From Sphingobium sp. OAS761 (GTDB lineage Bacteria > Pseudomonadota > Alphaproteobacteria > Sphingomonadales > Sphingomonadaceae), in contig NZ_JALJVY010000003.1 in NCBI RefSeq assembly GCF_024168485.1, forward strand, positions 62,001 through 126,000: a DNA stretch of 64,000 nt, in the 5' to 3' direction. Under the pieces are notes generated by a model. It made no database searches. It was not told the origin of the DNA and worked only from the letters and a program-made list of their open reading frames with translations. Below are positions 1 through 64,000 of the stretch, one piece after another. The translations under genes and the position numbers were made by a program. The first letter of the stretch is position 1, and the number at the start of each line of letters is the position of its first letter.

Positions 1-92
1 GCCCGAGCAAGCCGTCTTCCGGTTCTTGCTGACTATCCGCCACGCCCGTTCCTCACCTTGCCTGATCGCCACCGCACAAGCGGCAATCTATC

Positions 93-107
93 GAACTGGT
101 ATGACCT
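93..107. promoter_or_regulatory. candidate operator, GAACTGGTATGACC
   Basis: The first 240 bases hold no convincing gene. Within them the motif GAACTGGTATGACC lies about 135 bp before the first gene and has a short dyad (GGT-ATG-ACC). A near-identical motif, GAACTGGTAATACC, lies upstream of the GPH-type transporter at 18277-18290. Two catabolic units sharing the motif suggests one regulator; the FCD/GntR protein at 12565 is the obvious local candidate because that family binds short GT/AC dyads. Only the shared motif is seen; the regulator assignment is inference. Confidence 0.35.
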
Positions 108-240
108 GTTAGCCCGTGTTTGTCGAGATATTTTCTAATTCAAGAAGTCGCCGCGCCTTAGATCGACGCGTTCCATATTATGGGATGGTGAATTGTGGAC
201 GGCACAGCTTGGGCTATTTTCACGGCCGCAAGGAGAAATG

Positions 241-2445
241 ATGCCCGAAATATTACCCCTTGATCGCCGCACGGCCCTTGCGTTGGGCGCTGTCGCCCTG
301 CTGTCCGGGATCGAACCCGCCTTCGCGCGCCGACTAAGCAGCGACGCCGCGCCCAATTGGGCCAGCGAACCCATGCGCTGGTTCCAGCTCGCCTTCACCG
401 AAGATGATCCGGGCCATTATGAACCCACATTCTGGACTGACTATTTCCAGCAAATCCACGCCGATGGCATATGCCTGAGTGCCGGGGGGGGCATTGCATT
501 CTACCCCACGGACATTCCCTATCACGGCATGGCGCAGGGCGTCGGCAAGGGCGTCGATCCATTTGGCGACATGGTGACGGCTTGCAAGAAACTTGGGCTG
601 CGCGTCCTCGCCCGCATCGATCCGCATGCGATGAACGCTGCCGCCGCCGCAGCCCATCCCGAATGGGCGCTGACCGGTCCGGATGGGAAGATCAAGCAGC
701 ATGGCAGCGCGCCGGACCTCACGCTGACCTGCGCCTATGGCCCTTATAATTTCGAACTGATGCCAAAGGTGATCGAGGAGATCGCGCGCCGCTATCCGGT
801 GGATGGCTTCTTCGGCAATCGCTGGAACGGGAGCGGCACCTGCTACTGTCACAGTTGCCGCACGCTCTATCGCGCCGCGTCGGGACAGGACATCCCGCTC
901 GATCCGGACCCGTCCAAGCCGGAAGGGCGACGCTATGCTGCATGGATTGAAGAGCGGCTCTTCTCCCTTGTCGACCTGTGGAATGCGGCGGCGCGCAAGC
1001 ACCGACGGGACGCCTTCTTCACACCTGGCGGGGACCGCAGGGGTCTGGTCGACCTGAATGGACCAGCCCTGTCGAAACGCCTTCCGCTTGCTTTTTGCGA
1101 CCGTCAGGCACGATCGTCGGACAGTTCACCTTGGGGCACCGGCCCGGAGGTCTGGGGCGCCGGTCGCTATACACGCGAATTGCGCGCCTTCATGAAGGAC
1201 AAGCCGGTCGGCCACATCATCTCCGTGGGGGTGGAGGAGGCCTATCGGTGGAAAGATTCGGTACAGAGCCCGGCGGAAATACGCATCTGGGCCGCTGGCG
1301 CGATCGCCCAGGGTGCGCGCCCGTGGATCACGAAGTTCAATGCCAAGCCTCTGGACCGTCGCTGGATGGATGTCGTTCGGCAAATCTACAGCTGGCATCA
1401 CGCCAACGAACCCTATCTGCGCAACACCGGAAATCTCGCCCGTGTCGCATTGGTGCATACGCCCCGCACCACCGCTTATCTCGGCGGCTGGACCGGGCGG
1501 GGAAAGCTTGAGGAGCATGGTGACGGCTTCTACCAGGCCGCGCTGGAAAGCCGGATCCCGTTCGACCTGATCGACGAGGATTTCCTGGACGCCGACAGCC
1601 TGTCGCGCTTTGACACCATCATTCTCGCAAACGCGGCGGTGCTGTCCAACCGGCAATGCGATCACGTGCGTGCCTTCGTGGCGCGTGGGGGCAGCGTCAT
1701 CGCCACTTATCAAACGTCACTTTACGATGGCGAGGGAAGGCAGCGAGCAGATTTCGGGCTTGCCGACCTGTTCGGATGCTCCATCGCGGGCAAGGCCGAA
1801 GGACCGATGAAGAACGCCTATCTGACCTTGCGTCACGCCCATCCGGCCATGGCCGGGCTCAGCGACATCAGCCGAACCATCGGGCCGTTGTTCCGCCTGC
1901 CCGTCACCGCGCGCGATCAGCGGGACGTCGCCTTGACGCTCGTGCCCAGCTATCCCGACTTGCCGATGGAACGGGTGTTCACCGATCGCGCAGAGAGCGA
2001 CATACCCATGGCGATCTGCCGTCAGGTCGGGCGCGGCCGCGTTGTCTATCTGCCGATGGACCTTGATCGCAGCTTTGCGGAACTTGGCCATGGCGATCAT
2101 CTGACGCTCTTGCGCGCGATGCTTGCTTGGGCGCACGAGAAAGCGCATCCGTTGCAAATCGATGGGCCGGGCCTGCTCGACATCGCCTGCTGGCGGCAGG
2201 AAAGGTCCATTACCGCACATCTCATCAATCTCAACAATCCCATGGCGATGCGCGGCAGCTATCGCGAAGCGATCCGCACCGGCCCCTATCGGGTCCGCTT
2301 GCAACTGCCCAAAGGCAGCCGTGCCATGCGGGCTCGGCTCCTGACAACTGAAGCCGACGTGAAGCACCGCACAACGGATGGCTGGATCGAAGTCGAGGTG
2401 CCGTACATCGACTTCCATGAAGTGGTCGCAATCGATTTGATCTAG
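241..2445 (+). CDS. Tat-exported GHL6-like (alpha-amylase family) protein, copy 1
   Basis: Large secreted protein of about 734 residues. The N-terminus has a twin-arginine leader (DRRTALALGAVALL) ending near an alanine-rich cleavage site, so export to the periplasm is likely. The middle looks like a TIM barrel of the hypothetical glycosyl hydrolase 6 group (PF14871 type), with a cysteine cluster CYCHSC near residues 201-206. The last third resembles the GATase-like 'beta-galactosidase trimerisation' fold, with the tag GRGRVVYLPMDLDR near residue 597. Start 241 is chosen because AAGGAG at 230-235 is well spaced for it; an ATG at 238 is too close. It is related to the proteins at 9156, 46316 and 48567. 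The substrate is unknown; the catabolic neighbours suggest a glycoside. Family call is fairly sure, activity is not. Confidence 0.75.
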   Translation: MPEILPLDRRTALALGAVALLSGIEPAFARRLSSDAAPNWASEPMRWFQLAFTEDDPGHYEPTFWTDYFQQIHADGICLSAGGGIAFYPTDIPYHGMAQGVGKGVDPFGDMVTACKKLGLRVLARIDPHAMNAAAAAAHPEWALTGPDGKIKQHGSAPDLTLTCAYGPYNFELMPKVIEEIARRYPVDGFFGNRWNGSGTCYCHSCRTLYRAASGQDIPLDPDPSKPEGRRYAAWIEERLFSLVDLWNAAARKHRRDAFFTPGGDRRGLVDLNGPALSKRLPLAFCDRQARSSDSSPWGTGPEVWGAGRYTRELRAFMKDKPVGHIISVGVEEAYRWKDSVQSPAEIRIWAAGAIAQGARPWITKFNAKPLDRRWMDVVRQIYSWHHANEPYLRNTGNLARVALVHTPRTTAYLGGWTGRGKLEEHGDGFYQAALESRIPFDLIDEDFLDADSLSRFDTIILANAAVLSNRQCDHVRAFVARGGSVIATYQTSLYDGEGRQRADFGLADLFGCSIAGKAEGPMKNAYLTLRHAHPAMAGLSDISRTIGPLFRLPVTARDQRDVALTLVPSYPDLPMERVFTDRAESDIPMAICRQVGRGRVVYLPMDLDRSFAELGHGDHLTLLRAMLAWAHEKAHPLQIDGPGLLDIACWRQERSITAHLINLNNPMAMRGSYREAIRTGPYRVRLQLPKGSRAMRARLLTTEADVKHRTTDGWIEVEVPYIDFHEVVAIDLI

Positions 2446-2520
2446 CCTTTCAGCTTTGTCCAACCGTTCGTCCCGAGCCCATCCAAGGCCTCTTCTATGC
2501 TCAAGAGGGAATCAGCCGTC

Positions 2521-3324
2521 ATGATCGACCGCCGCGACATGCTAGCTCTGGGTACGTTCGGTGTACTCACTCTTGGCGCCTCATCGCTTGCCGACGCCGC
2601 AGCCATCACGCCAGACCAAGTCAGCCTCCCCTTTCATGGACGGCAATTACACGTCCTCGACCTCACCCACCGGCTGACCCGCGCATTCGCGTTCACGCCC
2701 GGTCGCCTCTCCATGGAGGCGGTGGAGGGGTCGGGAACCAACGCAGGCATGGCGCTTAACCGCATATCCATCGTCGAACATACCGGCACCCATCTCGACG
2801 CGCCGCGCCATTTCTCGCCGAAGGGTGCGTCAGTCGGCGACATGGCGATCAGCCAGTTGATCGTTCCGCTCGTGATCATCGACATCAGGGAAAAGGCGAA
2901 GGCGAATCGCGACGCGCGAGTGGAGCCGAAGGACGTCGCCGCCTGGGAACACCGCCATGGACGCATCCCGGCTGGTTCCTGCGTCGCCATGCTATCGGGA
3001 TGGGACCCGCTGGGCGCCTTTGCCAATTACGGCAGCTTGCCCCCGGCCGAGCGGCGCAAGAGCCCGGGCTTCGATGCCGCGGTCATGGACATTCTGACGA
3101 AGCGAGACGTCATCGGCATCGGCGTCGACACCATGTCAATCGACGCGGGGCAGGCGATGCCGGCCTTCCCCGTGCATCAGGCGTGGCTGCGAAGCGGGCG
3201 CTGGGCGCTGGAGGGGCTGGCCAATCTGGACCGGGCGCCTGCCGCTGGTGCCCTGCTGTTTGCCGGGGTTGCGCCGCTCGAAAACGCCACCGGCATGCCT
3301 GCGCGGGTGATCGCGCTCTATTGA
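2521..3324 (+). CDS. cyclase family / kynurenine formamidase-like hydrolase, exported
   Basis: Member of the metal-dependent cyclase family (PF04199). The signature HTGTHLDAPRHF lies near residue 82 and supplies the metal-binding His/Asp residues; a second conserved part, GIGVDTMSIDAG, follows. Family members hydrolyse amides or lactones such as N-formylkynurenine. The N-terminus, IDRRDMLALGTFGVL, is a twin-arginine-like export signal, unlike cytosolic formamidases. Start 2521 is preferred over an in-frame ATG at 2497 because AGAGGGA precedes it and it begins directly with the leader. It lies about 75 bp after the GHL6-like gene in the same direction, so it may act on a product of that enzyme, for example a sugar lactone. 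The substrate is inferred only from context. Confidence 0.75.
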   Translation: MIDRRDMLALGTFGVLTLGASSLADAAAITPDQVSLPFHGRQLHVLDLTHRLTRAFAFTPGRLSMEAVEGSGTNAGMALNRISIVEHTGTHLDAPRHFSPKGASVGDMAISQLIVPLVIIDIREKAKANRDARVEPKDVAAWEHRHGRIPAGSCVAMLSGWDPLGAFANYGSLPPAERRKSPGFDAAVMDILTKRDVIGIGVDTMSIDAGQAMPAFPVHQAWLRSGRWALEGLANLDRAPAAGALLFAGVAPLENATGMPARVIALY

Positions 3325-3376
3325 ACAGGCGCTGCGACGCCTGCCCGTGCAGAGGCGGACGTCGCAGCCAATACCG

Positions 3377-4156
3377 TCAGGCGCGCATCAAAGATCCGCC
3401 ATTGACGTCAAAGATCGCGCCGTTGATCCAGCGGCCATCTTCCGACAGCAACATCGCCACGACGCCCGCATGATCTTCGGATTCGCCCAGACGGGTATGC
3501 GGCGTGCGCGCCATGAAATAGTCGGCCCATTTCGTGGCCTCCTCGGCATTCGCTTCCATCGCCTTCTTCATCTCGCCGGTCACGGTGAAGCCTGGTGCGA
3601 GGACATTGGCGACGACACCTTCCTTGCCCCAGCGTGCACCGACATGGCGTGCAAGCGCGTTCACGCCCGCCTTCGCCATGGCATAGCAAGGCCGCGTCGG
3701 CTCGCCGCCATGTGCCGAGCCGGAACTGGTGTAGACGATAGCGCCCTTGCCGCTCTTGACGAGATGCGGAAGGACGGCGCGGGTGCACAGCAGGTGCCCG
3801 CGCAGATTGACCGTAATCGTCCGGTCAAAGGTGGAGAGATCGATTGCAAGCGCATCGCTATCCTCCATGATGACGCGCAAATCCGCAGCGTTGATATGCG
3901 CACCGTCGAGCCCGCCAAAGCGGCTCACTGCCGCTTCGGTCGCCTTCTGCACCGACGCTTCATCGGCGATGTCGACATGTACGGCGAAGGTTTCCCCGCC
4001 CGCCTCTTGCGCCACCTGCGTCGCGCCATCGATGTTGATGTCGGCGGCGCAAACGCGCGCGCCTTCCGACGCCAGGCGCCTGACGGTGGCGGCACCGATT
4101 CCGGTTGCGCTGCCGAACACGATGATACGGCGGTCTTTAAGACGATTGTTGGTCAT
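3377..4156 (-). CDS. SDR family oxidoreductase
   Basis: Classical short-chain dehydrogenase of about 259 residues. The cofactor motif is GSATGIG near residue 14; the active site has a Ser in TSSGSAHGG followed by YAMAK. The usual NNAG motif reads NAAD, a mild deviation. ATG 4156 is chosen over 4162 because the ribosome-binding GGAGG abuts 4162 but is 6 nt from 4156. It is the last gene of a minus-strand run lactate-type permease, glycerate kinase, hydroxypyruvate isomerase, tartronate-semialdehyde reductase, SDR. It would oxidise or reduce a hydroxy-acid or sugar intermediate of that pathway. It faces the cyclase gene tail to tail. Confidence 0.8.
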   Translation of the reverse strand: MTNNRLKDRRIIVFGSATGIGAATVRRLASEGARVCAADINIDGATQVAQEAGGETFAVHVDIADEASVQKATEAAVSRFGGLDGAHINAADLRVIMEDSDALAIDLSTFDRTITVNLRGHLLCTRAVLPHLVKSGKGAIVYTSSGSAHGGEPTRPCYAMAKAGVNALARHVGARWGKEGVVANVLAPGFTVTGEMKKAMEANAEEATKWADYFMARTPHTRLGESEDHAGVVAMLLSEDGRWINGAIFDVNGGSLMRA

Positions 4157-4200
4157 AAGCATCCTCCGGAGAAGTTATTGGGTGTGCGAAATGTCTGCGG

Positions 4201-5088
4201 TTAGCAACCACTCACCAAGTGGTTAGCAGCCCGCTCAAGCGCAGTCACCATGGCACTGTGATCCTTTTCCCCATCTCCGTAGGCCGCGCAGCTGCTGAAA
4301 AGCTGCTGGGCATTCGCCGTCGCGGGCAGCGATATGCCCAGCGATCGCGCACCTGACAGGGCGAGATTCAGGTCTTTTTGATGTAGCCGAATGCGGAAGC
4401 CGGGATCGAAGCTGCGGTCGATCATGCGTTGGCCATGCACTTCCAGCACGCGCGATGCAGCAAATCCGCCCATCAACGCTTCCCGCACCCGCGCCGGGTC
4501 CGCGCCCGCTTTCGATGCGAAAACCAGCGCCTCCGACACGGCTTCGATGTTCAGGGCGACGATGATCTGGTTGGCAACCTTGGTAATCTGTCCCGCGCCA
4601 ACCCCACCGACCAGCGTAATGTTCTTGCCCATCAGTTCCAGCAGCGGACGGACCTTGTCGAACACTTGCTGCCTGGCACCACACATGATCGTCAGGGCGG
4701 CATTTTTCGCGCCCACCTCGCCGCCTGAAACCGGCGCATCCACATAATCGCACCCGAGCGCCTCGATCTTCTCCGCAAAATCGCGTGTGGCGATAGGGTC
4801 GATCGAGCTCATATCGATGACGGTTGTGCCGGGCTTCAAACCCTGAGCCACACCATTCTCGCCGAACAGCACGCGTTCAACGTCCGGCGTGTCGGGCAGC
4901 ATCAGGATCAGACACTCCACCTCCGCCGCCACCTCAGCTGGCGTAGCGCATGCGATCGCGCCGCCTTCGCGCAATTCGTCGGGCATAGGGGTACGATTGG
5001 CGCTGCTGAACATCGCATGCCCGGCCGCTTGCAGATGCCCGGCCATCGGACGCCCCATTATGCCAAGGCCGATGAATCCAATCTTCAT
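4201..5088 (-). CDS. glxR: 2-hydroxy-3-oxopropionate (tartronate semialdehyde) reductase-like protein
   Basis: Beta-hydroxyacid dehydrogenase of 295 residues, the usual family length. The N-terminal Rossmann motif GFIGLGIMGRPMAGHL is complete, the substrate-binding signature DAPVSGGEVGAKNAALTIM is present, and the conserved catalytic Lys lies in GAGQITKVANQ. Members reduce tartronate semialdehyde to D-glycerate or oxidise 3-hydroxyisobutyrate. Direct neighbourhood with a hydroxypyruvate isomerase (1-bp gap) and a glycerate kinase argues for the glyoxylate/glycerate role. AGGAG about 8 nt upstream supports the start. Exact substrate not proven. Confidence 0.8.
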   Translation of the reverse strand: MKIGFIGLGIMGRPMAGHLQAAGHAMFSSANRTPMPDELREGGAIACATPAEVAAEVECLILMLPDTPDVERVLFGENGVAQGLKPGTTVIDMSSIDPIATRDFAEKIEALGCDYVDAPVSGGEVGAKNAALTIMCGARQQVFDKVRPLLELMGKNITLVGGVGAGQITKVANQIIVALNIEAVSEALVFASKAGADPARVREALMGGFAASRVLEVHGQRMIDRSFDPGFRIRLHQKDLNLALSGARSLGISLPATANAQQLFSSCAAYGDGEKDHSAMVTALERAANHLVSGC

Positions 5089-5089
5089 A

Positions 5090-5875
5090 TCATGCGCTCC
5101 TGAATTTCAGATAATTGCGCGCCCAGCCAAGTCCCGCTTTCGTGTCGCCCGCAGGTCGATATTCGCACCCGATCCAACGGTCATAACCAAGCGCGTCGAT
5201 ATGGCTGAGCAGCCAGGGATAGTTGATCTCTCCGCTGCCCGGTTCGGCACGGCCCGGATTGTCGGCGAGCTGCATATGCCCGATCCGGGGCAGCAGGCGT
5301 TCGATCGTGCGGGCAAGGTCCCCTTCCATGATCTGCATATGATAAATGTCATATTGCAGGCGAACATTGGGGCGCGCCGCTTCGTCCATGACGGACAGGG
5401 CCTCGTCAGTCGTGCCGTAGAAATATCCCGGGATGTCGATCCTGGTGTTGATCGGCTCGATCAATATCTCGACCCCATCAGCCGCAGCCAGTTCGGCAGC
5501 GTGCACGATGTTGGCGACCAGCGTGGACCGGCATTCGGCACTGGCAGGCGCCTTTCCGGCCATAAGGTGCAGACGCGGGCAGCCTAGCGCTCGGGCATAA
5601 TCCAGACCCTTGGCCACCCCTGCACGGAATTCCTCCACCCGGTCAGGTATGGCCGCAATACCTCGCTCGCCCCCGGCCCAGTCGCCCGCAGGGAGGTTGA
5701 ACAGCACCACCTCAAGCCCGCAATTCCGTGTGCGTGCGCCCACATCGGCCGGATCATGGTCGTAGGGAAACAGGAACTCGACACCGGAAAATCCAGCCGC
5801 TTTTGCCGCATCAAAGCGGTCAAGGAACGGCAGGTCCGGGAACATCATCGACAGATTAGCTGCCAGCTTCACCAT
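5090..5875 (-). CDS. hyi: hydroxypyruvate isomerase (Hyi/OtnI-like TIM barrel)
   Basis: TIM-barrel isomerase of 261 residues, typical for the Hyi family. The start MVKLAANLSMMFPDLPFLDRF, the EPINTRIDIPGYF block with the metal-ligand Glu, and QYDIYHMQIMEGD with ligand Asp/His match the xylose-isomerase-like superfamily. It interconverts hydroxypyruvate and tartronate semialdehyde; the related OtnI uses 2-oxo-tetronate. Its stop is one base from the reductase start, so the two are probably cotranslated, and together they would turn hydroxypyruvate into glycerate. GGAAGAG lies just before the ATG. Confidence 0.8.
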   Translation of the reverse strand: MVKLAANLSMMFPDLPFLDRFDAAKAAGFSGVEFLFPYDHDPADVGARTRNCGLEVVLFNLPAGDWAGGERGIAAIPDRVEEFRAGVAKGLDYARALGCPRLHLMAGKAPASAECRSTLVANIVHAAELAAADGVEILIEPINTRIDIPGYFYGTTDEALSVMDEAARPNVRLQYDIYHMQIMEGDLARTIERLLPRIGHMQLADNPGRAEPGSGEINYPWLLSHIDALGYDRWIGCEYRPAGDTKAGLGWARNYLKFRSA

Positions 5876-5901
5876 ATCTCTTCCCTCTCATATCGTGCCG
5901 G

Positions 5902-7221
5902 TCAGAACGCGATGCCCAGCACCAGGTCCATGACGTTGGTTCCCGTCGGGCCGGTGCGGAACAGGTCGCCGGTGGCCTCGAACAAGTGGTAGCTGTCGTT
6001 GCGCGCCAACATCTCTTCAGCGTCGAGCCCGGATGCGCCCGCTCGCTCGCGCAGCGCGCCGTCGGCAAACGCGCCTGCCGCATCGGTCGGCCCGTCGGTG
6101 CCATCCGTACCGGCGGCGAGCAGCGCGGCATTATCCTCTCCCGCCAGCGCTAGGCCCGCCACCAGCGCAAATTCCTGGTTGCGCCCGCCCAGACCGTCGC
6201 CCTTCACCTGCAAAGTGGTCTCCCCGGCCGATATCAGCAGCGCGGGGCGATCCTGCGGCGGCACTGCCCGTAGAGCCGCCGCCATCTTCAGCGCGGCGTC
6301 ATGGGTGTTACCCGCCATGACTGGATCCACGTCGCAGACGGCCAGCCCCTCCCGCGCCGCTATGCCGTGCACCGCCTCGACCAGCATGGCGCTATCCCCA
6401 AGCATCAACTGCTCCTGACGCCTCGCGGCTTGAGGGACAGGGTGAGCCTCTTGCGCCAGCGCGTGGCGGATGGACACAGGCACCGCTTCCTCCAAGCCAT
6501 AGCGCGCCAGGATAGCCGTCGGACGCGCCAGGTCCTTCCTGCGTGCGATGGTCGGCCCCGATCCGATCATGCAAAGGTCCCCGCTGGGAATGTCCGACAT
6601 CAGCAGCGTCAGCACCGATGCGGGACCAATATGCTCCAGCAACCCGCCGCCCTTCACCCGCGACAGCCGCTTTCGCACCGCGTTGATCTCCTCGATCGAG
6701 GCTCCGGACCGCAGCAGCAGGTCCGTCGCCGCCGCCTTTTCCTCGAGCGTCACGCCATCCGCAGGGGCAACCATGAGCGCCGACGCACCACCGGTCAGCA
6801 ATACGATAACGGTATCGCGCTCCGTCAGTCCTTCGACCGTGCGCAACATCTCGGCGGTCGCCTCTACTCCCTGCTCGTCGGGAATGGGGTGCCCCGCCTG
6901 ACGCTGCCGGATACGCGTCAGCATCGGCTCGGCATGGCCGTGCTTCACGATGATGCAGCCGTCCGAAATCCGGTCGCCGAGCAGTATCTCCAGGCCTTTG
7001 GCCAAGGATCCCGCCGCCTTTCCCGCGCCGATCACGATCAGGCGGCCATCCGGATGCAAGGGCCAGTCGATGATCTTGCCCTGGTGACTGATGCGCCAGT
7101 GATCACCCTGCGGAGCGCCCAGCGCTTCGACCAGTCTGTCCCCCCGGACTGACTCAAGCGCCTCCACGTAGATATTCTTCAGCAGCGCGCGGACGGCCAC
7201 CCCCTGTGGAAGATCGTGCAT
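5902..7221 (-). CDS. glycerate 2-kinase, MOFRL family, copy 1
   Basis: About 439 residues, matching the MOFRL/GckA-TtuD glycerate kinases that convert D-glycerate to 2-phosphoglycerate with ATP. Recognisable parts are VIGAGKAAGSLAKGLE, LLTGGASALMVAP, the SRVKGGGLL loop, SDIPSGD and GGRNQEFAL near the C-terminal MOFRL domain. Start 7221 follows the permease stop (7226) closely, suggesting translational coupling; an in-frame ATG at 7257 would overlap the permease. With the reductase and isomerase downstream it completes a hydroxypyruvate to 2-phosphoglycerate route. A second kinase is encoded at 13293. Confidence 0.82.
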   Translation of the reverse strand: MHDLPQGVAVRALLKNIYVEALESVRGDRLVEALGAPQGDHWRISHQGKIIDWPLHPDGRLIVIGAGKAAGSLAKGLEILLGDRISDGCIIVKHGHAEPMLTRIRQRQAGHPIPDEQGVEATAEMLRTVEGLTERDTVIVLLTGGASALMVAPADGVTLEEKAAATDLLLRSGASIEEINAVRKRLSRVKGGGLLEHIGPASVLTLLMSDIPSGDLCMIGSGPTIARRKDLARPTAILARYGLEEAVPVSIRHALAQEAHPVPQAARRQEQLMLGDSAMLVEAVHGIAAREGLAVCDVDPVMAGNTHDAALKMAAALRAVPPQDRPALLISAGETTLQVKGDGLGGRNQEFALVAGLALAGEDNAALLAAGTDGTDGPTDAAGAFADGALRERAGASGLDAEEMLARNDSYHLFEATGDLFRTGPTGTNVMDLVLGIAF

Positions 7222-7225
7222 GTGT

Positions 7226-8896
7226 TCAGGGCACCAGCAGGGTAAAGGGATAGACATAGGCTTGCAGCATCACGAACAGCCCGATCAACGCACCCAGCAC
7301 CAGGCTGTGAACGAAGACATGGCGCAGGATTCGGCCTTCCTGACCGAACCATTTGGTGGCGGTGGAGGCAACGACGATGCTCTGCGCATCGATCATCTTA
7401 CCCATAACGCCGCCCGCGCTGTTCGCCCCGGCCATCAGCACGGGTGGCAGGTTCAGCTGCTCCGCAGTGATCTTCTGCAATCCGCCGAACAGCACGTTCG
7501 ACGCCGTATCCGATCCGGTCACGGCAACGCCCAGCCAGCCGAGCATGGTGCCGAAGAAGGGATAGAGCACGCCCGTCGCCGCAAAGGCCAGCCCCATGGA
7601 CGCGTCGATGCCGCCAAACCGGGTGAGATAGCCCAGCGCCAGCATAGCCGCGATGGTGAGCAACGATGGCAACACCAGCTTCCATGTGCGCATGTAGACA
7701 AGGCCGATCGTGCGCGCCGGCACTCGCAGCAGCAAAGCAGAGGCAATCGCGGCCACCAGAATCGCCGTGCCCGTCGCCGACAGGAGATTGAGGTTGTAGA
7801 CCGCTTTTTCAAATTCCGGCGCGCTGACGACCGGGGGCAGCCGCTGGATCACCCCGTCCAGCCCGGCAAAGGGCAGGCGCAACGCAAAAATGCCGTCCAG
7901 CCCCTGCTTCATGAAGGGGATGCCCCACAGGAAAACGCAGCCGGTCAGGATGATCCACGGCATCCATGCGCGGCGGACGGCGGCTGGGTCAGGCAGCGGC
8001 TGGGCATGGGCTGCATCCGCCGTCGCCGCAACGTCCCGCTCATCTCCCTCAGCGAGCTTCGCCTCATTGACATGCATGACGCGCGCGGGCCGCCAAATCC
8101 GCAGGAAGGCAATCAGCGCGGAGATCGAGGCGAGCGCGGCACCGATGGAGGTCAGCCAAGGACCATGAAGATTGGAAATGAGCAGCTGCACGACCGCAAA
8201 GCTGACGCCGGCGACCAGGACGGCTGGAAGAACTTCCATCGTGCGCCGCCAGCCGCAATAGGCGACCAGCAACCAGAAGGGTACGATGACGGCAAAGGGC
8301 GTCATCTGCCGTCCGACCATCGCGGACAATTCGAGCAAGGGAAGACCCGTTACGCCGGAAAGCGTGACCAGCGGCGTCCCAAGCGCGCCGAATGCGACAG
8401 GCGCGGTATTGGCGATCAGCGACAGTCCGGAGGCCTGCAATCGCGTGAAGCCGAGCCCGATCAGCATCGCTCCTGTCACCGCGACCGGCGTGCCGAACCC
8501 TGCCGCGCCCTCGAAAAAGGCGCCGAAGCAGAACGCGATCAGCAGCAGCTGCAAACGGCTGTCAGCCGTGATCGATGTGATCGCGCCGCGCAGCACATGG
8601 AACTGCCCCGTGGTCTCCGTCAACTGATAGAGGAAGAGGATGTTCAGCACGATCCAGCCGATCGGCAACAGGCCATAGGCGGCGCCAAATCCCGCCGCGC
8701 GCAGCGCCAGGCCAGCGGGCATGCCGAAAGCCAGCACGGCAACGGCCAGACCTGCACCAAGGCCCAGGAGTGCGGCGATGTGTGCCCGCACATGAAAGAG
8801 ACCGATAGCACCAAGCAGCACCACCACAGGGATGGCGGCGACCAGTGCGGACAGCAAGCCGTTGCCGAACGGATCGTAATTCTGCGCCCAGATCAT
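7226..8896 (-). CDS. L-lactate permease family transporter
   Basis: Integral membrane carrier of about 556 residues with some 12-14 hydrophobic segments, of the lactate permease (LctP/LldP/GlcA) family. Those carriers import lactate or glycolate with protons. Family blocks seen are FCFGAFFEGAAGFGTPVAVTG and the C-terminal SDTASNVLFGG and ANSAGGVMGKMI. Start 8896 (MIWAQNYDPFGNGLL) is chosen over upstream in-frame codons because it matches the family N-terminus and has GGGTGG before it. Head of the glycerate kinase operon, so a C2-C3 hydroxyacid such as glycerate or glycolate is the likely cargo (inference). Confidence 0.85.
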   Translation of the reverse strand: MIWAQNYDPFGNGLLSALVAAIPVVVLLGAIGLFHVRAHIAALLGLGAGLAVAVLAFGMPAGLALRAAGFGAAYGLLPIGWIVLNILFLYQLTETTGQFHVLRGAITSITADSRLQLLLIAFCFGAFFEGAAGFGTPVAVTGAMLIGLGFTRLQASGLSLIANTAPVAFGALGTPLVTLSGVTGLPLLELSAMVGRQMTPFAVIVPFWLLVAYCGWRRTMEVLPAVLVAGVSFAVVQLLISNLHGPWLTSIGAALASISALIAFLRIWRPARVMHVNEAKLAEGDERDVAATADAAHAQPLPDPAAVRRAWMPWIILTGCVFLWGIPFMKQGLDGIFALRLPFAGLDGVIQRLPPVVSAPEFEKAVYNLNLLSATGTAILVAAIASALLLRVPARTIGLVYMRTWKLVLPSLLTIAAMLALGYLTRFGGIDASMGLAFAATGVLYPFFGTMLGWLGVAVTGSDTASNVLFGGLQKITAEQLNLPPVLMAGANSAGGVMGKMIDAQSIVVASTATKWFGQEGRILRHVFVHSLVLGALIGLFVMLQAYVYPFTLLVP

Positions 8897-9012
8897 CGCG
8901 CCACCCTTGCCCTGTTGTCGGTCAACGTCCGCTTCAATCGCGCCGGCTCTGTCGGTTCGGCACTCTTGGCCAGCCGTCGCTAGGCTGGAGCGCATGGGAA
9001 CGAAACTCGCCT

Positions 9013-9027
9013 TTCCGCGATGCGGAA
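9013..9027. promoter_or_regulatory. palindromic operator 1, TTCCGC-GAT-GCGGAA
   Basis: Perfect 6+6 inverted repeat around GAT in the divergent region between the permease (start 8896) and the second GHL6-like gene (start 9156). A second imperfect copy begins 41 bp later, about four helical turns. The layout suits a dimeric repressor or activator of both directions. The TTCCGC-N3-GCGGAA form resembles IclR-type operators as far as I recall, but no IclR gene is in the window. Confidence 0.5.
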
Positions 9028-9053
9028 CAGATCGGGCATTCAGAGGCAAACTG

Positions 9054-9068
9054 TTCCACAGGGCGGAA
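9054..9068. promoter_or_regulatory. palindromic operator 2, TTCCAC-AGG-GCGGAA
   Basis: Second copy of the 15-bp dyad, with one mismatched position against the perfect site at 9013 and the same 3-bp centre length. A third, weaker relative lies at 14665 before the second glycerate kinase, linking the two kinases to one possible regulator. Confidence 0.45.
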
Positions 9069-9155
9069 CGCCGTTCTCAGGAAGATTGTCGGCCTGACAC
9101 AGTCGGGGCAGACTGTTCTTTGGACGTCCTAGACAGATCAGGAGCATGAGGCGGG

Positions 9156-11312
9156 ATGGAACTGAAAGCGAACGGCGGGATTTCGCGCCGCGATCTCGTG
9201 CGCGCCCTGCCCGCGACAGCGATTGTGGGCGCACTTCCCAATCAGGCCTGGGCAGCCGTGGAAAGCGGCAGCTTTGATCGGCGGCGATGGTGGGAGCAGG
9301 AATATCGCATCCTCCAGACCAATCTGCGCGAGATCGACGTGCTGGAAGATCCCCGGAAAATCGCGCGCGAAACCCGCGCTTTCGGCGCGAACGTCATCGT
9401 GTCAAACATCGGTGGTATTGTCGCCTTCTATCCTACCCAGTTGGCGCTCCATTATCGCAATCCGTTCATGAAGAGCGACTTCGCAGGTGAAATGGTCGCC
9501 GCCGCCCATGCAGAGAGCCTGGCCTATATCGGGCGCTTTGATCTCTCCAAGGGAACGAAATCTGCCTATGACGCGCATCCCGACTGGTTCATGCGCAACC
9601 GCGACGGTACTCCGCGCGAATATGCCGGGACGTACCAGGCGTGTCCCAATGGCGGATGGGCGCAGGACTATAGCCTGCAAATCTTGAAGGAGGGCGTCGA
9701 GCGACACGACGTCGACGGGCTGTTCTTCAACATGACCGCCTTTGCCCGAACCGACTATGCCGATGTCGATCACGGCATTTGCGTATGCGACAACTGCAAG
9801 CGGCGGTTTCGCGAGCTTTACAAGCTGGAACTGCCCCGGACCGATGATGGGTCCGATCCCGGCTGGGGCGCCTATCAACAATTTCAGTCGCGCATCATGG
9901 CGGAATTGTCAGCAAAGGCGCGCGACGTCATAAAGGCTGCACGCCCCAACGTGCCGCTGATGGACTTTTTCGGCGGCGTGGTCGCACGCGGAGAGGTGCA
10001 GCGGCGTGTTTCGCGCAAAGCTCCGGAATGGCCCTATGCGATGGGAGAACAGACGCGCGCCTTGATGGCGCTGGCACCCGGCAAGGCTTTTTCCGCAACC
10101 TCCACCGCGCATATGGACTATCCATGGCGGCAGGTGACAGAAAGCGCGGACAATCATCTGCTGCGCTTCGCCCAGGCATTGGGCACGGGAGCCAAGCTCG
10201 ACCTTTACCTGATGGGCACGTTGGGTGATCAGGACGACCCGCGCTATCTTCCGCCAATTTCGCGCCTGTTTCACTGGCATGCCGCCAATGAGCAGCATTA
10301 TGCCGGACTGCAACCGGGCGCACGGGTCGCGCTCTATAATATGGGTTCGTTCTTCCAGTCGGCCGGTACCGGGATTGCCCGCTACAGCACCAATGCGCAG
10401 CGGGGCGCTTATCAGGCGCTGGTGGACGCGCGCCTGCCCTTCTGGATGACCAACGGCATGCAAGTGGCCAAGGCGACGAGTGATCGCGCCTATGATGTCA
10501 TCATCATGCCGCATATCATGAAGTTGGATGAAAGCGACGCCACCGCTCTCGACGCCTTCGTGGCGGCCGGTGGCCTGATCATCGTCACCGGCTATACCGG
10601 TGCGCTGGGAAAGGACGGCAAGCCGCGCAGCAGCCCGGCGATGAAATCAAGCCCGGTCAGCAGCTTTGGCCAACCGCGCAATGGCCATGGCTGGTCGCTC
10701 GACATGAGCAAGGCGGCCATTCCCATGGGACCGGGCCGGATGCCCATCGACGAGACTTTCTTTCCGGTTACGCCTCGTAGCGGCGCGATGAACCTCATCC
10801 CGTTCGCGCCGGATCAGCGCTTCGGCCCGCCTGAATTTGCCTATGCCCGCCCCGGCGAAGCGGCGCGAACCGACGCGGGCGCGCTCGTGATGCCTTATGG
10901 CAAGGGACATCATGTCCATGTCCCCTGGCTCCCCGACTGGCTCTATTATCGAGACGGGATCGACGCGCACCGTGTGCTGTTCGAAAGCCTGATCGCGCGT
11001 TATGCCCCGCCGCCGCCCCTCCTTCTGGAAGGCCCCGGTCCGATCGAGATGATGGTGATGCGGCAACCGGCGGCGGGCAAGATTCTGGTCCACATCATTA
11101 ATTACTCAGGCCAGCGCAACACCCATTATGGCGATCCGGTGGTCGCCCAAGGCCTGAAGCTTGGCGTGCGTGGCCCGGTGGGAAGCAGCGCCCGGATGCT
11201 GGTGGCCGGGAAGGCGGTCCAAGGCAAACGGCGCGCTGGCGATCGCGATCATCTGTGGTTCGATCTGCCGCCCGTCGATACGTTTGAGGCGGTGCAGCTC
11301 ACTATGACCTGA
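9156..11312 (+). CDS. Tat-exported GHL6-like (alpha-amylase family) protein, copy 2
   Basis: Protein of 718 residues and second member of the family seen at 241. It has a twin-arginine leader (SRRDLVRALPATAIVG), a TIM-barrel region with the cysteine motif GICVCDNCKRRF near residue 207, and a C-terminal GATase-like trimerisation domain where ALVMPYGKGHHVHVPWLPD occupies the place of GRGRVVYLP in copy 1. The extracytoplasmic location and barrel suggest a glycosidase or carbohydrate-binding role, but no catalytic pair can be named. It diverges from the permease operon across the two palindromes at 9013 and 9054, so both may answer to the same inducer. Confidence 0.75.
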   Translation: MELKANGGISRRDLVRALPATAIVGALPNQAWAAVESGSFDRRRWWEQEYRILQTNLREIDVLEDPRKIARETRAFGANVIVSNIGGIVAFYPTQLALHYRNPFMKSDFAGEMVAAAHAESLAYIGRFDLSKGTKSAYDAHPDWFMRNRDGTPREYAGTYQACPNGGWAQDYSLQILKEGVERHDVDGLFFNMTAFARTDYADVDHGICVCDNCKRRFRELYKLELPRTDDGSDPGWGAYQQFQSRIMAELSAKARDVIKAARPNVPLMDFFGGVVARGEVQRRVSRKAPEWPYAMGEQTRALMALAPGKAFSATSTAHMDYPWRQVTESADNHLLRFAQALGTGAKLDLYLMGTLGDQDDPRYLPPISRLFHWHAANEQHYAGLQPGARVALYNMGSFFQSAGTGIARYSTNAQRGAYQALVDARLPFWMTNGMQVAKATSDRAYDVIIMPHIMKLDESDATALDAFVAAGGLIIVTGYTGALGKDGKPRSSPAMKSSPVSSFGQPRNGHGWSLDMSKAAIPMGPGRMPIDETFFPVTPRSGAMNLIPFAPDQRFGPPEFAYARPGEAARTDAGALVMPYGKGHHVHVPWLPDWLYYRDGIDAHRVLFESLIARYAPPPPLLLEGPGPIEMMVMRQPAAGKILVHIINYSGQRNTHYGDPVVAQGLKLGVRGPVGSSARMLVAGKAVQGKRRAGDRDHLWFDLPPVDTFEAVQLTMT

Positions 11313-11363
11313 CAACGGTACCGGGGAGAGGCGGCTGACCGCCCCTCCCCACCCTAAGCCTGA

Positions 11364-12431
11364 TCAGAAGTCCGGAGCGAGGTCCATCAACACGATACCC
11401 TGGCCAACGCCTGCGTCGATCACATCGGCCGACCCAACCTGCGCAGCGATCATTCGGCCATCGCGCCGCACCACAGGATTGCCGTATTTCCACCCGCCAT
11501 ATTGCACGATGTTGGTCATGCGCGTGTAGCGGGGCTTTTTGGGATCAAGATCCAGTACGCAAAGATCCATGCCCTTCGAACGATCCTGCGCACATTCGAC
11601 CAAGGTCCGTTTGCCGTCGGGGAAAATTCCCTCAACCTCGTTATACAAGGTCGAAGGTGTCGGATATTCAGTGATCTTCTTGGTCGCAAAGTCCACTGAC
11701 ATGACTTTGGTCTCGACGCCTTTCGGACCCTTGCCATAATAATAGCAGGGCATGGTCAGTCCCTTATCGCCCGGCAGGAAATCCTGCGCTTCTACGAAGC
11801 ATTCGGTCGTGGTGATGATTTCCCGTACATCTTCAAGCTTCGCCGACTGCCCGTCAACCGCGACCCGCCCGGTGTAGATGGTTGTCGATGGCGGCTTGTC
11901 GCCCGCCGCTGCCTTCACTTCGGCCCAGGCGATCATGTTGCTGCGCGGGCTGACGGCAATCCCTTCGAACACGGTGATGCCCAGTGGTACAGGCGCGCTC
12001 ATCGCCTGAGCGTCCATCCAGAACAACTGGATACGACCGTGCCGCGTTTCTTCGCGCGTCTTGCCCAAAATACGCGGGCCGAGCAGCATGTAGCTGCCGT
12101 CAGGAAGATAATGGACCCGCAAATAGCCTTCGCTGGCGGCGTGGCTGGTCAGGTTGCGCGTGCGGCCTGTCGTCATGTCATATTCGAACGCGTCACCATA
12201 GGATTTGCCGATGAACGCCAGCCTGTCTCCCTTGGCCGAAAAGACGGGGCGTTCCCCAAAGGCGGATATGAGGCGCTGCCCGGGTGGCATGTCCTGAATG
12301 GGATTGCCCGGCTTGTCCCCCAGCGGCATCGTCGCGGGCACGGCCTGGCCGCGTGTAAAGGTCTGCGCCGTGAGCGCCGACAGGGGTATTGCCGCCAAGA
12401 GCGTGGCGGCCAACATCTGCTTTGCCTTCAT
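11364..12431 (-). CDS. exported TolB-like beta-propeller protein, copy 1
   Basis: About 355 residues with a Sec-type signal peptide (KQMLAATLLAAIPLSALTAQ). Repeated WD40/PD40-like strands follow, such as RPVFSAKGDRLAFIGKSYG and NPVVRRDGRMIAAQVG, as in TolB-type six-bladed propellers. Start 12431 is supported by AAGGAG 8 nt upstream; in-frame codons further up are not. It is paralogous in layout to the protein at 19835. Such propellers in glycan clusters are periplasmic binding or lyase-like proteins; no active site is visible. It sits convergent with the GHL6-like gene and divergent from the GntR regulator. Confidence 0.65.
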   Translation of the reverse strand: MKAKQMLAATLLAAIPLSALTAQTFTRGQAVPATMPLGDKPGNPIQDMPPGQRLISAFGERPVFSAKGDRLAFIGKSYGDAFEYDMTTGRTRNLTSHAASEGYLRVHYLPDGSYMLLGPRILGKTREETRHGRIQLFWMDAQAMSAPVPLGITVFEGIAVSPRSNMIAWAEVKAAAGDKPPSTTIYTGRVAVDGQSAKLEDVREIITTTECFVEAQDFLPGDKGLTMPCYYYGKGPKGVETKVMSVDFATKKITEYPTPSTLYNEVEGIFPDGKRTLVECAQDRSKGMDLCVLDLDPKKPRYTRMTNIVQYGGWKYGNPVVRRDGRMIAAQVGSADVIDAGVGQGIVLMDLAPDF

Positions 12432-12564
12432 GGATCTTTCTCCTTGCCCTGCGGATGCAACTTGCCCGCTGCCGCAAGTCAAGCTGCGCCCGTGGATGTC
12501 TCACCATATGGACGGCACGACTTAACCACTGGCCAGAAAAGGTGGCGAGCGGTAAAGCCATGCT

Positions 12565-13296
12565 ATGACCATCGAGTGCGCCGCCGTCACCATAGAGCCG
12601 GAGACTTCTGGATATCGCCGGGTGCTGGCGCATCTGCGCGACCTGCTCGTGAATGGTGGTGTAGAGACCGGCCAGCGCCTGCCGGGCGAACGGGAACTGG
12701 CGCTTAACCTGGGAGTAAGCCGCCCTGCCGTGCGGGAAGCCGTGCGCGCGATGGAAATGATCGGCGTACTGGAAACGCGCCATGGCCGCGCCAGCACGGT
12801 GCGCATCCCCGACGCGTCGGTTCTAGGCGAGTTCTTCTCGCTGGCCCTTGCCCAGCAACCCGCCATCATCGATGACATTGTCGAGGTTCGGATCGCGTTG
12901 GAACGGCAGGCCCTGCGCCTCGCCTGCACGCGGGCGACGCCCGAAGACCATCGCAACCTCGAACGGGCGCTGGAGGAAATCGAAGCGACCATCAATGATG
13001 TGGCGAGCGGGGGGCGCGCCGATCTTCATTTTCACACGCAGATGGTCGCCGCCGCACATTCGCCCGCATTGTCGACGGTTTACGGCACGATCACGCATCT
13101 GCTGGAACGCTCGCACGTCGAACGGCGCAGGCGAATATCAGACAGCCCGAAAGCGCGGGATTATCTGGTCGATCACCACCGTAAGATTTACGACGCCGTC
13201 CGTGCCGGCGACCAGGCCATGGCCGACGATTTGATCCTTAGCCATTTCGCCATCGGCGCCGCCTGGAAAATGCAGGAAAGCCGCACGCACGACTAA
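12565..13296 (+). CDS. FadR/GntR-family regulator with FCD domain
   Basis: Transcription factor of 243 residues. The N-terminal winged helix (about residues 12-80) contains the GntR signature LPGERELALNLGVSRPAVREA. The C-terminal FCD domain has metal-ligand positions in DLHFHTQMVAAAH and DHHRKIYDAVRAGD. FCD members sense sugar acids, lactate, glycolate and similar carboxylates, which fits the glycerate genes around it. Its stop overlaps the convergent glycerate kinase stop by 4 bp. Likely regulator of this cluster; candidate sites are the GAACTGGTA motifs at 93 and 18277 (inference). Confidence 0.85.
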   Translation: MTIECAAVTIEPETSGYRRVLAHLRDLLVNGGVETGQRLPGERELALNLGVSRPAVREAVRAMEMIGVLETRHGRASTVRIPDASVLGEFFSLALAQQPAIIDDIVEVRIALERQALRLACTRATPEDHRNLERALEEIEATINDVASGGRADLHFHTQMVAAAHSPALSTVYGTITHLLERSHVERRRRISDSPKARDYLVDHHRKIYDAVRAGDQAMADDLILSHFAIGAAWKMQESRTHD

Positions 13297-14579
13297 CCGT
13301 CGATCAGGATCGCACGAAAATCATTGACGTTGGTGCGTGTTGGCCCGGTGAAAACCAGGTCGTCCAACGCCTTGAAGAAGGCGAAGCTGTTATTTTCGCG
13401 CAGCATCCCGCTTCCCGAAATACCGGCGGCGCGGGCGCGCGCCAGCGTGCTTTCATCAACGATCGCCCCCGCGTGCCCGCCCACGCCATCAATGCCGTCC
13501 GTATCGCACGCCAGTGCGGAAATGCCGGGCGCGGCGTCCAGCGACTTGGCAAGGCTCAGCATATATTCGCTATTGCGCCCCCCGGTACCCGATGGGTTGC
13601 CGACCAGCACCGTGGTTTCTCCGCCCGATAGCAGCGCCCAGCGTCCGCCCTTGCGCTGGTGGTGCAGGGCAATCGCGGCGTGAACGATGCCAAGTTCAGT
13701 CGCATCGCCTTCGAGGTCATCGCCCAGATAGACTGGCTGATATCCCGCGGCCCTGGCCACCTCTCCCGCAGCCTCCAACGCCATGCGGTTACGCGCGACG
13801 ATCCGCGTGTCCGCCCGCGCAAGTTCAGGCGATCCGGGGCGCGGCGTCGCGTGCCGATCATCGTGCAACACCGCCATCACATTGTCGGGAACGGCGATGC
13901 GATAGCGCTCGATCACCCGGCGTGCATCCTCCAGCGTCGTGCGATCCGCCACGGTCGGGCCGGACGCGATCAGCGCAGGATCATCCCCCGGCACGTCGGA
14001 AAAGGCCAGGGTGACCACCTGCGCCGGATGAGCCAGCGCGGCCAGACGGCCACCCTTTACCTGCGACAGGTGCGTGCGCACGCAATTGATCTGCGAGATG
14101 GTAGCCCCACACAGTAGCAGTTCGCGCGTCACCCGGCGCTTGTCATCCAGCGACACGCCGTCGACGGGCAGCGCCAGCAGCGCCGATCCGCCACCTGAAA
14201 TCAGGGCCAGCAACTGATCCTGTTCGCCAAGCCCGCGCACGGCTTCCTGGATCATCTGCGCCGCCTGCAAGCCGTGCTGGTCTGGCAGGGGATGCCCCGC
14301 CTCGATGATCAGCGCATCCGTTGGCAATGTGCCGGGCGGCAATCCATGGCCATAAGGAATGAGAATGATTGCCTGCGTCCCCGGCGAGGAGTGACGAAGG
14401 GCGACGCTGGCCATGGCCGCCCCTGCCTTGCCCACCGCCAATACAAGCCGCCGGCCTTGCGGGGGTGGCGGCAAGTGCGACGGCAGACAGCGTTCAGCCG
14501 ACACTGCTGACAGGGCGACGTCGAACATCTCCCGCGCGAGCGCGATACGCGCCGCCTTCACCTTGTCCCCGTCCGTCAA
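13293..14579 (-). CDS. glycerate 2-kinase, MOFRL family, copy 2
   Basis: Second MOFRL glycerate kinase, 428 residues. It shows VLAVGKAGAAMASVAL, SGGGSALLALPVDG, LSQVKGGRLA, SDVPGDDP and GGRNSEYMLSLA in the family order. The start is TTG at 14579, supported by GAGGA 7 nt upstream; no closer ATG fits the family N-terminus. It is clearly diverged from copy 1 at 5902, so the pair may differ in substrate (for example D-glycerate versus a tetronate) or in regulation. A palindrome related to the 9013 operator lies about 90 bp upstream. Expected product is 2-phosphoglycerate. Confidence 0.82.
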   Translation of the reverse strand: MTDGDKVKAARIALAREMFDVALSAVSAERCLPSHLPPPPQGRRLVLAVGKAGAAMASVALRHSSPGTQAIILIPYGHGLPPGTLPTDALIIEAGHPLPDQHGLQAAQMIQEAVRGLGEQDQLLALISGGGSALLALPVDGVSLDDKRRVTRELLLCGATISQINCVRTHLSQVKGGRLAALAHPAQVVTLAFSDVPGDDPALIASGPTVADRTTLEDARRVIERYRIAVPDNVMAVLHDDRHATPRPGSPELARADTRIVARNRMALEAAGEVARAAGYQPVYLGDDLEGDATELGIVHAAIALHHQRKGGRWALLSGGETTVLVGNPSGTGGRNSEYMLSLAKSLDAAPGISALACDTDGIDGVGGHAGAIVDESTLARARAAGISGSGMLRENNSFAFFKALDDLVFTGPTRTNVNDFRAILIDG

Positions 14580-14664
14580 TGCCCGTTCCTCGCCCGCCGC
14601 TATTCGCTGGCCTTACAAAGCGGTGCGCGAACCTGCAAATTGCAACTTTTGCAGGCTCCGGCAA

Positions 14665-14679
14665 TTCCATCTGGCGGAA
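14665..14679. promoter_or_regulatory. weaker relative of the TTCC-N7-GGAA palindrome
   Basis: TTCCAT-CTG-GCGGAA, 15 bp, with the outer four bases of each arm matching the operators at 9013 and 9054. It lies between the FG-GAP gene and the second glycerate kinase start (14579), in a position suited to controlling the kinase. The inner bases do not pair, so this is a weak call. Confidence 0.3.
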
Positions 14680-14694
14680 CACGTCAAAGCATAT

Positions 14695-15945
14695 CTACTC
14701 GGCCTTGTTGCCCAGCAGCAGGCGCGCCTGCGTCCCCCAGGCACCGACGAACAGGTCTTCGACGCCGTCTCCATTGACGTCGCCTTTCGCCATGCTCCAG
14801 CTGCGCCCTACAGCGGCGGGCGGCACGACGGTCGCCGTCACGTCGCTGAAGCGGCCCTTGCCATCATTGGCATAGGCGCGCAGCTGCAACGGCGTGAACC
14901 CGGGCACATCGATCGCCCCGACGATCAGGTCGGGATGACCATCATGGTTGAAATCCATCACCATTCCGCCCCAGCTGGAGAAGCGGTTGACGGGTAGCCG
15001 AGACTTGGTTTCGTCGCGGAACCGGCCACGCCCCTTGTTGATCAGCAGCCGCGCTTGCGGGTCCTTGTCCCATTTCTTGTTGTTGCTGGTAAGGTTCAGG
15101 AACAGGATATCGGGCCGCCCGTCGCCATTGGCGTCGAACATATGCACCTCGCGCGTTTCCATCGGCGTCCGAAGCTGGAGACCTTTTGACGCCTCACGAA
15201 AATGCCCTTTGCCGTCGTTCAGCAGCAGACGGTTTGGCGGGCTTTCGTTGGCGACCACCATGTCGAGATCGCCGTCGCCATCGACATCCGCCAAAGCCAT
15301 GTCCTGCGTATCATCCTCATAGGCAGGCAAGTGCGTCGACGTGGCGTCGATGAATGTGCCGGGCCGTTCGGGATCGTTAAGCCAAAGGAAATTCTGACCC
15401 GAAGCGCGGGGTTTGCCGGGGCGCTCCTCCGCCGAATTGCCCACGATGATGTCGGGCAAGCCATCGCCATTGACGTCGGCCACGGCCAGGCCATTGCCCT
15501 CGCTCATTTCAGGCAAGCGCTCCGACGCTTCGGTAAACACCCCTCCCGGCCCGCCGAGGAACAGTTGGTGAGCGTGATCCTCCTCGGCAACGAAGATCAG
15601 GTCGGGATATCCGTCACGATTGAAATCCGCCGACAGCACATGTTCGCTATCATGCGCCTTGGTGCCGAGGGCGCCCTGCTTCCAGGTGAAACGCCCTTGG
15701 CCATCATTGATATAAAGCCGGTTTGCGCCCATCTCGACGGCAAGCACCGCGTCCAGATCGCCGTCGCCATCCACGTCCACCAGCGCAACGTCCAGCGCGT
15801 GGAGATATTTGGAGACGGGGACATGGGTGTCGGTCACATCGTCAAACAACAATGTAGCTGCGGCTTCATTTTGCGCTTGCCCGGGCGTGGCGCCCACCAT
15901 CAGGAAAGCCAGGATAGCCGTGCGACTGATAAGGCGTCGGCTCAC
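14695..15945 (-). CDS. exported FG-GAP/VCBS repeat protein
   Basis: About 416 residues with a signal peptide (ISRTAILAFLMVGATPGQAQ). At least six repeats carry the calcium-binding signature DxDxDGxxD, for example VDVDGDGDLDAVLA, ADFNRDGYPDLIF, ADVNGDGLPDIIVG and FDANGDGRPDILF. They would fold into an integrin-like beta-propeller outside the cytoplasm; such proteins often bind polysaccharides or serve as lectin-like accessories. The GTG start at 15945 overlaps the stop of the upstream isomerase gene (GTGA), so the two are translationally coupled. No enzymatic residue can be named. Confidence 0.75.
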   Translation of the reverse strand: MSRRLISRTAILAFLMVGATPGQAQNEAAATLLFDDVTDTHVPVSKYLHALDVALVDVDGDGDLDAVLAVEMGANRLYINDGQGRFTWKQGALGTKAHDSEHVLSADFNRDGYPDLIFVAEEDHAHQLFLGGPGGVFTEASERLPEMSEGNGLAVADVNGDGLPDIIVGNSAEERPGKPRASGQNFLWLNDPERPGTFIDATSTHLPAYEDDTQDMALADVDGDGDLDMVVANESPPNRLLLNDGKGHFREASKGLQLRTPMETREVHMFDANGDGRPDILFLNLTSNNKKWDKDPQARLLINKGRGRFRDETKSRLPVNRFSSWGGMVMDFNHDGHPDLIVGAIDVPGFTPLQLRAYANDGKGRFSDVTATVVPPAAVGRSWSMAKGDVNGDGVEDLFVGAWGTQARLLLGNKAE

Positions 15946-16895
15946 CGTCCGGTTTCCAGCGTGCGAAGAAAGGAAAGGCTCTTGTTGAGGGAGTCGATGC
16001 GCGCGCCGGGGAAAGGCGGCTCTTGCTCGACAAAGAAGTTGCGCACGCCCGCGCCGCGCGCCGCTTTCAGGATGGCGGGCCAGTCCATCGTGCCGGAACC
16101 GACTTCGGTCGGCTTCTGCCGCATGTGGTAATTGACCTCCGTCCCTGCCGCGATGTCCTTCACATGCATCTGGGTGAAGCGGCCACGATAGCGTTTGAGC
16201 CAGACGACGGGGTCCTGCCCGGCGGCGGCCAGCCAGCCCGCATCCATTTCGAAATCGACAATGCTCGGGTCCGTCCTTTCCAGCAGGATCTGCAAACCGG
16301 TCTTGTCCCCCAAGGGCGCTAATTCGCCGTTATGATTGTGGTAGCCGATGCGGATGCCATGCTTTTTGAGCCCGGCGCCCTTCTCATTGAGAAAGTCGGC
16401 CATGCGCTCGTAACGGTCGGCGGTGATCGGCGGCCCGTCCGGCTTCATCAGCGACATGAAGGACACCGGCGGGCCCCAGACCGGGTCCTTGGGGAACTGG
16501 AACAGCGGCAGCACGGCGTTGCGCGAACCCAGGATATTGAGTTGCTCCACCAGCTTGTCGAGATCATCGAAGTTGAGCGCGCTTGCCCCGGGCACCGACG
16601 AGGAAGCGGCGACATGCGCGCTGCGGCATTTAAGGCCCGCTCTGTCCAATCCAGCACGGAATTCCGCAGCCGAACGCCGGTGCAGCGACGCAAGCTCCAC
16701 GGACCGGACGCCTGCCCCTGCAATACTGGCAAGCGCGCCGTCAAAATCGCGATTGAGGTCCGGATCGAACATGTAGAGCTGAACGCCCGCGCCGTCCTCG
16801 CCAAGCAAGGACGTAGACTTGCGCCGCGCCATGGCGGGCATGCCGGCAGCCAGCATCAACAAGGCAGAGGATTTGAGGAGGTCGCGACGGTTCAT
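15942..16895 (-). CDS. Tat-exported sugar phosphate isomerase/epimerase-like TIM barrel
   Basis: About 317 residues. The start is a textbook Tat signal (NRRDLLKSSALLMLAAG), followed by an AP-endonuclease-2/xylose-isomerase-like barrel. Metal-ligand blocks are IGYHNHNGELAPLG, VDFEMDAGWLAAAG and TQMHVKDIAAG, and WPAILKAARGAGVRNFFVEQ closes the barrel. An exported member of this family suggests epimerisation or lyase chemistry on a free sugar in the periplasm. It is coupled to the FG-GAP gene and preceded by the GPH-type transporter, as in a glycan-use operon. The reaction is unknown. Confidence 0.75.
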   Translation of the reverse strand: MNRRDLLKSSALLMLAAGMPAMARRKSTSLLGEDGAGVQLYMFDPDLNRDFDGALASIAGAGVRSVELASLHRRSAAEFRAGLDRAGLKCRSAHVAASSSVPGASALNFDDLDKLVEQLNILGSRNAVLPLFQFPKDPVWGPPVSFMSLMKPDGPPITADRYERMADFLNEKGAGLKKHGIRIGYHNHNGELAPLGDKTGLQILLERTDPSIVDFEMDAGWLAAAGQDPVVWLKRYRGRFTQMHVKDIAAGTEVNYHMRQKPTEVGSGTMDWPAILKAARGAGVRNFFVEQEPPFPGARIDSLNKSLSFLRTLETGR

Positions 16896-16921
16896 CGGCA
16901 GTGTCTTTCAATATGGAAGGT

Positions 16922-18250
16922 TCAGGCGAGTGCGGCCTTGCGGCTCGCCTCGCGCAGGACGGTTTCGGGATAACGCATCATGCACAGGACCACGCCAAGG
17001 GAAAACAGCGCGGGCACGATGCCGATCAATGTGCGCAGCGGCAAAGCGTTGCGCGGGTCGCTGGAATGGGCGGGATCAAAGCCTAGCCAGCCAAGCAGCA
17101 GAAACGCAAGGCCGACCGCCAACCCAAGCGCCAACTTCATCGACCCGTTGAGCGTTGCATATAGCAGACCCGTGCGATCGACGCCAAAGCGGGCACGCGT
17201 AGCGTCGGCGACGTCGGCCATCAGGGCGCGCGGCAGGAACCATGCGATAGGAATGCAAAGGCCGAGCGCGGCGACATTGGCCGCTGTCAGCCAAAAGGCG
17301 TTTGCGGGCTGCACAGCCATAAGCAGTTGGAGGGCAGCCTGTATCAGGGCGCCGACTTGCAGCGCGCGCGCCTTGCCGATCCGCCCCGCAAGCTTTGCAA
17401 ACAGCGGCGTTCCGGCGAAAGCTGCGGCATAGGCGATCAGGATCAGCGTGCTCGCCGCCGCCCGGTCAAACCCCAGCTGCCCCATGTAGAAAAACAGCGC
17501 CACAGCGTTGGCGACGCCGGTCGACAGGGCAATCAGCAGGTCCGCCAACACCAGCCGCACGACCGACCCCTGCGAAAAGAGCGCGACATAATCGCCCAAT
17601 GCAAGGACAGATTGCGCGCCTTCCGCCGGCTGCTTTTCCGGCGTGCTCTTAAGCGCCAGCAGGATCGCTGCCGGGATAAGCACGATCATGACCCAGCCCG
17701 CCGCATGCATGCCCGCGGCCGGATCGTCCGGATAGGCACGCGCTACCAGCGGCAATATTGCCAGGATCGAAAACTGGCCCGCCGTGGCGAAAATCTGCCA
17801 CCAGGCGAAGATGCGTGTTCGCTCCGCCGCGCCAGTCGCAAGGGTCGCTGTCCAGGCGAGGTGCGACAGCACGATCATGGAAAATCCGATGAAGGCGATG
17901 AACAACCATGCCCACAGATAGGGCATGCCGACTCCCCGCTCCGCTTGGAAAAGTGCATAGGTCGACAACATCAGGATCGGCGCGCTTGCGGCCAGCCAGG
18001 GGCGGTACCGCCCCCATCGTGATCGGGTGGCGTCCATCATCCCGCCGAGCAACGGGTCGATCATCAGGTCCAGCACCCGCACAGTCATGAAGGCGGTGCC
18101 GACCGCAGCTACCGGCAAAGACAGCGCATTGGCGTAAAATTCGGGGAGGAAAACCGTGACCAGGGTCGCATAAGCCTGGATCGCCAGCGCGGTGATGCAA
18201 AAGGCCGCGAGCCTGCCGCGCTCCATCGCGCGCCCCTCGGTCTGCATCAT
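16922..18250 (-). CDS. GPH-type sugar:cation symporter (MFS)
   Basis: About 442 residues with roughly 12 membrane segments. The MelB/GPH hallmarks are RVLDLMIDPLLGGMMDATRSRWGRYRPW in the first half (quoted in two parts: RVLDLMIDPLLGG and MDATRSRWGRYRPW), the loop that binds cation and sugar. GGGGAG lies 5 nt before ATG 18250. It heads a minus-strand unit with the exported isomerase and FG-GAP protein, so it probably imports the sugar released outside. A dyad TGGTAATACCA at 18280 lies 30 bp upstream. Confidence 0.8.
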   Translation of the reverse strand: MMQTEGRAMERGRLAAFCITALAIQAYATLVTVFLPEFYANALSLPVAAVGTAFMTVRVLDLMIDPLLGGMMDATRSRWGRYRPWLAASAPILMLSTYALFQAERGVGMPYLWAWLFIAFIGFSMIVLSHLAWTATLATGAAERTRIFAWWQIFATAGQFSILAILPLVARAYPDDPAAGMHAAGWVMIVLIPAAILLALKSTPEKQPAEGAQSVLALGDYVALFSQGSVVRLVLADLLIALSTGVANAVALFFYMGQLGFDRAAASTLILIAYAAAFAGTPLFAKLAGRIGKARALQVGALIQAALQLLMAVQPANAFWLTAANVAALGLCIPIAWFLPRALMADVADATRARFGVDRTGLLYATLNGSMKLALGLAVGLAFLLLGWLGFDPAHSSDPRNALPLRTLIGIVPALFSLGVVLCMMRYPETVLREASRKAALA

Positions 18251-18276
18251 TTGGCTCCCCCCTTGATCGGATTTTG

Positions 18277-18290
18277 AACTGGTAATACCA
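18277..18290. promoter_or_regulatory. candidate operator, GAACTGGTAATACC(A)
   Basis: Contains the perfect 11-bp palindrome TGGTAATACCA at 18280-18290, between the divergent transporter (18250) and the RpiB-like gene (18376). It shares GAACTGGTA-ACC with the site at 93. Position and shared sequence suggest control of the transporter and sugar-phosphate genes by one regulator, possibly the FCD/GntR protein. Confidence 0.45.
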
Positions 18291-18375
18291 CAGAGATATT
18301 AAAGCGCCAGTGAGCAGTTCGATTCCGCCAGTAAAAGACTGCGGAAGCGGAGCTGGCAAGGGTTCCGGGGGATCA

Positions 18376-18873
18376 ATGCGCAAACCAGAAACATTGCCAG
18401 GTGACGAACGGCATATTCCCTTCCGGGACGTCATCGGCTTTGCCAACGATCATGCCGGTTTCCCGCTGCGCCTGCCGGTGCTCGACTTGCTTGGACGCCA
18501 TAGCGAGCGCATCATCGATGTCGGCGCGCAGTCGGAAGAACCGGTGGACTTTCCCGACATCACCCGCCGCGCGGTCCAGGCCATACTCGACAAGCAGACG
18601 GATCGCGTCATCCTGTTGTGCGGAACGGGTGCTGGGGCATGTATCGCCGCCAACAAGGTACGCGGTATTCGCGCAGCCGTGGCGCACGACACCTATGTGG
18701 CACGGCAGGCCGTCGTGCATGACGACGTCAACGTATTGTGCATCGGCGCATGGATTACCGGGCCGCAGATCGCGCTCGACATCATCCGCCATTTCCTGGC
18801 AGCGCAGTTCAGCGACGAAGAACATTTCCGCCGCCGCGTCGCAAAGCTCGCCATGCTCGAACAGGGCAGTTGA
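18376..18873 (+). CDS. RpiB/LacA/LacB-family sugar-phosphate isomerase
   Basis: About 165 residues, near the RpiB family length. The segment GFANDHAGFPLR carries the phosphate-binding Asp-His pair, and LCGTGAGACIAANKVRGIRA is the catalytic loop; the usual base Cys is present in LCGTG. ARQAVVHDDVNVLCIGAW matches the conserved HNDANVL region. RpiB interconverts ribose-5-P and ribulose-5-P or allose-6-P and allulose-6-P. Start 18376 follows GGGGGATC; an upstream in-frame ATG at 18310 would overlap the operator region. It precedes a ribokinase-like gene by 2 bp, so a pentose or rare hexose route is likely. Confidence 0.82.
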   Translation: MRKPETLPGDERHIPFRDVIGFANDHAGFPLRLPVLDLLGRHSERIIDVGAQSEEPVDFPDITRRAVQAILDKQTDRVILLCGTGAGACIAANKVRGIRAAVAHDTYVARQAVVHDDVNVLCIGAWITGPQIALDIIRHFLAAQFSDEEHFRRRVAKLAMLEQGS

Positions 18874-18875
18874 CC

Positions 18876-19808
18876 ATGGCGGGCAAGGTCGTCGTGCTGG
18901 GTAGCGTCAATGTCGACCTTCTGGTCAGCACGCCGCGCCTCCCCGCTCCGGGAGAAACCGTGTCGGGAATCAGTCTGACCCGCCAACTCGGCGGCAAGGG
19001 CGCTAACCAGGCAGTCGGCGCGGCCCGCGCCGGGGCGCCCTGCATCTTGCTGGCCGCTGTCGGACAGGATGGGGACGGCGCCAACATGGTGGCAGCGCTT
19101 AACGGCTACGGCGTCGATACCGGCCGCATACGCACCACGGCCTCCACCACGGGCTGCGCGGTGGTGGCGACATCGCCGCAAGATAATCAGATCATCCACA
19201 TCGCAGGCGCGAACAGCGACGTCGACACCACGCTGGCCGCAGAAGCCGATCTCGGCCCGGAAGATGTCTGCGTCGCCCAGATGGAAACGCCCATTCCAGC
19301 CACGGCCGCCCTGTTCCAACATGCTCGGGCCGCAGGGGCCTGCACCATCCTCAACGCCGCACCCGCATCCACCGCCGCGCTTTCCTTACTATCGCTCTGC
19401 GACCTTCTGATCGTCAACGAAAGCGAATTGGCCCTGCTGGCGGGATCGCGCGCCGAATTGATGTTCGACGACGAAAATCTGCTGTTGAGCAGACACCTGC
19501 TAGGATTGCAGCCTGACCAAAGTCTGCTCGTCACCCTGGGCGCTGACGGTTTAGCGATCGTTGAGGAGGATGCGATCCAACGCATCGCGGGGCGGCGAGC
19601 GACGGTGGTCGACACGACAGGCGCAGGCGACTGTTTTTGCGGCTATCTCGCCGCTGGCCTGGCACGGGGCGACCCGACGGACCAAGCCGCTATTGAGGCC
19701 AATGCCGCCGCGGCCATCGCCGTCCAATCCTTCGGCGCGGCGTCCTCGATCCCCAACCGCGCGACGGTGCTACAAAGCCTGGGCAGCAGCCCCGCCCCTG
19801 CCTGCTGA
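18876..19808 (+). CDS. ribokinase-like PfkB-family sugar kinase
   Basis: About 310 residues. The N-terminal LGSVNVDLLVSTPRLPAPGET and the QLGGKGANQAVGAARAGA block are ribokinase-specific PfkB signature 1; the catalytic DTTGAGDCFCGYLAAGLARG is signature 2 with the base Asp. It would phosphorylate ribose or a related sugar after import. It begins 2 bp after the RpiB-like stop, so kinase and isomerase are an operon. Start ATG 18876 is chosen because the family begins with this strand; longer in-frame extension lies inside the upstream gene. Confidence 0.85.
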   Translation: MAGKVVVLGSVNVDLLVSTPRLPAPGETVSGISLTRQLGGKGANQAVGAARAGAPCILLAAVGQDGDGANMVAALNGYGVDTGRIRTTASTTGCAVVATSPQDNQIIHIAGANSDVDTTLAAEADLGPEDVCVAQMETPIPATAALFQHARAAGACTILNAAPASTAALSLLSLCDLLIVNESELALLAGSRAELMFDDENLLLSRHLLGLQPDQSLLVTLGADGLAIVEEDAIQRIAGRRATVVDTTGAGDCFCGYLAAGLARGDPTDQAAIEANAAAAIAVQSFGAASSIPNRATVLQSLGSSPAPAC

Positions 19809-19834
19809 AAATATCGATAAAAGGAGCCTGAATC

Positions 19835-20992
19835 GTGAGCCATTCCCTGCACGGCGATAAGCCCACTGTCGCCGCCCGCGTTGCAAAAGCGGTCCTGCTC
19901 ACAGCAGCCCTGCCCCTGACCATATCCGCTGCAACGGCCAAGGACGACGGCATCGACTATCTCACAGCACCCTTCCATCAGAAACGGCTCCTGGACTGGG
20001 GCAATCGACCCAACTGGTCGCCCGACGGCCGCCGCATCGCCTTCACAAAGGACGACCTTGTCGACGGCCCCGCCTATGAGGTCGACGTCCGTGCGAAGAA
20101 GGTCCGCTGCCTCACCTGCAAGTTCGGCGATACCCAGTTCGTCACCCGCATATTCTATCTGCCCGACAACAGCTTCCTGATCGAGGCCGCCCCGGGAATG
20201 AAGGGCGGCAGCGGCGGGGCAGCAGATGCAGCGCGCACCCAGCTCTTCTGGATGTCAAAGTCGCTCGCTCGCCCGGTGTCACTCGACAGCGGCGTCATGG
20301 GCGACATCGCGATCGCACGCAAAGCCAATGCCGATGGATCGGTGGACATCGCCTGGTCGCGCCTGACCGCCACTGGCCTGGAACTCACCAAGGCGCGCCT
20401 GGTTCATGACGGACGCACCGCACGCCTCGCTGACCCGCAGGCGCTCTACACCTACCGTCCCGGCCAGCCAGGGCCCGCCAGCTTCCCCGAAGCCTATGAC
20501 TTCATTGACGGCGGGCGGAGCGTCATGTTCTGGACAACCGAAATGGACGCGCTCGACAGCGAAATGTACAAGGTCGACATTGCGACTAAGGTCGTAAGCA
20601 AGGTCTACGCAACCCCCTCCCACAACGAAACGCATGTCTTCCCGGACGAACGCTACGGGCTGGAAGAAGCGAATATTCATTCCGATCCGGACGGCCCCTA
20701 TCGCGGCATCAGCGCCCACATCAAACCGGGCGTCGAGCAGATCCTGCGCTTCGCCGGTAAAAGCAACGCAGCGGAGATCGCCGCCGCCAACTCGGGCAAG
20801 GGTTTCGATATCTTCGTCATCACAATGGACGGCAAGTCTCGCCGGGCTCTTACCAATGTCAGCCGGTCCGGTGCACAAGCGCATCAGTCCATCGTGTCTC
20901 CCGACGGCCGCCGCATAGCTTTTGCGATCAAGGATCCCACCGGAAAGTCAGCTCATGCAGCAGGGCTCTACATAGGAACCTTCAGTGATTGA
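19835..20992 (+). CDS. exported TolB-like beta-propeller protein, copy 2
   Basis: About 385 residues, starting at GTG 19835 with AAGGAG at good distance. A signal peptide (KAVLLTAALPLTISAATA) is followed by PD40-like blades such as NRPNWSPDGRRIAFTKDDL and HQSIVSPDGRRIAFAIKDP. It resembles the protein at 11364 in size and layout (signal peptide, blades, short tail). It follows the ribokinase-like gene by 26 bp and probably belongs to that unit. It may bind the oligosaccharide substrate in the periplasm; activity unknown. Confidence 0.65.
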   Translation: MSHSLHGDKPTVAARVAKAVLLTAALPLTISAATAKDDGIDYLTAPFHQKRLLDWGNRPNWSPDGRRIAFTKDDLVDGPAYEVDVRAKKVRCLTCKFGDTQFVTRIFYLPDNSFLIEAAPGMKGGSGGAADAARTQLFWMSKSLARPVSLDSGVMGDIAIARKANADGSVDIAWSRLTATGLELTKARLVHDGRTARLADPQALYTYRPGQPGPASFPEAYDFIDGGRSVMFWTTEMDALDSEMYKVDIATKVVSKVYATPSHNETHVFPDERYGLEEANIHSDPDGPYRGISAHIKPGVEQILRFAGKSNAAEIAAANSGKGFDIFVITMDGKSRRALTNVSRSGAQAHQSIVSPDGRRIAFAIKDPTGKSAHAAGLYIGTFSD

Positions 20993-21223
20993 GAAGCAGT
21001 GCGGCCGGAGGTAACCATGTACCGGCGCGGAATTCAAGGATCACCTCGCGGCGCGAATTGCTCCAAAGCCAATTCGATCCTGGTCCGTTAGCGCAAAGAT
21101 CCTTGGTTCCCTACGGGAGCATTATCACCGTTTCGTCAAAACCTGTCTTGCAAGAACGGGAGGCCGTGATCTGCGGTGCTTGCGGAAGATAACAATTCGA
21201 AACGAGTTGGCAGGTCACCGAAC

Positions 21224-22240
21224 TCATCCACCCTTCGCGAAATCGTCGAAAGCCCGGTTGGTCACAGGGATAATGTGTCGCGCGATAAACGGCGCGCCCT
21301 CCGACGCGCCTTGCTCAGGATGCTTCAGCGCGCATTCCCATTCAAGAACTGCCCAGCCGGGAAAGTCATATTGCGCCATCTTCGAAAAGATCTGCCCGAA
21401 ATCCACCTGCCCGTCGCCCAGCGAGCGGAAGCGCCCCGGGCGATCGACCCAGGATTGATATCCGCCATAGACGCCGGTCCGGCCGGACGGACGAAACTCG
21501 GCATCCTTGACGTGGAAACTCTTCACCCGCGCATGATAGATGTCGAGAAATGCCAGATAGTCGAGCTGCTGCAACACGAAATGGCTGGGATCATACAAGA
21601 TATTGGCGCGTGGGTGCTGATCGACGCGGTCGAGGAACATCTCGAACGTCGCCCCGTCGTGCAAATCCTCGCCAGGGTGGATCTCAAAGGACAGGTCGAC
21701 TCCGTTTTCGTCGAACGTGTCGAGGATCGGCCGCCAGCGCCGCGCCAGTTCATCGAAGGCCTCTTCGATCATCCCCGCCGGTCGTTGGGGCCAAGGGTAG
21801 AAATAGGGCCATGCCAGCGATCCTGAAAAAGTCGCATGGGCGGTCAGGCCCAGCCGCCGACTGGCCTGCGCCGCCAGCTTCAGCTGCTTTATCGCCCATT
21901 CCTGCCGCGCATCGGGACGCCCCCTGACTTCAGGCGCGGCAAAGCCGTCGAACAGCGTATCATAGGCCGGATGCACCGCAACCAGCTGCCCTTGCAGGTG
22001 CGTGGACAACTCGGTGATGGACAGGCCCTTATCGCGAAGTTTGCCCAGGATTTCGTCACAATAACCCTGACTTTGCGCCGCAGTGGCCAGATCGATGAAG
22101 CGCGGGTCGTTGGTCGGGATCTGCAACCCCTTGTAGCCAAGGCTTGACGCCCAATCCGCAATCGCGTCCAGCGAGTTGAAAGGCGCATCGTCGCCAATGA
22201 ACTGCGCCAGGAAAATTCCCGGCCCCTTGATCGTGCGCAT
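21224..22240 (-). CDS. sugar phosphate isomerase/epimerase (TIM barrel)
   Basis: About 338 residues of the AP-endonuclease-2/xylose-isomerase-like superfamily. Metal-ligand blocks can be seen in DLSFEIHPGEDLHDG, NILYDPSHFVLQQLDY, VKSFHVKDAEF and GWAVLEWECALKHPE. AAGGAAC lies before the ATG. It is the last gene of the minus-strand run TetR, DUF1080, Gfo/Idh/MocA, TIM barrel. In such sets these barrels act on 3-keto sugars or inositol-like compounds together with the neighbouring oxidoreductase. The exact substrate is not visible. Confidence 0.8.
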   Translation of the reverse strand: MRTIKGPGIFLAQFIGDDAPFNSLDAIADWASSLGYKGLQIPTNDPRFIDLATAAQSQGYCDEILGKLRDKGLSITELSTHLQGQLVAVHPAYDTLFDGFAAPEVRGRPDARQEWAIKQLKLAAQASRRLGLTAHATFSGSLAWPYFYPWPQRPAGMIEEAFDELARRWRPILDTFDENGVDLSFEIHPGEDLHDGATFEMFLDRVDQHPRANILYDPSHFVLQQLDYLAFLDIYHARVKSFHVKDAEFRPSGRTGVYGGYQSWVDRPGRFRSLGDGQVDFGQIFSKMAQYDFPGWAVLEWECALKHPEQGASEGAPFIARHIIPVTNRAFDDFAKGG

Positions 22241-22250
22241 ATAAGTTCCT

Positions 22251-23384
22251 TCAGACGATGAGAGGGACCCAGCCGCTTTCGTTGCGGCTGGCGTGAACGG
22301 CGGTCTCGATCAGCGCCATGCCGCGCAGGCCATCGGCCATGCCGGGCAACAGGGGTGCCGTGCCACCGCGCAGCAGCGTGGCGAAGTCGCGATAGAGATT
22401 GGCGAAGGCTTCCAGATAGCCTTCCGGATGCCCACCCGGTGTGCGTAGACCTGCCGTCGCATCCACGCCCAGAGACGCATCGCCTGCCTGGACCAGCTCC
22501 GTGCGCCCATCGCCATGATGAACGACCAGCATGTTGGGCGCTTCCTGCCGCCAATCGATCCCACCCCGATCTCCGTGGATACGCAGGCGCAGGCCGTTGC
22601 GCTCGCCGATCATGATCTGCGAGGCGAACAGCGCGCCGCGCGCGCCGTTTTCAAAGCGCAGCAGCAGTTGGCAGTCGTCGTCCAAAGCGCGGCCGGGCAC
22701 GACCGATCCCAAATCAGCGAGCAACTGCGTCACACGCAGCCCGGTGACGAATTCCACCAGATGAAAGGCGTGGACACCGATATCCGCGATGCAGCCGCCC
22801 GGCCCGGCGCGCTTGGGGTCCAGCCGCCATGCCGCCTGCTTGCTGTCCGCCTCGGTAGCAAGCCAGCCCTGGGGATATTCGACGATCACCTTCGTCACGC
22901 GGCCGATGTCGCCCGCCGCAATCCGCACCCGCGCCTCACGCACCAACGGATAGCCTGAATAGGTGTAGGTCAGGGCATAAGGAACCGCCGCGCCAGCCAC
23001 GACTTCGGCGAGTTCGCGCGCTTCCTCCAGCGTCGCGGTCGCCGGCTTATCGCTCATCACGGCGATGCCAGCCTCCAGCGCGGCGCGCGCGGCAGGCAGG
23101 TGATGATGATTGGGGGTAGCGATCGTGACGAAGTCGATCCCATCGGGCCGCGCTGTTTCCGCCTTCAACATCGCCGCGAGGTCGGGATAAGCGCGCGCCG
23201 GATCGATCCGGAAAGCAGCCCCCGCCTCCGCCGATCGGGCAGCGTCACTGCTGAACGCGCCAGCGACCAGCTCAATCTCTCGGTCCAGTTCAGCCGCGAT
23301 CCTGTGCACGCTGCCGATGAAGGACCCAGGGCCGCCGCCGATCAGGGCAAAACGCAGGCGTCGGCCATTTTTGTCGTTCTTCAC
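22251..23384 (-). CDS. Gfo/Idh/MocA family oxidoreductase
   Basis: About 377 residues. The NAD(P)-binding N-terminus FALIGGGPGSFIGSVHR differs from the usual GxGxxG by an insertion typical of one subfamily. MSDKPATATLEEARELAEV is the conserved catalytic-lysine EKP-type block, here DKP, and CIADIGVHAFHLVEFVTGL carries the His/Asp of the second domain. The start is GTG 23384. These enzymes oxidise a sugar hydroxyl, often C3, using NAD(P). Ten base pairs separate it from the TIM-barrel gene downstream and 3 bp from the DUF1080 gene upstream. Confidence 0.85.
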   Translation of the reverse strand: MKNDKNGRRLRFALIGGGPGSFIGSVHRIAAELDREIELVAGAFSSDAARSAEAGAAFRIDPARAYPDLAAMLKAETARPDGIDFVTIATPNHHHLPAARAALEAGIAVMSDKPATATLEEARELAEVVAGAAVPYALTYTYSGYPLVREARVRIAAGDIGRVTKVIVEYPQGWLATEADSKQAAWRLDPKRAGPGGCIADIGVHAFHLVEFVTGLRVTQLLADLGSVVPGRALDDDCQLLLRFENGARGALFASQIMIGERNGLRLRIHGDRGGIDWRQEAPNMLVVHHGDGRTELVQAGDASLGVDATAGLRTPGGHPEGYLEAFANLYRDFATLLRGGTAPLLPGMADGLRGMALIETAVHASRNESGWVPLIV

Positions 23385-23387
23385 TCT

Positions 23388-24224
23388 TCAGACCTCTCTG
23401 ATCCTGATGTTCCGCCATCGGCAGGCTGCTCCGGACCCCCAGCGGGCCTCGCCGAAATGGGAATCATGGTCATGCACTTCGAATGCGATATGGCCGCGCT
23501 CCCCCAATAGCGCGGCGACGGCGGCGGGGTCATAGCCGGGCGATTGCAGCGCGGCGGTGTCGACTTCGGCGATCCGAAGCTCATTCACCCAGGTCGTGAT
23601 GACCGGCAGCGCGCCGCCCACGCAGCGGATGCGCAACGCGTTCCAATCGCCCCATCTCCAGACGCCCAGAAAATCCTCGACCTTCGCGGCGTAGGAGAGG
23701 CGCGCGATCTTGTCCGGCGTCACCGGCTCCGCGCTGCTCGCCGGATCGTCGGCCCTAAGGCCCATTGGTCGGCCCTCACTGTCCGGCACGGCATCGATCG
23801 CAAAAGGCACGGCGGAAAAACCGGCCAGGCCGTTGCCGTAAAAGCCGCCAATGCCGCCCGATGGACGATGATCCACCAATATCTGGAAGCCTTCCCAGCT
23901 GTCGCGCCGGCGGCGCACCATCACGCCGGTATCGGCAGGCCAGTCGGGGCGCATCTCCAGCGCCAGTTCGAAATCGCCGAACGTCTTTTCTGACAGCAGA
24001 TAGCCGCCATAGCCAGTCTTTGCCTGACGCCCCACGATCGCTCCATCCTCGACTTCCCAGGTCGCCGGATGCGCCTCCGGGTCGGCAGGCGTTTCGACGC
24101 CATATTGCGCCATCAGGTCGGTGACGGCCGGTCCTCCCGGATTCCAGCTGCCGTAGACGCGGGGAATGGCCCGCCATCCGGCAAGCGTGTGACCGTCGAA
24201 CAATGTGCGAAATTCGCCCGTCAT
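23388..24224 (-). CDS. DUF1080 / 3-keto-disaccharide hydrolase-like protein
   Basis: About 278 residues of the DUF1080 (PF06439) concanavalin-like fold. Signatures are FRTLFDGHTLAGWRA at the start, WEVEDGAIVGR, YLLSEKTFGDFELALEMR and WGDWNALRIRCVGG. Members cleave or eliminate 3-keto-glycosides. No signal peptide is seen, so it should act in the cytoplasm on an imported 3-keto sugar. Its ATG overlaps the TetR stop (ATGA). Pairing with a Gfo/Idh/MocA enzyme and a TIM-barrel isomerase is the arrangement known for keto-sugar pathways; the pathway call is inference. Confidence 0.78.
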   Translation of the reverse strand: MTGEFRTLFDGHTLAGWRAIPRVYGSWNPGGPAVTDLMAQYGVETPADPEAHPATWEVEDGAIVGRQAKTGYGGYLLSEKTFGDFELALEMRPDWPADTGVMVRRRRDSWEGFQILVDHRPSGGIGGFYGNGLAGFSAVPFAIDAVPDSEGRPMGLRADDPASSAEPVTPDKIARLSYAAKVEDFLGVWRWGDWNALRIRCVGGALPVITTWVNELRIAEVDTAALQSPGYDPAAVAALLGERGHIAFEVHDHDSHFGEARWGSGAACRWRNIRIREV

Positions 24225-24808
24225 TTACGCCCGCCGCCGTGGCCAAGCAGAAGTTCGATCTCCGTTTCCAGCGCCGCCGCCATATCGATCGAGCGATCGA
24301 CCAGCCAGCGCACCTGCAAGCCGTCCGACTTGGCGATCAGCATCATCGCAGCATGATCGGCATCGATTGCGGCGGCTACACTTCCCACGGCCTGGCGCCT
24401 GCGGATTTCGTCAGCGATATAGGATTGCAGGACGGCAAAGCGCGCCCGGAAAAACTCATGCGCAGGGTGGGATGCGTCCACCGCTTCGGCAGCGAATGCG
24501 GTATAAAGCTGCACCAGCCCCGGCGTATGGGTGTTGCGCCTGACCCCCTCCACCAGTCCGGCGAAGACGTCCTTGTCGGCCGTCAATTCAGCAGCATTGC
24601 CCTCGTCCCACATGCGCAGCACTTCCTGCAGCAGCATTTCGCGCGTCGAAAAATAGTAAATGATGTGCGCGCTATCGATCCCGATGCTCCGCCCGATCTG
24701 ACTGAGCGACGCGCCGCGATACCCTTCGCGGCTGATCACATCGACCGCCGCGCGCAGGATTTCGTCCCGCCTTTCCTGGCCTTTCGCATAGGGTCCGCGC
24801 CTTTTCAT
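24221..24808 (-). CDS. TetR/AcrR-family regulator
   Basis: About 195 residues. The N-terminal helix-turn-helix (residues about 12-58) contains ILRAAVDVISREGYRGASLSQIG and IDSAHIIYYFSTREML (the latter the recognition helix region). The C-terminal ligand domain is less conserved. It is the first gene of the minus-strand DUF1080 unit and diverges from the TIM-barrel operon at 24913, so it probably represses both until a sugar derivative binds. A quasi-palindrome at 24836 is the candidate operator. Confidence 0.85.
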   Translation of the reverse strand: MKRRGPYAKGQERRDEILRAAVDVISREGYRGASLSQIGRSIGIDSAHIIYYFSTREMLLQEVLRMWDEGNAAELTADKDVFAGLVEGVRRNTHTPGLVQLYTAFAAEAVDASHPAHEFFRARFAVLQSYIADEIRRRQAVGSVAAAIDADHAAMMLIAKSDGLQVRWLVDRSIDMAAALETEIELLLGHGGGRK

Positions 24809-24835
24809 TCCGTCGCCATAACAGCACGATCGCCG

Positions 24836-24858
24836 AAAATATAGTTGTCCTTAATTTT
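24836..24858. promoter_or_regulatory. candidate TetR operator in divergent promoter region
   Basis: AAAATATAG-TTGTC-CTTAATTTT: 9-bp arms with 7 of 9 positions symmetric, AT-rich in a GC-rich genome, midway between the divergent tetR (24808) and the TIM-barrel gene (24913). Position is the main support; binding is inference. Confidence 0.4.
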
Positions 24859-24912
24859 CAGCGTCGCTATAGATTCCTTCAAAGCGGTGCAAGCCGCAAC
24901 GGAGGATGTCCC

Positions 24913-25797
24913 TTGAAACGCATCGCAATCAATCCGCTCCCCTGGGTGACAGGCCCGATGGGGCCACACGTGACTGAGCAGAACCTGCGCGAAGCACTGG
25001 CCGATCTGGTGCAGACAGGCTTTCGTTCGCTTCACACAGATGTGCCTGCGAGCCTGACCGTCGCGGAATACAGGTCGATCCTGGACGAATTCGGCTTCAC
25101 TCCCGCGCCGGGCTATTTCGCCGGGGATTTTCATATCGCCGATAAGCAGGCAGCCATTGTCGAGCAGGCGAAGGCGCATGCCGGCACGCTGGCCGCGCTA
25201 GGCGTGCACAGCACGTTCGTCGCGGGCAATATCGACATGGCGCGCTTCGCCAATCCCGCCGTCGGCGACAACGCGTCGGCTGAACGGACCAAGCAGATGG
25301 CCGAAACGCTCGCTCTTTTAGCCGATGCCGGCTTTTCAGAAGGCGTCCGCTTCGCTCTTCACCCGCATATCGCGATGATCGTCGAGACGGAGGAGGAAAC
25401 ACGCGGCGTGCTCGACATGACTGCCGGATCCCACCTCGGTTTCGGGCCTGATACCGGCCATTTGCTCTGGGCCGGAATGGTGCCGGAACGGATCATCGCC
25501 GACTATGCCGACCGGCTGGTGGCGGTGCATCTGAAGGATGTCGATCCCAACGGCTTCCGCCAGACGCTTCGTTACGAAGATGATTATATAACGGCGATCG
25601 GCACCCGGCATATCTGGAGCGAGCCAGGCCGTGGCATCGTCAATTTCGATGCCGTGTTCGACGCCCTGCCTGCCGGTTTCGACGGATGGTTCGTGGTGGA
25701 GGTGGATGTGCCGAACCTGCCCACGCCGCTGGAAAGCAGCCGCGCCTCCTATGAATTTCTCGCTTCCCATCCCTATTTCGCTGGAGCCACGGCATGA
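24913..25797 (+). CDS. sugar phosphate isomerase/epimerase (TIM barrel)
   Basis: About 294 residues. The start is TTG 24913 with GGAGG at 24901-24905, 7 nt away, and the N-terminus KRIAINPLPWV fits the family. Barrel and ligand blocks include VRFALHPHIAMIVETEEE, GFGPDTGHLLWAGM, LVAVHLKDVDPNG and GWFVVEVDVPNLPTP. It belongs to the xylose-isomerase-like group that includes inosose dehydratase (IolE). It is followed by a Gfo/Idh/MocA gene overlapping by 4 bp. An inositol or keto-sugar role is possible. Confidence 0.8.
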   Translation: MKRIAINPLPWVTGPMGPHVTEQNLREALADLVQTGFRSLHTDVPASLTVAEYRSILDEFGFTPAPGYFAGDFHIADKQAAIVEQAKAHAGTLAALGVHSTFVAGNIDMARFANPAVGDNASAERTKQMAETLALLADAGFSEGVRFALHPHIAMIVETEEETRGVLDMTAGSHLGFGPDTGHLLWAGMVPERIIADYADRLVAVHLKDVDPNGFRQTLRYEDDYITAIGTRHIWSEPGRGIVNFDAVFDALPAGFDGWFVVEVDVPNLPTPLESSRASYEFLASHPYFAGATA

Positions 25798-26852
25798 ACA
25801 TGGTCAAGCCGTTGGGCGTCGGCTTCGCGGGCGCGGGCCCTGTCACGCAGGCGATCCACCTGCCGACGCTCGCCCATCTTCCGGATCTGTTCACGCCAGC
25901 CTGCGTGATGGACGTCAACGGCGATCTGGCTGCGGCAGTGGCAGCCGGTGCAGGCGCGCGTTCCGTCACCTCGCTGGAAGCGATGCTCGCCGACCCGGCT
26001 GTGGATGTCGTCGCTGTCTGCAGCCCGCAGCAGTTCCACTCCGATCAGGTGATTGCGGCCCTGCGCGCAGGCAAGAAGGCCGTGCTATGTGAAAAGCCGC
26101 TGGCGAACAGCGCTGATGAAGCGCGGGCGATCGCGGAAGTATCGGCGGAAACCGGCATTCCGGTGATCCTGGGCGCCATGCATGTGTTCGATCCCGCCTG
26201 GAGCGCGGTGAAGGATATGCTGGGCGATCTTTCGCCTAGGGCACGCAGCATCCGCTCCAGCATCGTGCTGCCGCTTAACGACCGGTTTGAAAATTGGGCG
26301 ACAGAGGTAACCGGGCGGCCCGAAACGGCTTTCTCCATGCCCGGCGAAATGACGCCGGATGTGATCCGCCAGATGTTCCACACCTTGATCCTAGGCTTGG
26401 CGGTGCATGATCTGCCGCTGGTGCGCGCCTTCCTGCCGGATTGGCGCGACCTTGAAATCTGGTCGGCACGCCAGCTCGCGCCTTTCGGTTATCTCATCGC
26501 CGGTCATGCGGGCGGTCGCGCGGTGCAGCTTGCCGGGACGATGCACGGCCATGGCGAAGCCTATTGGGATCTGGAAGTCGTCACAGACACAGAGCTGCTG
26601 CGCATCCGCTTCACGCCATCCTATGTCCATGGCGGTTCGGCAGTCGCGACAATCACCGATGCGTCAGGCGCCGTCCGCCAGATCGGCCCCTTCGACCGCA
26701 ACGGCTATGTCGAAGAATGGCGGGCGCTTCATGCGGCTGCGCACGGTGACCAGCGCGCCGTGCCCTCGCTCGACACGGTCGCGGAAGATTTCGACTTCGT
26801 GATCGATGTCGCCAACAAAGCCAGCGCGAGCGCGATCGGAGAGCTGTCATGA
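25794..26852 (+). CDS. Gfo/Idh/MocA family oxidoreductase
   Basis: About 352 residues. The Rossmann start VGFAGAGPVTQAIHLPTL and the catalytic block KKAVLCEKPLANSADEAR are clear; the substrate domain has HTLILGLAVHDLPLVRAFL where the His/Asp pair lies. NAD(P)-dependent oxidation or reduction of a sugar or cyclitol is expected. ATGA overlaps on both sides (25794-25797 and 26849-26852) show tight translational coupling in an operon of TIM barrel, oxidoreductase, unknown protein and MFS carrier. Confidence 0.85.
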   Translation: MNMVKPLGVGFAGAGPVTQAIHLPTLAHLPDLFTPACVMDVNGDLAAAVAAGAGARSVTSLEAMLADPAVDVVAVCSPQQFHSDQVIAALRAGKKAVLCEKPLANSADEARAIAEVSAETGIPVILGAMHVFDPAWSAVKDMLGDLSPRARSIRSSIVLPLNDRFENWATEVTGRPETAFSMPGEMTPDVIRQMFHTLILGLAVHDLPLVRAFLPDWRDLEIWSARQLAPFGYLIAGHAGGRAVQLAGTMHGHGEAYWDLEVVTDTELLRIRFTPSYVHGGSAVATITDASGAVRQIGPFDRNGYVEEWRALHAAAHGDQRAVPSLDTVAEDFDFVIDVANKASASAIGELS

Positions 26853-27643
26853 CCCTTTCACTGACCATCGCCGCCGAAGCGCCCGGTCTTCAGCAAAGGC
26901 TCCGCAAGACGCTCGCCACCCTGCCCCTGTCCTACCGCGCAGCAGCTGACGGCGACACCGCTTCGGTCATGCTTATCGCCGGGGACGGCGACTGGGCGGC
27001 ACGCGCGGCGGCGGCCATCGACGCGGGTGCGCGCGGCGTCATCATCGCCGATCCGGGCATGACGGGCACAGACGCGATCCTCACCCTCGCCGATCGGACC
27101 GAGCAAGCCGGTGCGGTCGTGGAACTGGCGGAACGCTATGCGGGCGATCCGACACTGCTGCGCCACCGTGCCGATCTCATCCAGCATCTGGCGGCGACGT
27201 CCACTATACTGATGAGCCAGGTTGGTGGCTTCGCCACCCCTGCCGATGCCGCGCTGGACATGGTGCGCACGGCGCACGCGCTGGGGCAACCGCTCACCCT
27301 CACCCATGTCTGGCAGGCATCCCATGCCGTGGTCGTGCGTGGCACGGCGGGCGAAAAGCTCTTCGAAGGCATGGCCACGACCGGCAGCGGCGGCGTTGGC
27401 CAGCGAATCGACGCGCTAGGCTTCGGCCGCACGCTGCGTCTGGCGCTACGGGGCGATGGATCGGCCAGCCCTTCGGACCTCAGAATTGCGAACGCCAAGG
27501 GTGAACGGAAACTGTCGCCGGTTTACGAAAGCGTGGACCGTTCTGCATGGGTGCGGGCGCATGCCGCGCTCGACAGCGGCCAGTCGACCGGCCAGCCATT
27601 AAGGCAGTTCGCGGCCGACATTGCCATGATCCAGGCCCTCTGA
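26849..27643 (+). CDS. unknown protein coupled to Gfo/Idh operon
   Basis: Protein of 264 residues that I do not recognise as a named family. It has no signal peptide or membrane segment. The first part alternates alanine-rich strands and helices and has an acidic-glycine stretch ADPGMTGTDA, somewhat like the N-terminus of an oxidoreductase without the GxGxxG motif. The second half (about residues 150-264) contains HVWQASHAVVVRGTAGEKLFEG and QRIDALGFGRTLRLALRGDG, which reads like the substrate domain of Gfo/Idh proteins. It may be a degenerate or accessory oxidoreductase subunit for the enzyme encoded just upstream, with which it overlaps by 4 bp. Confidence 0.6.
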   Translation: MTLSLTIAAEAPGLQQRLRKTLATLPLSYRAAADGDTASVMLIAGDGDWAARAAAAIDAGARGVIIADPGMTGTDAILTLADRTEQAGAVVELAERYAGDPTLLRHRADLIQHLAATSTILMSQVGGFATPADAALDMVRTAHALGQPLTLTHVWQASHAVVVRGTAGEKLFEGMATTGSGGVGQRIDALGFGRTLRLALRGDGSASPSDLRIANAKGERKLSPVYESVDRSAWVRAHAALDSGQSTGQPLRQFAADIAMIQAL

Positions 27644-28888
27644 ATGGCGAGCACGGCCGACGGTCGCGCAAGCGGCGCATTCATCGCGGCCTATTGGATC
27701 GCACAATGCGGCAACTGGCTGGGCCTCGTCACCCCGGTCACGCTGACGATCGCCATGCGCATCGCGCAGATCGCCGATCCCGCGCACAAGATGAGCCAGC
27801 TTGGCATGATCCTCGGCATCGGCGCGCTCGCCTCGATCATCGCCACCCCGGTCTGGGGCCATATTTCCGATCGCACGACGGCGCGCATCGGTCGGCGCAA
27901 GCTGTGGATGATCGTCGGCGTAGCGGGAGGCGGCGCGGGCTTGCTGATGATGAGCGCCTCGAGCAATATCATGCTGTTCGGCCTGGGGTGGGTCATTGCC
28001 CAGATCGGCTTCAACGCCAATCAGGCCGCGCTCAACGCCCTTTTGCCGGACCAGGTGCCTGAAGGGCAGCGGGGCCGGGTGTCCGGGTTGCTGGGCCTCA
28101 CCATCATCGTCGGGGTGGTGGCGGGCACATTCCTCACGCAGTTCACGGCGGGAAGCCCCTATCTGCTGTTCATGGCCCCTTGGTTGGGCACCGTCCTCAG
28201 CCTCGCCGTGATCCTGCCGATGTTCAAGGACGGGCCTGCCTCCGCCACCGTGCAGGCGTCCGGCGGCCTCCGGCAGTTTCTCGCCTCGTTCAGCATCAAC
28301 CCGCGCGAACATCCCGATTTCTACTGGGCGTGGATCAGCCGCTTTCTCGTCATCATGGGCATGTCCTATATTCAGGTCTACGCCGTCTACTTCCTGTCCG
28401 ATCGGCTTCATCAGCCCATGTCCGACATCCCCCGGCTGATGTTCATCAATGGCAGCATCGGGGCAGCGATCACAATCGCGGTTTCGCCCATCTCGGGATG
28501 GCTTTCGGACAGGGTGGGGAGGCGCAAGCCCTTCGTCATCATCGCCGCGATTATCGGGGCCGTTGGGCTTGTGACGATCGGCATGGCGCAGACCGTGCTC
28601 CAGTTCCTGATCGGATCGGCCGTCGCGGGCGTCGGCATGAGCGTCTATTATGCGGTTGATCTCGCCCTGGTCGCGGCTGTGCTTCCCGACCCGGACAACA
28701 GCGCCAAGGACATGGGCATATTCCAGATCGCCAACACCCTGCCGCAATCGCTGGCCCCGCTCATTGCCCCGATCTTCCTGGCGATCGGCGCCGTGCAGGG
28801 CGGCAATTACTCGGCGCTGTTCATCGCAGCATCCGCACTTGCATTGGTCGGCGCCATGGCGGTCATACCGATAAGGAAGATTTCTTAA
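27644..28888 (+). CDS. MFS transporter
   Basis: About 414 residues with roughly 12 hydrophobic segments. The loop-2 signature reads GHISDRTTARIGRRKLWM and its half-repeat GWLSDRVGRRKPFVI. The ATG follows the previous stop directly, so it is cotranslated with the TIM barrel/oxidoreductase operon. It would import the sugar or cyclitol metabolised there. Substrate unknown. Confidence 0.85.
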   Translation: MASTADGRASGAFIAAYWIAQCGNWLGLVTPVTLTIAMRIAQIADPAHKMSQLGMILGIGALASIIATPVWGHISDRTTARIGRRKLWMIVGVAGGGAGLLMMSASSNIMLFGLGWVIAQIGFNANQAALNALLPDQVPEGQRGRVSGLLGLTIIVGVVAGTFLTQFTAGSPYLLFMAPWLGTVLSLAVILPMFKDGPASATVQASGGLRQFLASFSINPREHPDFYWAWISRFLVIMGMSYIQVYAVYFLSDRLHQPMSDIPRLMFINGSIGAAITIAVSPISGWLSDRVGRRKPFVIIAAIIGAVGLVTIGMAQTVLQFLIGSAVAGVGMSVYYAVDLALVAAVLPDPDNSAKDMGIFQIANTLPQSLAPLIAPIFLAIGAVQGGNYSALFIAASALALVGAMAVIPIRKIS

Positions 28889-28937
28889 AGAGTTGGTCCA
28901 GAAAACCAGGCGAATGAATTGGCTGCCGCGGAAGATA

Positions 28938-29354
28938 TTATGGACGGGCTCGGCCCTCGTCCATTGCGGCAGCAGTATCCTGTTGCCCAGATCGTGGCCG
29001 GCTTTGCCGCCTCGGTGCAAAGTCGCCGGCCAGCCATAAATAGCCTTCGCGAATGACCGTGTTCACCGGCGTCAGCCAGGCGCCGACACATGCGCCGGCG
29101 ATGCATTCTCCGGTCGCGATGGAAAAGAGCGCGCCGTGCGCGCTGCACCTGATCAGCGACCCGTCGGCGTTGAGATATTCATCCTTCCGCCACGCCATCT
29201 TCGCCATTGGAACATGCGGGCAAGCATTTCGATAGGCGTAGACATCCTCGCCGCGACAGATGACGAACATCGTGTCGCACCCTTCGTTCAGGGGATCCAG
29301 GCCGCGCGACTTTCCGTCGGCCAGATCGCTGACCCGGCAAAGGGCGCGTTCCAC
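28938..29354 (-). CDS. Rieske [2Fe-2S] protein (ferredoxin-like)
   Basis: About 138 residues. The two cluster-binding boxes are present: NACPHVPMA (Cys-x-His) and IRCSAHGALFS (Cys-x2-His), the fold of a Rieske ferredoxin or the N-terminus of a dioxygenase alpha subunit. The start is GTG 29354. The last 25 residues, after the usual end LWLAGDF, look unrelated to the family and may be out-of-family tail. It lies 18 bp downstream of the truncated VOC gene. Together they look like remains of an aromatic ring-oxidation cluster. Confidence 0.7.
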   Translation of the reverse strand: MERALCRVSDLADGKSRGLDPLNEGCDTMFVICRGEDVYAYRNACPHVPMAKMAWRKDEYLNADGSLIRCSAHGALFSIATGECIAGACVGAWLTPVNTVIREGYLWLAGDFAPRRQSRPRSGQQDTAAAMDEGRARP

Positions 29355-29372
29355 GATCGATCAATCTGCCGC

Positions 29373-29749
29373 TCAGTGCTTGTCCGGAGGGCCGCCCGGG
29401 AAGAACTTCTCGACGTTCTCGAACAGGAACATCTGCGATGCCTCCGCACCCGGCGTGGCTATGCGCGGGATCCAGTCGTCGTCGTGCTTGTCCATGTCGG
29501 CATCATATTCAACATGGCAACCCATGGGCGAATTGAAGTACCAGAACCAGTTGGAGCCGAACTTGTGTCGCCCTGGTCCCCAGAAGCTCTCGTACCCCTT
29601 GTTCACGAACCGCGTCCCGGCAGCCATGAGCGCTGTCGGTCCCTGCACGTGGAACGCCACATGCTCCAGCCCCTGCATGTGGGGCGGGGTCTGCAGCAGG
29701 AACAGGCAATGGTGATCATCGTTGGAGCGCGGGCGCAGGAATGGAGCAT
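29373..29749 (-). pseudogene. VOC-family (extradiol dioxygenase/glyoxalase-like) protein, 5'-truncated by IS
   Basis: Only the C-terminal 125 residues of a vicinal-oxygen-chelate protein remain. The segment HMQGLEHVAFHVQG provides a metal-ligand His, and GCHVEYDADMDKHDDDW a ligand Glu and tail. Upstream the reading frame runs into the left end of an IS3-family element, so the N-terminal half is gone; the open frame continuing to 29798 is IS sequence and not the native protein. It was probably a ring-cleavage dioxygenase or a glyoxalase in the same unit as the Rieske gene. Confidence 0.75.
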
Positions 29750-29812
29750 TGATCTGCCCCCCGCTGAGTGGCCCAGAGACTATGATAGTCTGGACCACGA
29801 AAGGGACGACGA

Positions 29813-30091
29813 ATGCCGAGCAAGAAGCACAAGCCGGAAGAGATTATCGGCAAGCTGCGTGAAGTTGAGATTATGCTGGCACAGGGAGCGAGCACGGCCG
29901 AAGCCTGCCGCCGGATCGCGGTCAGCGAGCAGACCTATTATCGCTGGCGGAAGGAATATGGCGGGCTGAAGACCGACCAGGCGCGGCGGATGAAGGATCT
30001 GGAGAAGGAGAACCAGCGGCTTCGCCGTGCGATTTCCGATCTGACCCTGGACAAGCTGATCCTGCAGGAGGCGGCAAAGGGAAACTTCTAA
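29813..30091 (+). CDS. IS3-family transposase OrfA
   Basis: Protein of 92 residues. It starts MPSKKHKPEEIIGKLREVE, has the helix-turn-helix segment AEACRRIAVSEQTYYRWRKEYGG (quoted in parts: AEACRRIAVSEQ, TYYRWRKEYGG) and a C-terminal leucine-rich coiled region, as in OrfA of IS407/IS51-type elements. OrfA recognises the ends; normal transposition also needs the OrfAB fusion made by a -1 frameshift near the end of orfA. OrfA itself looks intact, but its partner is not. Confidence 0.85.
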   Translation: MPSKKHKPEEIIGKLREVEIMLAQGASTAEACRRIAVSEQTYYRWRKEYGGLKTDQARRMKDLEKENQRLRRAISDLTLDKLILQEAAKGNF

Positions 30092-30712
30092 GCCCCGCGC
30101 GGCGGCGACGCTGCATTGATCATGTGCGACGAGATTTGCCGATCCGGGTGTCCGAGCGATGGATATGCCGGGTGCTGGGTCAGCATCGATCGACGCAGCG
30201 CAAGGTGCCGCGCGGGGCGGATGACGAGCAGGCGCTGACGGAGGCCAGCCGGGAGTGCCTGGCGCTCGTCGTGGCGCGTCAGCTCAAGCATGAGGATGTT
30301 CTGGCGGCCTTAGCCGACCTGTTCATCTCGCGCGGCCCTCCGGCACATATACGGTCCGATAATGGCAGCGAATTTATCGCGACCGCCGTCCAGCAATGGC
30401 TGGGGCAGATCGGCGTGAAGACGCTCTACATCACACCGGGATCACCATGGGAGAATGGCTATAACGAAAGGTTGGGCTTCGCCCGGCCTGCGGCTCAACG
30501 GGTCGCTTCGCGACGAACTGCTCAACGGCGAGATCTTCTACAGCCTCGTCGAAGCCAAGGTGCTGATCGAAGCTTGGCGGTGGCATTACAACACCGTCCG
30601 CCCGCATAGCAGTCTGGGATACCGACCACCGGCACCGGCAACGGCGACACCGCCATATCCGGCCTCCGGTTCCGTTTCGCTCCACCTCCGTCCGGATATG
30701 GCGGCGATGGGC
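30092..30712 (+). pseudogene. IS3-family transposase OrfB, internally deleted and frameshifted
   Basis: The N-terminal part (LPIRVSERWICRVLGQHRST, then DDEQALTEAS) jumps directly to the second half of the DDE domain (RECLALVVARQLK, IRSDNGSEFIA, ITPGSPWENGYNE). About 100 residues with the first catalytic Asp are missing. After ENGYNER the frame changes, and the C-terminal block LRDELLNGEIFYSLVEAK and HYNTVRPHSSLGYRPPAP continues in another frame. Both lesions should abolish activity. Confidence 0.85.
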
Positions 30713-30816
30713 TTAATCCACCAACAAACCAATCGGTCCACTCGGTGGGGGCAGATCAAGCTATTCGGATCAGGTCGCACAGGAAAAGCTCGACTATTTT
30801 CGGGAGAAGCGTGGCG

Positions 30817-31530
30817 ATGACTGAGTTCGTGATCCCGGTCTCACCGCAGGCGTCCGCGCCAGTTCACGGCGGAGGCCGCTTCCCTGTGCGTCGCATCTAC
30901 TGCGTCGGGCGCAACTACCTGGAACACATCCGCGAGATGGGCGGTGATGAGCGCGAACCGCCGTTCTTCTTCCAGAAGCCTTCCGATGCGATCGTGGCGG
31001 CAGGAAGCCCCCGACCGGGAGACGATCCGGCAACGGTACCCTATCCGCCGATCACCGCGGATTTCCAGTATGAGGTCGAACTGGTCCTGGCGATCGGCAG
31101 GGGCGGCACCGACATACCCAAGTCGGAAGCAGCCGGTCACGTCTACGGCCTTGCCGTCGGCATCGACCTGACCCGGCGGGACGTGCAGGTGGCAGCCCGC
31201 AAGAGCGGCCGTCCCTGGGAAATCGGCAAGTCGTTTGACCATAGCGCACCCTTGGCCCCGATCATCCCCCTGACCGGCGACCTGCCGACTACGGGCGCGA
31301 TCAGCCTCGAGGTCGACGGGGTGGAAAAGCAGTCGGGCGATCTCTCGCAGTTGATCTGGAACTGCGCCGAGATCATCGCCGAGCTCTCTTCTCAATATCG
31401 CCTCGAGGCCGGGGATCTGATCTATACCGGCACGCCGGCCGGGGTCGGTCCGGTGGTGCCGGGCAATGTCATTACCGCCCGTGTTGAAGGATTGCCGACA
31501 CTGGCGCTCAGGGTGGAGGGGCGCCCATGA
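30817..31530 (+). CDS. fumarylacetoacetate hydrolase family protein
   Basis: About 237 residues of the FAH fold. It has VRRIYCVGRNYLEHI, the metal-ligand block YEVELVLAIGRGG, and the C-terminal LEAGDLIYTGTPAGVGPV. These enzymes hydrolyse or decarboxylate acylpyruvates and oxo-dioates at the end of aromatic meta- or homogentisate routes. Start 30817 (MTEFVIPVSP) follows GGGAG; the longer open frame from 30745 begins inside the IS. Its stop overlaps the next start (ATGA). Confidence 0.85.
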   Translation: MTEFVIPVSPQASAPVHGGGRFPVRRIYCVGRNYLEHIREMGGDEREPPFFFQKPSDAIVAAGSPRPGDDPATVPYPPITADFQYEVELVLAIGRGGTDIPKSEAAGHVYGLAVGIDLTRRDVQVAARKSGRPWEIGKSFDHSAPLAPIIPLTGDLPTTGAISLEVDGVEKQSGDLSQLIWNCAEIIAELSSQYRLEAGDLIYTGTPAGVGPVVPGNVITARVEGLPTLALRVEGRP

Positions 31531-32624
31531 CCGCGCAAATACCGCCGCGCAGAGCCGGCAATGAGGCCGATCGCTTCGGCCGGGTGTCGCAGTTCTTCCA
31601 CTGGACGACCGTCGCGCTCGTGATCCTCGTTTTCGGCATCGGCCTCACGCTCGACAATTGGCCGCGCGGCGATGCCACGCGCGAGGCTGTGATCACCGTC
31701 CACAAGTCGGTCGGCCTGACGATCCTGCTGCTGACCTTCGGCCGCATCGCCTGGCTCCGCCGCTCGCCGGCACCGGCGCCAGCCGACCGCCTCGCCCGAT
31801 TGGAGCGCTGGACCGCATGGGTCGTTCACAAGTTGCTCTACGCCGTCCTGCTGTTGTATCCGCTGTCTGGCTTCGTCCTCTCGCAGGGCGCCGGCAAGCC
31901 GGTCGGGTTCTGGGGACTGTTCACCTTTCCCCAGCTGGTCCCCTACGATCCTGCCGTTTCCTCGGAGCAGAACCCGTGGGTTATCGGGGCGGATGAGGTC
32001 CGTTCGCTCGCTGCCGAACTACCGCAAGCCATCGGCGTGCCGACGGACGTGACCGATCAGGCGCAGCTGGCCGCACTGGTCGAAACGGCCGAGCAGCGCT
32101 TCGGCGGGATCGACGTACTTCTGTGCAACGCGGGCATTCCCGGCCCCTTCGGGCCCATGGCCGAGGTGAGCGAGGAAGAACTCGAGGCCCTGCTTGCGGT
32201 CAATCTGAGACACCCCTTTCACTTGTCCAACCTGGTTGCGCCGCGCATCGCCGCGCGCGGCGGTGGCAGCATAGTGCTGACCGCGTCGATCGCCGGTCTG
32301 CGCGGCAACCGGGGGGTGGGCACTTACGGTTTGACCAAGGCCGCTTTGATTCAGCTGGCGCGCAACCTGGCCGTCGAATGGGGTCCCCACGGCGTTCGCG
32401 CCAACGCCGTTGCTCCCGGCGTGATCGCCACGAGCTGGGCCAAGAATATCCTGTCAGATCCCGATGCCACGGCCCGCCGCCTGCAAATGACGCCGCTGCG
32501 CCGCATCGGCGAACCATGGGAGGTTGCCACAGCAGCACTGTTCCTTGCCGGCCCGGGCGCGGGCTTCATCTCTGGCCAGGTTCTGGCGATCGATGGCGGA
32601 ACGGTGATCACCGATGGCAGCTGA
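31527..32624 (+). pseudogene. in-frame chimera: truncated cytochrome b561 fused to truncated SDR
   Basis: One open frame of 365 codons that joins two unrelated families. Residues 1 to about 150 are a cytochrome b561 with three membrane helices and haem-ligand histidines in QFFHWTT, TVHKSVG and VVHKLLY, but the fourth helix is lost. From about residue 152 (nt near 31983) the sequence is an SDR lacking its first strand and GxxxGxG motif, continuing with LLCNAGIPGPFG, the catalytic YGLTK and a normal C-terminus INGGTV-like end (IDGGTVITDGS). A deletion that happened to keep frame is the simplest origin. Neither half looks functional: no full haem pocket and no cofactor motif. Confidence 0.75.
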
Positions 32625-32786
32625 CCCCCGGCAACTCGCCAACCCCGTGGGTTCTTGTTGCTGTCAGACTGTGCGGGACCAAGCTATTCGACGGCAAGCA
32701 CCGGAGAGGAAATTTCGGTGCTAGCGGACTTCGCCCGTGGGAGACCACTGGCGCGGAGCGATGTCTTTGGCTTGGGCTATGGACCA

Positions 32787-33278
32787 TCAGAACCGCCTCT
32801 GCCCGGGGTCGACCTTCTCGCAAGTGCCGAAAAAGTCCTGCCCCGTGCCCTTGATACTGATCTCGCCAGTCCGGCGGTCGATCCTTAGCTTCGGCTTGTT
32901 CAGCCCGTTTAGCCGATAGCTGGCGCGGATTTCGTCGGCGCCGACGATCAGATCATCGAGCTGCCACCAATGCTGGTGATCGCCGCCCGAGTTAAGCGGG
33001 GGAATGAGTTTCTCGGGCAGGCGGATACGGCCATCGTTGCCGTAGATCTGGAGTGTCACCGCCGACGAGAAGCCCTGCATCTCCGTCTGTACGCCACTGC
33101 GCGTCCGATATTTGTGGTCATATCGATCCCACTCCAGCGTATTGACATAGGCGGATCCGAGCTTCTCGCCCTGACCCGAGCAGATCAGGTTGATTGCGTC
33201 GCCCGATTCCGACTGCGCGATGGCCGGCGCCCCAGCCAGTCCGGCCATGGCGGTTGCAAATAAGGTTGCCGCATGCAT
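32787..33278 (-). CDS. small secreted protein, unknown
   Basis: About 163 residues with a cleavable signal peptide (AATLFATAMAGLAGAPAIAQ). The mature part has two cysteines (NLICSGQG and FFGTCEKVDP) that may form a disulphide, and alternating short beta strands with DDLIVGADEIRASYRLNGLNKP, which is quoted here as DDLIVGADEIRASYR. I recognise no family. It precedes the membrane protein at 33342 in reverse order, 63 bp apart. A periplasmic beta-sandwich is plausible. Confidence 0.6.
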   Translation of the reverse strand: MHAATLFATAMAGLAGAPAIAQSESGDAINLICSGQGEKLGSAYVNTLEWDRYDHKYRTRSGVQTEMQGFSSAVTLQIYGNDGRIRLPEKLIPPLNSGGDHQHWWQLDDLIVGADEIRASYRLNGLNKPKLRIDRRTGEISIKGTGQDFFGTCEKVDPGQRRF

Positions 33279-33341
33279 CTCTGTTCTCCCACTTATTTTG
33301 CGGAAAGATGCCAGACTCGCCCGCGCCAGGCCAGCTTTTGC

Positions 33342-34016
33342 TTAGTGGACGATGGCCGCGGCGAGCACGAACAAGACGATGCTGTAGAGGGAGGCAATGC
33401 ATGCGTCGCCAGCTCCGACAAGAAAGGACACATGCAATTTGCGCGCGAACCAGCGGGCCTGAGTGGCGAGATACCAGAGCGTACCAGCACCAATCACCAC
33501 TGCCGAGATGATGCGTACATCGGCAAAAGCCAGATTCGGAGCCAGGGTGCCGATCCCCAACATTAAAGCGAAAGGCGCCGCCGTATAGCATTGCGCGTAA
33601 AACGGCCGGCGCAGGCTGGCATGGGTTAACCTTGTGCGCTGCCGACGCAGCAGGCGAACCGCCATCATCAACGGAAATAGGCTGAACAGCAGCATCCTGA
33701 GCGCCAGGAGCGCCAGGTCGCTGTCGACCAGAGCCGCCAAGCCATGCATGTCGGACAGCAGCGGGTTGCGCGCTACCGTCGCGACTTCGATGCCGTGCGA
33801 AATGAGCAACGTCAGGAACAGGAAAAGTGGTGGGCGGATCGCATCGTCATATTGCTCGTCCGGCCGATCGGAAACTTCGCTATCAGCATATTCCATCATT
33901 TTCTGGGGCCGGACGACCGAACGCCACAAGGTTATCGGATAGAAAACAAGCCAGCTCATGACGCTGTAAAGCGCCTCGTCGAGTGACTCGATGATCTTCA
34001 TGAAATCCATGCGCAC
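33342..34016 (-). CDS. multi-pass membrane protein, unknown
   Basis: About 224 residues. A soluble N-terminal 60 residues with acidic stretch SDRPDEQYDDAIRPP is followed by four or five hydrophobic segments (LFLFLTLLISHGIEV, LLALRMLLFSLFPLMMA, FALMLGIGTLAP, ISAVVIGAGTLWYLA, LYSIVLFVLAAAIVH). It resembles YIP1/DUF-type membrane proteins, but no named family is certain. ATG codons at 34016 and 34010 are both possible. It diverges from groES across the heat-shock promoter region. Confidence 0.6.
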   Translation of the reverse strand: MRMDFMKIIESLDEALYSVMSWLVFYPITLWRSVVRPQKMMEYADSEVSDRPDEQYDDAIRPPLFLFLTLLISHGIEVATVARNPLLSDMHGLAALVDSDLALLALRMLLFSLFPLMMAVRLLRRQRTRLTHASLRRPFYAQCYTAAPFALMLGIGTLAPNLAFADVRIISAVVIGAGTLWYLATQARWFARKLHVSFLVGAGDACIASLYSIVLFVLAAAIVH

Positions 34017-34231
34017 AGCTTCGCGCGTGCGGCTCAGCCTGTCGAGTGGATTACGGAGACGATCAACAGATGACGGTCATCGTGGGGGAAGCGGCGACGT
34101 TCGGTCGGCAGATGCTCCGGGCATTCGTGCCGATCCGGCATAACATAAGCGAACGAGGGCTGCCGATGACGGCAGACGTTCTGCGTGTTGGGGTGGTTGG
34201 TCGGGTGGGCGGCGGTGTCCGTGCCGGCTAT

Positions 34232-34259
34232 CTTGTTTTCTTAACATGCGCCCCCATAT
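34232..34259 (+). promoter_or_regulatory. sigma-32 (RpoH) type heat-shock promoter for groESL
   Basis: CTTGTTT at 34232-34238, a 13-bp spacer, then CCCCATAT at 34252-34259. This matches the RpoH consensus CTTGAAA-N13-CCCCATNT closely, the -10 exactly. It implies a leader of about 100 nt before groES. That leader contains a perfect hairpin (GCGACGA-CATA-TCGTCGC, 34325-34342). No CIRCE element (TTAGCACTC dyad) is seen in 34017-34365, so HrcA control is not indicated. Confidence 0.7.
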
Positions 34260-34365
34260 GGATTGGGTTGGCATCCGCACGATGCTCAATCGCAAATTGG
34301 CAGCGCTGGCTCCCCGCTTGTGAAGCGACGACATATCGTCGCGGTCCAGCGGCAGGATGCACGTC

Positions 34366-34653
34366 ATGACATTTCGACCGCTCCACGATCGCGTTCTCGT
34401 TCGCCGCAAAAACGCTGCTGAGGCATCGCCCGGTGGCATCATCATCCCCGACTCAGCACAGGAAAAGCCACAGGAGGGCGAGATCGTCTCCGTGGGCGGC
34501 GGCATCAGGTCGCAAGGCGGTGTCATTGAGCCGCTGGACTTGAAGGCCGGCGATCGCATCCTGTTCGCAAAATGGTCCGGGGCCGAGGTGCGGGTGAATG
34601 GGGAGGACCTTCTCATCATGAAAGAGAGTGACGTTCTGGGCGTCGTCAGCTGA
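34366..34653 (+). CDS. groES: co-chaperonin GroES
   Basis: About 95 residues, the usual GroES length. It starts [12 protein letters not shown], has the mobile-loop region [20 protein letters not shown] that contacts GroEL, and ends [14 protein letters not shown]. Start 34366 matches the family N-terminus; an ATG three codons earlier (34357) is also possible. It is followed by groEL after 63 bp. Placement in an accessory region suggests a second groESL pair beside the essential one elsewhere; that is inference. Confidence 0.93.
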
Positions 34654-34689
34654 CCCCCCCTCTTCCTTCCGGCGCCTGTTCAGCGTTGA

Positions 34690-36339
<1,650 letters not shown>

Positions 36340-36421
36340 TCCACTCTCAATATGGTGCCCTGCGCGCGCAATCGAAACCGCAACACGCGCCTGGCGAGAT
36401 GCTGTCGAGGAGGAATGCCCC

Positions 36422-36673
36422 ATGATCCACACATCCGCTTTCTGCCTGGCTCAAGAAGCCGTGCAGCGTGATCGCGCCGCAACCGCAATCCTCAAGAATG
36501 TCCAGATGATCGCGACGTCCGCAGCCGCGGCATGGGCGCGCGAAGCTGCCAGCGCGCTGCGCCGTGAAGCAAAGCTCGGGCGCGAGGATCGATTACCGGC
36601 CCCAGCCTCGCCGTCCGAGAGTAAAGAGGATTTGTGGTTCAGCGAAAATCCCGACCGCGGGTTGGCAAGCTGA
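36422..36673 (+). CDS. small conserved-looking protein, unknown
   Basis: 83 residues starting at ATG 36422 with GGAGGAA 6-7 nt upstream, a strong ribosome site. The chain is alanine- and arginine-rich and helical (AVQRDRAATAILKNVQMI, AWAREAASALRREAKLG) with a low-complexity tail. No family recognised. It lies 80 bp after groEL and about 90 bp before a transglutaminase-like gene, in the same direction. Confidence 0.55.
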   Translation: MIHTSAFCLAQEAVQRDRAATAILKNVQMIATSAAAAWAREAASALRREAKLGREDRLPAPASPSESKEDLWFSENPDRGLAS

Positions 36674-36765
36674 TGGTACTGCGGACCACCAAATCTTCGT
36701 TTCTCAAAGCGCTGATATTTCAGTCGCAATCCGGCGCTCTTGATCCGGCAGTCTAAGGATGATGA

Positions 36766-37590
36766 ATGCTAATTCGAGCCGGATATGATATCGCCTTCAC
36801 GGTCGACCAGGCCGTTCCGATGCTGGCGTTGCTCAGCATTCACCCCAGCCGGAACCGGGATCTTCGCAGCGCCCAGCGGATTTTCACCCAGCCCGATGTG
36901 GCCGCCTATGATTATGTCGACGGGTTCGGCAATATCTGCACCCGGCTCACCATGCCGCCCGGCGGGATCGCCATATCCTGCGGCTTCGTGATCGAGGACA
37001 GCTTTCTGCCCGATGTGACCGCGCCGAAAGCGATACAGGTGCCGCTGGAACAAATCCCCGACGATGCTTTGCACTTTCTGCTGGGTAGCCGCTATTGCGA
37101 GACGGACCGCCTGTCCGATCAGGCATGGGGCCTTTTCGGCCGCACGGCGCCCGGCTGGTCGCGGGTCCAGGCGATCTGCGATTATGTGCATGAGCGTATC
37201 CGCTTCGACTATACCGCCGCGCGGCCGACCCGCACGGCATGGGACGCACATGAAGAAGGCGTCGGCGTCTGCCGGGACTATGCGCATCTCGCCATAGCCC
37301 TCTGCCGTTGCATGAACATCCCGGCGCGATATTGCACTGGCTATATGGGGGACATGGACTTGCCGGCGCTTGTCGGCGACATGGACTTTTCTGCCTGGTT
37401 CGAGGCCTATCTCGACGGCACATGGTATACGTTCGATGCGCGCCACAATCGTCCCCGGCGTGGTCGCATCCTGATGGCCCGCGGGCGCGATGCCGCTGAC
37501 GTGGCACTCACCACGACCTTCGGCACCGCCAGGCTTACGCGGTTCGACATCTACACCGACGAGGATCGCCTGGGGCATCTCGCGCCCTGA
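36766..37590 (+). CDS. transglutaminase-like cysteine protease family protein, copy 1
   Basis: About 274 residues with an N-terminal beta domain and a transglutaminase core (PF01841). The nucleophile Cys lies in GVGVCRDYAHLAIALCRC. The usual His-Ala-Trp of the catalytic His reads FSAWFEAYL here, that is Ser in place of His, and the Asp lies in YTFDARHN, where a nearby His might substitute. The paralogue at 39733 shows the same change. The reaction may be amide hydrolysis or transfer; substrate unknown. It starts a run of genes to 42559. Confidence 0.8.
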   Translation: MLIRAGYDIAFTVDQAVPMLALLSIHPSRNRDLRSAQRIFTQPDVAAYDYVDGFGNICTRLTMPPGGIAISCGFVIEDSFLPDVTAPKAIQVPLEQIPDDALHFLLGSRYCETDRLSDQAWGLFGRTAPGWSRVQAICDYVHERIRFDYTAARPTRTAWDAHEEGVGVCRDYAHLAIALCRCMNIPARYCTGYMGDMDLPALVGDMDFSAWFEAYLDGTWYTFDARHNRPRRGRILMARGRDAADVALTTTFGTARLTRFDIYTDEDRLGHLAP

Positions 37591-37617
37591 TAGTCAACCC
37601 AGCCAAGGAGAATGCGA

Positions 37618-37746
37618 ATGGCCAAAGGCCAAAAGAAATCGAACCGCGAAGTGCGCAAGCCCAAGGCCGAAAAGCCGGGCAAGACAAATGCGTCCAATCC
37701 GTCGACCAAACCCGGTGTCGTCGGCATCGTGACATTGAAGAGCTGA
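37618..37746 (+). CDS. small basic protein, 42 residues
   Basis: Too short for most gene finders but well supported: AAGGAG at 37605-37610 lies 7 nt before ATG 37618, and the stop overlaps the next start (TGATG). The chain is lysine-rich (AKGQKKSNREVRKPKAEKPG) with a hydrophobic end GVVGIVTLKS. It may bind nucleic acid or serve in coupling translation of the next gene. Function unknown. Confidence 0.55.
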   Translation: MAKGQKKSNREVRKPKAEKPGKTNASNPSTKPGVVGIVTLKS

Positions 37747-37982
37747 TGTCGCGCAAGTTCACGCCACGCAGCGGGGTCAAGCTTTCCGAAGGGGAAGCCA
37801 GGCGCCAGAGCCGCGTGACGAAGCTCGCCCTGGACAAGCTGGGCGCATCCGCCGCTATCGTCTTTCTGAACGGCCATTTGGACGATCTTTCGGGCCGACC
37901 GATCCAGCTTGCCGTGGCCAGCGATGAGGGTCTCGAGTCCGTCGAGCGACTGCTGGCTAAGACGCCCGCGATCGCGCGATAA
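37746..37982 (+). CDS. small protein, unknown, 78 residues
   Basis: Starts in a TGATG overlap with the preceding small gene, so it is translationally coupled. Basic N-terminal 30 residues (SRKFTPRSGVKLSEGEARRQ) precede a mixed alpha/beta part (AAIVFLNGHLDDLSGRPIQL, VASDEGLESVERLLAK). No family recognised. The gene pair sits between two transglutaminase-like genes. Confidence 0.55.
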   Translation: MSRKFTPRSGVKLSEGEARRQSRVTKLALDKLGASAAIVFLNGHLDDLSGRPIQLAVASDEGLESVERLLAKTPAIAR

Positions 37983-38000
37983 CGCTCTATCTCGCAGGCG

Positions 38001-38795
38001 CTAGGCGCGCGCCGCTGCCAGAATGGCATCGGCCAGTCGCTGCGCCCAGCCAAGCTGACCGGCTTCGGTCGAGATCAGGTCCTGCCGGACTTCGATCTCG
38101 GCATAGCGCAATGCGCGCGAAATGGCGTGGCGGGGTATGGTATAGTCGATGTCGTCCATCGCGTAGGGCTCATTGTCGCCGACCGTGATATCGCCCCATC
38201 GCGCCAGGGCGTGCAGCATAGCTACTGCGATGCCGGTCTGGCCATGGCTATACAGGATGCCGATGTCCCAGGGCCGCGTCTCGCCGTCCATGATCGGCGT
38301 AAAGCTGTGCAGTGACAGCAGGATAGTTTGGCGACCGGCCGCGAGGCGCGCGTCGATGATGGTTTCGAGCGCGGCATGATAGGGCCGATGAATAGTCGCG
38401 ATCCGCGCCTGCCGCGCGACCGCGTCCAGTCCTTCGTTGCCTGCGATAGTGGTGCCGTCGGACACCGCCGGCATCGCATCAGGCCGGTCCGGATCGCGGT
38501 TGCAATCGACGACCAGGCGCGAATAGGTCTGATGCAGGAATGGCGCATCGAGCAACAGCGCCAGTTTCTGCCCCATACCAAGAACGCCTATGTCCAGCGC
38601 GATGTGGCGCGTGCGATCGGCGGGTTCCAGTCCCATGTCGCCGAGCGCGCGGGGAATGGCCGAACCGGCATGATCGCCGATCAGCAGGAACGGCGCGGCG
38701 CCCTCTGCGTTGAACAGCATGAACGGCGCCGGATCATCCGGGCCCAGTAGTCTGTCCGCTGCGCGCCCGACCGTCAGGACCCGAACCCATGCCAT
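38001..38795 (-). CDS. N-formylglutamate amidohydrolase family protein
   Basis: About 264 residues of PF05013. Recognisable are the metal-binding LLIGDHAGSAIPRALG, the HIALDIG segment, YSRLVVDCNRDP and the catalytic ILLSLHSFTPIMDG. Such enzymes release formate from N-formylglutamate or act on related N-acyl amino acids. It lies head-to-head with the transglutaminase at 38789, with 5' ends overlapping by 7 bp, so their promoters lie inside each other's coding ends. Linked to peptidase and transglutaminase genes, it hints at peptide or modified-amide turnover. Confidence 0.82.
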   Translation of the reverse strand: MAWVRVLTVGRAADRLLGPDDPAPFMLFNAEGAAPFLLIGDHAGSAIPRALGDMGLEPADRTRHIALDIGVLGMGQKLALLLDAPFLHQTYSRLVVDCNRDPDRPDAMPAVSDGTTIAGNEGLDAVARQARIATIHRPYHAALETIIDARLAAGRQTILLSLHSFTPIMDGETRPWDIGILYSHGQTGIAVAMLHALARWGDITVGDNEPYAMDDIDYTIPRHAISRALRYAEIEVRQDLISTEAGQLGWAQRLADAILAAARA

Positions 38796-39727
38796 TGCTG
38801 ACGATCCGCCATGTTACTGACTATCGCTACAAGGCGCCGGTATCGCTGGGTGAGCATCGCATCATGATGCGCCCGCGCGAGGCGTTTGACCAGCATTTGC
38901 TGTCCGCCCGCCTGGATATCGATCCCAAGCCCAGGGAACTGCGTTGGCTGCATGACGTCTTCGGCAATTCAGTGGCGATGGCTCTGTTCGAACGAAGGAC
39001 GTCGCAGCTGACGGTCACGAGCGAGACGACGCTGGAACATGCGCCGCTGGCGCAAGGGCAGGTCGATGTCGAACCCTATGCGCGGCTCTTTCCGTTCACC
39101 TATTCCTCGGAGGACATGCCCGATCTGCTCCGGTCGATCGAGCGGCAGCATCATGACCCCGAACGTATGATCGACAATTGGGCACGCAGTTTCGTGAGCA
39201 ACCATGGCGATACGGAAACCATCGCCCTGCTCACCGCTATGGCGACCGGCATCAAACGCGATTTCACCTATGTCCCCCGGCACGAAAAGGGCACCCAGTC
39301 GCCGATCGAGACCTTGAGGAAGCGGCAGGGCACCTGCCGCGACTTCGCCGTGCTGATGATCGAGGCGGTGCGCGCGCTCGGCTTCGCCGCGCGGTTCGTG
39401 TCGGGCTATGTCTACAATCCATCGCGCAAGGAAGACGTGCTGGGCGGCGGCAACACCCATGCCTGGGTGCGGATCTTCCTGCCCGGATCGGGCTGGGTCG
39501 AATTCGATCCGACCAACGGCATCATCGGCAATCGCGGCCTGATCCGCGTCGCCATCGCGCGCGATCCCTATCAGGCCTTGCCCTTGTCCGGCACATGGTT
39601 CGGCTTGCCCGCCAGCTATCTGGGAATGGACGTCACCGTCGATGTCTCGCGCGCCGATCCCGCCAGATTCCCGCGCTCTTCCCATGGCGCCATCAACAGC
39701 CGCCCCGTCGGCTCTTCAGGAAAGTGA
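38789..39727 (+). CDS. transglutaminase-like protein with complete triad
   Basis: About 312 residues. An N-terminal beta-sandwich domain (PF08379 type, HVTDYRYKAPVSLGEHRIMM) is followed by the transglutaminase core. The full triad is visible: Cys in GTCRDFAVLMIEA, His in NTHAWVRIFLPG, Asp in EFDPTNGIIG. This contrasts with the two neighbours that lack the His. Proteins of this kind are predicted cysteine peptidases; the combination with M3 peptidase and amidohydrolase suggests a peptide-processing set. Confidence 0.85.
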   Translation: MPLLTIRHVTDYRYKAPVSLGEHRIMMRPREAFDQHLLSARLDIDPKPRELRWLHDVFGNSVAMALFERRTSQLTVTSETTLEHAPLAQGQVDVEPYARLFPFTYSSEDMPDLLRSIERQHHDPERMIDNWARSFVSNHGDTETIALLTAMATGIKRDFTYVPRHEKGTQSPIETLRKRQGTCRDFAVLMIEAVRALGFAARFVSGYVYNPSRKEDVLGGGNTHAWVRIFLPGSGWVEFDPTNGIIGNRGLIRVAIARDPYQALPLSGTWFGLPASYLGMDVTVDVSRADPARFPRSSHGAINSRPVGSSGK

Positions 39728-39732
39728 CATGC

Positions 39733-40548
39733 ATGCTGATTCGATGCGGATATGACATCAGCTTCCAGGCCGAAACCCAAACCGCGATGATGGCGATGCT
39801 GAGCCTGCATCCCTCGCGCCATCAGGATCTGCGGACGGCGCAGAGGCTGACGATCAGCCCCGACATCCCGCTCTATCATTATGAAGACGGTTTCGGGAAC
39901 GTGGCCACGCGCCTCACCGTTCCGCCAGGTGGCGTCACATTGTCCTGCGACTTCGTGATCGAGGACAGCGGTGAGCCGGACCGCCGCGCGCCGACGGGGG
40001 CGCAGACGCCGGTAGAAGACCTGCCGGACGACGTGATGATCTTCCTGCTCGGCAGCCGCTATTGCGAGACCGACCGGTTGATGGACGTGGCCTGGGCCAA
40101 TTTTGCCCATTATGGGACGGCCAGCGAGCGCGTCGATGCGATCGTCGATTTCGTCCACAATCATATCGAGTTTGGCTATCATCATGCCCGGCCCGACAAG
40201 ACCGCCTGGAACGGCTATCAGGAACGGCAGGGCGTCTGCCGCGATTTTGCCCACCTTGCCATAACGCTGTGTCGGTGCATGAACATTCCGGCCCGGTACT
40301 GCACCGGTTATCTGGGCGATATCGGCATTCCGCCGGTGGACGCGCCGATGGATTTCAGCGCCTGGTTCGACGTCTACATCGATGGCCAATGGTATACGCA
40401 TGATGCCCGCCACAACCATCCCCGGATCGGCCGCATCCTGATGGCGCGCGGTCGTGACGCCACCGACGTCGCCTTGACCACGGCCTTCGGACCAGCGACG
40501 TTGACGGGGTTCGAGGTCCATTGTGACGAGGTGCCATCGATTGACTGA
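39733..40548 (+). CDS. transglutaminase-like cysteine protease family protein, copy 2
   Basis: About 271 residues and closely similar to the protein at 36766 over its length. Shared blocks are FLLGSRYCETDRL, GVCRDFAHLAITLCRCMNIP and RILMARGRDA-DVALTT (written with a gap). Again the His position reads FSAWFDVYIDG with Ser, and the Asp block is YTHDARHN. ATG 39733 has AGGAAAG upstream and follows the previous stop by 5 bp. The pair of Ser-for-His proteins flanking one complete enzyme suggests distinct roles. Confidence 0.8.
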   Translation: MLIRCGYDISFQAETQTAMMAMLSLHPSRHQDLRTAQRLTISPDIPLYHYEDGFGNVATRLTVPPGGVTLSCDFVIEDSGEPDRRAPTGAQTPVEDLPDDVMIFLLGSRYCETDRLMDVAWANFAHYGTASERVDAIVDFVHNHIEFGYHHARPDKTAWNGYQERQGVCRDFAHLAITLCRCMNIPARYCTGYLGDIGIPPVDAPMDFSAWFDVYIDGQWYTHDARHNHPRIGRILMARGRDATDVALTTAFGPATLTGFEVHCDEVPSID

Positions 40549-42559
40549 TCTCCCCGTCCTTTTGCGACCATGGGACGGCCCGCTCGGCGCGCCGCCCTTC
40601 GCGCAGGTGCGGCCCGAAGATTTTCCGTCGGCTTTTGATACGGCCATGGCACGGCATCGTGCCGAGATCGCGGCCATCGCCGACCAGTCCGCCGCGCCCG
40701 ACTTCGACAACACGATCGCTGCGCTGGAACGATCGGGCGAGGCGCTGGCGCGGGTGCGTCGGCTGTTCTGGATCCTGTCCTCTACGCAGGCGACGCCCGA
40801 CATGCGTGCAATTGAGGGCGACATTTCGGCGCGGCTGAGCGCGCATTCCACCAGGATCGGCCATGATGACAGGCTCGCCGCGCGGATCGCAGCGGTTCAT
40901 GCGGGGCGGCATGACGCCGGCCTGAATGACGCGCAGGTCCGGTTGGTCGAAACGACCCATGCCGGTTTCCTTCGCGGCGGGTCGACTTTGGAACCGGCGC
41001 AAAAGGCGCGTTTCGCGGAGATCGACGCGCGCCTTGCCGCGCTCGCCGTACAGTTCGGGCACAATGTGATGGCCGCGACCGGCGCCTGGATACTGGACCT
41101 TGGCCCGGACGATCTCGCTGGTCTGCCGCCCGCGCTGCGCGCGGCGGCCGCCGGGCGCGCCACGGCGAGCGGTGCGCAGGGCCGCTATCACGTCACGCTC
41201 GACCGCACGGACTATGAGAGTTTCCTGACCTTCTCGGCGCGGCGCGACCTTCGCGAGCGATTGTGGCGCGCTTTCACCGATCGCTGCGACGGTGACGTTC
41301 ACGATAACTGGCCGATCATTGGCGAAACGCTGGCTCTGCGGCGCGAGCGCGCCACCCTGCTCGGCTATGGCGATCACGCGCATTATGCTCTGGAAGACAG
41401 CATGGCGAAGACGCCCGATGCAGCCCATGCGCTGCTGATGCAGCTCTGGGAGCCGGGCAAGCGCCGCGCTGCCGAGGAAGCGGTGGAACTCCAGGCGCTG
41501 GTCGACCGGGAAGGCGGCGGCTTTGCGCTCGCCCCCTGGGACTGGCGCTATTATGCGGAAAAGGTGCGTCAGTCACGCTATGCGCTGGACGGGGCGGCGG
41601 TGGCGCAGCATCTGCGTCTGGGCGCCGTTCGGCAGGCGGCGTTCGACACGGCCGCCAGGCTCTATGGCCTGCGCTTCATCCGCCGCGCCGACATCGCCGG
41701 ATATCATCCCGACGTCTCGGCATGGGAGGTGAAAAACGAAGAGGATGCGCCGGTGGGGCTGCTCTTCACCGACTATCTGGCCCGCCCGGAAAAGCATGGC
41801 GGCGCCTGGATGGGCAGCCTGCGCGTGCAGGAGAACATGGACGGCGACGTGCGCCCGATCGTTTATCTGGTAGCCAATTTTGCCGCCGCGCCGCCGCCCG
41901 ACACCGCCGCTACCCGCCTGTCGATCGACGAGGCGCGCACGCTCTTCCACGAATTTGGCCATGCGTTGCACGGCTTGCTGTCCCGCGTCACCTATCCCAG
42001 CCAGTCGGGCACCGCCGTCGCGCGCGACTTCGTCGAGTTCCCCAGCAAATTCATGGAGAACTGGATCGTCAGCCGGGAAGTATTGTCGGGATTTGGCGTA
42101 CCCGATGCGCTGATCGCGGCGATCCATGAAGCGGATGCCTATGGCCAGGGATTCGCGACGGTGGAACTGATAAGCTGCGCCCTGGTCGATCTCGCAATCC
42201 ACCGCGTGCCGGAAGCCGCCGCCGATCCCCGCGCCGTCATCGATGCAGAACTGGGCAGGCTCGGCATGCCACGGGAAATCGGCCTGCGGCACTGCTTTCC
42301 CTGCTTCACGCATATTTTCGATGGCGGCTATGCCAGCGCCTATTACAGCTATGCCTGGTCGGAGGCGCTGGACGCCGATGCCTTTGAAGCCTTCCTGGAA
42401 TCCGGCGACATATTCGACGCTGCTCTGGCGCGTCGCTTCCAGCGGGAAATCCTCGAACCAGGCGACAGCCGCGACCCTATGGCCTCCTTTCAGGCCTTTC
42501 GCGGACGCGATCCTGATCCAGAAGCGCTGATGAGAGCGCGACATCTTTTGCCAGGCTGA
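40541..42559 (+). CDS. M3 family metallopeptidase (oligopeptidase A/Dcp-like)
   Basis: About 672 residues. The zinc motif HEFGHALHGLLS lies near residue 470, with the third ligand Glu in FVEFPSKFMENW about 28 residues later. N-terminal FNPLL-type start (LLRPWDGPLGAPPF) is as in Dcp-like peptidases, cytosolic enzymes that cut short peptides. Start TTG 40541 has GAGGTG upstream; GTG 40523 is an alternative that overlaps the preceding gene. It ends the peptide-processing run begun at 36766. Confidence 0.9.
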   Translation: MTDLPVLLRPWDGPLGAPPFAQVRPEDFPSAFDTAMARHRAEIAAIADQSAAPDFDNTIAALERSGEALARVRRLFWILSSTQATPDMRAIEGDISARLSAHSTRIGHDDRLAARIAAVHAGRHDAGLNDAQVRLVETTHAGFLRGGSTLEPAQKARFAEIDARLAALAVQFGHNVMAATGAWILDLGPDDLAGLPPALRAAAAGRATASGAQGRYHVTLDRTDYESFLTFSARRDLRERLWRAFTDRCDGDVHDNWPIIGETLALRRERATLLGYGDHAHYALEDSMAKTPDAAHALLMQLWEPGKRRAAEEAVELQALVDREGGGFALAPWDWRYYAEKVRQSRYALDGAAVAQHLRLGAVRQAAFDTAARLYGLRFIRRADIAGYHPDVSAWEVKNEEDAPVGLLFTDYLARPEKHGGAWMGSLRVQENMDGDVRPIVYLVANFAAAPPPDTAATRLSIDEARTLFHEFGHALHGLLSRVTYPSQSGTAVARDFVEFPSKFMENWIVSREVLSGFGVPDALIAAIHEADAYGQGFATVELISCALVDLAIHRVPEAAADPRAVIDAELGRLGMPREIGLRHCFPCFTHIFDGGYASAYYSYAWSEALDADAFEAFLESGDIFDAALARRFQREILEPGDSRDPMASFQAFRGRDPDPEALMRARHLLPG

Positions 42560-42837
42560 TTTGAGGCGCACCTGCTGTCTTGGTGTCTCTCGTGTTTCTT
42601 CCGCCGCCGAAACTTCGGCTGTCGCCATTGCCGGCCGTATAGATTGTCGTGGGGCCGGCTCCGACGAAGGAGATGGTGGGGTCCATGCCTGCATGATGTT
42701 CGGCGATGGTGTTCGGTTGCCGGCACATCTACGCAAATCATACTGATCCAAGTCAATGTCGAGGGACTTTTCCTGGTCGCCGTCGTTGAGGGGGTGTCGG
42801 CTTTGCCCCAACGCCGTGCTTAAAGACAGGAATTATC

Positions 42838-43290
42838 ATGCCCGAGAACAGCCACGACATTTCCACCCTCAACGGCCTCATCGCCACCACCCTCGACAGC
42901 GTGAAAGGCTATAATGAAGCCGCCAAGGAGAGCGAGACCGGCCGTTACGGCGCGCTCTTCACTGCGCGCGCAAGCGAGCGCCAGCAAGTCGCGACCCGGC
43001 TGCAACAGGAGGTCGCGACGCTGGGCGGCAAGCCCGAAGACGACGGCACCGTCGCGGCGGGCGCGCATCGTCTTTTCATCAACCTAAAAGCGGCAGTTAC
43101 CGGCCATGACGACAAGGCGATCGTCAACGAGGTCGAGGCCGGAGAAGATCATATCAAGGCCAAGTTCGAGGATGCGCTGGCGGATCGGGAACTGACCCCC
43201 GCTGTGCGCTCACTGATCGAAACTGCCTACGCGTCCGTCAAGGAAGGCCATGACGAAATGCGCGACCTGAAGCATGCGCTGCGTGATTGA
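42838..43290 (+). CDS. PA2169 family four-helix-bundle protein (DUF2383)
   Basis: 150 residues, all helical. The start DISTLNGLIATTLDSVKGY and the EAGEDHIKAKFEDAL and KEGHDEMRDLKHAL helices match the ferritin-like DUF2383 family, whose acidic/His residues suggest metal binding. Members are often stress-linked. A 280-bp gap before it (42560-42837) contains nothing convincing. It stands alone before the RsbQ-like gene. Confidence 0.8.
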   Translation: MPENSHDISTLNGLIATTLDSVKGYNEAAKESETGRYGALFTARASERQQVATRLQQEVATLGGKPEDDGTVAAGAHRLFINLKAAVTGHDDKAIVNEVEAGEDHIKAKFEDALADRELTPAVRSLIETAYASVKEGHDEMRDLKHALRD

Positions 43291-43410
43291 AGCGGGTGGC
43301 GGGGGAAACCCCGCCTCCTTGCGGAGGGAGGCACCTATGGTTCGATGACGCTGGCTGTGATAGCCGTGCCTCTCGCGCGTGCCCCTGGTTGCGCGTTTTG
43401 ATGATCCTGG

Positions 43411-44274
43411 GTGTACGCGTATCCATATGATCGAGTTTATTTCCCTGTTGCCGGGTCGTTCGTTTTGAACGCTTGGGACCGATCCGCGTCTGTCGCCGGA
43501 CGACTTAACGCTCGTTCGGCGGGCACAGGATCGCGCGCCATGCTGTTCGCGCATGGCTTCGGCTGCGACCAGAATATGTGGCGTTATGTGGCGCCGGCGT
43601 TCGAACAGGATTTCCGGACGATACTCTTCGACTATGTGGGCGCCGGCGGATCCGACCTCACGGCCTATGACCCGGAAAAATACGCGACGCTGGAGGGATA
43701 TGCCGCCGATGTCGTCGCGCTGGCGACTGAGTTGGGTGTTTCCGATGGCGTGTTCGTCGGCCATTCCGTCAGTGCGATGATCGGACTGATCGCCGCGCGA
43801 AGCGCACCGTGGCTTTTCTCGACATTGGTGCTGGTGGGGCCTTCGCCCCGCTATATCGACGATGGTGACTATGTCGGCGGGTTCAGCGAGGAACAGATCG
43901 CGGAACTGCTCGACTTCCTGGATACCAACCATCTGGGCTGGTCGCAGGCCATGGCGCCGGTGATCATGGGCAATCCCGATCGGCCCGAACTGGGCGAGGA
44001 ACTGGCTGCCAGCTTCTGCCGGGCCGATCCTGAAATCGCGAAACGCTTCGCGCGCACGACCTTCATGGCGGACAACCGCGCCGACCTGGGCGCTATCGAC
44101 GCGCGCGTCCTCATTCTCCAGTGCCGAGACGATGTCATCGCCCCGGAAAGCGTCGGCGCGTTCGTTCAGCGTTCGATACCAGGCAGCGAACTCGTGCTGC
44201 TCGACGCGACGGGTCATTGCCCGAATCTGAGCGCGCCGGCCGAGACCATTGCTGCGATCAAAGCCTTTGTCTGA
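43411..44274 (+). CDS. RsbQ-like alpha/beta hydrolase
   Basis: About 287 residues. The triad is visible: Ser in VGHSVSAMIG, Asp in LQCRDDVIAP and His in DATGHCPNLS, with AMLFAHGFGCDQNMWRYVAP forming the oxyanion region exactly as in RsbQ and the karrikin/strigolactone receptors. In Bacillus RsbQ partners with RsbP, a PAS-PP2C phosphatase. Here the stop overlaps the start of a PAS-histidine kinase. GTG 43411 is the longest start; TTG 43465 is possible. It probably senses or hydrolyses a small hydrophobic ligand for the kinase. Confidence 0.82.
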   Translation: MYAYPYDRVYFPVAGSFVLNAWDRSASVAGRLNARSAGTGSRAMLFAHGFGCDQNMWRYVAPAFEQDFRTILFDYVGAGGSDLTAYDPEKYATLEGYAADVVALATELGVSDGVFVGHSVSAMIGLIAARSAPWLFSTLVLVGPSPRYIDDGDYVGGFSEEQIAELLDFLDTNHLGWSQAMAPVIMGNPDRPELGEELAASFCRADPEIAKRFARTTFMADNRADLGAIDARVLILQCRDDVIAPESVGAFVQRSIPGSELVLLDATGHCPNLSAPAETIAAIKAFV

Positions 44275-45388
44275 GCCAGGGGCAAAGGCGTTCCCCGACG
44301 CCGGGATCGATTTCAGGCAACTATTCGACGCCGCACCTTGCGGATATGTGCTGGCCGAACGAGACGGGCGCATCATTCGCGCCAACGGGACTTTTGCGGC
44401 GTGGATAGGTCGACCGGCAGAACAGCTTGTCGGCCAAAGATTCTCCGACCTGCTGCCGATCGCGGGCAAGATTTTCTATGAGACCCATTTCGCGCCCACC
44501 CTGCATATGCTGGGCAGCTTCAGCGAAGTGGCGTTCGATCTGGTCGATGCCTCTGGAGAGCGGTTGCCCGTCCTCGTCAACGCAACGGGCGGTCTCCACG
44601 ATGGTGAGCATGTCCAGATCCTGCTGGCGATCTTTCGCGCAACGCAGCGTCGGCACTATGAGCAGGGCTTGCTGGACGCGCGCGACAAGGCCGAGGCGAC
44701 GGTCGTGAGCGAACGGGCTACTTCCGAACTGCGCGAACAGTTTATCGCCGTTCTGGGCCACGACCTGCGCAACCCGATCGCATCGATCGCAAGCGGCATC
44801 CACATGCTGGCCAAGGAGACGCTCAGTCAGCGCGGTAGCCGGGTGGTTGAACTGATGGGGGGCAGCGTGCTGCGCGCGACGGCGCTCATCGACAATGTGC
44901 TCGATTTTGCCAGGGGGCGGCTCGGCGGCGGCATCACTCTGGATCGGGATGCCGAAGAACCACTCGAACCGGTCCTTCGCCAGGTGGTGGCCGAACTCCG
45001 CTCCATCTCGCCCAAACAGACGATCGAGACGCGTTTCGACCTGAACGAGCCGGTCGATTGCGACCGGATGCGCATCGGGCAATTGCTCTCGAACCTGCTG
45101 GGCAACGCACTGACCCATGGCGCAAAGGATCAGCCGGTCGCCGTGGAGGCGTCAACTGCCGGTGACGAACTCGTGATTGCCGTGTCCAACGCGGGCCAAC
45201 CGATCCCGGCGGAAGCGTTGGAGAAACTGTTCCAGCCATTTTTCCGTGGCGATGAGCGGTTGAAGCAAGGTCTTGGGCTGGGCCTGCACATCGCATCCGA
45301 AATCGCACGCGCCCACAACGGCACCCTTGTCGCGCGGTCTGACGCAGTGGCGACGACTTTTATCTTCACCATGCCTCTGGCTATTTGA
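44249..45388 (+). CDS. PAS-domain sensor histidine kinase
   Basis: About 379 residues. A PAS domain (about residues 22-130; FRQLFDAAPCGYVLAERDG) is followed by a HisKA dimerisation helix with H-box AVLGHDLRNPIASIAS and an HATPase domain with N-box LLSNLLGNALTHGAKD and G-box QGLGLGLHIASEIAR. It is soluble, with no membrane segment. The start overlaps the RsbQ-like gene (TTG 44249 or 44267). The RsbQ-like protein probably feeds the PAS domain, as RsbQ does for RsbP, but the output is His phosphorylation and not PP2C action. The response regulator at 45480 follows. Confidence 0.85.
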   Translation: MLRSKPLSEPGAKAFPDAGIDFRQLFDAAPCGYVLAERDGRIIRANGTFAAWIGRPAEQLVGQRFSDLLPIAGKIFYETHFAPTLHMLGSFSEVAFDLVDASGERLPVLVNATGGLHDGEHVQILLAIFRATQRRHYEQGLLDARDKAEATVVSERATSELREQFIAVLGHDLRNPIASIASGIHMLAKETLSQRGSRVVELMGGSVLRATALIDNVLDFARGRLGGGITLDRDAEEPLEPVLRQVVAELRSISPKQTIETRFDLNEPVDCDRMRIGQLLSNLLGNALTHGAKDQPVAVEASTAGDELVIAVSNAGQPIPAEALEKLFQPFFRGDERLKQGLGLGLHIASEIARAHNGTLVARSDAVATTFIFTMPLAI

Positions 45389-45479
45389 GGTATGACGTTA
45401 TCAGATCGCGAATTATCTGAACCTCTGTCGATCTGAGACATTCACGATATTGGGCATTCTCCCGGAAGGAACTCCAGAC

Positions 45480-45854
45480 GTGGCAGAACGCCAGGCAATG
45501 CCCACCATCCTTGTGGTGGAAGATGACGCGCTGGTCCGGATGTACGGAATGGTCGTATTGGAAGAGGCCGGTTTCACGGTGCTGGAGGCTGCGGATGCGG
45601 ACGAAGCGCTCCTGATCCTGGATGGCTTGATCGCTGTCGATCTGCTGTTTTCGGATATCGATATGCCAGGCAGCATGAACGGACTCGACCTGGCGTGCGT
45701 GGTGCACGAACGCTGGCCCCGGGTGCGCCTGGTGCTGACCTCGGGTCATCACCGGCTTCCCGAGGGGCAGTTGCCGGCTCAAGGCAAGTTCCTACCCAAG
45801 CCCTGGGCGCAGGATGTGCTGGTCCGGCAAGTGCGGGAGCTGCTTCACGCGTGA
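45480..45854 (+). CDS. single-domain response regulator
   Basis: About 124 residues with only a receiver domain. ILVVEDDALVRMYG has the acidic pair, FSDIDMPGSMNGLD the phospho-acceptor Asp, VLTSGHH the conserved Thr/Ser, and KFLPKPW the Lys. The start is GTG 45480 with AAGGA upstream; ATG 45498 is the alternative. It follows the kinase by 90 bp and is its likely partner. Without an output domain it should act through protein contacts, as CheY- or CpdR-type proteins do. Confidence 0.85.
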   Translation: MAERQAMPTILVVEDDALVRMYGMVVLEEAGFTVLEAADADEALLILDGLIAVDLLFSDIDMPGSMNGLDLACVVHERWPRVRLVLTSGHHRLPEGQLPAQGKFLPKPWAQDVLVRQVRELLHA

Positions 45855-46315
45855 TTGCGTGAGCGACAGCAGCCATGAGGTGCCCAGGAATATGGCGGCT
45901 GTCCTCCTGTTCGATATTGCGTGGCGCCACCCTTCTTGGATGGAAGCCAGCAAAGCACTCTGCATTGCCACTCAATATGCCACGCCCAGCTTCGACCTGC
46001 TGTAGATTTGCGAGCCAGTAAGAACAAATTGCCGCCTTTGCTCTTCGCATCATACCCCAAGCGACAACAGTAGATTGCACACCGGCCCGCGCGCCTAGTA
46101 TCGAACTCTCATCGACATTTCGCTTGATGGCACAAAAAAACCAAGAGTGGTCGGCGGGGCTTGCAATCGAACGGGTTCGTGTAATATCTCTTCGGGCTTG
46201 AGGAGGCGGGGGGTAAGTTGCTGACCTCACCCCCACGCAGCACGGGCGCGTTTGGCCCGGATGCGTGAATTCGCACGGTTCAAGCGCCTATAATAATAAA
46301 GCCTTAGGGGAGCGA
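45855..46315. other. non-coding gap before third GHL6-like gene
   Basis: No gene is supported here. Near 46208-46236 there is a hairpin-like G-run/C-run pair (GGGGGTAAG and CTCACCCCC, 8 of 9 pairs) without a T tract. This may be a terminator-like or leader structure for the gene at 46316. Nothing else is recognised. Confidence 0.4.
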
Positions 46316-48502
46316 ATGATGCAGTCCCGCGAAACTTTATCGTCGACACCCGTTCGGCCTGACGGCCAAGCGCGTGCAGCGGTGACGCCAGAGGCTCCTC
46401 CATCAAACCGGGCTGCAGCTTGGCGCAGGGCTAAGACGTGGTGCTACGTCAACCTCGCCGATGGGGCCGTCGCAGATTCGGCATGGTGGACCGACCAATG
46501 GAGCAGATCCTCGGTCCAAGGTGTCGTCCTCCCCGCGGGTGACGGGATCGAAGGGCTTCGCCGGCTGACGAGGCTGGCTCAAGCGGCGCGGGCCGCGGGC
46601 CTGGCGGTGCTGGCCAGCGTGACGGTCAAGCCGCTGACGCGCGAAGACGTCGCCGCGAACCCGGCCTGGGTCGCACGGGATGACAAGGGCGAGCCAATCG
46701 CGGTCGATACCGGGTACGCCGCTTGCGTGAACGGCGGGTTCTTCGAAGCCGCAATGGCCGACAGGGTTATACAGGCGGTGACGCAAGCGCCTGTGGACGG
46801 TGTGCTTGGCGTCGGCTGGAGTGGTCTGGGCTGGGACAAGGTCTGCTATTGCGCCGCCTGCCAGAGCGGTTTCCGCGCGGCTGCCAGCGCCGATCTGCCC
46901 CTCGCCAAGGATCGGGACGCCGCAATCTTCGACCAGTGGGTCGCCTGGAACCGGGCGCGCCGCACCGAGATGTGGCGGGCCAACGACAGGGCGGCGAGCC
47001 GGGCGAACGGCTCCGCGCGGTGGATCGGTCTGATCCCGACGGTGCGAACCGAGCAGATCGCGCGCTTCCAGGATGTGGCAGCGCTGGCTGCCGAGGCGCC
47101 GATGCTGTTCGTCGAGAACGCGAACACCCCGCGCGTCGGGCGATTTGGCGAGCTGGTGGACGACGGCCTCTATCTGGCGGACCTGGCGCGCGGGAAGCCG
47201 ATCATACTCCTGACTCCCACCTATCACCGAGGTGTTCGGACATTCGCAGCGGCCAGCGCCGCGCCCGGCGAGGTCCGCCTGGCAATTCTGGCCGGCCTGA
47301 CGGGTGGCCTTGCCCCCGCTATCGAGCTGCCGGCGAACCTGACCTCGGACGTTCGCACGCTGTCCGTCGCGACGCCTGTGATGAACTGGGCGGCTCGGAA
47401 CGGTGAGCGCTGGGGCGGGCCGCCGGCCCCGGCGAGAATCGCGCTGGTCTGGTCGCCGACGTCAGCGATGCTCTACGGCCGCGAACGGGGCCAAAGGCTC
47501 TCTGAAGCCCCCTTTCGCGGCATGGCCAAGGCGCTGCGCGACGCCAACTTGCCCCACGAGGTGTGGGACGAGAGTCGCCTCAGCGCAGGTCTGGGGGGCA
47601 TCGACGTTCTGATCCTGCCTGAGGTGGCGGTGATGAGTGACGCGCAAACCAAAGCCGTGCGCGAGTTCGTGGGCAGCGGGGGCGTTCTGATCGCGACCGG
47701 CGTCACCAGCCTCTACGACGTGACCGGGCGCGCCCGCGGCGACTATGCGCTGCAAGACGTGTTCGGCGTCAATATCCAGGGCGCGCCGCCCGCGCGGCAG
47801 GCGTCGCCCGCCAGGCACGACTATGTCCGGCTGAAGCCGGAATATGCGGCGCGGACGCCCGGCCCTCACAAAGCCGGCGAGCGCGCCGAGCCGGGAGCGC
47901 GCCACCCGATACTGAGGGGCTTCGACGCCACGGACCTGCTGCCGTTCGGCGGCATCCTATGGCCGCAGGCGGTGGCGGCCGACCGCACGGTGCTGATGAC
48001 CTATGTGCCGCCATTTCCGAGCACACCGATCGATGAGGTCTACCCCAGGGTAGAGCGAACGGATGTACCCGGCTTGGTGGTCGGTACGTTCGGCCGGGGC
48101 CGGGTCGCGTACATGCCCGCAGACTTCGACCGGCGGTACGGGATCGACCCCATCACGGACCACCGCATTCTCCTGGAGAACCTCCTGGCCTGGGCCACCG
48201 GTCCAGCGGTCCCGCTGCGCGTGGTCGGGCCAGCGAAATTGGTCACCAGGCTCGAGCAACGCGGCGATGGTCTCGTTCTTCACCTCGTCAACCTTACCGG
48301 GGCAGATAATCAGGCGGGCGCGGTGCGACAAACGACGCCGGTCGGGCCACTGCAGGTGAGTGTCGTACTGCCGCCCGGCACAAACCCCGCGTCCGCGACG
48401 CTGCTGGTGGCCGGTCGGCGAGCGCCCATGCGCATGGAGGGGGGCCGGGCCGTGTTCGAGCTGGATCACCTGGCCGAGCACGAACTGGTGGTGCTGGCGT
48501 GA
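46316..48502 (+). CDS. GHL6-like (alpha-amylase family) protein, copy 3
   Basis: About 728 residues of the same family as 241, 9156 and 48567. The cysteine motif VCYCAACQSGF lies near residue 176 and the trimerisation-domain tag TFGRGRVAYMPADFDR lies in the last third. Unlike the other copies the N-terminus (MMQSRETLSS) shows no export leader, only a proline/alanine-rich stretch. Either it is cytoplasmic or the native leader was lost. GGGGAGCGA precedes ATG 46316. It starts a plus-strand unit with copy 4 and the GH1 enzyme. Confidence 0.72.
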   Translation: MMQSRETLSSTPVRPDGQARAAVTPEAPPSNRAAAWRRAKTWCYVNLADGAVADSAWWTDQWSRSSVQGVVLPAGDGIEGLRRLTRLAQAARAAGLAVLASVTVKPLTREDVAANPAWVARDDKGEPIAVDTGYAACVNGGFFEAAMADRVIQAVTQAPVDGVLGVGWSGLGWDKVCYCAACQSGFRAAASADLPLAKDRDAAIFDQWVAWNRARRTEMWRANDRAASRANGSARWIGLIPTVRTEQIARFQDVAALAAEAPMLFVENANTPRVGRFGELVDDGLYLADLARGKPIILLTPTYHRGVRTFAAASAAPGEVRLAILAGLTGGLAPAIELPANLTSDVRTLSVATPVMNWAARNGERWGGPPAPARIALVWSPTSAMLYGRERGQRLSEAPFRGMAKALRDANLPHEVWDESRLSAGLGGIDVLILPEVAVMSDAQTKAVREFVGSGGVLIATGVTSLYDVTGRARGDYALQDVFGVNIQGAPPARQASPARHDYVRLKPEYAARTPGPHKAGERAEPGARHPILRGFDATDLLPFGGILWPQAVAADRTVLMTYVPPFPSTPIDEVYPRVERTDVPGLVVGTFGRGRVAYMPADFDRRYGIDPITDHRILLENLLAWATGPAVPLRVVGPAKLVTRLEQRGDGLVLHLVNLTGADNQAGAVRQTTPVGPLQVSVVLPPGTNPASATLLVAGRRAPMRMEGGRAVFELDHLAEHELVVLA

Positions 48503-48566
48503 CACTGATGACCGTCGAGCGCGAGCCCGTCCTCCTTCCTGCCGCTGTTATGCTGGAGCGCCGCAC

Positions 48567-50732
48567 ATGACATTGTCTCGCCGAGAATTCATCGCCACCA
48601 CGGGCGCGGTCGCTCTGAGCGCGACGACGGCCCGGGCGCACACGCAGGCGGGCAAGGAGCTCTGGTTCAACAAGGTCACCCGGTGGGGGCAGACCAACAC
48701 GAGCGCGATGGACGTCCGCAATTACGACGTCGACTTCTGGCGCCGCCAGTGGCAACGCACCGGAATCCAGGCAATTCTCCCCAACGGCGTTGCGGGCTTC
48801 GCGACATTCCCGAGCCGCAATCCGCTGCTTGAGACCAGCGAGTTCGCGCCCGATCGCGACCTGCTGGGAGAATTGACCAAGGCGGCGCGAGCCGACGGTC
48901 TCTACGTGGTTTCGCGAATGGATTCCGGCGTCCTCAACCCGAAGATCCGCGCCGCCTATCCGCAGTGGCTGACGCGCGATGCCAAGGGCCGACCCGGCCA
49001 GACCATGTGCATCAACAGCCCTTTCCGGGAGACCCATGTCTACGCGGTGTATCAGGAAGTAATCGAGCGTTACGGGGTCGACGCCTTCACCGACAACGCC
49101 GGGGTCTCGGGCGGCCCGCTCTGCTATTGCGACTTCTGCAAGACACGCTGGGCGCGCGAGGTCGGCGGCGCGATGCCGACCGGCCTCAGCCTGGATGATC
49201 CGATCTATCGCCGCTGGCGTCGCTGGAACACCGCCGTCACGATGGAGAACTGGGAAGCGACCAATGCATTCACCAAAAAGCTTGGTGGGCCGGGCTGCGC
49301 CTATCTCGGCCTCGTTCGAAAGTTCTCGACCCTCAATCGTGAGATCGCGACCCGCGCCGATCTGCTGATGATGGACTGCCAGTCGCGCAACGACGCGGCC
49401 AGCTTTCATGAGCACGCGGACGAGGGCCGATACATGCGCTCCATCCTCGGCTGGGACAAGCCGGTGGCGGTCGCTTCGTCGATGACTCACCATAGCCATG
49501 GCTACTTCCGGCTTACCGCCGATCCGGCGTTCGAAACGCGCATGTACATGCAGGCCGGGTTCGCCGGCGGCTTCAACTTGTGGTGGCACCATCCGACCGC
49601 CTATTCGGAGGACCGTCGCTCGTTCGAGATCGCCGCGCCAACCTTCGCCTGGCAGCGCCGTCATGAGGCGTTACTTACCCGCGCAGTGCCCGTAGCGACG
49701 GCGGGGGTCGTGCGCTCGGACGACAACGCGGTCTTCTTCGGCCATGACGCGCCGGTCCTCTATCAACCGGGATATATCAGCCGGGTGACGCAGGTGCCCT
49801 ATCGCGGGATGGTCAAGGCGCTGTTCGAGAGCCGGATCCCTTACTATCCGCTGCACATCGCCGACCTGGCGCGACACGCCAAGGATCTGCCCGTCCTGGT
49901 GTTCCCGAACATCGGCGGGATGACGGACACCGAGTGCGCCGCGGTCCGCGAGTACGTCCGCGCGGGCGGCTCGATCCTCGTCACCGGCATGACCAGCCTC
50001 TACGACGGCGACGGGGAACCGCGTCCCGACTTCGGACTGGCCGATGTCCTCGGCGTCAACATTGCGGCGGCCGCGCCAAAGCGCACTTTCTTCGCCGAGG
50101 CCATGGAGGACAGCTATTTCGCTCTTCCACCGGGCAACGGCGGCACCATGCGCCATCCGGCTCTGGCTGGCCTCGATGAGACCCAGGTCATTCCGTACGG
50201 CGGCAGCGCCATTGCGCTGCGGGTGGCGCCGGACCGGCAGGTCCTGGCCACTTTCGCCATGGCCAAGAGCGATGGCACCCCGACTGGCGACAGCGAGCGT
50301 CCCTGCCTCATCGTCGGGACCTTCGGCCGCGGGCGTGTAGCCTTCATGCCAAATGACCTGGACCACAGATATCTGGATGATCCGCATCCGGACCAGGCGC
50401 TGCTGATCGGCAATCTGTTGCGTTGGTGCGCTGGCGAGGGACCTTTGCCGGTCGAACTCGACGGGCCGGGCTATGTGGGCGCCTACTTGTACCGGAAGAA
50501 CGGCGCGTCCCTGGTTCACCTGCTGAACGGGTCCGGCATCGACAATGGCGAACAGATCGCCGAGCGCGGCTATCCCGTGGGGCCCCTGAAGGTGAGGGTC
50601 AAAGCGCCGGGACGGGGAACGTCCGTGAAGCTGGCGACCAGCGGAGCGGTGCTTCGCGGCACGCGCTCCGGGGACATAGTGGAGTTCACCCTGCCTCGTC
50701 TCGGGGAATACGAACTCGCAGTTGTGGAATGA
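48567..50732 (+). CDS. Tat-exported GHL6-like (alpha-amylase family) protein, copy 4
   Basis: About 721 residues. Twin-arginine leader SRREFIATTGAVALSATTARA, then the barrel with LCYCDFCKTRWARE near residue 185, and the C-terminal GATase-like domain with TFGRGRVAFMPNDLDHR. It directly follows copy 3 (65-bp gap) and precedes a Tat-exported GH1 beta-glucosidase. The shared export route suggests joint work on a glycoside outside the cytoplasm. ATG 48567 fits the leader; the open frame upstream overlaps copy 3. Confidence 0.75.
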   Translation: MTLSRREFIATTGAVALSATTARAHTQAGKELWFNKVTRWGQTNTSAMDVRNYDVDFWRRQWQRTGIQAILPNGVAGFATFPSRNPLLETSEFAPDRDLLGELTKAARADGLYVVSRMDSGVLNPKIRAAYPQWLTRDAKGRPGQTMCINSPFRETHVYAVYQEVIERYGVDAFTDNAGVSGGPLCYCDFCKTRWAREVGGAMPTGLSLDDPIYRRWRRWNTAVTMENWEATNAFTKKLGGPGCAYLGLVRKFSTLNREIATRADLLMMDCQSRNDAASFHEHADEGRYMRSILGWDKPVAVASSMTHHSHGYFRLTADPAFETRMYMQAGFAGGFNLWWHHPTAYSEDRRSFEIAAPTFAWQRRHEALLTRAVPVATAGVVRSDDNAVFFGHDAPVLYQPGYISRVTQVPYRGMVKALFESRIPYYPLHIADLARHAKDLPVLVFPNIGGMTDTECAAVREYVRAGGSILVTGMTSLYDGDGEPRPDFGLADVLGVNIAAAAPKRTFFAEAMEDSYFALPPGNGGTMRHPALAGLDETQVIPYGGSAIALRVAPDRQVLATFAMAKSDGTPTGDSERPCLIVGTFGRGRVAFMPNDLDHRYLDDPHPDQALLIGNLLRWCAGEGPLPVELDGPGYVGAYLYRKNGASLVHLLNGSGIDNGEQIAERGYPVGPLKVRVKAPGRGTSVKLATSGAVLRGTRSGDIVEFTLPRLGEYELAVVE

Positions 50733-50853
50733 GACGCCGCCGTTGCGCGGCGCGATGGCGCGCGCGGGAAAGTAACCGTCGTTGCCATCAGGCCAACCGC
50801 TTACGGTGGCGTGTCTGGGTTTGCGCATAAGAATGATTTGAAGGAGACCGACA

Positions 50854-52203
50854 ATGGAGCGCTATAACATAATAACCCGACGATCCCTGTTGACCGCGGC
50901 AGCCGCTGTCGCGGCGTCCGGGCTGGCCGAAGGCGTGACTGCGGCTGCGCCGGCGAGCGGCAATCGCAAAGCGACGTATCCGGCGGGCTTCATGTGGGGT
51001 GCTGCGACATCCGGCTATCAGATCGAGGGTAATGCGGTCGGGGCTGATCTGTGGGTGCTCGAGAACGTGAAGCCGACGATATTCTCCGAGCGTTCAGGGG
51101 ACGCCTGCGATTCCTATCATCGCTACGATGAGGACATCGCGCTCCTGAAATCGTTCGGACTTGATACGTATCGCTTCTCGCTGGAGTGGGCCCGGATCGA
51201 GCCGGAGGCCGGCGCGTTCTCGATCGCTGAGCTCGACCATTATAAACGCGTGATCGACGCTTGCCGCCGGAACGGCGTAAAGCCCGCCGTCACCTTCAAC
51301 CATTGGTCCTGCCCGCGCTGGTTCGCGGCCGCCGGAGGCTGGAGCAACGCCGAATCGCCCCAGCTGTTCGCGCGCTTCTGCGCTCGGGCGGCGAAGCATC
51401 TTGCCGCCGGAATGGAAATCGCGATGACGCTCAACGAGCCCAACGGGCTCCAGGTCGTCGACTGGATGCCGGGCATGGATGCGATGATGGGCCAGATCAA
51501 GCCGATCGCCGAGCAAATGACTGCGGCTGCGGCGAAGGCCACCGGTTCCGATCGTTTCGTCACATCGATGGGGGGCGGTTCGCGCGAGGTGCGCCCGAAT
51601 TTGATAGCAGCGCATGAGGCCGCTTACGGCGCGATCAAGGCCGAACGGAGTGACCTTCCTGTCGGGGTCACCCTTTCCATGGTCGATTTCCAGGGGAAGG
51701 GCCCGAACAGTCGGGTCGAGGAAGCGCTCAGCGACGTCTATGGACCCTGGCTGGAGGCGATCCGGAGGGCTGGCGATTTCACGGGCGTGCAGAACTACGG
51801 TCGTACGCTTATCGATGCCAAAGGACCGGTACCGGCGCCCCCGGAATTCGAGAGGAACGGAGGCGGCGACGAATTCTATCCGGCGGGACTGGGAAACATG
51901 GTGCGCTACGCGCATGAGAAGACCGGCAAGCCAGTCTGCGTGACCGAGAACGGCATCAACACGAAGGACGACGGGCAGCGCATCCGCTATATCGACGGCG
52001 CGTTGGCCGGATTGCAGAGCGCCATCGGGGACGGCGTGCCCGTCCTCGGTTATCTCCACTGGTCGCTGCTCGACAATTTCGAATGGATGTCCGGCTATGG
52101 GCCCACCTACGGCCTGGTCGCCGTCGATCGAGCGACCTTCAAGCGAACCCCTAAACCGAGCGCCTATCATCTAGGTGCCATAGCGCGGGCCCAACGAGCA
52201 TGA
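50854..52203 (+). CDS. Tat-exported GH1 beta-glucosidase
   Basis: About 449 residues. A Tat leader (ITRRSLLTAAAAVAASGLA) precedes the GH1 core FMWGAATSGYQIEGN. The acid/base Glu is in MTLNEPNG and the nucleophile Glu in VCVTENGINT; DNFEWMSGYGPTYGLV is the conserved C-terminal block. It hydrolyses beta-linked glucosides or related glycosides. GH1 enzymes are usually cytosolic, so export is notable and fits the exported GHL6-like partners. AAGGAGACCGACA precedes the ATG. Confidence 0.88.
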   Translation: MERYNIITRRSLLTAAAAVAASGLAEGVTAAAPASGNRKATYPAGFMWGAATSGYQIEGNAVGADLWVLENVKPTIFSERSGDACDSYHRYDEDIALLKSFGLDTYRFSLEWARIEPEAGAFSIAELDHYKRVIDACRRNGVKPAVTFNHWSCPRWFAAAGGWSNAESPQLFARFCARAAKHLAAGMEIAMTLNEPNGLQVVDWMPGMDAMMGQIKPIAEQMTAAAAKATGSDRFVTSMGGGSREVRPNLIAAHEAAYGAIKAERSDLPVGVTLSMVDFQGKGPNSRVEEALSDVYGPWLEAIRRAGDFTGVQNYGRTLIDAKGPVPAPPEFERNGGGDEFYPAGLGNMVRYAHEKTGKPVCVTENGINTKDDGQRIRYIDGALAGLQSAIGDGVPVLGYLHWSLLDNFEWMSGYGPTYGLVAVDRATFKRTPKPSAYHLGAIARAQRA

Positions 52204-52432
52204 GCGCTTGCGGCGCTCCTGCCGAGATGTTCAGGGCACTGCGGCGCGTGAGGACCATGCCATCACATCCATGGGCCCTGGCCTGCGGGGAACCACGTGC
52301 CGCAGACGTCGCGAGAGCTACCGATCCTGCAGCAGGCCGGGCTATGGATCTTGCCTCAACTCGCCTCTCCCACGTCTTAACCTATCCGAAGTTCGTCGTC
52401 TTCGCTCTGCCTGAAAGGAGGAACTGACCTTC

Positions 52433-52720
52433 ATGTTCATTCATATGTTCGCCTTTCGTTGGAAGCCTGAAGCGTCGCAGGCGCAGAAGGATCGCGCCCT
52501 GGCCGACATTCAGGCTTTCCAGGGGCAGATCGCCGGGCTGATCGAAACCGCATTGGGGATGAATCAATCCCCGCGCGGCGGCGGCTATGCACTGGGCGGC
52601 GTTATGAAGTTCACTGATCAGGCAGCGTTCGAAGCCTATAATGACGCGCCGGAACATCAGGCGCTACTGAGCTGGCTGGTGCCGCTGATCGAAGCCATCG
52701 AGATCGATTTCACCGTCTGA
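52433..52720 (+). CDS. Dabb family (stress-responsive A/B barrel) protein
   Basis: 95 residues with the dimeric alpha/beta-barrel signature FIHMFAFRWKPEAS at the start, then GYALGGVMKFTDQAAFEAYN and HQALLSWLVPL. AAGGAGG lies about 10 nt upstream. Dabb proteins include olivetolic acid cyclase-like and stress proteins. It may be an accessory to the GH1 unit, 230 bp upstream. Function in this organism unknown. Confidence 0.75.
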   Translation: MFIHMFAFRWKPEASQAQKDRALADIQAFQGQIAGLIETALGMNQSPRGGGYALGGVMKFTDQAAFEAYNDAPEHQALLSWLVPLIEAIEIDFTV

Positions 52721-53190
52721 TCATTTGCTTGTCATCGAAAAGGCGGCCGGCGAACGTTGGACGTCAGCTTCTTGCAAGAGCTCGCGTTCGACATATCGCA
52801 TGCGAACGACTGGAAAGTCCCAGTCCCGCCACCCATCGATGATGTTCGATCTCCGCCTCGACCCGAGCCATTGCGCTCGGCAACCGGCTTGAGGCGATTT
52901 GAGGCTGTCCGTCCAAAGCGACCGCCAAATTTCGGTGCGACCGATCAGGGCGCGAGCATCATGCGGAACGCGGCGGCGGCAGTAGAATTGAGTGCCCCGG
53001 ACACATAGCCCGACAGGCCGATTGTGTAGCAGTTGTGTGGGGCAGGCGCTCTCTGGGGACCGTCTCTTCGACGATCCCCCAGCATTTTCAATGCCATGAG
53101 AACAAATGGTGCCCCACAGGCAACGAAGATGGGCACTTAGATCATTGGATAATTTGCGTCAGGCGCTGAAGGGCCAATCAAGATTGTGAC
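52721..53190. other. non-coding gap between Dabb and toxin/immunity genes
   Basis: No gene well supported. A 63-codon open frame on the minus strand (52945-53136) with one hydrophobic stretch is the only candidate; it lacks a clear ribosome site and recognised family. Base composition is less GC-rich than in the catabolic genes, consistent with the start of an acquired region. Confidence 0.4.
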
Positions 53191-53613
53191 CTATACGCCA
53201 TATTCCGCAACATCGTCTTCGGAAGGCCAGGGTGGGTATATGATTGGCTTCTCGCCAAAGTGCTGCCGAACTGAACGCGCGCGACGCTCCACCACATCCT
53301 CGTTCGGATCGATTGCGTCAGGATAGATGTACGCGACTTCAAACCTGCCGTCGCGGACCAGATACTCCAGTTCCATCCACCGATTCTTGCCCTCCTGCAA
53401 TTCCCATAGATCGAGAAGCGCGTAGGGCAATCTCTCGTTGACCGGCCACCGATAAAGAACCTGATTGCCGAGTTCCTTGAAGATTGATTCGCCAATCATA
53501 TTGTGATCGAGCTGAGCATATAGCAGTGTGGGCTCGGACGGATATTCGCGATCCTCCGCCAGTAATCTTCCGATCTCGTTCAGCAATTCCTCGGGATCAT
53601 CAGTTGCCACCAT
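53191..53613 (-). CDS. putative immunity protein (YezG/DUF600-like)
   Basis: 140 residues, acidic. The C-terminal half GRFEVAYIYPDAIDPNEDVVERR (quoted as GRFEVAYIYPDAIDPNEDV) resembles the YezG/DUF600 immunity fold, in which a W-ELEY strand pair precedes an ER-containing helix. Its start overlaps the end of the nuclease toxin gene by 14 bp in another frame, the usual layout of toxin followed by immunity. It would bind and block the Endonuclea_NS_2 toxin. Family is a moderate call; the pairing by position is stronger. Confidence 0.6.
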   Translation of the reverse strand: MVATDDPEELLNEIGRLLAEDREYPSEPTLLYAQLDHNMIGESIFKELGNQVLYRWPVNERLPYALLDLWELQEGKNRWMELEYLVRDGRFEVAYIYPDAIDPNEDVVERRARSVRQHFGEKPIIYPPWPSEDDVAEYGV

Positions 53614-54364
53614 TTCTCTCCGATCGCTCGTTAGGAAATTTCACACTTTTGGCGTTTCCATCGACTGTCCACCACACGTCGATCACCGTTGGTCGAGCAG
53701 AGGCTCCGTCAAACCGTGGGACGATTTTGACCGTGACAGCCCTCCCGGCACGCTTGTCTCTCGCCCACTCATCCTCAAGTACTCGATAGCCGCCCCGATT
53801 GAAGTTTGCATCCTGCGCAAAATGGTTGAATGACTCAGTCGGGCCATTAAAGCGCGACGCGATGTAGTGACCGCCATCGTCACTTGCCCGGCGTTCGATT
53901 CCCCCCGCTTGCCGTTGCGAGACTCGAGAGCGGATAGGCACATTTGCAACCGTCAGCGCGCCAGAAACGCGCCGCGTTCTCTCTCGCGAATCGATCTAGT
54001 ATGTATAACCGTTGCGGATGACCGCACGAAACGGCGGCTCCGAGGCTACGGCAGGTCGCGCGGAACTACTACCACTCGACTGACTGGCAGGGGCGGTCGC
54101 CGCTGTGGCTCTTTTTTTTTGAGTGGCGGAAATGGGTTTCGACCGGGATCTTTTCCACGTGCCTGTTGCCCCGCCACCGCCAAAGCTCCCGCCTCCACCG
54201 TGGTATCGTCCTGTCCCGGCGAATGTGAAACGCCCATCTTCTGGATCATGCCAGGGATTGAATTTGCACTCGATCCCATCGCCCTTTGAACGGGAAGGCA
54301 GCCTTCCTGTACGCAACCATATCGGAAAGGCGCGACGCCATTCCTCTTCTGATACTTCGATCAT
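53600..54364 (-). pseudogene. DNA/RNA non-specific endonuclease (NS_2) toxin, interrupted by one in-frame amber codon
   Basis: Two open segments in the same frame, 54364-53999 and 53995-53600, are separated only by TAG at 53998-53996 (codon 123). The first segment has the linker-like KFNPWHDPEDGRFTFAG and a Gly-rich stretch; the second holds the nuclease domain: DDGGHYIASRF with the catalytic His, and NHFAQDANFNRGGYR with the metal-ligand Asn, then DVWWTVDG. This is the PF13930 polymorphic-toxin nuclease. One codon change would restore about 254 residues. Either a recent pseudogene, a sequencing error, or a stop read through by suppression. Confidence 0.75.
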
Positions 54365-54785
54365 GCCCCGTCACCTCTGAAATGAGGTGAGAACATTTCA
54401 TAAACATTATCCAACAAGTCAAGCCGGTAAGCAGCACTTCCCGCGCTATTGATTGAATATGTGTAGGTCCTGCAGACGATTCCGAAGGTGCTGATCAACA
54501 CCACCGATTCTTAAGCAGTCATTTATGGGGTCTGTCGAAACCCAGCTTTTGCGCGGATTTCAGAAAATGGTGCCAGAAGAGCTTTCGGCCGGGCGACCTA
54601 AGCGATTGATTTCGAAGTCAAATCATAGACTTACGAACTCGCCGAGAGCATTAATAGCACGATCTGGATTCGTGGAAAAGGCTGGACGTCATCGGACGCG
54701 ATGGTTCGAGTCCTGATTGCGCCGGTTTAGGAGGTTCAAAGCTGAGCGGGCAGTGCGTCGCGATGCCCTCGCTGCAACCGGATGA
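54365..54785. other. non-coding gap holding repeat copy A
   Basis: Between the toxin start and the AbiE operator there is no supported gene. It contains the 160-bp repeat at 54553-54714. The rest is AT-richer than the genome average and holds nothing recognised. Confidence 0.4.
54553..54714 (+). repeat. island-flanking structured repeat, copy A
   Basis: Matches copy B at 61673-61821. The strongest part is a 38-bp identical core (54652-54689 here). It contains a 5-bp hairpin with 7-nt loop CACGA-TCTGGAT-TCGTG and ends in a T-arm-like GGTTCGAGTCC. Upstream, TTCG-AAGTC (54612 region) pairs with GACTT-A-CGAA; in copy B the same arms read TTCGCAA and TTGCGAA, so pairing is kept with changed bases. 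It lies upstream of AbiEi. It may be a small RNA gene, a tRNA-derived attachment site, or both. Confidence 0.55.
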
Positions 54786-54838
54786 CATGTGACGAAACCT
54801 CTGATAAAGATGCGATCCATCAGAGGATTCGTCACATG
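54786..54838. promoter_or_regulatory. long inverted repeat overlapping the abiEi start codon
   Basis: Arms CATGTGACGAAACCTCTGAT-like 54788-54805 and 54819-54836, 17 of 18 positions paired, with a 13-nt loop. The right arm ends inside the AbiEi ATG (54836-54838). As DNA it is a good operator for the AbiEi winged helix, known to repress its own operon. As RNA it would hide the start codon. Confidence 0.65.
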
Positions 54839-55456
54839 GCCTCGAGGCCCATCTCGCAACGGACAAAGCTTCGCAGTCTATTTACCGCCCATACAATGAG
54901 GCGCGCGGGAGAGCTGCGTGCCGCCGGCATCGGCCCGCAAACGATAGCGCGGGCCGTCGAGGAAGGTGAACTCGAGCGCATCTCGCGTGGCCTGTATCAA
55001 CGGCGCGGCTCAGAGATTGAAGAGCACCAAATACTGGCTGAAGCTGCGATCCGGGTCCCCAAGGGCGTCATTGCCCTGACCTCGGCGCTGGCCTTTCACG
55101 GCCTGACTGATCAAATGCCGAGACGGATATGGATGGCGATCGGCGCGAGCGATTGGTCGCCAGTGCAATCCTATCCGCCACTGCGGATCGTGCGCTTCAC
55201 CGACCCCTATCTTCGCCAGGGCGTCGAGCATCATACGATCGCCGGCGTAAACGTACCTATCTATTCGATCCCCAAAACCCTCGCCGATGCGTTCCGCAAT
55301 CCCAAGCTGGTCGATCGCTCGGTCGCAGTCGAGGGCCTGCGTGCAGCAATCGAGCAACGCAAGGCGACGCCGAGCGCAATCGCCGAAGGAGCCAAGGCTG
55401 GCGGTGCATGGAAGACTATGCGCCCTTATCTCGAGGCCCTCACCGCCAATGGCTAG
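54836..55456 (+). CDS. abiEi: AbiEi-type antitoxin/repressor (type IV toxin-antitoxin)
   Basis: About 206 residues. The N-terminal winged helix (LRSLFTAHTMRRAGELRAAGI, quoted as LFTAHTMRRAGELRAAGI) is followed by the AbiEi block GELERISRGLYQRRG and the C-terminal domain with EGLRAAIEQRKATPS. Start 54836 has AGAGGA upstream and lies at the end of the palindrome; an in-frame ATG at 54782 would run through it. AbiEi proteins neutralise AbiEii and repress the operon. The stop overlaps abiEii by 8 bp. Confidence 0.85.
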   Translation: MASRPISQRTKLRSLFTAHTMRRAGELRAAGIGPQTIARAVEEGELERISRGLYQRRGSEIEEHQILAEAAIRVPKGVIALTSALAFHGLTDQMPRRIWMAIGASDWSPVQSYPPLRIVRFTDPYLRQGVEHHTIAGVNVPIYSIPKTLADAFRNPKLVDRSVAVEGLRAAIEQRKATPSAIAEGAKAGGAWKTMRPYLEALTANG

Positions 55457-56318
55457 ATCGCCCGCCAACCTCGCCAAGTCGGTCAAGGATCGCCTGCTCA
55501 ATATTTCGCGAAGAGAAGGCCGCGCTTTCGACGTTCTGCTGGTCCGCTTCGCGCTCGAGCGCCTCCTCTATCGGCTGTCGGTCTCGGAATATCGCGAGCG
55601 ATTCGTGCTCAAGGGCGGAATGCTGGTCACGGCGTGGATCGACGACGACAATCGAGTCACGCGAGATGCTGACTTCCTGGGCTATGGCGACGCCAATCCC
55701 GACAAGCTGGTCGCCGACTTCCGGGCAATCATGCAAATTGAAGGAGACGACGGCCTTGTGTTCGACGCCGATGCGTTGGTTGCCAGAGCGATCCGCGAGG
55801 AAATGGAATACGGCGGCGTCAGACTCAAGACGGCGGCCTATCTCGAGCGCACGCGAATACCCGTGACGATCGACATCGGCTTCGGCGATGCGCTGGCGGA
55901 TGCCGCTCAACAACTCGACTACCCGACGCTGCTCGATCTCCCTGTCCCGCACATTAGATCCTACCCGCCGGCGACGGTCATTGCCGAGAAGTTCCAGGCG
56001 ATGGTTGCGCTCGGTGTGCTCAATGGCCGGATGAAGGACTATTATGACCTATGGGCCATCCCCAGGAATCTGGAGATCGCCTCCGAGGATCTGGATGTGG
56101 CCATCCGCGCGACTTTCGAGCGGCGCGGAACACCTATCCCTACCGAACGGCCGCCCGGGCTTTCAGCCGAGATGATGGAGGACGAAACGAAGCAGCTTCA
56201 ATGGCGTGCTTATGCCGCTTCGATCGAACTCGAAGGCCTTGGCCTGAATTCCATCATTGATGCGGTGTGGAATCTTGTAGGGCCGTCGTGCAAACGGCTG
56301 ACGGCAAAGACTGGCTGA
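55449..56318 (+). CDS. abiEii: AbiEii-type toxin, nucleotidyltransferase fold
   Basis: About 289 residues of the AbiEii/AbiGii family. The nucleotidyltransferase motifs are RFVLKGGMLVTAW and TRDADFLGYGD with the metal Asp residues, then VIAEKFQAMVALG and RMKDYYDLWAI in the second half. Members transfer nucleotides to tRNA or other targets and stop growth on phage infection. Translation coupled to abiEi. It lies convergent to rtcR; a tRNA-targeting toxin next to a tRNA-repair operon is a suggestive pairing (inference). Confidence 0.87.
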   Translation: MARSPANLAKSVKDRLLNISRREGRAFDVLLVRFALERLLYRLSVSEYRERFVLKGGMLVTAWIDDDNRVTRDADFLGYGDANPDKLVADFRAIMQIEGDDGLVFDADALVARAIREEMEYGGVRLKTAAYLERTRIPVTIDIGFGDALADAAQQLDYPTLLDLPVPHIRSYPPATVIAEKFQAMVALGVLNGRMKDYYDLWAIPRNLEIASEDLDVAIRATFERRGTPIPTERPPGLSAEMMEDETKQLQWRAYAASIELEGLGLNSIIDAVWNLVGPSCKRLTAKTG

Positions 56319-56393
56319 TCAACCTTCGCAGCCGACTTGATCCTACCGCCATGAAGCCGAGGCGCCCATTTTGACGACGGAAAGCCTTCTATA

Positions 56394-56441
56394 GATCAAA
56401 TCATGGGATATTTTGATCGATAAGTAGCCGGGTTATCGATC
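56394..56441. terminator. two overlapping, mutually exclusive hairpins between convergent genes
   Basis: Hairpin 1 GATCAAA (56394-56400) with TTTGATC (56412-56418); hairpin 2 GATCGATAA (56415-56423) with TTATCGATC (56433-56441), 7 and 9 perfect pairs. They share GATC 56415-56418, so only one can form. Placed between the convergent abiEii and rtcR ends, a two-way terminator is likely; no long T run. Confidence 0.45.
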
Positions 56442-56465
56442 ACGCGCCAAGGCATGGATGCCTCG

Positions 56466-57839
56466 TCAGCCTACCTTTACCGCTCCCCAGTCCAGTCCAA
56501 AGCGCGCGAGATATTTTCGCAGACGATCGGCATCGTTGGAACTGCTGCGTCGGGCGCGTGATGCATTAAACAGGGTTCGCCCCGCCTCTGACAACGAGCG
56601 GCTTGCGCGGCAGACCCGAAGCGCCTCGGCAAGCTGAACGCGATCGAACAAGTCCATCTCGACAATCGCCTGCTCGTCGAGCACATCCGTGAGGATGCCG
56701 GCACCATTGTCCACCTGGCCCGACCAGAGTCGGCGGAGGCGCCCAATTTCCGCTTCCACGCAATCGAGATCGATCCGGCCCTTGGGGCTCAGCGTCGCCA
56801 TGCGTGTGATGCTGGCAGCCAGGTCGCGAAAATTGCCGGGCCATGTCGCTTCGGACCCGTTCGCGAACGCGAGGTAGCGCTGTCGGGCCTCCTTGTTGAA
56901 ACTGGCCCGATCCCCTTCGCGCTCGGCAAACCGGTCGAGTTCATAGTCGAGATTGGGTTCGATATCCTCGCGCCGGTCGGCCAGGCCCGGCAAGCGGAAC
57001 GTCCAAAGATTGAGACGCGCATAAAGATCGTCGCGAAACGCACCCGCCGCGACAGCCTCGCCCAAATCGGTGTTGGTGCCTGCGATCAGCTGGAAGTCAC
57101 TCGACACTTCCTTATCGGCGCCGACCGGCAGGAAGCGCTTGTCCTCGATCGCCCGCAGGATCATCGCCTGCTCATCGAGTCCGAGTTCACCGATCTCGTC
57201 CAGGAACAACATCCCTTTGTCGGCCGCGCGCAGCAGACCCGGGCGATCGGCGACCGCGCCAGTGAACGCCCCTTTGCGATGCCCGAATAGTGCCGACATC
57301 GCACTGTCGCCCTTCAGCGTCGCGCAGTTCACCTCGACGAACGGTCCTGCAATCTGATGCTTGAGCTTCTTCAGCTCGAAGATACGGCGCGCGAGCAAGC
57401 TCTTTCCGGCACCGGTCGGCCCCATCAGCAGGATTGGAGCCTTTGAGCGCAAGGCAACCTGTTCGATCTCGTCGATCATACGATTGAAGGCGGCGTTGCG
57501 CGTGTCGATGCCGGATTTCAGGAACGACGTGCTTTCCGCGCTAGCGACGGCGAAGCGGGTCGCGATGCTGTCGTAGCGCGAGAGGTCGAGGTCGATCGTG
57601 TTCCAGACGCCCGCGGGATTTAGCGTGCCGCGCTCGGGCTGCGTCTGAAGCAGTCTCCCGGGCAGGTAACGTGCCTCGGTCAGCAGGAAGAGGCAGATCT
57701 GCGCGACGTGCGTGCCGGTCGTGATGTGGACCAGATAGTCCTCCGCCTCGGGATCGAGCGGTTCCGCGCGGGCGAAGTCCAGCAGTTTCCCATAGACTTC
57801 CTCGAAATCCCACGGGTCGCGGAAGTCGAGCAGGCGCAT
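56466..57839 (-). pseudogene. rtcR: rtcR, sigma-54 activator of RNA repair, 5'-truncated
   Basis: Homology to RtcR runs from IASVSPETHV to the stop, including the CARF-domain part HITTGTHVAQICLFLLTEARYL, Walker A MGPTGAGKS (about residues 140-147 from the ATG used here), the sigma-54 contact GAFTGA, Walker B MLFLDEIGEL, and the C-terminal helix-turn-helix NDADRLRKYLARFG. About 68 N-terminal residues of the family, with the first CARF strand (GFVGT-type), are absent. The homology stops at 57872/57873, inside unit 1 of the RNA array. ATG 57839 is the first possible start; the frame stays open to 58004 but that part is antisense to the tRNA module. RtcR binds damaged tRNA ends through CARF, so ligand control is probably lost. 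Confidence 0.85.
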
Positions 57840-57866
57840 CTCGACGTGCGTCTCTGGCGAGACCGA

Positions 57867-57991
57867 GGCGATGCCTGACGGACTACATCGACTTCTAATC
57901 GCCAGGTCGCGGGTTCGAGCCCCGCCGGGTCTTCCATGGACCCGTAGCTCAGTTGGTAGAGCGGGAACGTTCGTCAAACACCTGGTCGCCA
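57867..57991 (+). ncRNA. permuted-tRNA RNA unit 1, complete tRNA-Arg(UCU) module
   Basis: Reading in order: GGCGA-TGCC, P2 strand TGACGGAC (57876-57883), TACAT, then tRNA positions 29-76: CGA-CTTCTAA-TCGCC (anticodon TCT), AGGTC, T arm GCGGG-TTCGAGC-CCCGC, acceptor CGGGTCT, T, CCA (57934-57936); one base later positions 1-28 begin: GGACCCG, TA, D arm, G, GG (57938-57965). P2 closes with GTTCGTCA (57969-57976, 8 of 8 pairs) and P1 with TCGCC(A). The two segments total 76 nt, all seven acceptor pairs form, and GG+CGA would complete the anticodon stem against TCGCC. ACCA follows at 57995-57998. The 5' edge overlaps the broken end of rtcR. Confidence 0.8.
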
Positions 57992-58005
57992 TGGACCAAT
58001 TCACA

Positions 58006-58109
58006 GCTGGCGAATGCCGGCGGGACTACATCGGGAAAGGCTGAAAGGCCGAGCGGTTCGAATCCGCCCCGGAGCAATCCGGGATGTCCCGCCTACCCTC
58101 GTCGCCAGC
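58006..58109 (+). ncRNA. permuted-tRNA RNA unit 2, reduced module
   Basis: P1 GCTGGCGA / TCGCCAGC (58006-58013 with 58102-58109) and P2 GGCGGGAC / GTCCCGCC (58019-58026 with 58086-58093) pair perfectly. Between P1 and P2 stands ATGCC; after P2 the shared TACAT. The inner part has a T-arm-like hairpin GCGG-TTCGAAT-CCGC (58053-58067) stacked on an acceptor-like stem CCCGGA / TCCGGG closed by a GCAA tetraloop. No D arm is left, and a small hairpin with GGCTGAAAGGCC precedes the T arm. ACCA follows at 58110-58113. It is the most reduced of the three. Confidence 0.75.
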
Positions 58110-58121
58110 ACCAGACTCAAC

Positions 58122-58246
58122 GTCGGCGAATGCCGGTGGGACTACAGGTCAGAGCGCCTGCCGCAAGGCAGGAGGTCGGCGGTCCAACTCCGCCTCCGGT
58201 TCGCCGGATAGCTCAGGGAAATGTCTCGCCACGTTTCGTCGCCGGC
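58122..58246 (+). ncRNA. permuted-tRNA RNA unit 3, D-loop-opened module with tetraloop caps
   Basis: P1 GTCGGCGA / TCGCCGGC and P2 GGTGGGAC / GTCTCGCC keep all 16 pairs through G-U changes relative to unit 2. Inside, D-stem strand GAGC (58152-58155) comes first, then an anticodon-type stem CCTGCC-GCAA-GGCAGG, AGGTC, T arm GGCGG-TCCAACT-CCGCC, acceptor stem TCCGG-TTCG-CCGGA, TA and the other D-stem strand GCTC (58211-58214). So the tRNA is cut open in the D loop, and acceptor and anticodon ends are capped by UUCG and GCAA. GGCGAATG resembles the Ro-binding motif of Y RNAs. ACCA follows at 58247-58250; rtcB starts 22 bp later. Confidence 0.8.
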
Positions 58247-58271
58247 ACCATGATGAAGCAAGGAGGTCACG

Positions 58272-59498
58272 ATGACCGAAGCAATGTTCGACTACCAGCA
58301 TGTCGAGGGCGGCGTGCCGATCAAGATGTGGACGCGTGGCGTGTCGGTCGAGGACGGCGCGCGGGCTCAGCTCATGCGGGCGGCGCAGATGCCGTTCGTG
58401 TTCAAGCACGTGGCCGCGATGCCAGACGTCCATGTCGGCATCGGCGCGACCGTGGGTTCGGTGATCCCGACCAAGGGCGCGGTCATTCCGGCAGCGGTGG
58501 GCGTCGACATCGGCTGCGGCATGATGGCGGCACGTACCTCGCTTGTTGCGAGCGACCTCCCGGATAACCTGGAAGCCATCCGCTCGGCGATCGAACAGGC
58601 TGTGCCGCATGGTCGGTCGGTCGGTCGCGGTCAGCGCGATCACGGTTCGTGGGGCAGCCCGCCGCCGGCGATCGTCGAGGCGTGGGCGACCCTCGTCCAG
58701 CGCTTCGAACGGCTCACCGACAAGCATCCGCGGCTCAAGAACACGAACAACCTCGTGCACCTGGGCACGCTCGGCACCGGCAACCACTTCATCGAGCTCT
58801 GCCTCGATGAGGAACAGCGGGTGTGGGTGATGCTGCACTCGGGCTCGCGCGGTGTGGGCAATGCGATCGGCACGTTCTTCATCGAACTGGCCAAGCAGGA
58901 CATGCGCAAGTGGTACATCAATCTGCCCGACGAGGACCTCGCCTACTTCCCGGAAGGGACCGATCATTTCGACGACTATGTCGAAGCTGTCGGCTGGGCG
59001 CAGGACTTTGCGGCGCTCAACCGGCGCATAATGATGACAAATGTCATCGCCGCGCTCCGGGGCCAGATTGCCAAGCCGTTCGACGCGGAAATGGAGGCGG
59101 TGAACTGCCACCATAACTACGTCCAGCGGGAGAACCATTTCGGGCAGAATGTCCTGGTCACCCGCAAGGGCGCCGTGCGCGCCGCCAAGGGTGTGATGGG
59201 CATTATCCCGGGTTCGATGGGCGCCAAGTCGTTCATCGTGCGCGGGCTGGGTAACCCGGAATCGTTCGATAGTTGCTCGCATGGTGCCGGTCGGGTGATG
59301 AGCCGGACTGCCGCCAAGAAGCTGGTGACGCTCGACGAGCATATTGCCGACACTGCCGGCGTCGAATGCCGCAAGGACGAAGGCGTGATCGATGAGACGC
59401 CGAAGGCCTACAAGCCGATCGAGGCCGTAATGGCCGCGCAGTCGGACCTGGTCGAGATCGTCCACACGTTGAAGCAGGTGGTGTGCGTCAAGGGCTAG
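58272..59498 (+). CDS. rtcB: RNA-splicing ligase RtcB
   Basis: 408 residues. It joins 2',3'-cyclic phosphate or 3'-phosphate RNA ends to 5'-OH ends using GTP and manganese. Active-site blocks: PDVHVGIGATVG, GVDIGCGMMA with the metal Cys near residue 82, GTLGTGNHFIE, LHSGSRGVGN, NCHHNYVQRE and SCSHGAGRVMS with the guanylylated His near residue 337. AAGGAGG precedes ATG 58272. It lies 26 bp after RNA unit 3, so the RNA units and rtcB may share a transcript. Fits repair of cleaved tRNA. Confidence 0.95.
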   Translation: MTEAMFDYQHVEGGVPIKMWTRGVSVEDGARAQLMRAAQMPFVFKHVAAMPDVHVGIGATVGSVIPTKGAVIPAAVGVDIGCGMMAARTSLVASDLPDNLEAIRSAIEQAVPHGRSVGRGQRDHGSWGSPPPAIVEAWATLVQRFERLTDKHPRLKNTNNLVHLGTLGTGNHFIELCLDEEQRVWVMLHSGSRGVGNAIGTFFIELAKQDMRKWYINLPDEDLAYFPEGTDHFDDYVEAVGWAQDFAALNRRIMMTNVIAALRGQIAKPFDAEMEAVNCHHNYVQRENHFGQNVLVTRKGAVRAAKGVMGIIPGSMGAKSFIVRGLGNPESFDSCSHGAGRVMSRTAAKKLVTLDEHIADTAGVECRKDEGVIDETPKAYKPIEAVMAAQSDLVEIVHTLKQVVCVKG

Positions 59499-59536
59499 CG
59501 CTCGTGGCGCGCACCACCACCCAAAAGAGAAGTATC

Positions 59537-60565
59537 ATGATCGAGATCGACGGTTCGGAAGGTGAAGGTGGGGGGCAGGTCGTGCGCAATGCGTGCGCGC
59601 TGTCTCTCGTCACCGGCCAGCCGTTCCGTATTACCAATGTGCGCGGCAAGCGCTCGAAGCCGGGGTTGATGCGCCAGCACGTGACCGCGATCGAGGCGGC
59701 GTGCCGGCTCGGCAGCGCCCACTGCGAGGGCCTGACGGTCGGTTCGTCCGAGATCACCTTCGAGCCCGGCCATGTGCGGCCCGGCGAATATCATTTCGCG
59801 GTCGGCACGGCGGGCAGCACCGGCCTTGTGTTCCAGACCGTGCTGATGCCGCTCGTCCTTGCGGACGCACCGTCGCGCCTGGTACTCGAGGGCGGGACGC
59901 ATAACATGCTCGCGCCGCCGTTCGACTTCATCGCGAAGAGCTTCGTGCCGATCATCGAGCGAATGGGGCCGCGCATTTCCGTGCGGCTCGTGCGTCACGG
60001 TTTCTACCCGCGCGGTGGTGGTCGGATCGAGGTGGAGATTACCCCCGCGCCCCTTGCCCGGATCGATTGCCTCGAGCGTGGCGCCCTGCTCTCGCGATCC
60101 GCGACTGCGGTGTTTGCTGGCCTGCCATTCGACATCGCCGATCGCGAGATCAAGACGGCACGGAAATTCCTGGCCGATTGGCCGGAAGAGGCGTTCGCCG
60201 TCCGTGAACTGCCGGCCGAGCAGGGGCCCGGTACGATCCTCCTGCTGGAGGCGGCGTTCGAGCAGGTGACCGAGGTGGTGAGCGGTTTCGGCAAACTCGG
60301 CGTCTCGGCGGAGTCGCTCGCCAAGACCTCGGCGCATCGGATGGCTGGCTATCTTGCAAGCAACGCGTTCGCGGGGCCTTATCTGGCCGACCAGTTGCTG
60401 CTGCCTTTCGCCCTCGCTGGCGGCGGCAGCTTCACGACGGTGAAGCCCAGCCAGCACTCCCTCACCGCACGCGACGTGATCGAGCGGTTTACCGGGCAAC
60501 GCTGGGTGTTCGAGCAGCAGGCAGATGGCTGCCACCTCGTTCACAAGCGCGGGCGGGATAGCTGA
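59537..60565 (+). CDS. rtcA: RNA 3'-terminal phosphate cyclase RtcA
   Basis: About 342 residues. RtcA turns 3'-phosphate RNA ends into 2',3'-cyclic phosphates with ATP, through a covalent His-AMP. IDGSEGEGGGQVVRNACAL and RGKRSKPGLMRQH mark the N-terminal domain; GGSFTTVKPSQHSLT carries the adenylylated His near residue 307. ATG 59537 follows AGAGAAG; an in-frame start at 59483 would overlap rtcB. In other bacteria RtcA is also needed to make the cyclic-phosphate signal for RtcR. Ends convergent to the HNH gene. Confidence 0.93.
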   Translation: MIEIDGSEGEGGGQVVRNACALSLVTGQPFRITNVRGKRSKPGLMRQHVTAIEAACRLGSAHCEGLTVGSSEITFEPGHVRPGEYHFAVGTAGSTGLVFQTVLMPLVLADAPSRLVLEGGTHNMLAPPFDFIAKSFVPIIERMGPRISVRLVRHGFYPRGGGRIEVEITPAPLARIDCLERGALLSRSATAVFAGLPFDIADREIKTARKFLADWPEEAFAVRELPAEQGPGTILLLEAAFEQVTEVVSGFGKLGVSAESLAKTSAHRMAGYLASNAFAGPYLADQLLLPFALAGGGSFTTVKPSQHSLTARDVIERFTGQRWVFEQQADGCHLVHKRGRDS

Positions 60566-60591
60566 CGCGCGATGGCACCGGGAGCGCCGCT

Positions 60592-61491
60592 TCAATGTTT
60601 GAAGCAGTGCTCCCGATGCCATCTGACGAATTGCTGGTGCGGGCGATCGGCTTCTCGCATCGGCATCAACAGGTGTCCGCTGCTATTGATCACGCCGCGG
60701 ATGCTCTCCTGGTCGTTTGCCTGTCGCGACACCAGGATCTGGAGCTCGTCATCGAGCCCGATCAGCCCTCGATCGAACATCCAGTGCGCCGTTCCGGACA
60801 GGGCAAGACCGTTAGTGACGATGTCGGGTCCGTTTTCTTCGACGGGGCGAATATGTGCGGCCTCCACCTCGGCCCGCCCGCCACCGTTGATGAGCTTCAA
60901 ACCCGTGACGACGCAGCGTTCATCATAGGCGCGCAAGACGATCCGCCGGAACACGCGGTCCCGAACGACCCGCGATACGAGCGAAGCAACTCGCGCCCGC
61001 GCCTCGTCAACCACGAAGGGTGCGCGCTCTTCGCGCAAAACAGGGCCGGCATCCGCAGTCCCGGTTCGCGGCAGCAGCGGACTATCGTCGGCGAGGCCCG
61101 CCTCGACGATCCGGCTGAAATCACCTGACGACAACCCGCGGACCGCAGCCTGCGCACGTCCTGAAACGCGCCCCGCATCGTTGAGAACGCCGCGTTCGAT
61201 CGGTCCGCTCTCGTTTGCAAATGGGACCGGCGTGGCGAAATCGAGGTAGCTTCCTGGTTCGATCAGCGCGAGGTACATGCCAGGCGTTGATGGATCGGGG
61301 ACAACACGCTCTACTTTGGCAACAGCATAATAGCCTTTCGTATCAGGCACTTTCCGGGGTTCGTAATATATGGTCCAGTCGCCGACACATGCCTGCGCGC
61401 GCTCCAGATACTGCCTCGGAAACTGGTACCGCTCGGCTGGTGTATCGTCATAGATCGAGTCGGATCTGTGGATGAAAACGCCGAAAGCCAT
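60592..61491 (-). CDS. HNH nuclease, probable restriction-type enzyme
   Basis: About 299 residues. The C-terminal HNH_2-type domain has RRIVLRAYDERCVVTGL, VEAAHIRPVEENGPDIVTNG and ALSGTAHWMFDRGLI, giving the His-Asn-His metal site. The N-terminal 120 residues (YDDTPAERYQFPRQYLERA, YYAVAKVERVVPDPS) form a beta-rich domain seen in front of such nucleases and may read modified DNA. Probably a modification-dependent or defensive nuclease. It is convergent with rtcA inside the bracketed island. Confidence 0.8.
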   Translation of the reverse strand: MAFGVFIHRSDSIYDDTPAERYQFPRQYLERAQACVGDWTIYYEPRKVPDTKGYYAVAKVERVVPDPSTPGMYLALIEPGSYLDFATPVPFANESGPIERGVLNDAGRVSGRAQAAVRGLSSGDFSRIVEAGLADDSPLLPRTGTADAGPVLREERAPFVVDEARARVASLVSRVVRDRVFRRIVLRAYDERCVVTGLKLINGGGRAEVEAAHIRPVEENGPDIVTNGLALSGTAHWMFDRGLIGLDDELQILVSRQANDQESIRGVINSSGHLLMPMREADRPHQQFVRWHREHCFKH

Positions 61492-61672
61492 GCGTTTTGA
61501 TAACCATTAGCGCGAGGCGGCGAAACGAAATCTGATTGTCAGGCCCCTGAATAGCGGGGCAGGCCGCGCAGTGTTCAGCCCAGGGGCTATGCAGCCCGAG
61601 ACTGATCCTGATCTGCAGAGGGTGAGACCATGCGTGAACCATCCAGACGACGCCGGACGTTCATAGACGTAT

Positions 61673-61821
61673 GCGGATTCAGAAGAGCTTGATCGCTGGG
61701 CGACTAAGCGGTTGATTTCGCAATCAAATCATAGACTTGCGAACTCGCCCGAGGGCACTAATAGCACGATCTGGATTCGTGGAAAAGGCTGGACGTGAAT
61801 GGACAGGGCGGTTCGAGTCCT
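61673..61821 (+). repeat. island-flanking structured repeat, copy B
   Basis: Second copy of the element at 54553, with the identical 38-bp core at 61759-61796. GGGCGA / TCGCCC and TTCGCAA / TTGCGAA form stems that are conserved in copy A with different bases. From GCCCG (61748 region) to CGGGC (near 61829) the ends pair, and an 80-nt tRNA-like outline with CACGA-TCTGGAT-TCGTG as middle arm can be drawn. Copies A and B have the same orientation and bracket abiE, the rtc locus and the HNH gene. Confidence 0.55.
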
Positions 61822-61994
61822 TCCGGGCATCGGGCTGGCTGGGGTTTGTCCGAAATATGACTACAAATTTCGGACAGGAAGGCGTGTAGCAGTCCCTATA
61901 TCAGCGACTTCTCGAGCGCGCTGAGAGGCTCCGCAAATATGGAGCGGCAAAACCGGTTGGACGGATGATTCGGGGGCACGATTCCGATCGTCCA

Positions 61995-62080
61995 ACACAA
62001 TAACCTAATTTACGCTCGACACAATAACCTAAAAATGGCACAGCACAAAAACCTAATAACCGCGCGACACGAAAACCTAA
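61995..62080 (+). repeat. four direct repeats ACACAATAACCTAA with exact 24-bp period
   Basis: Copies start at 61995, 62019, 62043 and 62067, each 14 bp, reading ACACAATAACCTAA, ACACAATAACCTAA, GCACAAAAACCTAA and ACACGAAAACCTAA. The 24-bp period is exact; spacers differ in sequence. The array ends 28 bp before the winged-helix-Fic start, so it is a likely operator set for autoregulation, or an iteron-type site. The spacers are too short and the repeats too few for CRISPR. Confidence 0.75.
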
Positions 62081-62108
62081 TGGTTGCGCATCATCGAGGG
62101 TGAATGCC

Positions 62109-63665
62109 GTGGCAACTCCCCAGCAAAAGCTCGCGGACGCGCTCGATACGCTCCGCACGCTTCAGGACCGCAACCTCGTCGCCATCCGCAGCGACGATCT
62201 CAGTCGGCCCCAGCGCGAGCTGCTCATGAAGCAGGGCTTCCTGCAGGAAGTCATGAAGGGCTGGTATATCCCTGCACGGCCTGATGCGGGCGCTGGCGAA
62301 AGCACGGCCTGGTATACCTCCTATTGGGGCTTCTGCGGCGCCTATCTGAACGAACGCTTCGGTGAAGACTGGTCCCTCTCCCCTGAGCTCTCGATCGCGC
62401 TGCAAACGGGAAATCGCACGGTTCCAAAGCAGCTCCTCGTGCGCACGCCGAAAGGCGGCAACAAGCCGACGGCACTGCCCTTGGGCACTTCCTTGTTCGA
62501 CGTCCGTGCGGCGATCCCGACACCGGAGGATGCCGCGGCACAGGACGGGTTGCGCCTCTTCTCGATTCCCGCTGCCCTCATTGCGAGTGCACCCGGTCTC
62601 TACGAAAACAATGCGATCGACGCCCGAGCAGCCTTGGCGACCGTGCGGGACGCGTCCGAATTGCTGGGACGATTGCTCCAAGGAGGCCACAGCGCGATCG
62701 CCGGCCGTCTGGCCGGCGCCTTCCGCAACATCGGGCGCGAACGCATTGCCGACGACATTTTGAAGGCGATGCGGTCGGCAGGCTATACCGTGCGCGAGCA
62801 GGATCCGTTCGCGACAAAGCTCGAGACTCTCCTGCCGGCGCGTGAGCGCTCTCCCTATGCGGGCCGGATCCGCCTGATGTGGCAGGAGATGCGCGGAGCA
62901 GTCCTTGAGCGATTCCCACCGCCGCCGGGCCGCCCCGCCGATATCGGCGCCTATCTCAAGCGCGTGCAGGACAGCTACGTCACCGACGCCTATCATTCGC
63001 TATCGATCGAGGGCTATCGCGTCAGCCCGGAACTGATCGAGCGCGTCCGCAGCGGCACGTGGAATCCGGAAGCCGACGAGCAGGATCGCGAATATAAGGA
63101 TGGACTGGCCGCACGCGGCTACTGGCTCGCCTATCAAGCTGTTCTCAAAAGCCTGAATCGCGTCCTGGCCGGCGAGAATCCTGGCCTCGTCGCCGACGAG
63201 GAGCACGGCGACTGGTATCGCGAGATGTTCACGCCGAGTGTTACCGCAGGATTGATCAGCGCGAGCGATCTCGCCGGATACCGCAACGGTCAGGTCTATC
63301 TGCGCGGCTCGATGCATGTACCGCTCAACTGCGATGCTGTCCGCGATGCGATGCCGGTGTTCTTCGAATTGCTAAGCGAGGAAACCGAGCCTGCGGTCCG
63401 CGTCGTCCTCGGCCACTTCATCTTCGTCTACATCCATCCCTATATGGACGGGAATGGAAGAACCGGCCGCTTCCTGATGAATGTCATGCTCGCGGCTGGC
63501 GGCTATCCGTGGACGGTCGTGCCCGTCGAGCAGCGCGCCGATTATATGGCTGCGCTTGAGGAGGCCAGCGGCCGGCAGGACATTCGCCCCTTCACGGAGT
63601 TCCTGGCGCAATTGCTGGACCGCGAACTGAAGGGGGAGCCAGTCGCCCGGCTTCCGAAAGCGTGA
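62109..63665 (+). CDS. winged-helix/AbiEi-like domain fused to Fic AMP-transferase
   Basis: About 518 residues. The C-terminal Fic domain has the catalytic motif HPYMDGNGRTGRF near residue 443. An inhibitory motif of S-x-x-x-E-G type (HSLSIEGYRV) lies near residue 297, placing it among self-inhibited Fic proteins. The N-terminal 60 residues (LSRPQRELLMKQGFLQEVMKG, quoted as LSRPQRELLMKQGFLQEVM, then GWYIPARP) resemble the AbiEi antitoxin winged helix. Fic enzymes attach AMP to target proteins. GTG 62109 is 8 nt from GAGGG; GTG 62100 is the alternative. A DNA-binding toxin that reads its own 24-bp array is likely. Confidence 0.83.
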   Translation: MATPQQKLADALDTLRTLQDRNLVAIRSDDLSRPQRELLMKQGFLQEVMKGWYIPARPDAGAGESTAWYTSYWGFCGAYLNERFGEDWSLSPELSIALQTGNRTVPKQLLVRTPKGGNKPTALPLGTSLFDVRAAIPTPEDAAAQDGLRLFSIPAALIASAPGLYENNAIDARAALATVRDASELLGRLLQGGHSAIAGRLAGAFRNIGRERIADDILKAMRSAGYTVREQDPFATKLETLLPARERSPYAGRIRLMWQEMRGAVLERFPPPPGRPADIGAYLKRVQDSYVTDAYHSLSIEGYRVSPELIERVRSGTWNPEADEQDREYKDGLAARGYWLAYQAVLKSLNRVLAGENPGLVADEEHGDWYREMFTPSVTAGLISASDLAGYRNGQVYLRGSMHVPLNCDAVRDAMPVFFELLSEETEPAVRVVLGHFIFVYIHPYMDGNGRTGRFLMNVMLAAGGYPWTVVPVEQRADYMAALEEASGRQDIRPFTEFLAQLLDRELKGEPVARLPKA

Positions 63666-64000
63666 TTGCCGAGGCCGGTCATAGCGCTTCGAAATATGCG
63701 CTCGCATTATACCAACGGTATATTCCGAGCATAAATTTCAATGCTTCGAGGCAGACCGGTTCGCACTGAGACGGCCACCGTTGCCGCATTTGGTGCAGAT
63801 CGGGCGTGACGGTGAATCATCGATCTCACTCAGACGCCGGCCTTGGATTATTGGCCTCCGTCAATTTCGTGTCGTGGCGGCAAGAATTTTCTCGCATCTG
63901 AGATGCGCGAAAACCTCAAAAACTCACGGCGTCTGGGACACGCTGTGGGGTAGACTCTTGGCACAAAAATGCTGAAATCCCATCCGACCCCCTCTCACTT
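63666..64000. other. non-coding tail with a 31-nt inverted repeat
   Basis: No gene is supported; a 64-codon open frame at 63781-63975 has no recognised family. At 63700-63730, 34 bp after the Fic stop, GCTCGCATTATACC and GGTATATTCCGAGC pair at 12 of 14 positions around AAC. It may act as a terminator without T run or as a protein site. Confidence 0.45.

Follow-up and report, generated by a model that had tools for sequence, protein, structure and literature searches.

YrlA RNAs in rsr-rtcBA operons are already known, and the YrlA stem is described as tethering Rsr, with the tRNA-like part recognised by tRNA-modifying enzymes and PNPase (PMC8394870, PMC7790460). The role of Y RNAs in RNA-repair operons was, as its authors state, not addressed in one of these studies (Hughes et al., PMC7790460). 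The closest described arrangement is the Salmonella rsr-yrlBA-rtcBA operon, which the arrays considered here resemble in the outer stem, in a permuted module of T arm, acceptor and D arm, and in their location beside rtcBA under RtcR. The plain rtcR-rtcBA operon of the E. coli type has rtcR divergent from rtcBA, as do the 45 of 80 listed loci without rsr. A third likeness is to the tRNA-like domain of tmRNA, also a tRNA mimic within a larger RNA, which is compared with YrlA in PMC8394870.

Here, we describe a locus in a 64,000-nucleotide stretch of Sphingobium sp. OAS761 (the window), where three tandem plus-strand units, U1, U2 and U3, lie between a truncated rtcR on the minus strand and rtcB. 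We consider it likely that they are YrlA-type Y RNAs left behind when a repair operon of the rsr-Y RNA-rtcBA type lost its promoter, rsr and the start of rtcR by deletion. In contrast to the Salmonella operon, such loci hold up to six units, the modules are opened in the D loop (U3), lack the D arm (U2) or, in some, keep an anticodon-type hairpin (U1), and the window has neither rsr nor a sigma-54 site and gives Rfam scores below the gathering cut-off. Unlike the plain operon, the window has Y units, and its rtcR-rtcB gap appears to derive from the rsr-bearing form; unlike tmRNA, its units have no reading frame, and the tRNA body is attached to a Y RNA stem. The wider pattern of interest is one to six Y RNAs before rtcB, with several permutation types per locus. 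Among the literature titles and abstracts listed, we found none that deals with D-loop-opened modules or anticodon loop variety in such arrays; part of the array and module findings may be in print already, perhaps in the main bacterial Y RNA survey (Chen et al. 2014, RNA 20:1715), the YrlA structure paper or a review.

Identity of the three units

The locus comprises the following features, in window coordinates.

56466-57872, minus strand: rtcR without its first 62 residues (RtcR alignment, PF06956 profile)
57867-57873: inferred deletion junction, the rtcR/Y RNA join within U1 P1 (blastn against the Sphingomonas populi locus L004)
57867-57990 (57865-57995 at widest), plus strand: U1, Y RNA unit (RF02553 match, class covariation)
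57867-57871/57986-57990, plus strand: U1 outer stem P1
57876-57883/57969-57976, plus strand: U1 inner stem P2
57889-57901, plus strand: U1 anticodon-type hairpin, loop CTTCTAA
57909-57925, plus strand: U1 T arm
57926-57944, plus strand: U1 acceptor-like hairpin
57947-57962, plus strand: U1 D arm
58008-58107 (58007-58111 at widest), plus strand: U2, Y RNA unit without D arm (RF02553, covariation, fold z)
58124-58244 (58123-58248 at widest), plus strand: U3, Y RNA unit (RF02553, class covariation, fold z)
58152-58155, plus strand: U3 D 3' strand
58157-58172, plus strand: U3 anticodon stem with GCAA loop
58178-58194, plus strand: U3 T arm
58195-58208, plus strand: U3 acceptor-like hairpin
58211-58214, plus strand: U3 D 5' strand
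58272-59498, plus strand: rtcB, RNA ligase (PF01139, E 2.8e-128)
59537-60565, plus strand: rtcA, RNA 3'-phosphate cyclase (PF01137, E 5e-72)

In an Rfam search of window positions 57000-59000, run in E-value mode, each unit matched the YrlA family RF02553 over the whole model, U1 with 56.4 bits (E 1.4e-11), U2 with 39.0 bits (E 1.5e-6) and U3 with 32.2 bits (E 1.3e-4); none of the three reaches the gathering score of 69. These were the only RF02553 matches in the whole genome (150 of 380 candidates scored). rtcB and rtcA are intact and adjacent by their PF01139 and PF01137 matches, and ARAGORN found no tRNA genes in the window. The rtcR open frame (minus strand, 56466-58004) extends antisense across U1 and into U2; at its GTG (58004), automated annotation might place a spurious start of RtcR.

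The original prediction, made from the sequence alone, had proposed three tandem units upstream of rtcB, each with P1 and P2 stems and all pointing toward rtcB; the units are visible in the sequence and in the plus-strand RF02553 matches, the stems are present as described, and all three units share the strand of rtcB. All three are built to one plan: P1 forms the outer stem and P2 the inner one, ACUAC follows P2, and each unit has a tRNA-like module. The outer-stem motif GGCGAAUGC is exact in U2 and U3, whereas U1 has GGCGATGC at the junction and so lacks one A of the usual GGCGAATGC. Two elements of the proposed frame did not survive comparison: relatives do not generally share the ACCA tail, and the GGGA strings, taken as a common loop side, sit in different parts of the three units. 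The suggestion that the units could be Y RNAs is supported by the RF02553 matches, albeit below the gathering score, and by covariation, and the units are of Y-RNA type. Judged from sequence, U1 to U3 descend from Y RNAs but may no longer work as such in this strain.

Comparison of the modules with tRNAs

The U1 module runs in the order anticodon-type hairpin, variable region, T arm, closed acceptor-like hairpin and D arm; by this order of parts it is a putative tRNA opened between the D and anticodon arms, and its loop, CTTCTAA, is the anticodon loop of this genome's tRNA-Arg(UCU). In U3 a D 3' strand comes first, then an anticodon stem capped by a GCAA loop, the T arm, an acceptor-like hairpin that is closed, and last the D 5' strand; the predicted fold is that of a tRNA with its opening in the D loop. 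U2 consists of a hairpin like a long variable arm, a T arm and an acceptor-like hairpin, without a D arm. Each module was scored against doubled, and hence permutable, tRNAs, with 300 shuffles per unit. U1 scored 74.5 (shuffle maximum 41.5; best unpermuted 47.5), U3 52.5 (maximum 45.8; best unpermuted 44.5) and U2 39.25 (maximum 37.5; best unpermuted 33.75). All three beat 300 of 300 shuffles, U2 narrowly, in line with the earlier proposal of three different permuted tRNA modules. Assigning one parent tRNA to each module was rejected: U1 aligns best with tRNA-Lys(UUU), then with tRNA-Asp, yet its loop is that of tRNA-Arg(UCU), and the U2 score is close to shuffle level.

Covariation and folding

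In alignments with relatives, standard pairs fill 98.9% of cells for the U1 class (20 rows; double-sided changes at 16 of 32 pairs), 99.4% for the U2 class (20 rows; 7 of 18 pairs, with P1, P2 and the T stem counted and the acceptor and variable hairpins left uncounted) and 97.2% for the U3 class (12 rows; 13 of 33 pairs), the P1 and P2 percentages being favoured because the unit parser requires these stems to pair, and the rows being mutually related. The U1-class rows are 20 of the 58 units labelled I, chosen mostly for the anticodon-type hairpin; the T, D and acceptor stems were not a basis for the choice. The U2-class rows are 19 of the 27 units labelled III plus L035:5735 (labelled V), and those of the U3 class are the window unit, 10 of the 11 other units labelled II (L038 being omitted as mislabelled) and L029:5704 (labelled I). 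In none of the three alignments did any of 500 shuffles equal the covariation score or the percentage of cells paired, and sliding the stem partners destroyed the pairing; on a lesser measure, further pair types, the U1 class was matched by 2 of 500 shuffles. As a control, at least 12 of the 13 P1 and P2 pairs form in 115 of 130 units versus 56 of 650 shuffled downstream stretches. P1/P2 pairing is kept in related genomes. A scan of the opposite strand of the gaps, other than those of L145 and L056, found no core motif.

Single-sequence folding supports U2 (z -2.48) and U3 (z -2.52), with 3 of 200 shuffles equally good in each case, and gives no support for U1 (z -0.58, 53 of 200 shuffles equally good). 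The class IV unit of L143 folds worse than its own shuffles (z +2.19).

Units at other rtcB loci

The 80 rtcB loci compared are the matches listed from an RtcB scan. Among them, 111 units lie upstream of rtcB at 35 loci, which answers in the positive whether homologous units exist elsewhere. rsr is present at 35 of the 80, and Y units occur at 34 of these 35 (the exception being L082) versus 1 of the 45 without rsr, all among the matches listed; that one, L056, is cut off 461 bases before rtcB. With the window included, 130 units were parsed in 40 records, one to six per record, and Rsr is co-encoded in 38 of the 40. At least two module classes occur in 37 of the 40 records by a rough classifier, whose automatic labels are wrong for L038 -697, L029 -297, L031 -514, L035 -266, L051 -158 and L143 -114; L053 -1421 is a doubtful unit. 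Related species make these counts non-independent samples.

RF02553 matched 27 of 94 congeners at E 0.001 or better and six below 1e-8 (G000, which is this genome, G024, G026, G027, G085 and G093). The weak congener matches were rejected as arrays. The family also matched 7 of 14 control genomes at that level; of the weak matches, the one inspected, in G011, falls in a place (L148) with neither rtcB nor rsr that holds an ordinary tRNA-Lys gene.

Several other forms were observed in these arrays. In a further module class, the first unit of many arrays (for example L004 -690, L005 -564 and L143 -553, relative to rtcB), parts of the D arm are swapped, and its ends UGUC/GACA or UCCA/UGGA could pair across these parts as a pseudoknot, as read from the alignment; plain folding gives this no support. 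In minimal units (L023 -794, L027 -769, L031 -392 and L034 -533, relative to rtcB) the module has hardly anything beyond an Asp(GUC)-type anticodon hairpin, ATCCTGTCACGAT, and one other hairpin. True tRNA genes also occur: a tRNA-Pro(UGG) gene lies directly before rsr in L018, L020, L029, L031, L042, L049, L145 and L146, while in L007 and L041 it precedes rtcB. Wherever a sigma-54 type site was scored, the gene is downstream of it, as if a spare tRNA were under RtcR control too. In a Caulobacterales MAG, seven tRNA genes (Gln, Arg, Leu, His, Asn, Pro and Tyr) stand between the Y units and rtcB (L053, 5351-5951).

The missing rsr gene

The related locus of Sphingomonas populi (L004; RtcB 96%) has the order rtcR (minus strand), sigma-54 type site (TGGCACG-N4-CCGCA), rsr, five Y units, rtcB and rtcA. 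Its 515-residue Rsr matches Pfam vWA_Ro60 (E 3.5e-18), the solved Rsr structure 2nvo (E 8.2e-15) and, below the family cut-off, NCBIfam Rsr (E 3e-18). By blastn, window positions 56486-57873 correspond to L004 1899-3286 and 57867-60514 to L004 5617-8243, and the intervening 2.33 kb (L004 3287-5616) has no window counterpart. Relative to L004, the window thus lacks the promoter, the whole of rsr, two Y units and the N-terminal 62 residues of RtcR. The window RtcR aligns from residue 63 of 529, and its CARF profile, PF06956, is matched from position 61 of 183. U1 is the counterpart of L004 5616-5742, and the join inside its P1 removes one base of the motif. None of the five L004 units is a direct counterpart of U3, and the ancestor must therefore have differed from L004.

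The best sigma-54 type site in the window gap scores 15.5, which is shuffle level (shuffle mean 15.2), whereas a site of at least 17.5 occurs in 70 of 74 other gaps among the loci listed versus 7% of shuffles. Within rtcR, position 57660 has a weaker sigma-54-like string that scores 16.5. A simple sigma-70 scan found nothing, though promoters of other kinds may be present. A protein search found no Rsr in this genome, which is rated 99.96% complete, and was positive in 5 of 94 congeners; these five (G024, G026, G027, G085 and G093) are, besides the present genome, the only ones with a YrlA match below E 1e-8. The TROVE domain (PF05731) was rejected as proof of Ro absence, as the L004-type Rsr matches it at only E 9e-4 and it was found in 0 of 94 congeners versus the 5 with Rsr by protein search.

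The original prediction took the locus to be free of Ro protein. A working system of this kind, in which RtcB and RtcA would use the three RNAs directly, whether as substrates, as reporters or as decoys, would agree with the absence of Rsr by protein search, the kept unit stems and the open, conserved rtcB and rtcA. However, in relatives rsr lies between rtcR and the array, here the sigma-54 site and the beginning of rtcR are gone along with rsr, and elsewhere units go with rsr (at 34 of 35 loci versus 1 of 45 without it, among the matches listed); we regard this explanation as very unlikely. An assembly fault, by which a strain with the whole operon lost 2.3 kb between similar motifs in the draft, strikes us as only slightly less improbable. 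The draft does consist of 36 contigs and the junction falls at the GGCGA..TGC motif common to the units, but rsr and the rtcR start are non-repeats, no Rsr was found anywhere in a genome of such completeness, and rsr is damaged elsewhere too. Such damage was observed beside Y units at L049 (4393-5174), where rsr matches residues 1-118 and 371-515 and none of 119-370, and in G024 (L147), where rsr is reduced to a fragment containing a stop and rtcB is broken up.

We therefore favour deletion of the promoter, rsr and the rtcR start from an ancestral repair operon. All three remaining frames are open, with dN/dS against L004 of 0.07 for rtcR, 0.05 for rtcB and 0.21 for rtcA, from which the deletion is probably young; these values fit a young deletion and also a locus still in use. 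With the promoter and Rsr gone, U1 to U3 are predicted to be, and in this genome probably are, relics, in an array that is expected to be silent or to receive no more than read-through. The window would offer a natural genome in which three units were kept after Rsr loss.

Predicted roles of the units

In relatives, RtcR would sense broken tRNA and switch on the operon. The common P1/P2 stem is predicted to bind Rsr, and the module at the stem end, opened at a differing point in each unit, to bind tRNA-recognising proteins. Several different tRNA-like ends per array would provide several adaptors for Rsr, and units elsewhere are most likely interchangeable Rsr adaptors with tRNA-mimicking ends; perhaps they are also decoys for anticodon nucleases.

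The first-hairpin 7-base loop is an exact tRNA anticodon loop in 17 of 130 units (43 reference loops), compared with a mean of 0.06 and a maximum of 1 in 300 shuffles, and it varies among relatives (UCU in L004, GUU in L011, UGU in L023 and GCU in L026). This excess would be expected if the arrays in relatives were mainly decoys, with anticodon-bearing units competing for anticodon nucleases and RtcB meanwhile sealing the tRNAs that had been cut, and Hughes et al. suggest that YrlA could competitively inhibit an anticodon nuclease (PMC7790460). However, 113 of the 130 units have no exact loop, the D-loop-opened units keep the anticodon stem but no 7-base loop, and the tRNA-like domain of YrlA was reportedly no substrate of that nuclease (Hughes et al., PMC7790460). 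A mainly decoy role is therefore possible but doubtful, and we prefer the adaptor reading for the arrays as a whole. More speculatively, sphingomonads and some other proteobacteria might hold a library of fake tRNAs: arrayed Y RNAs with tRNA bodies opened at differing points on an Rsr-binding handle, some with a true anticodon loop, would be made with RtcB upon tRNA cutting and lure tRNA-cutting and tRNA-handling enzymes to Rsr while the real tRNAs are mended. Because neither the permutation point nor the anticodon loop is uniform among modules, the proteins caught by each module could be tested directly, as could whether the array loops match the nucleases that each species meets.

Neighbouring genes

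An AbiEi/AbiEii toxin-antitoxin pair adjoins rtcR (window 54782-56318); some AbiEii relatives act on tRNA ends. Downstream of rtcA lie HNH endonuclease-type and Fic-domain genes (window 60592-61491 and 62100-63665), which give the locus a defence-like neighbourhood.
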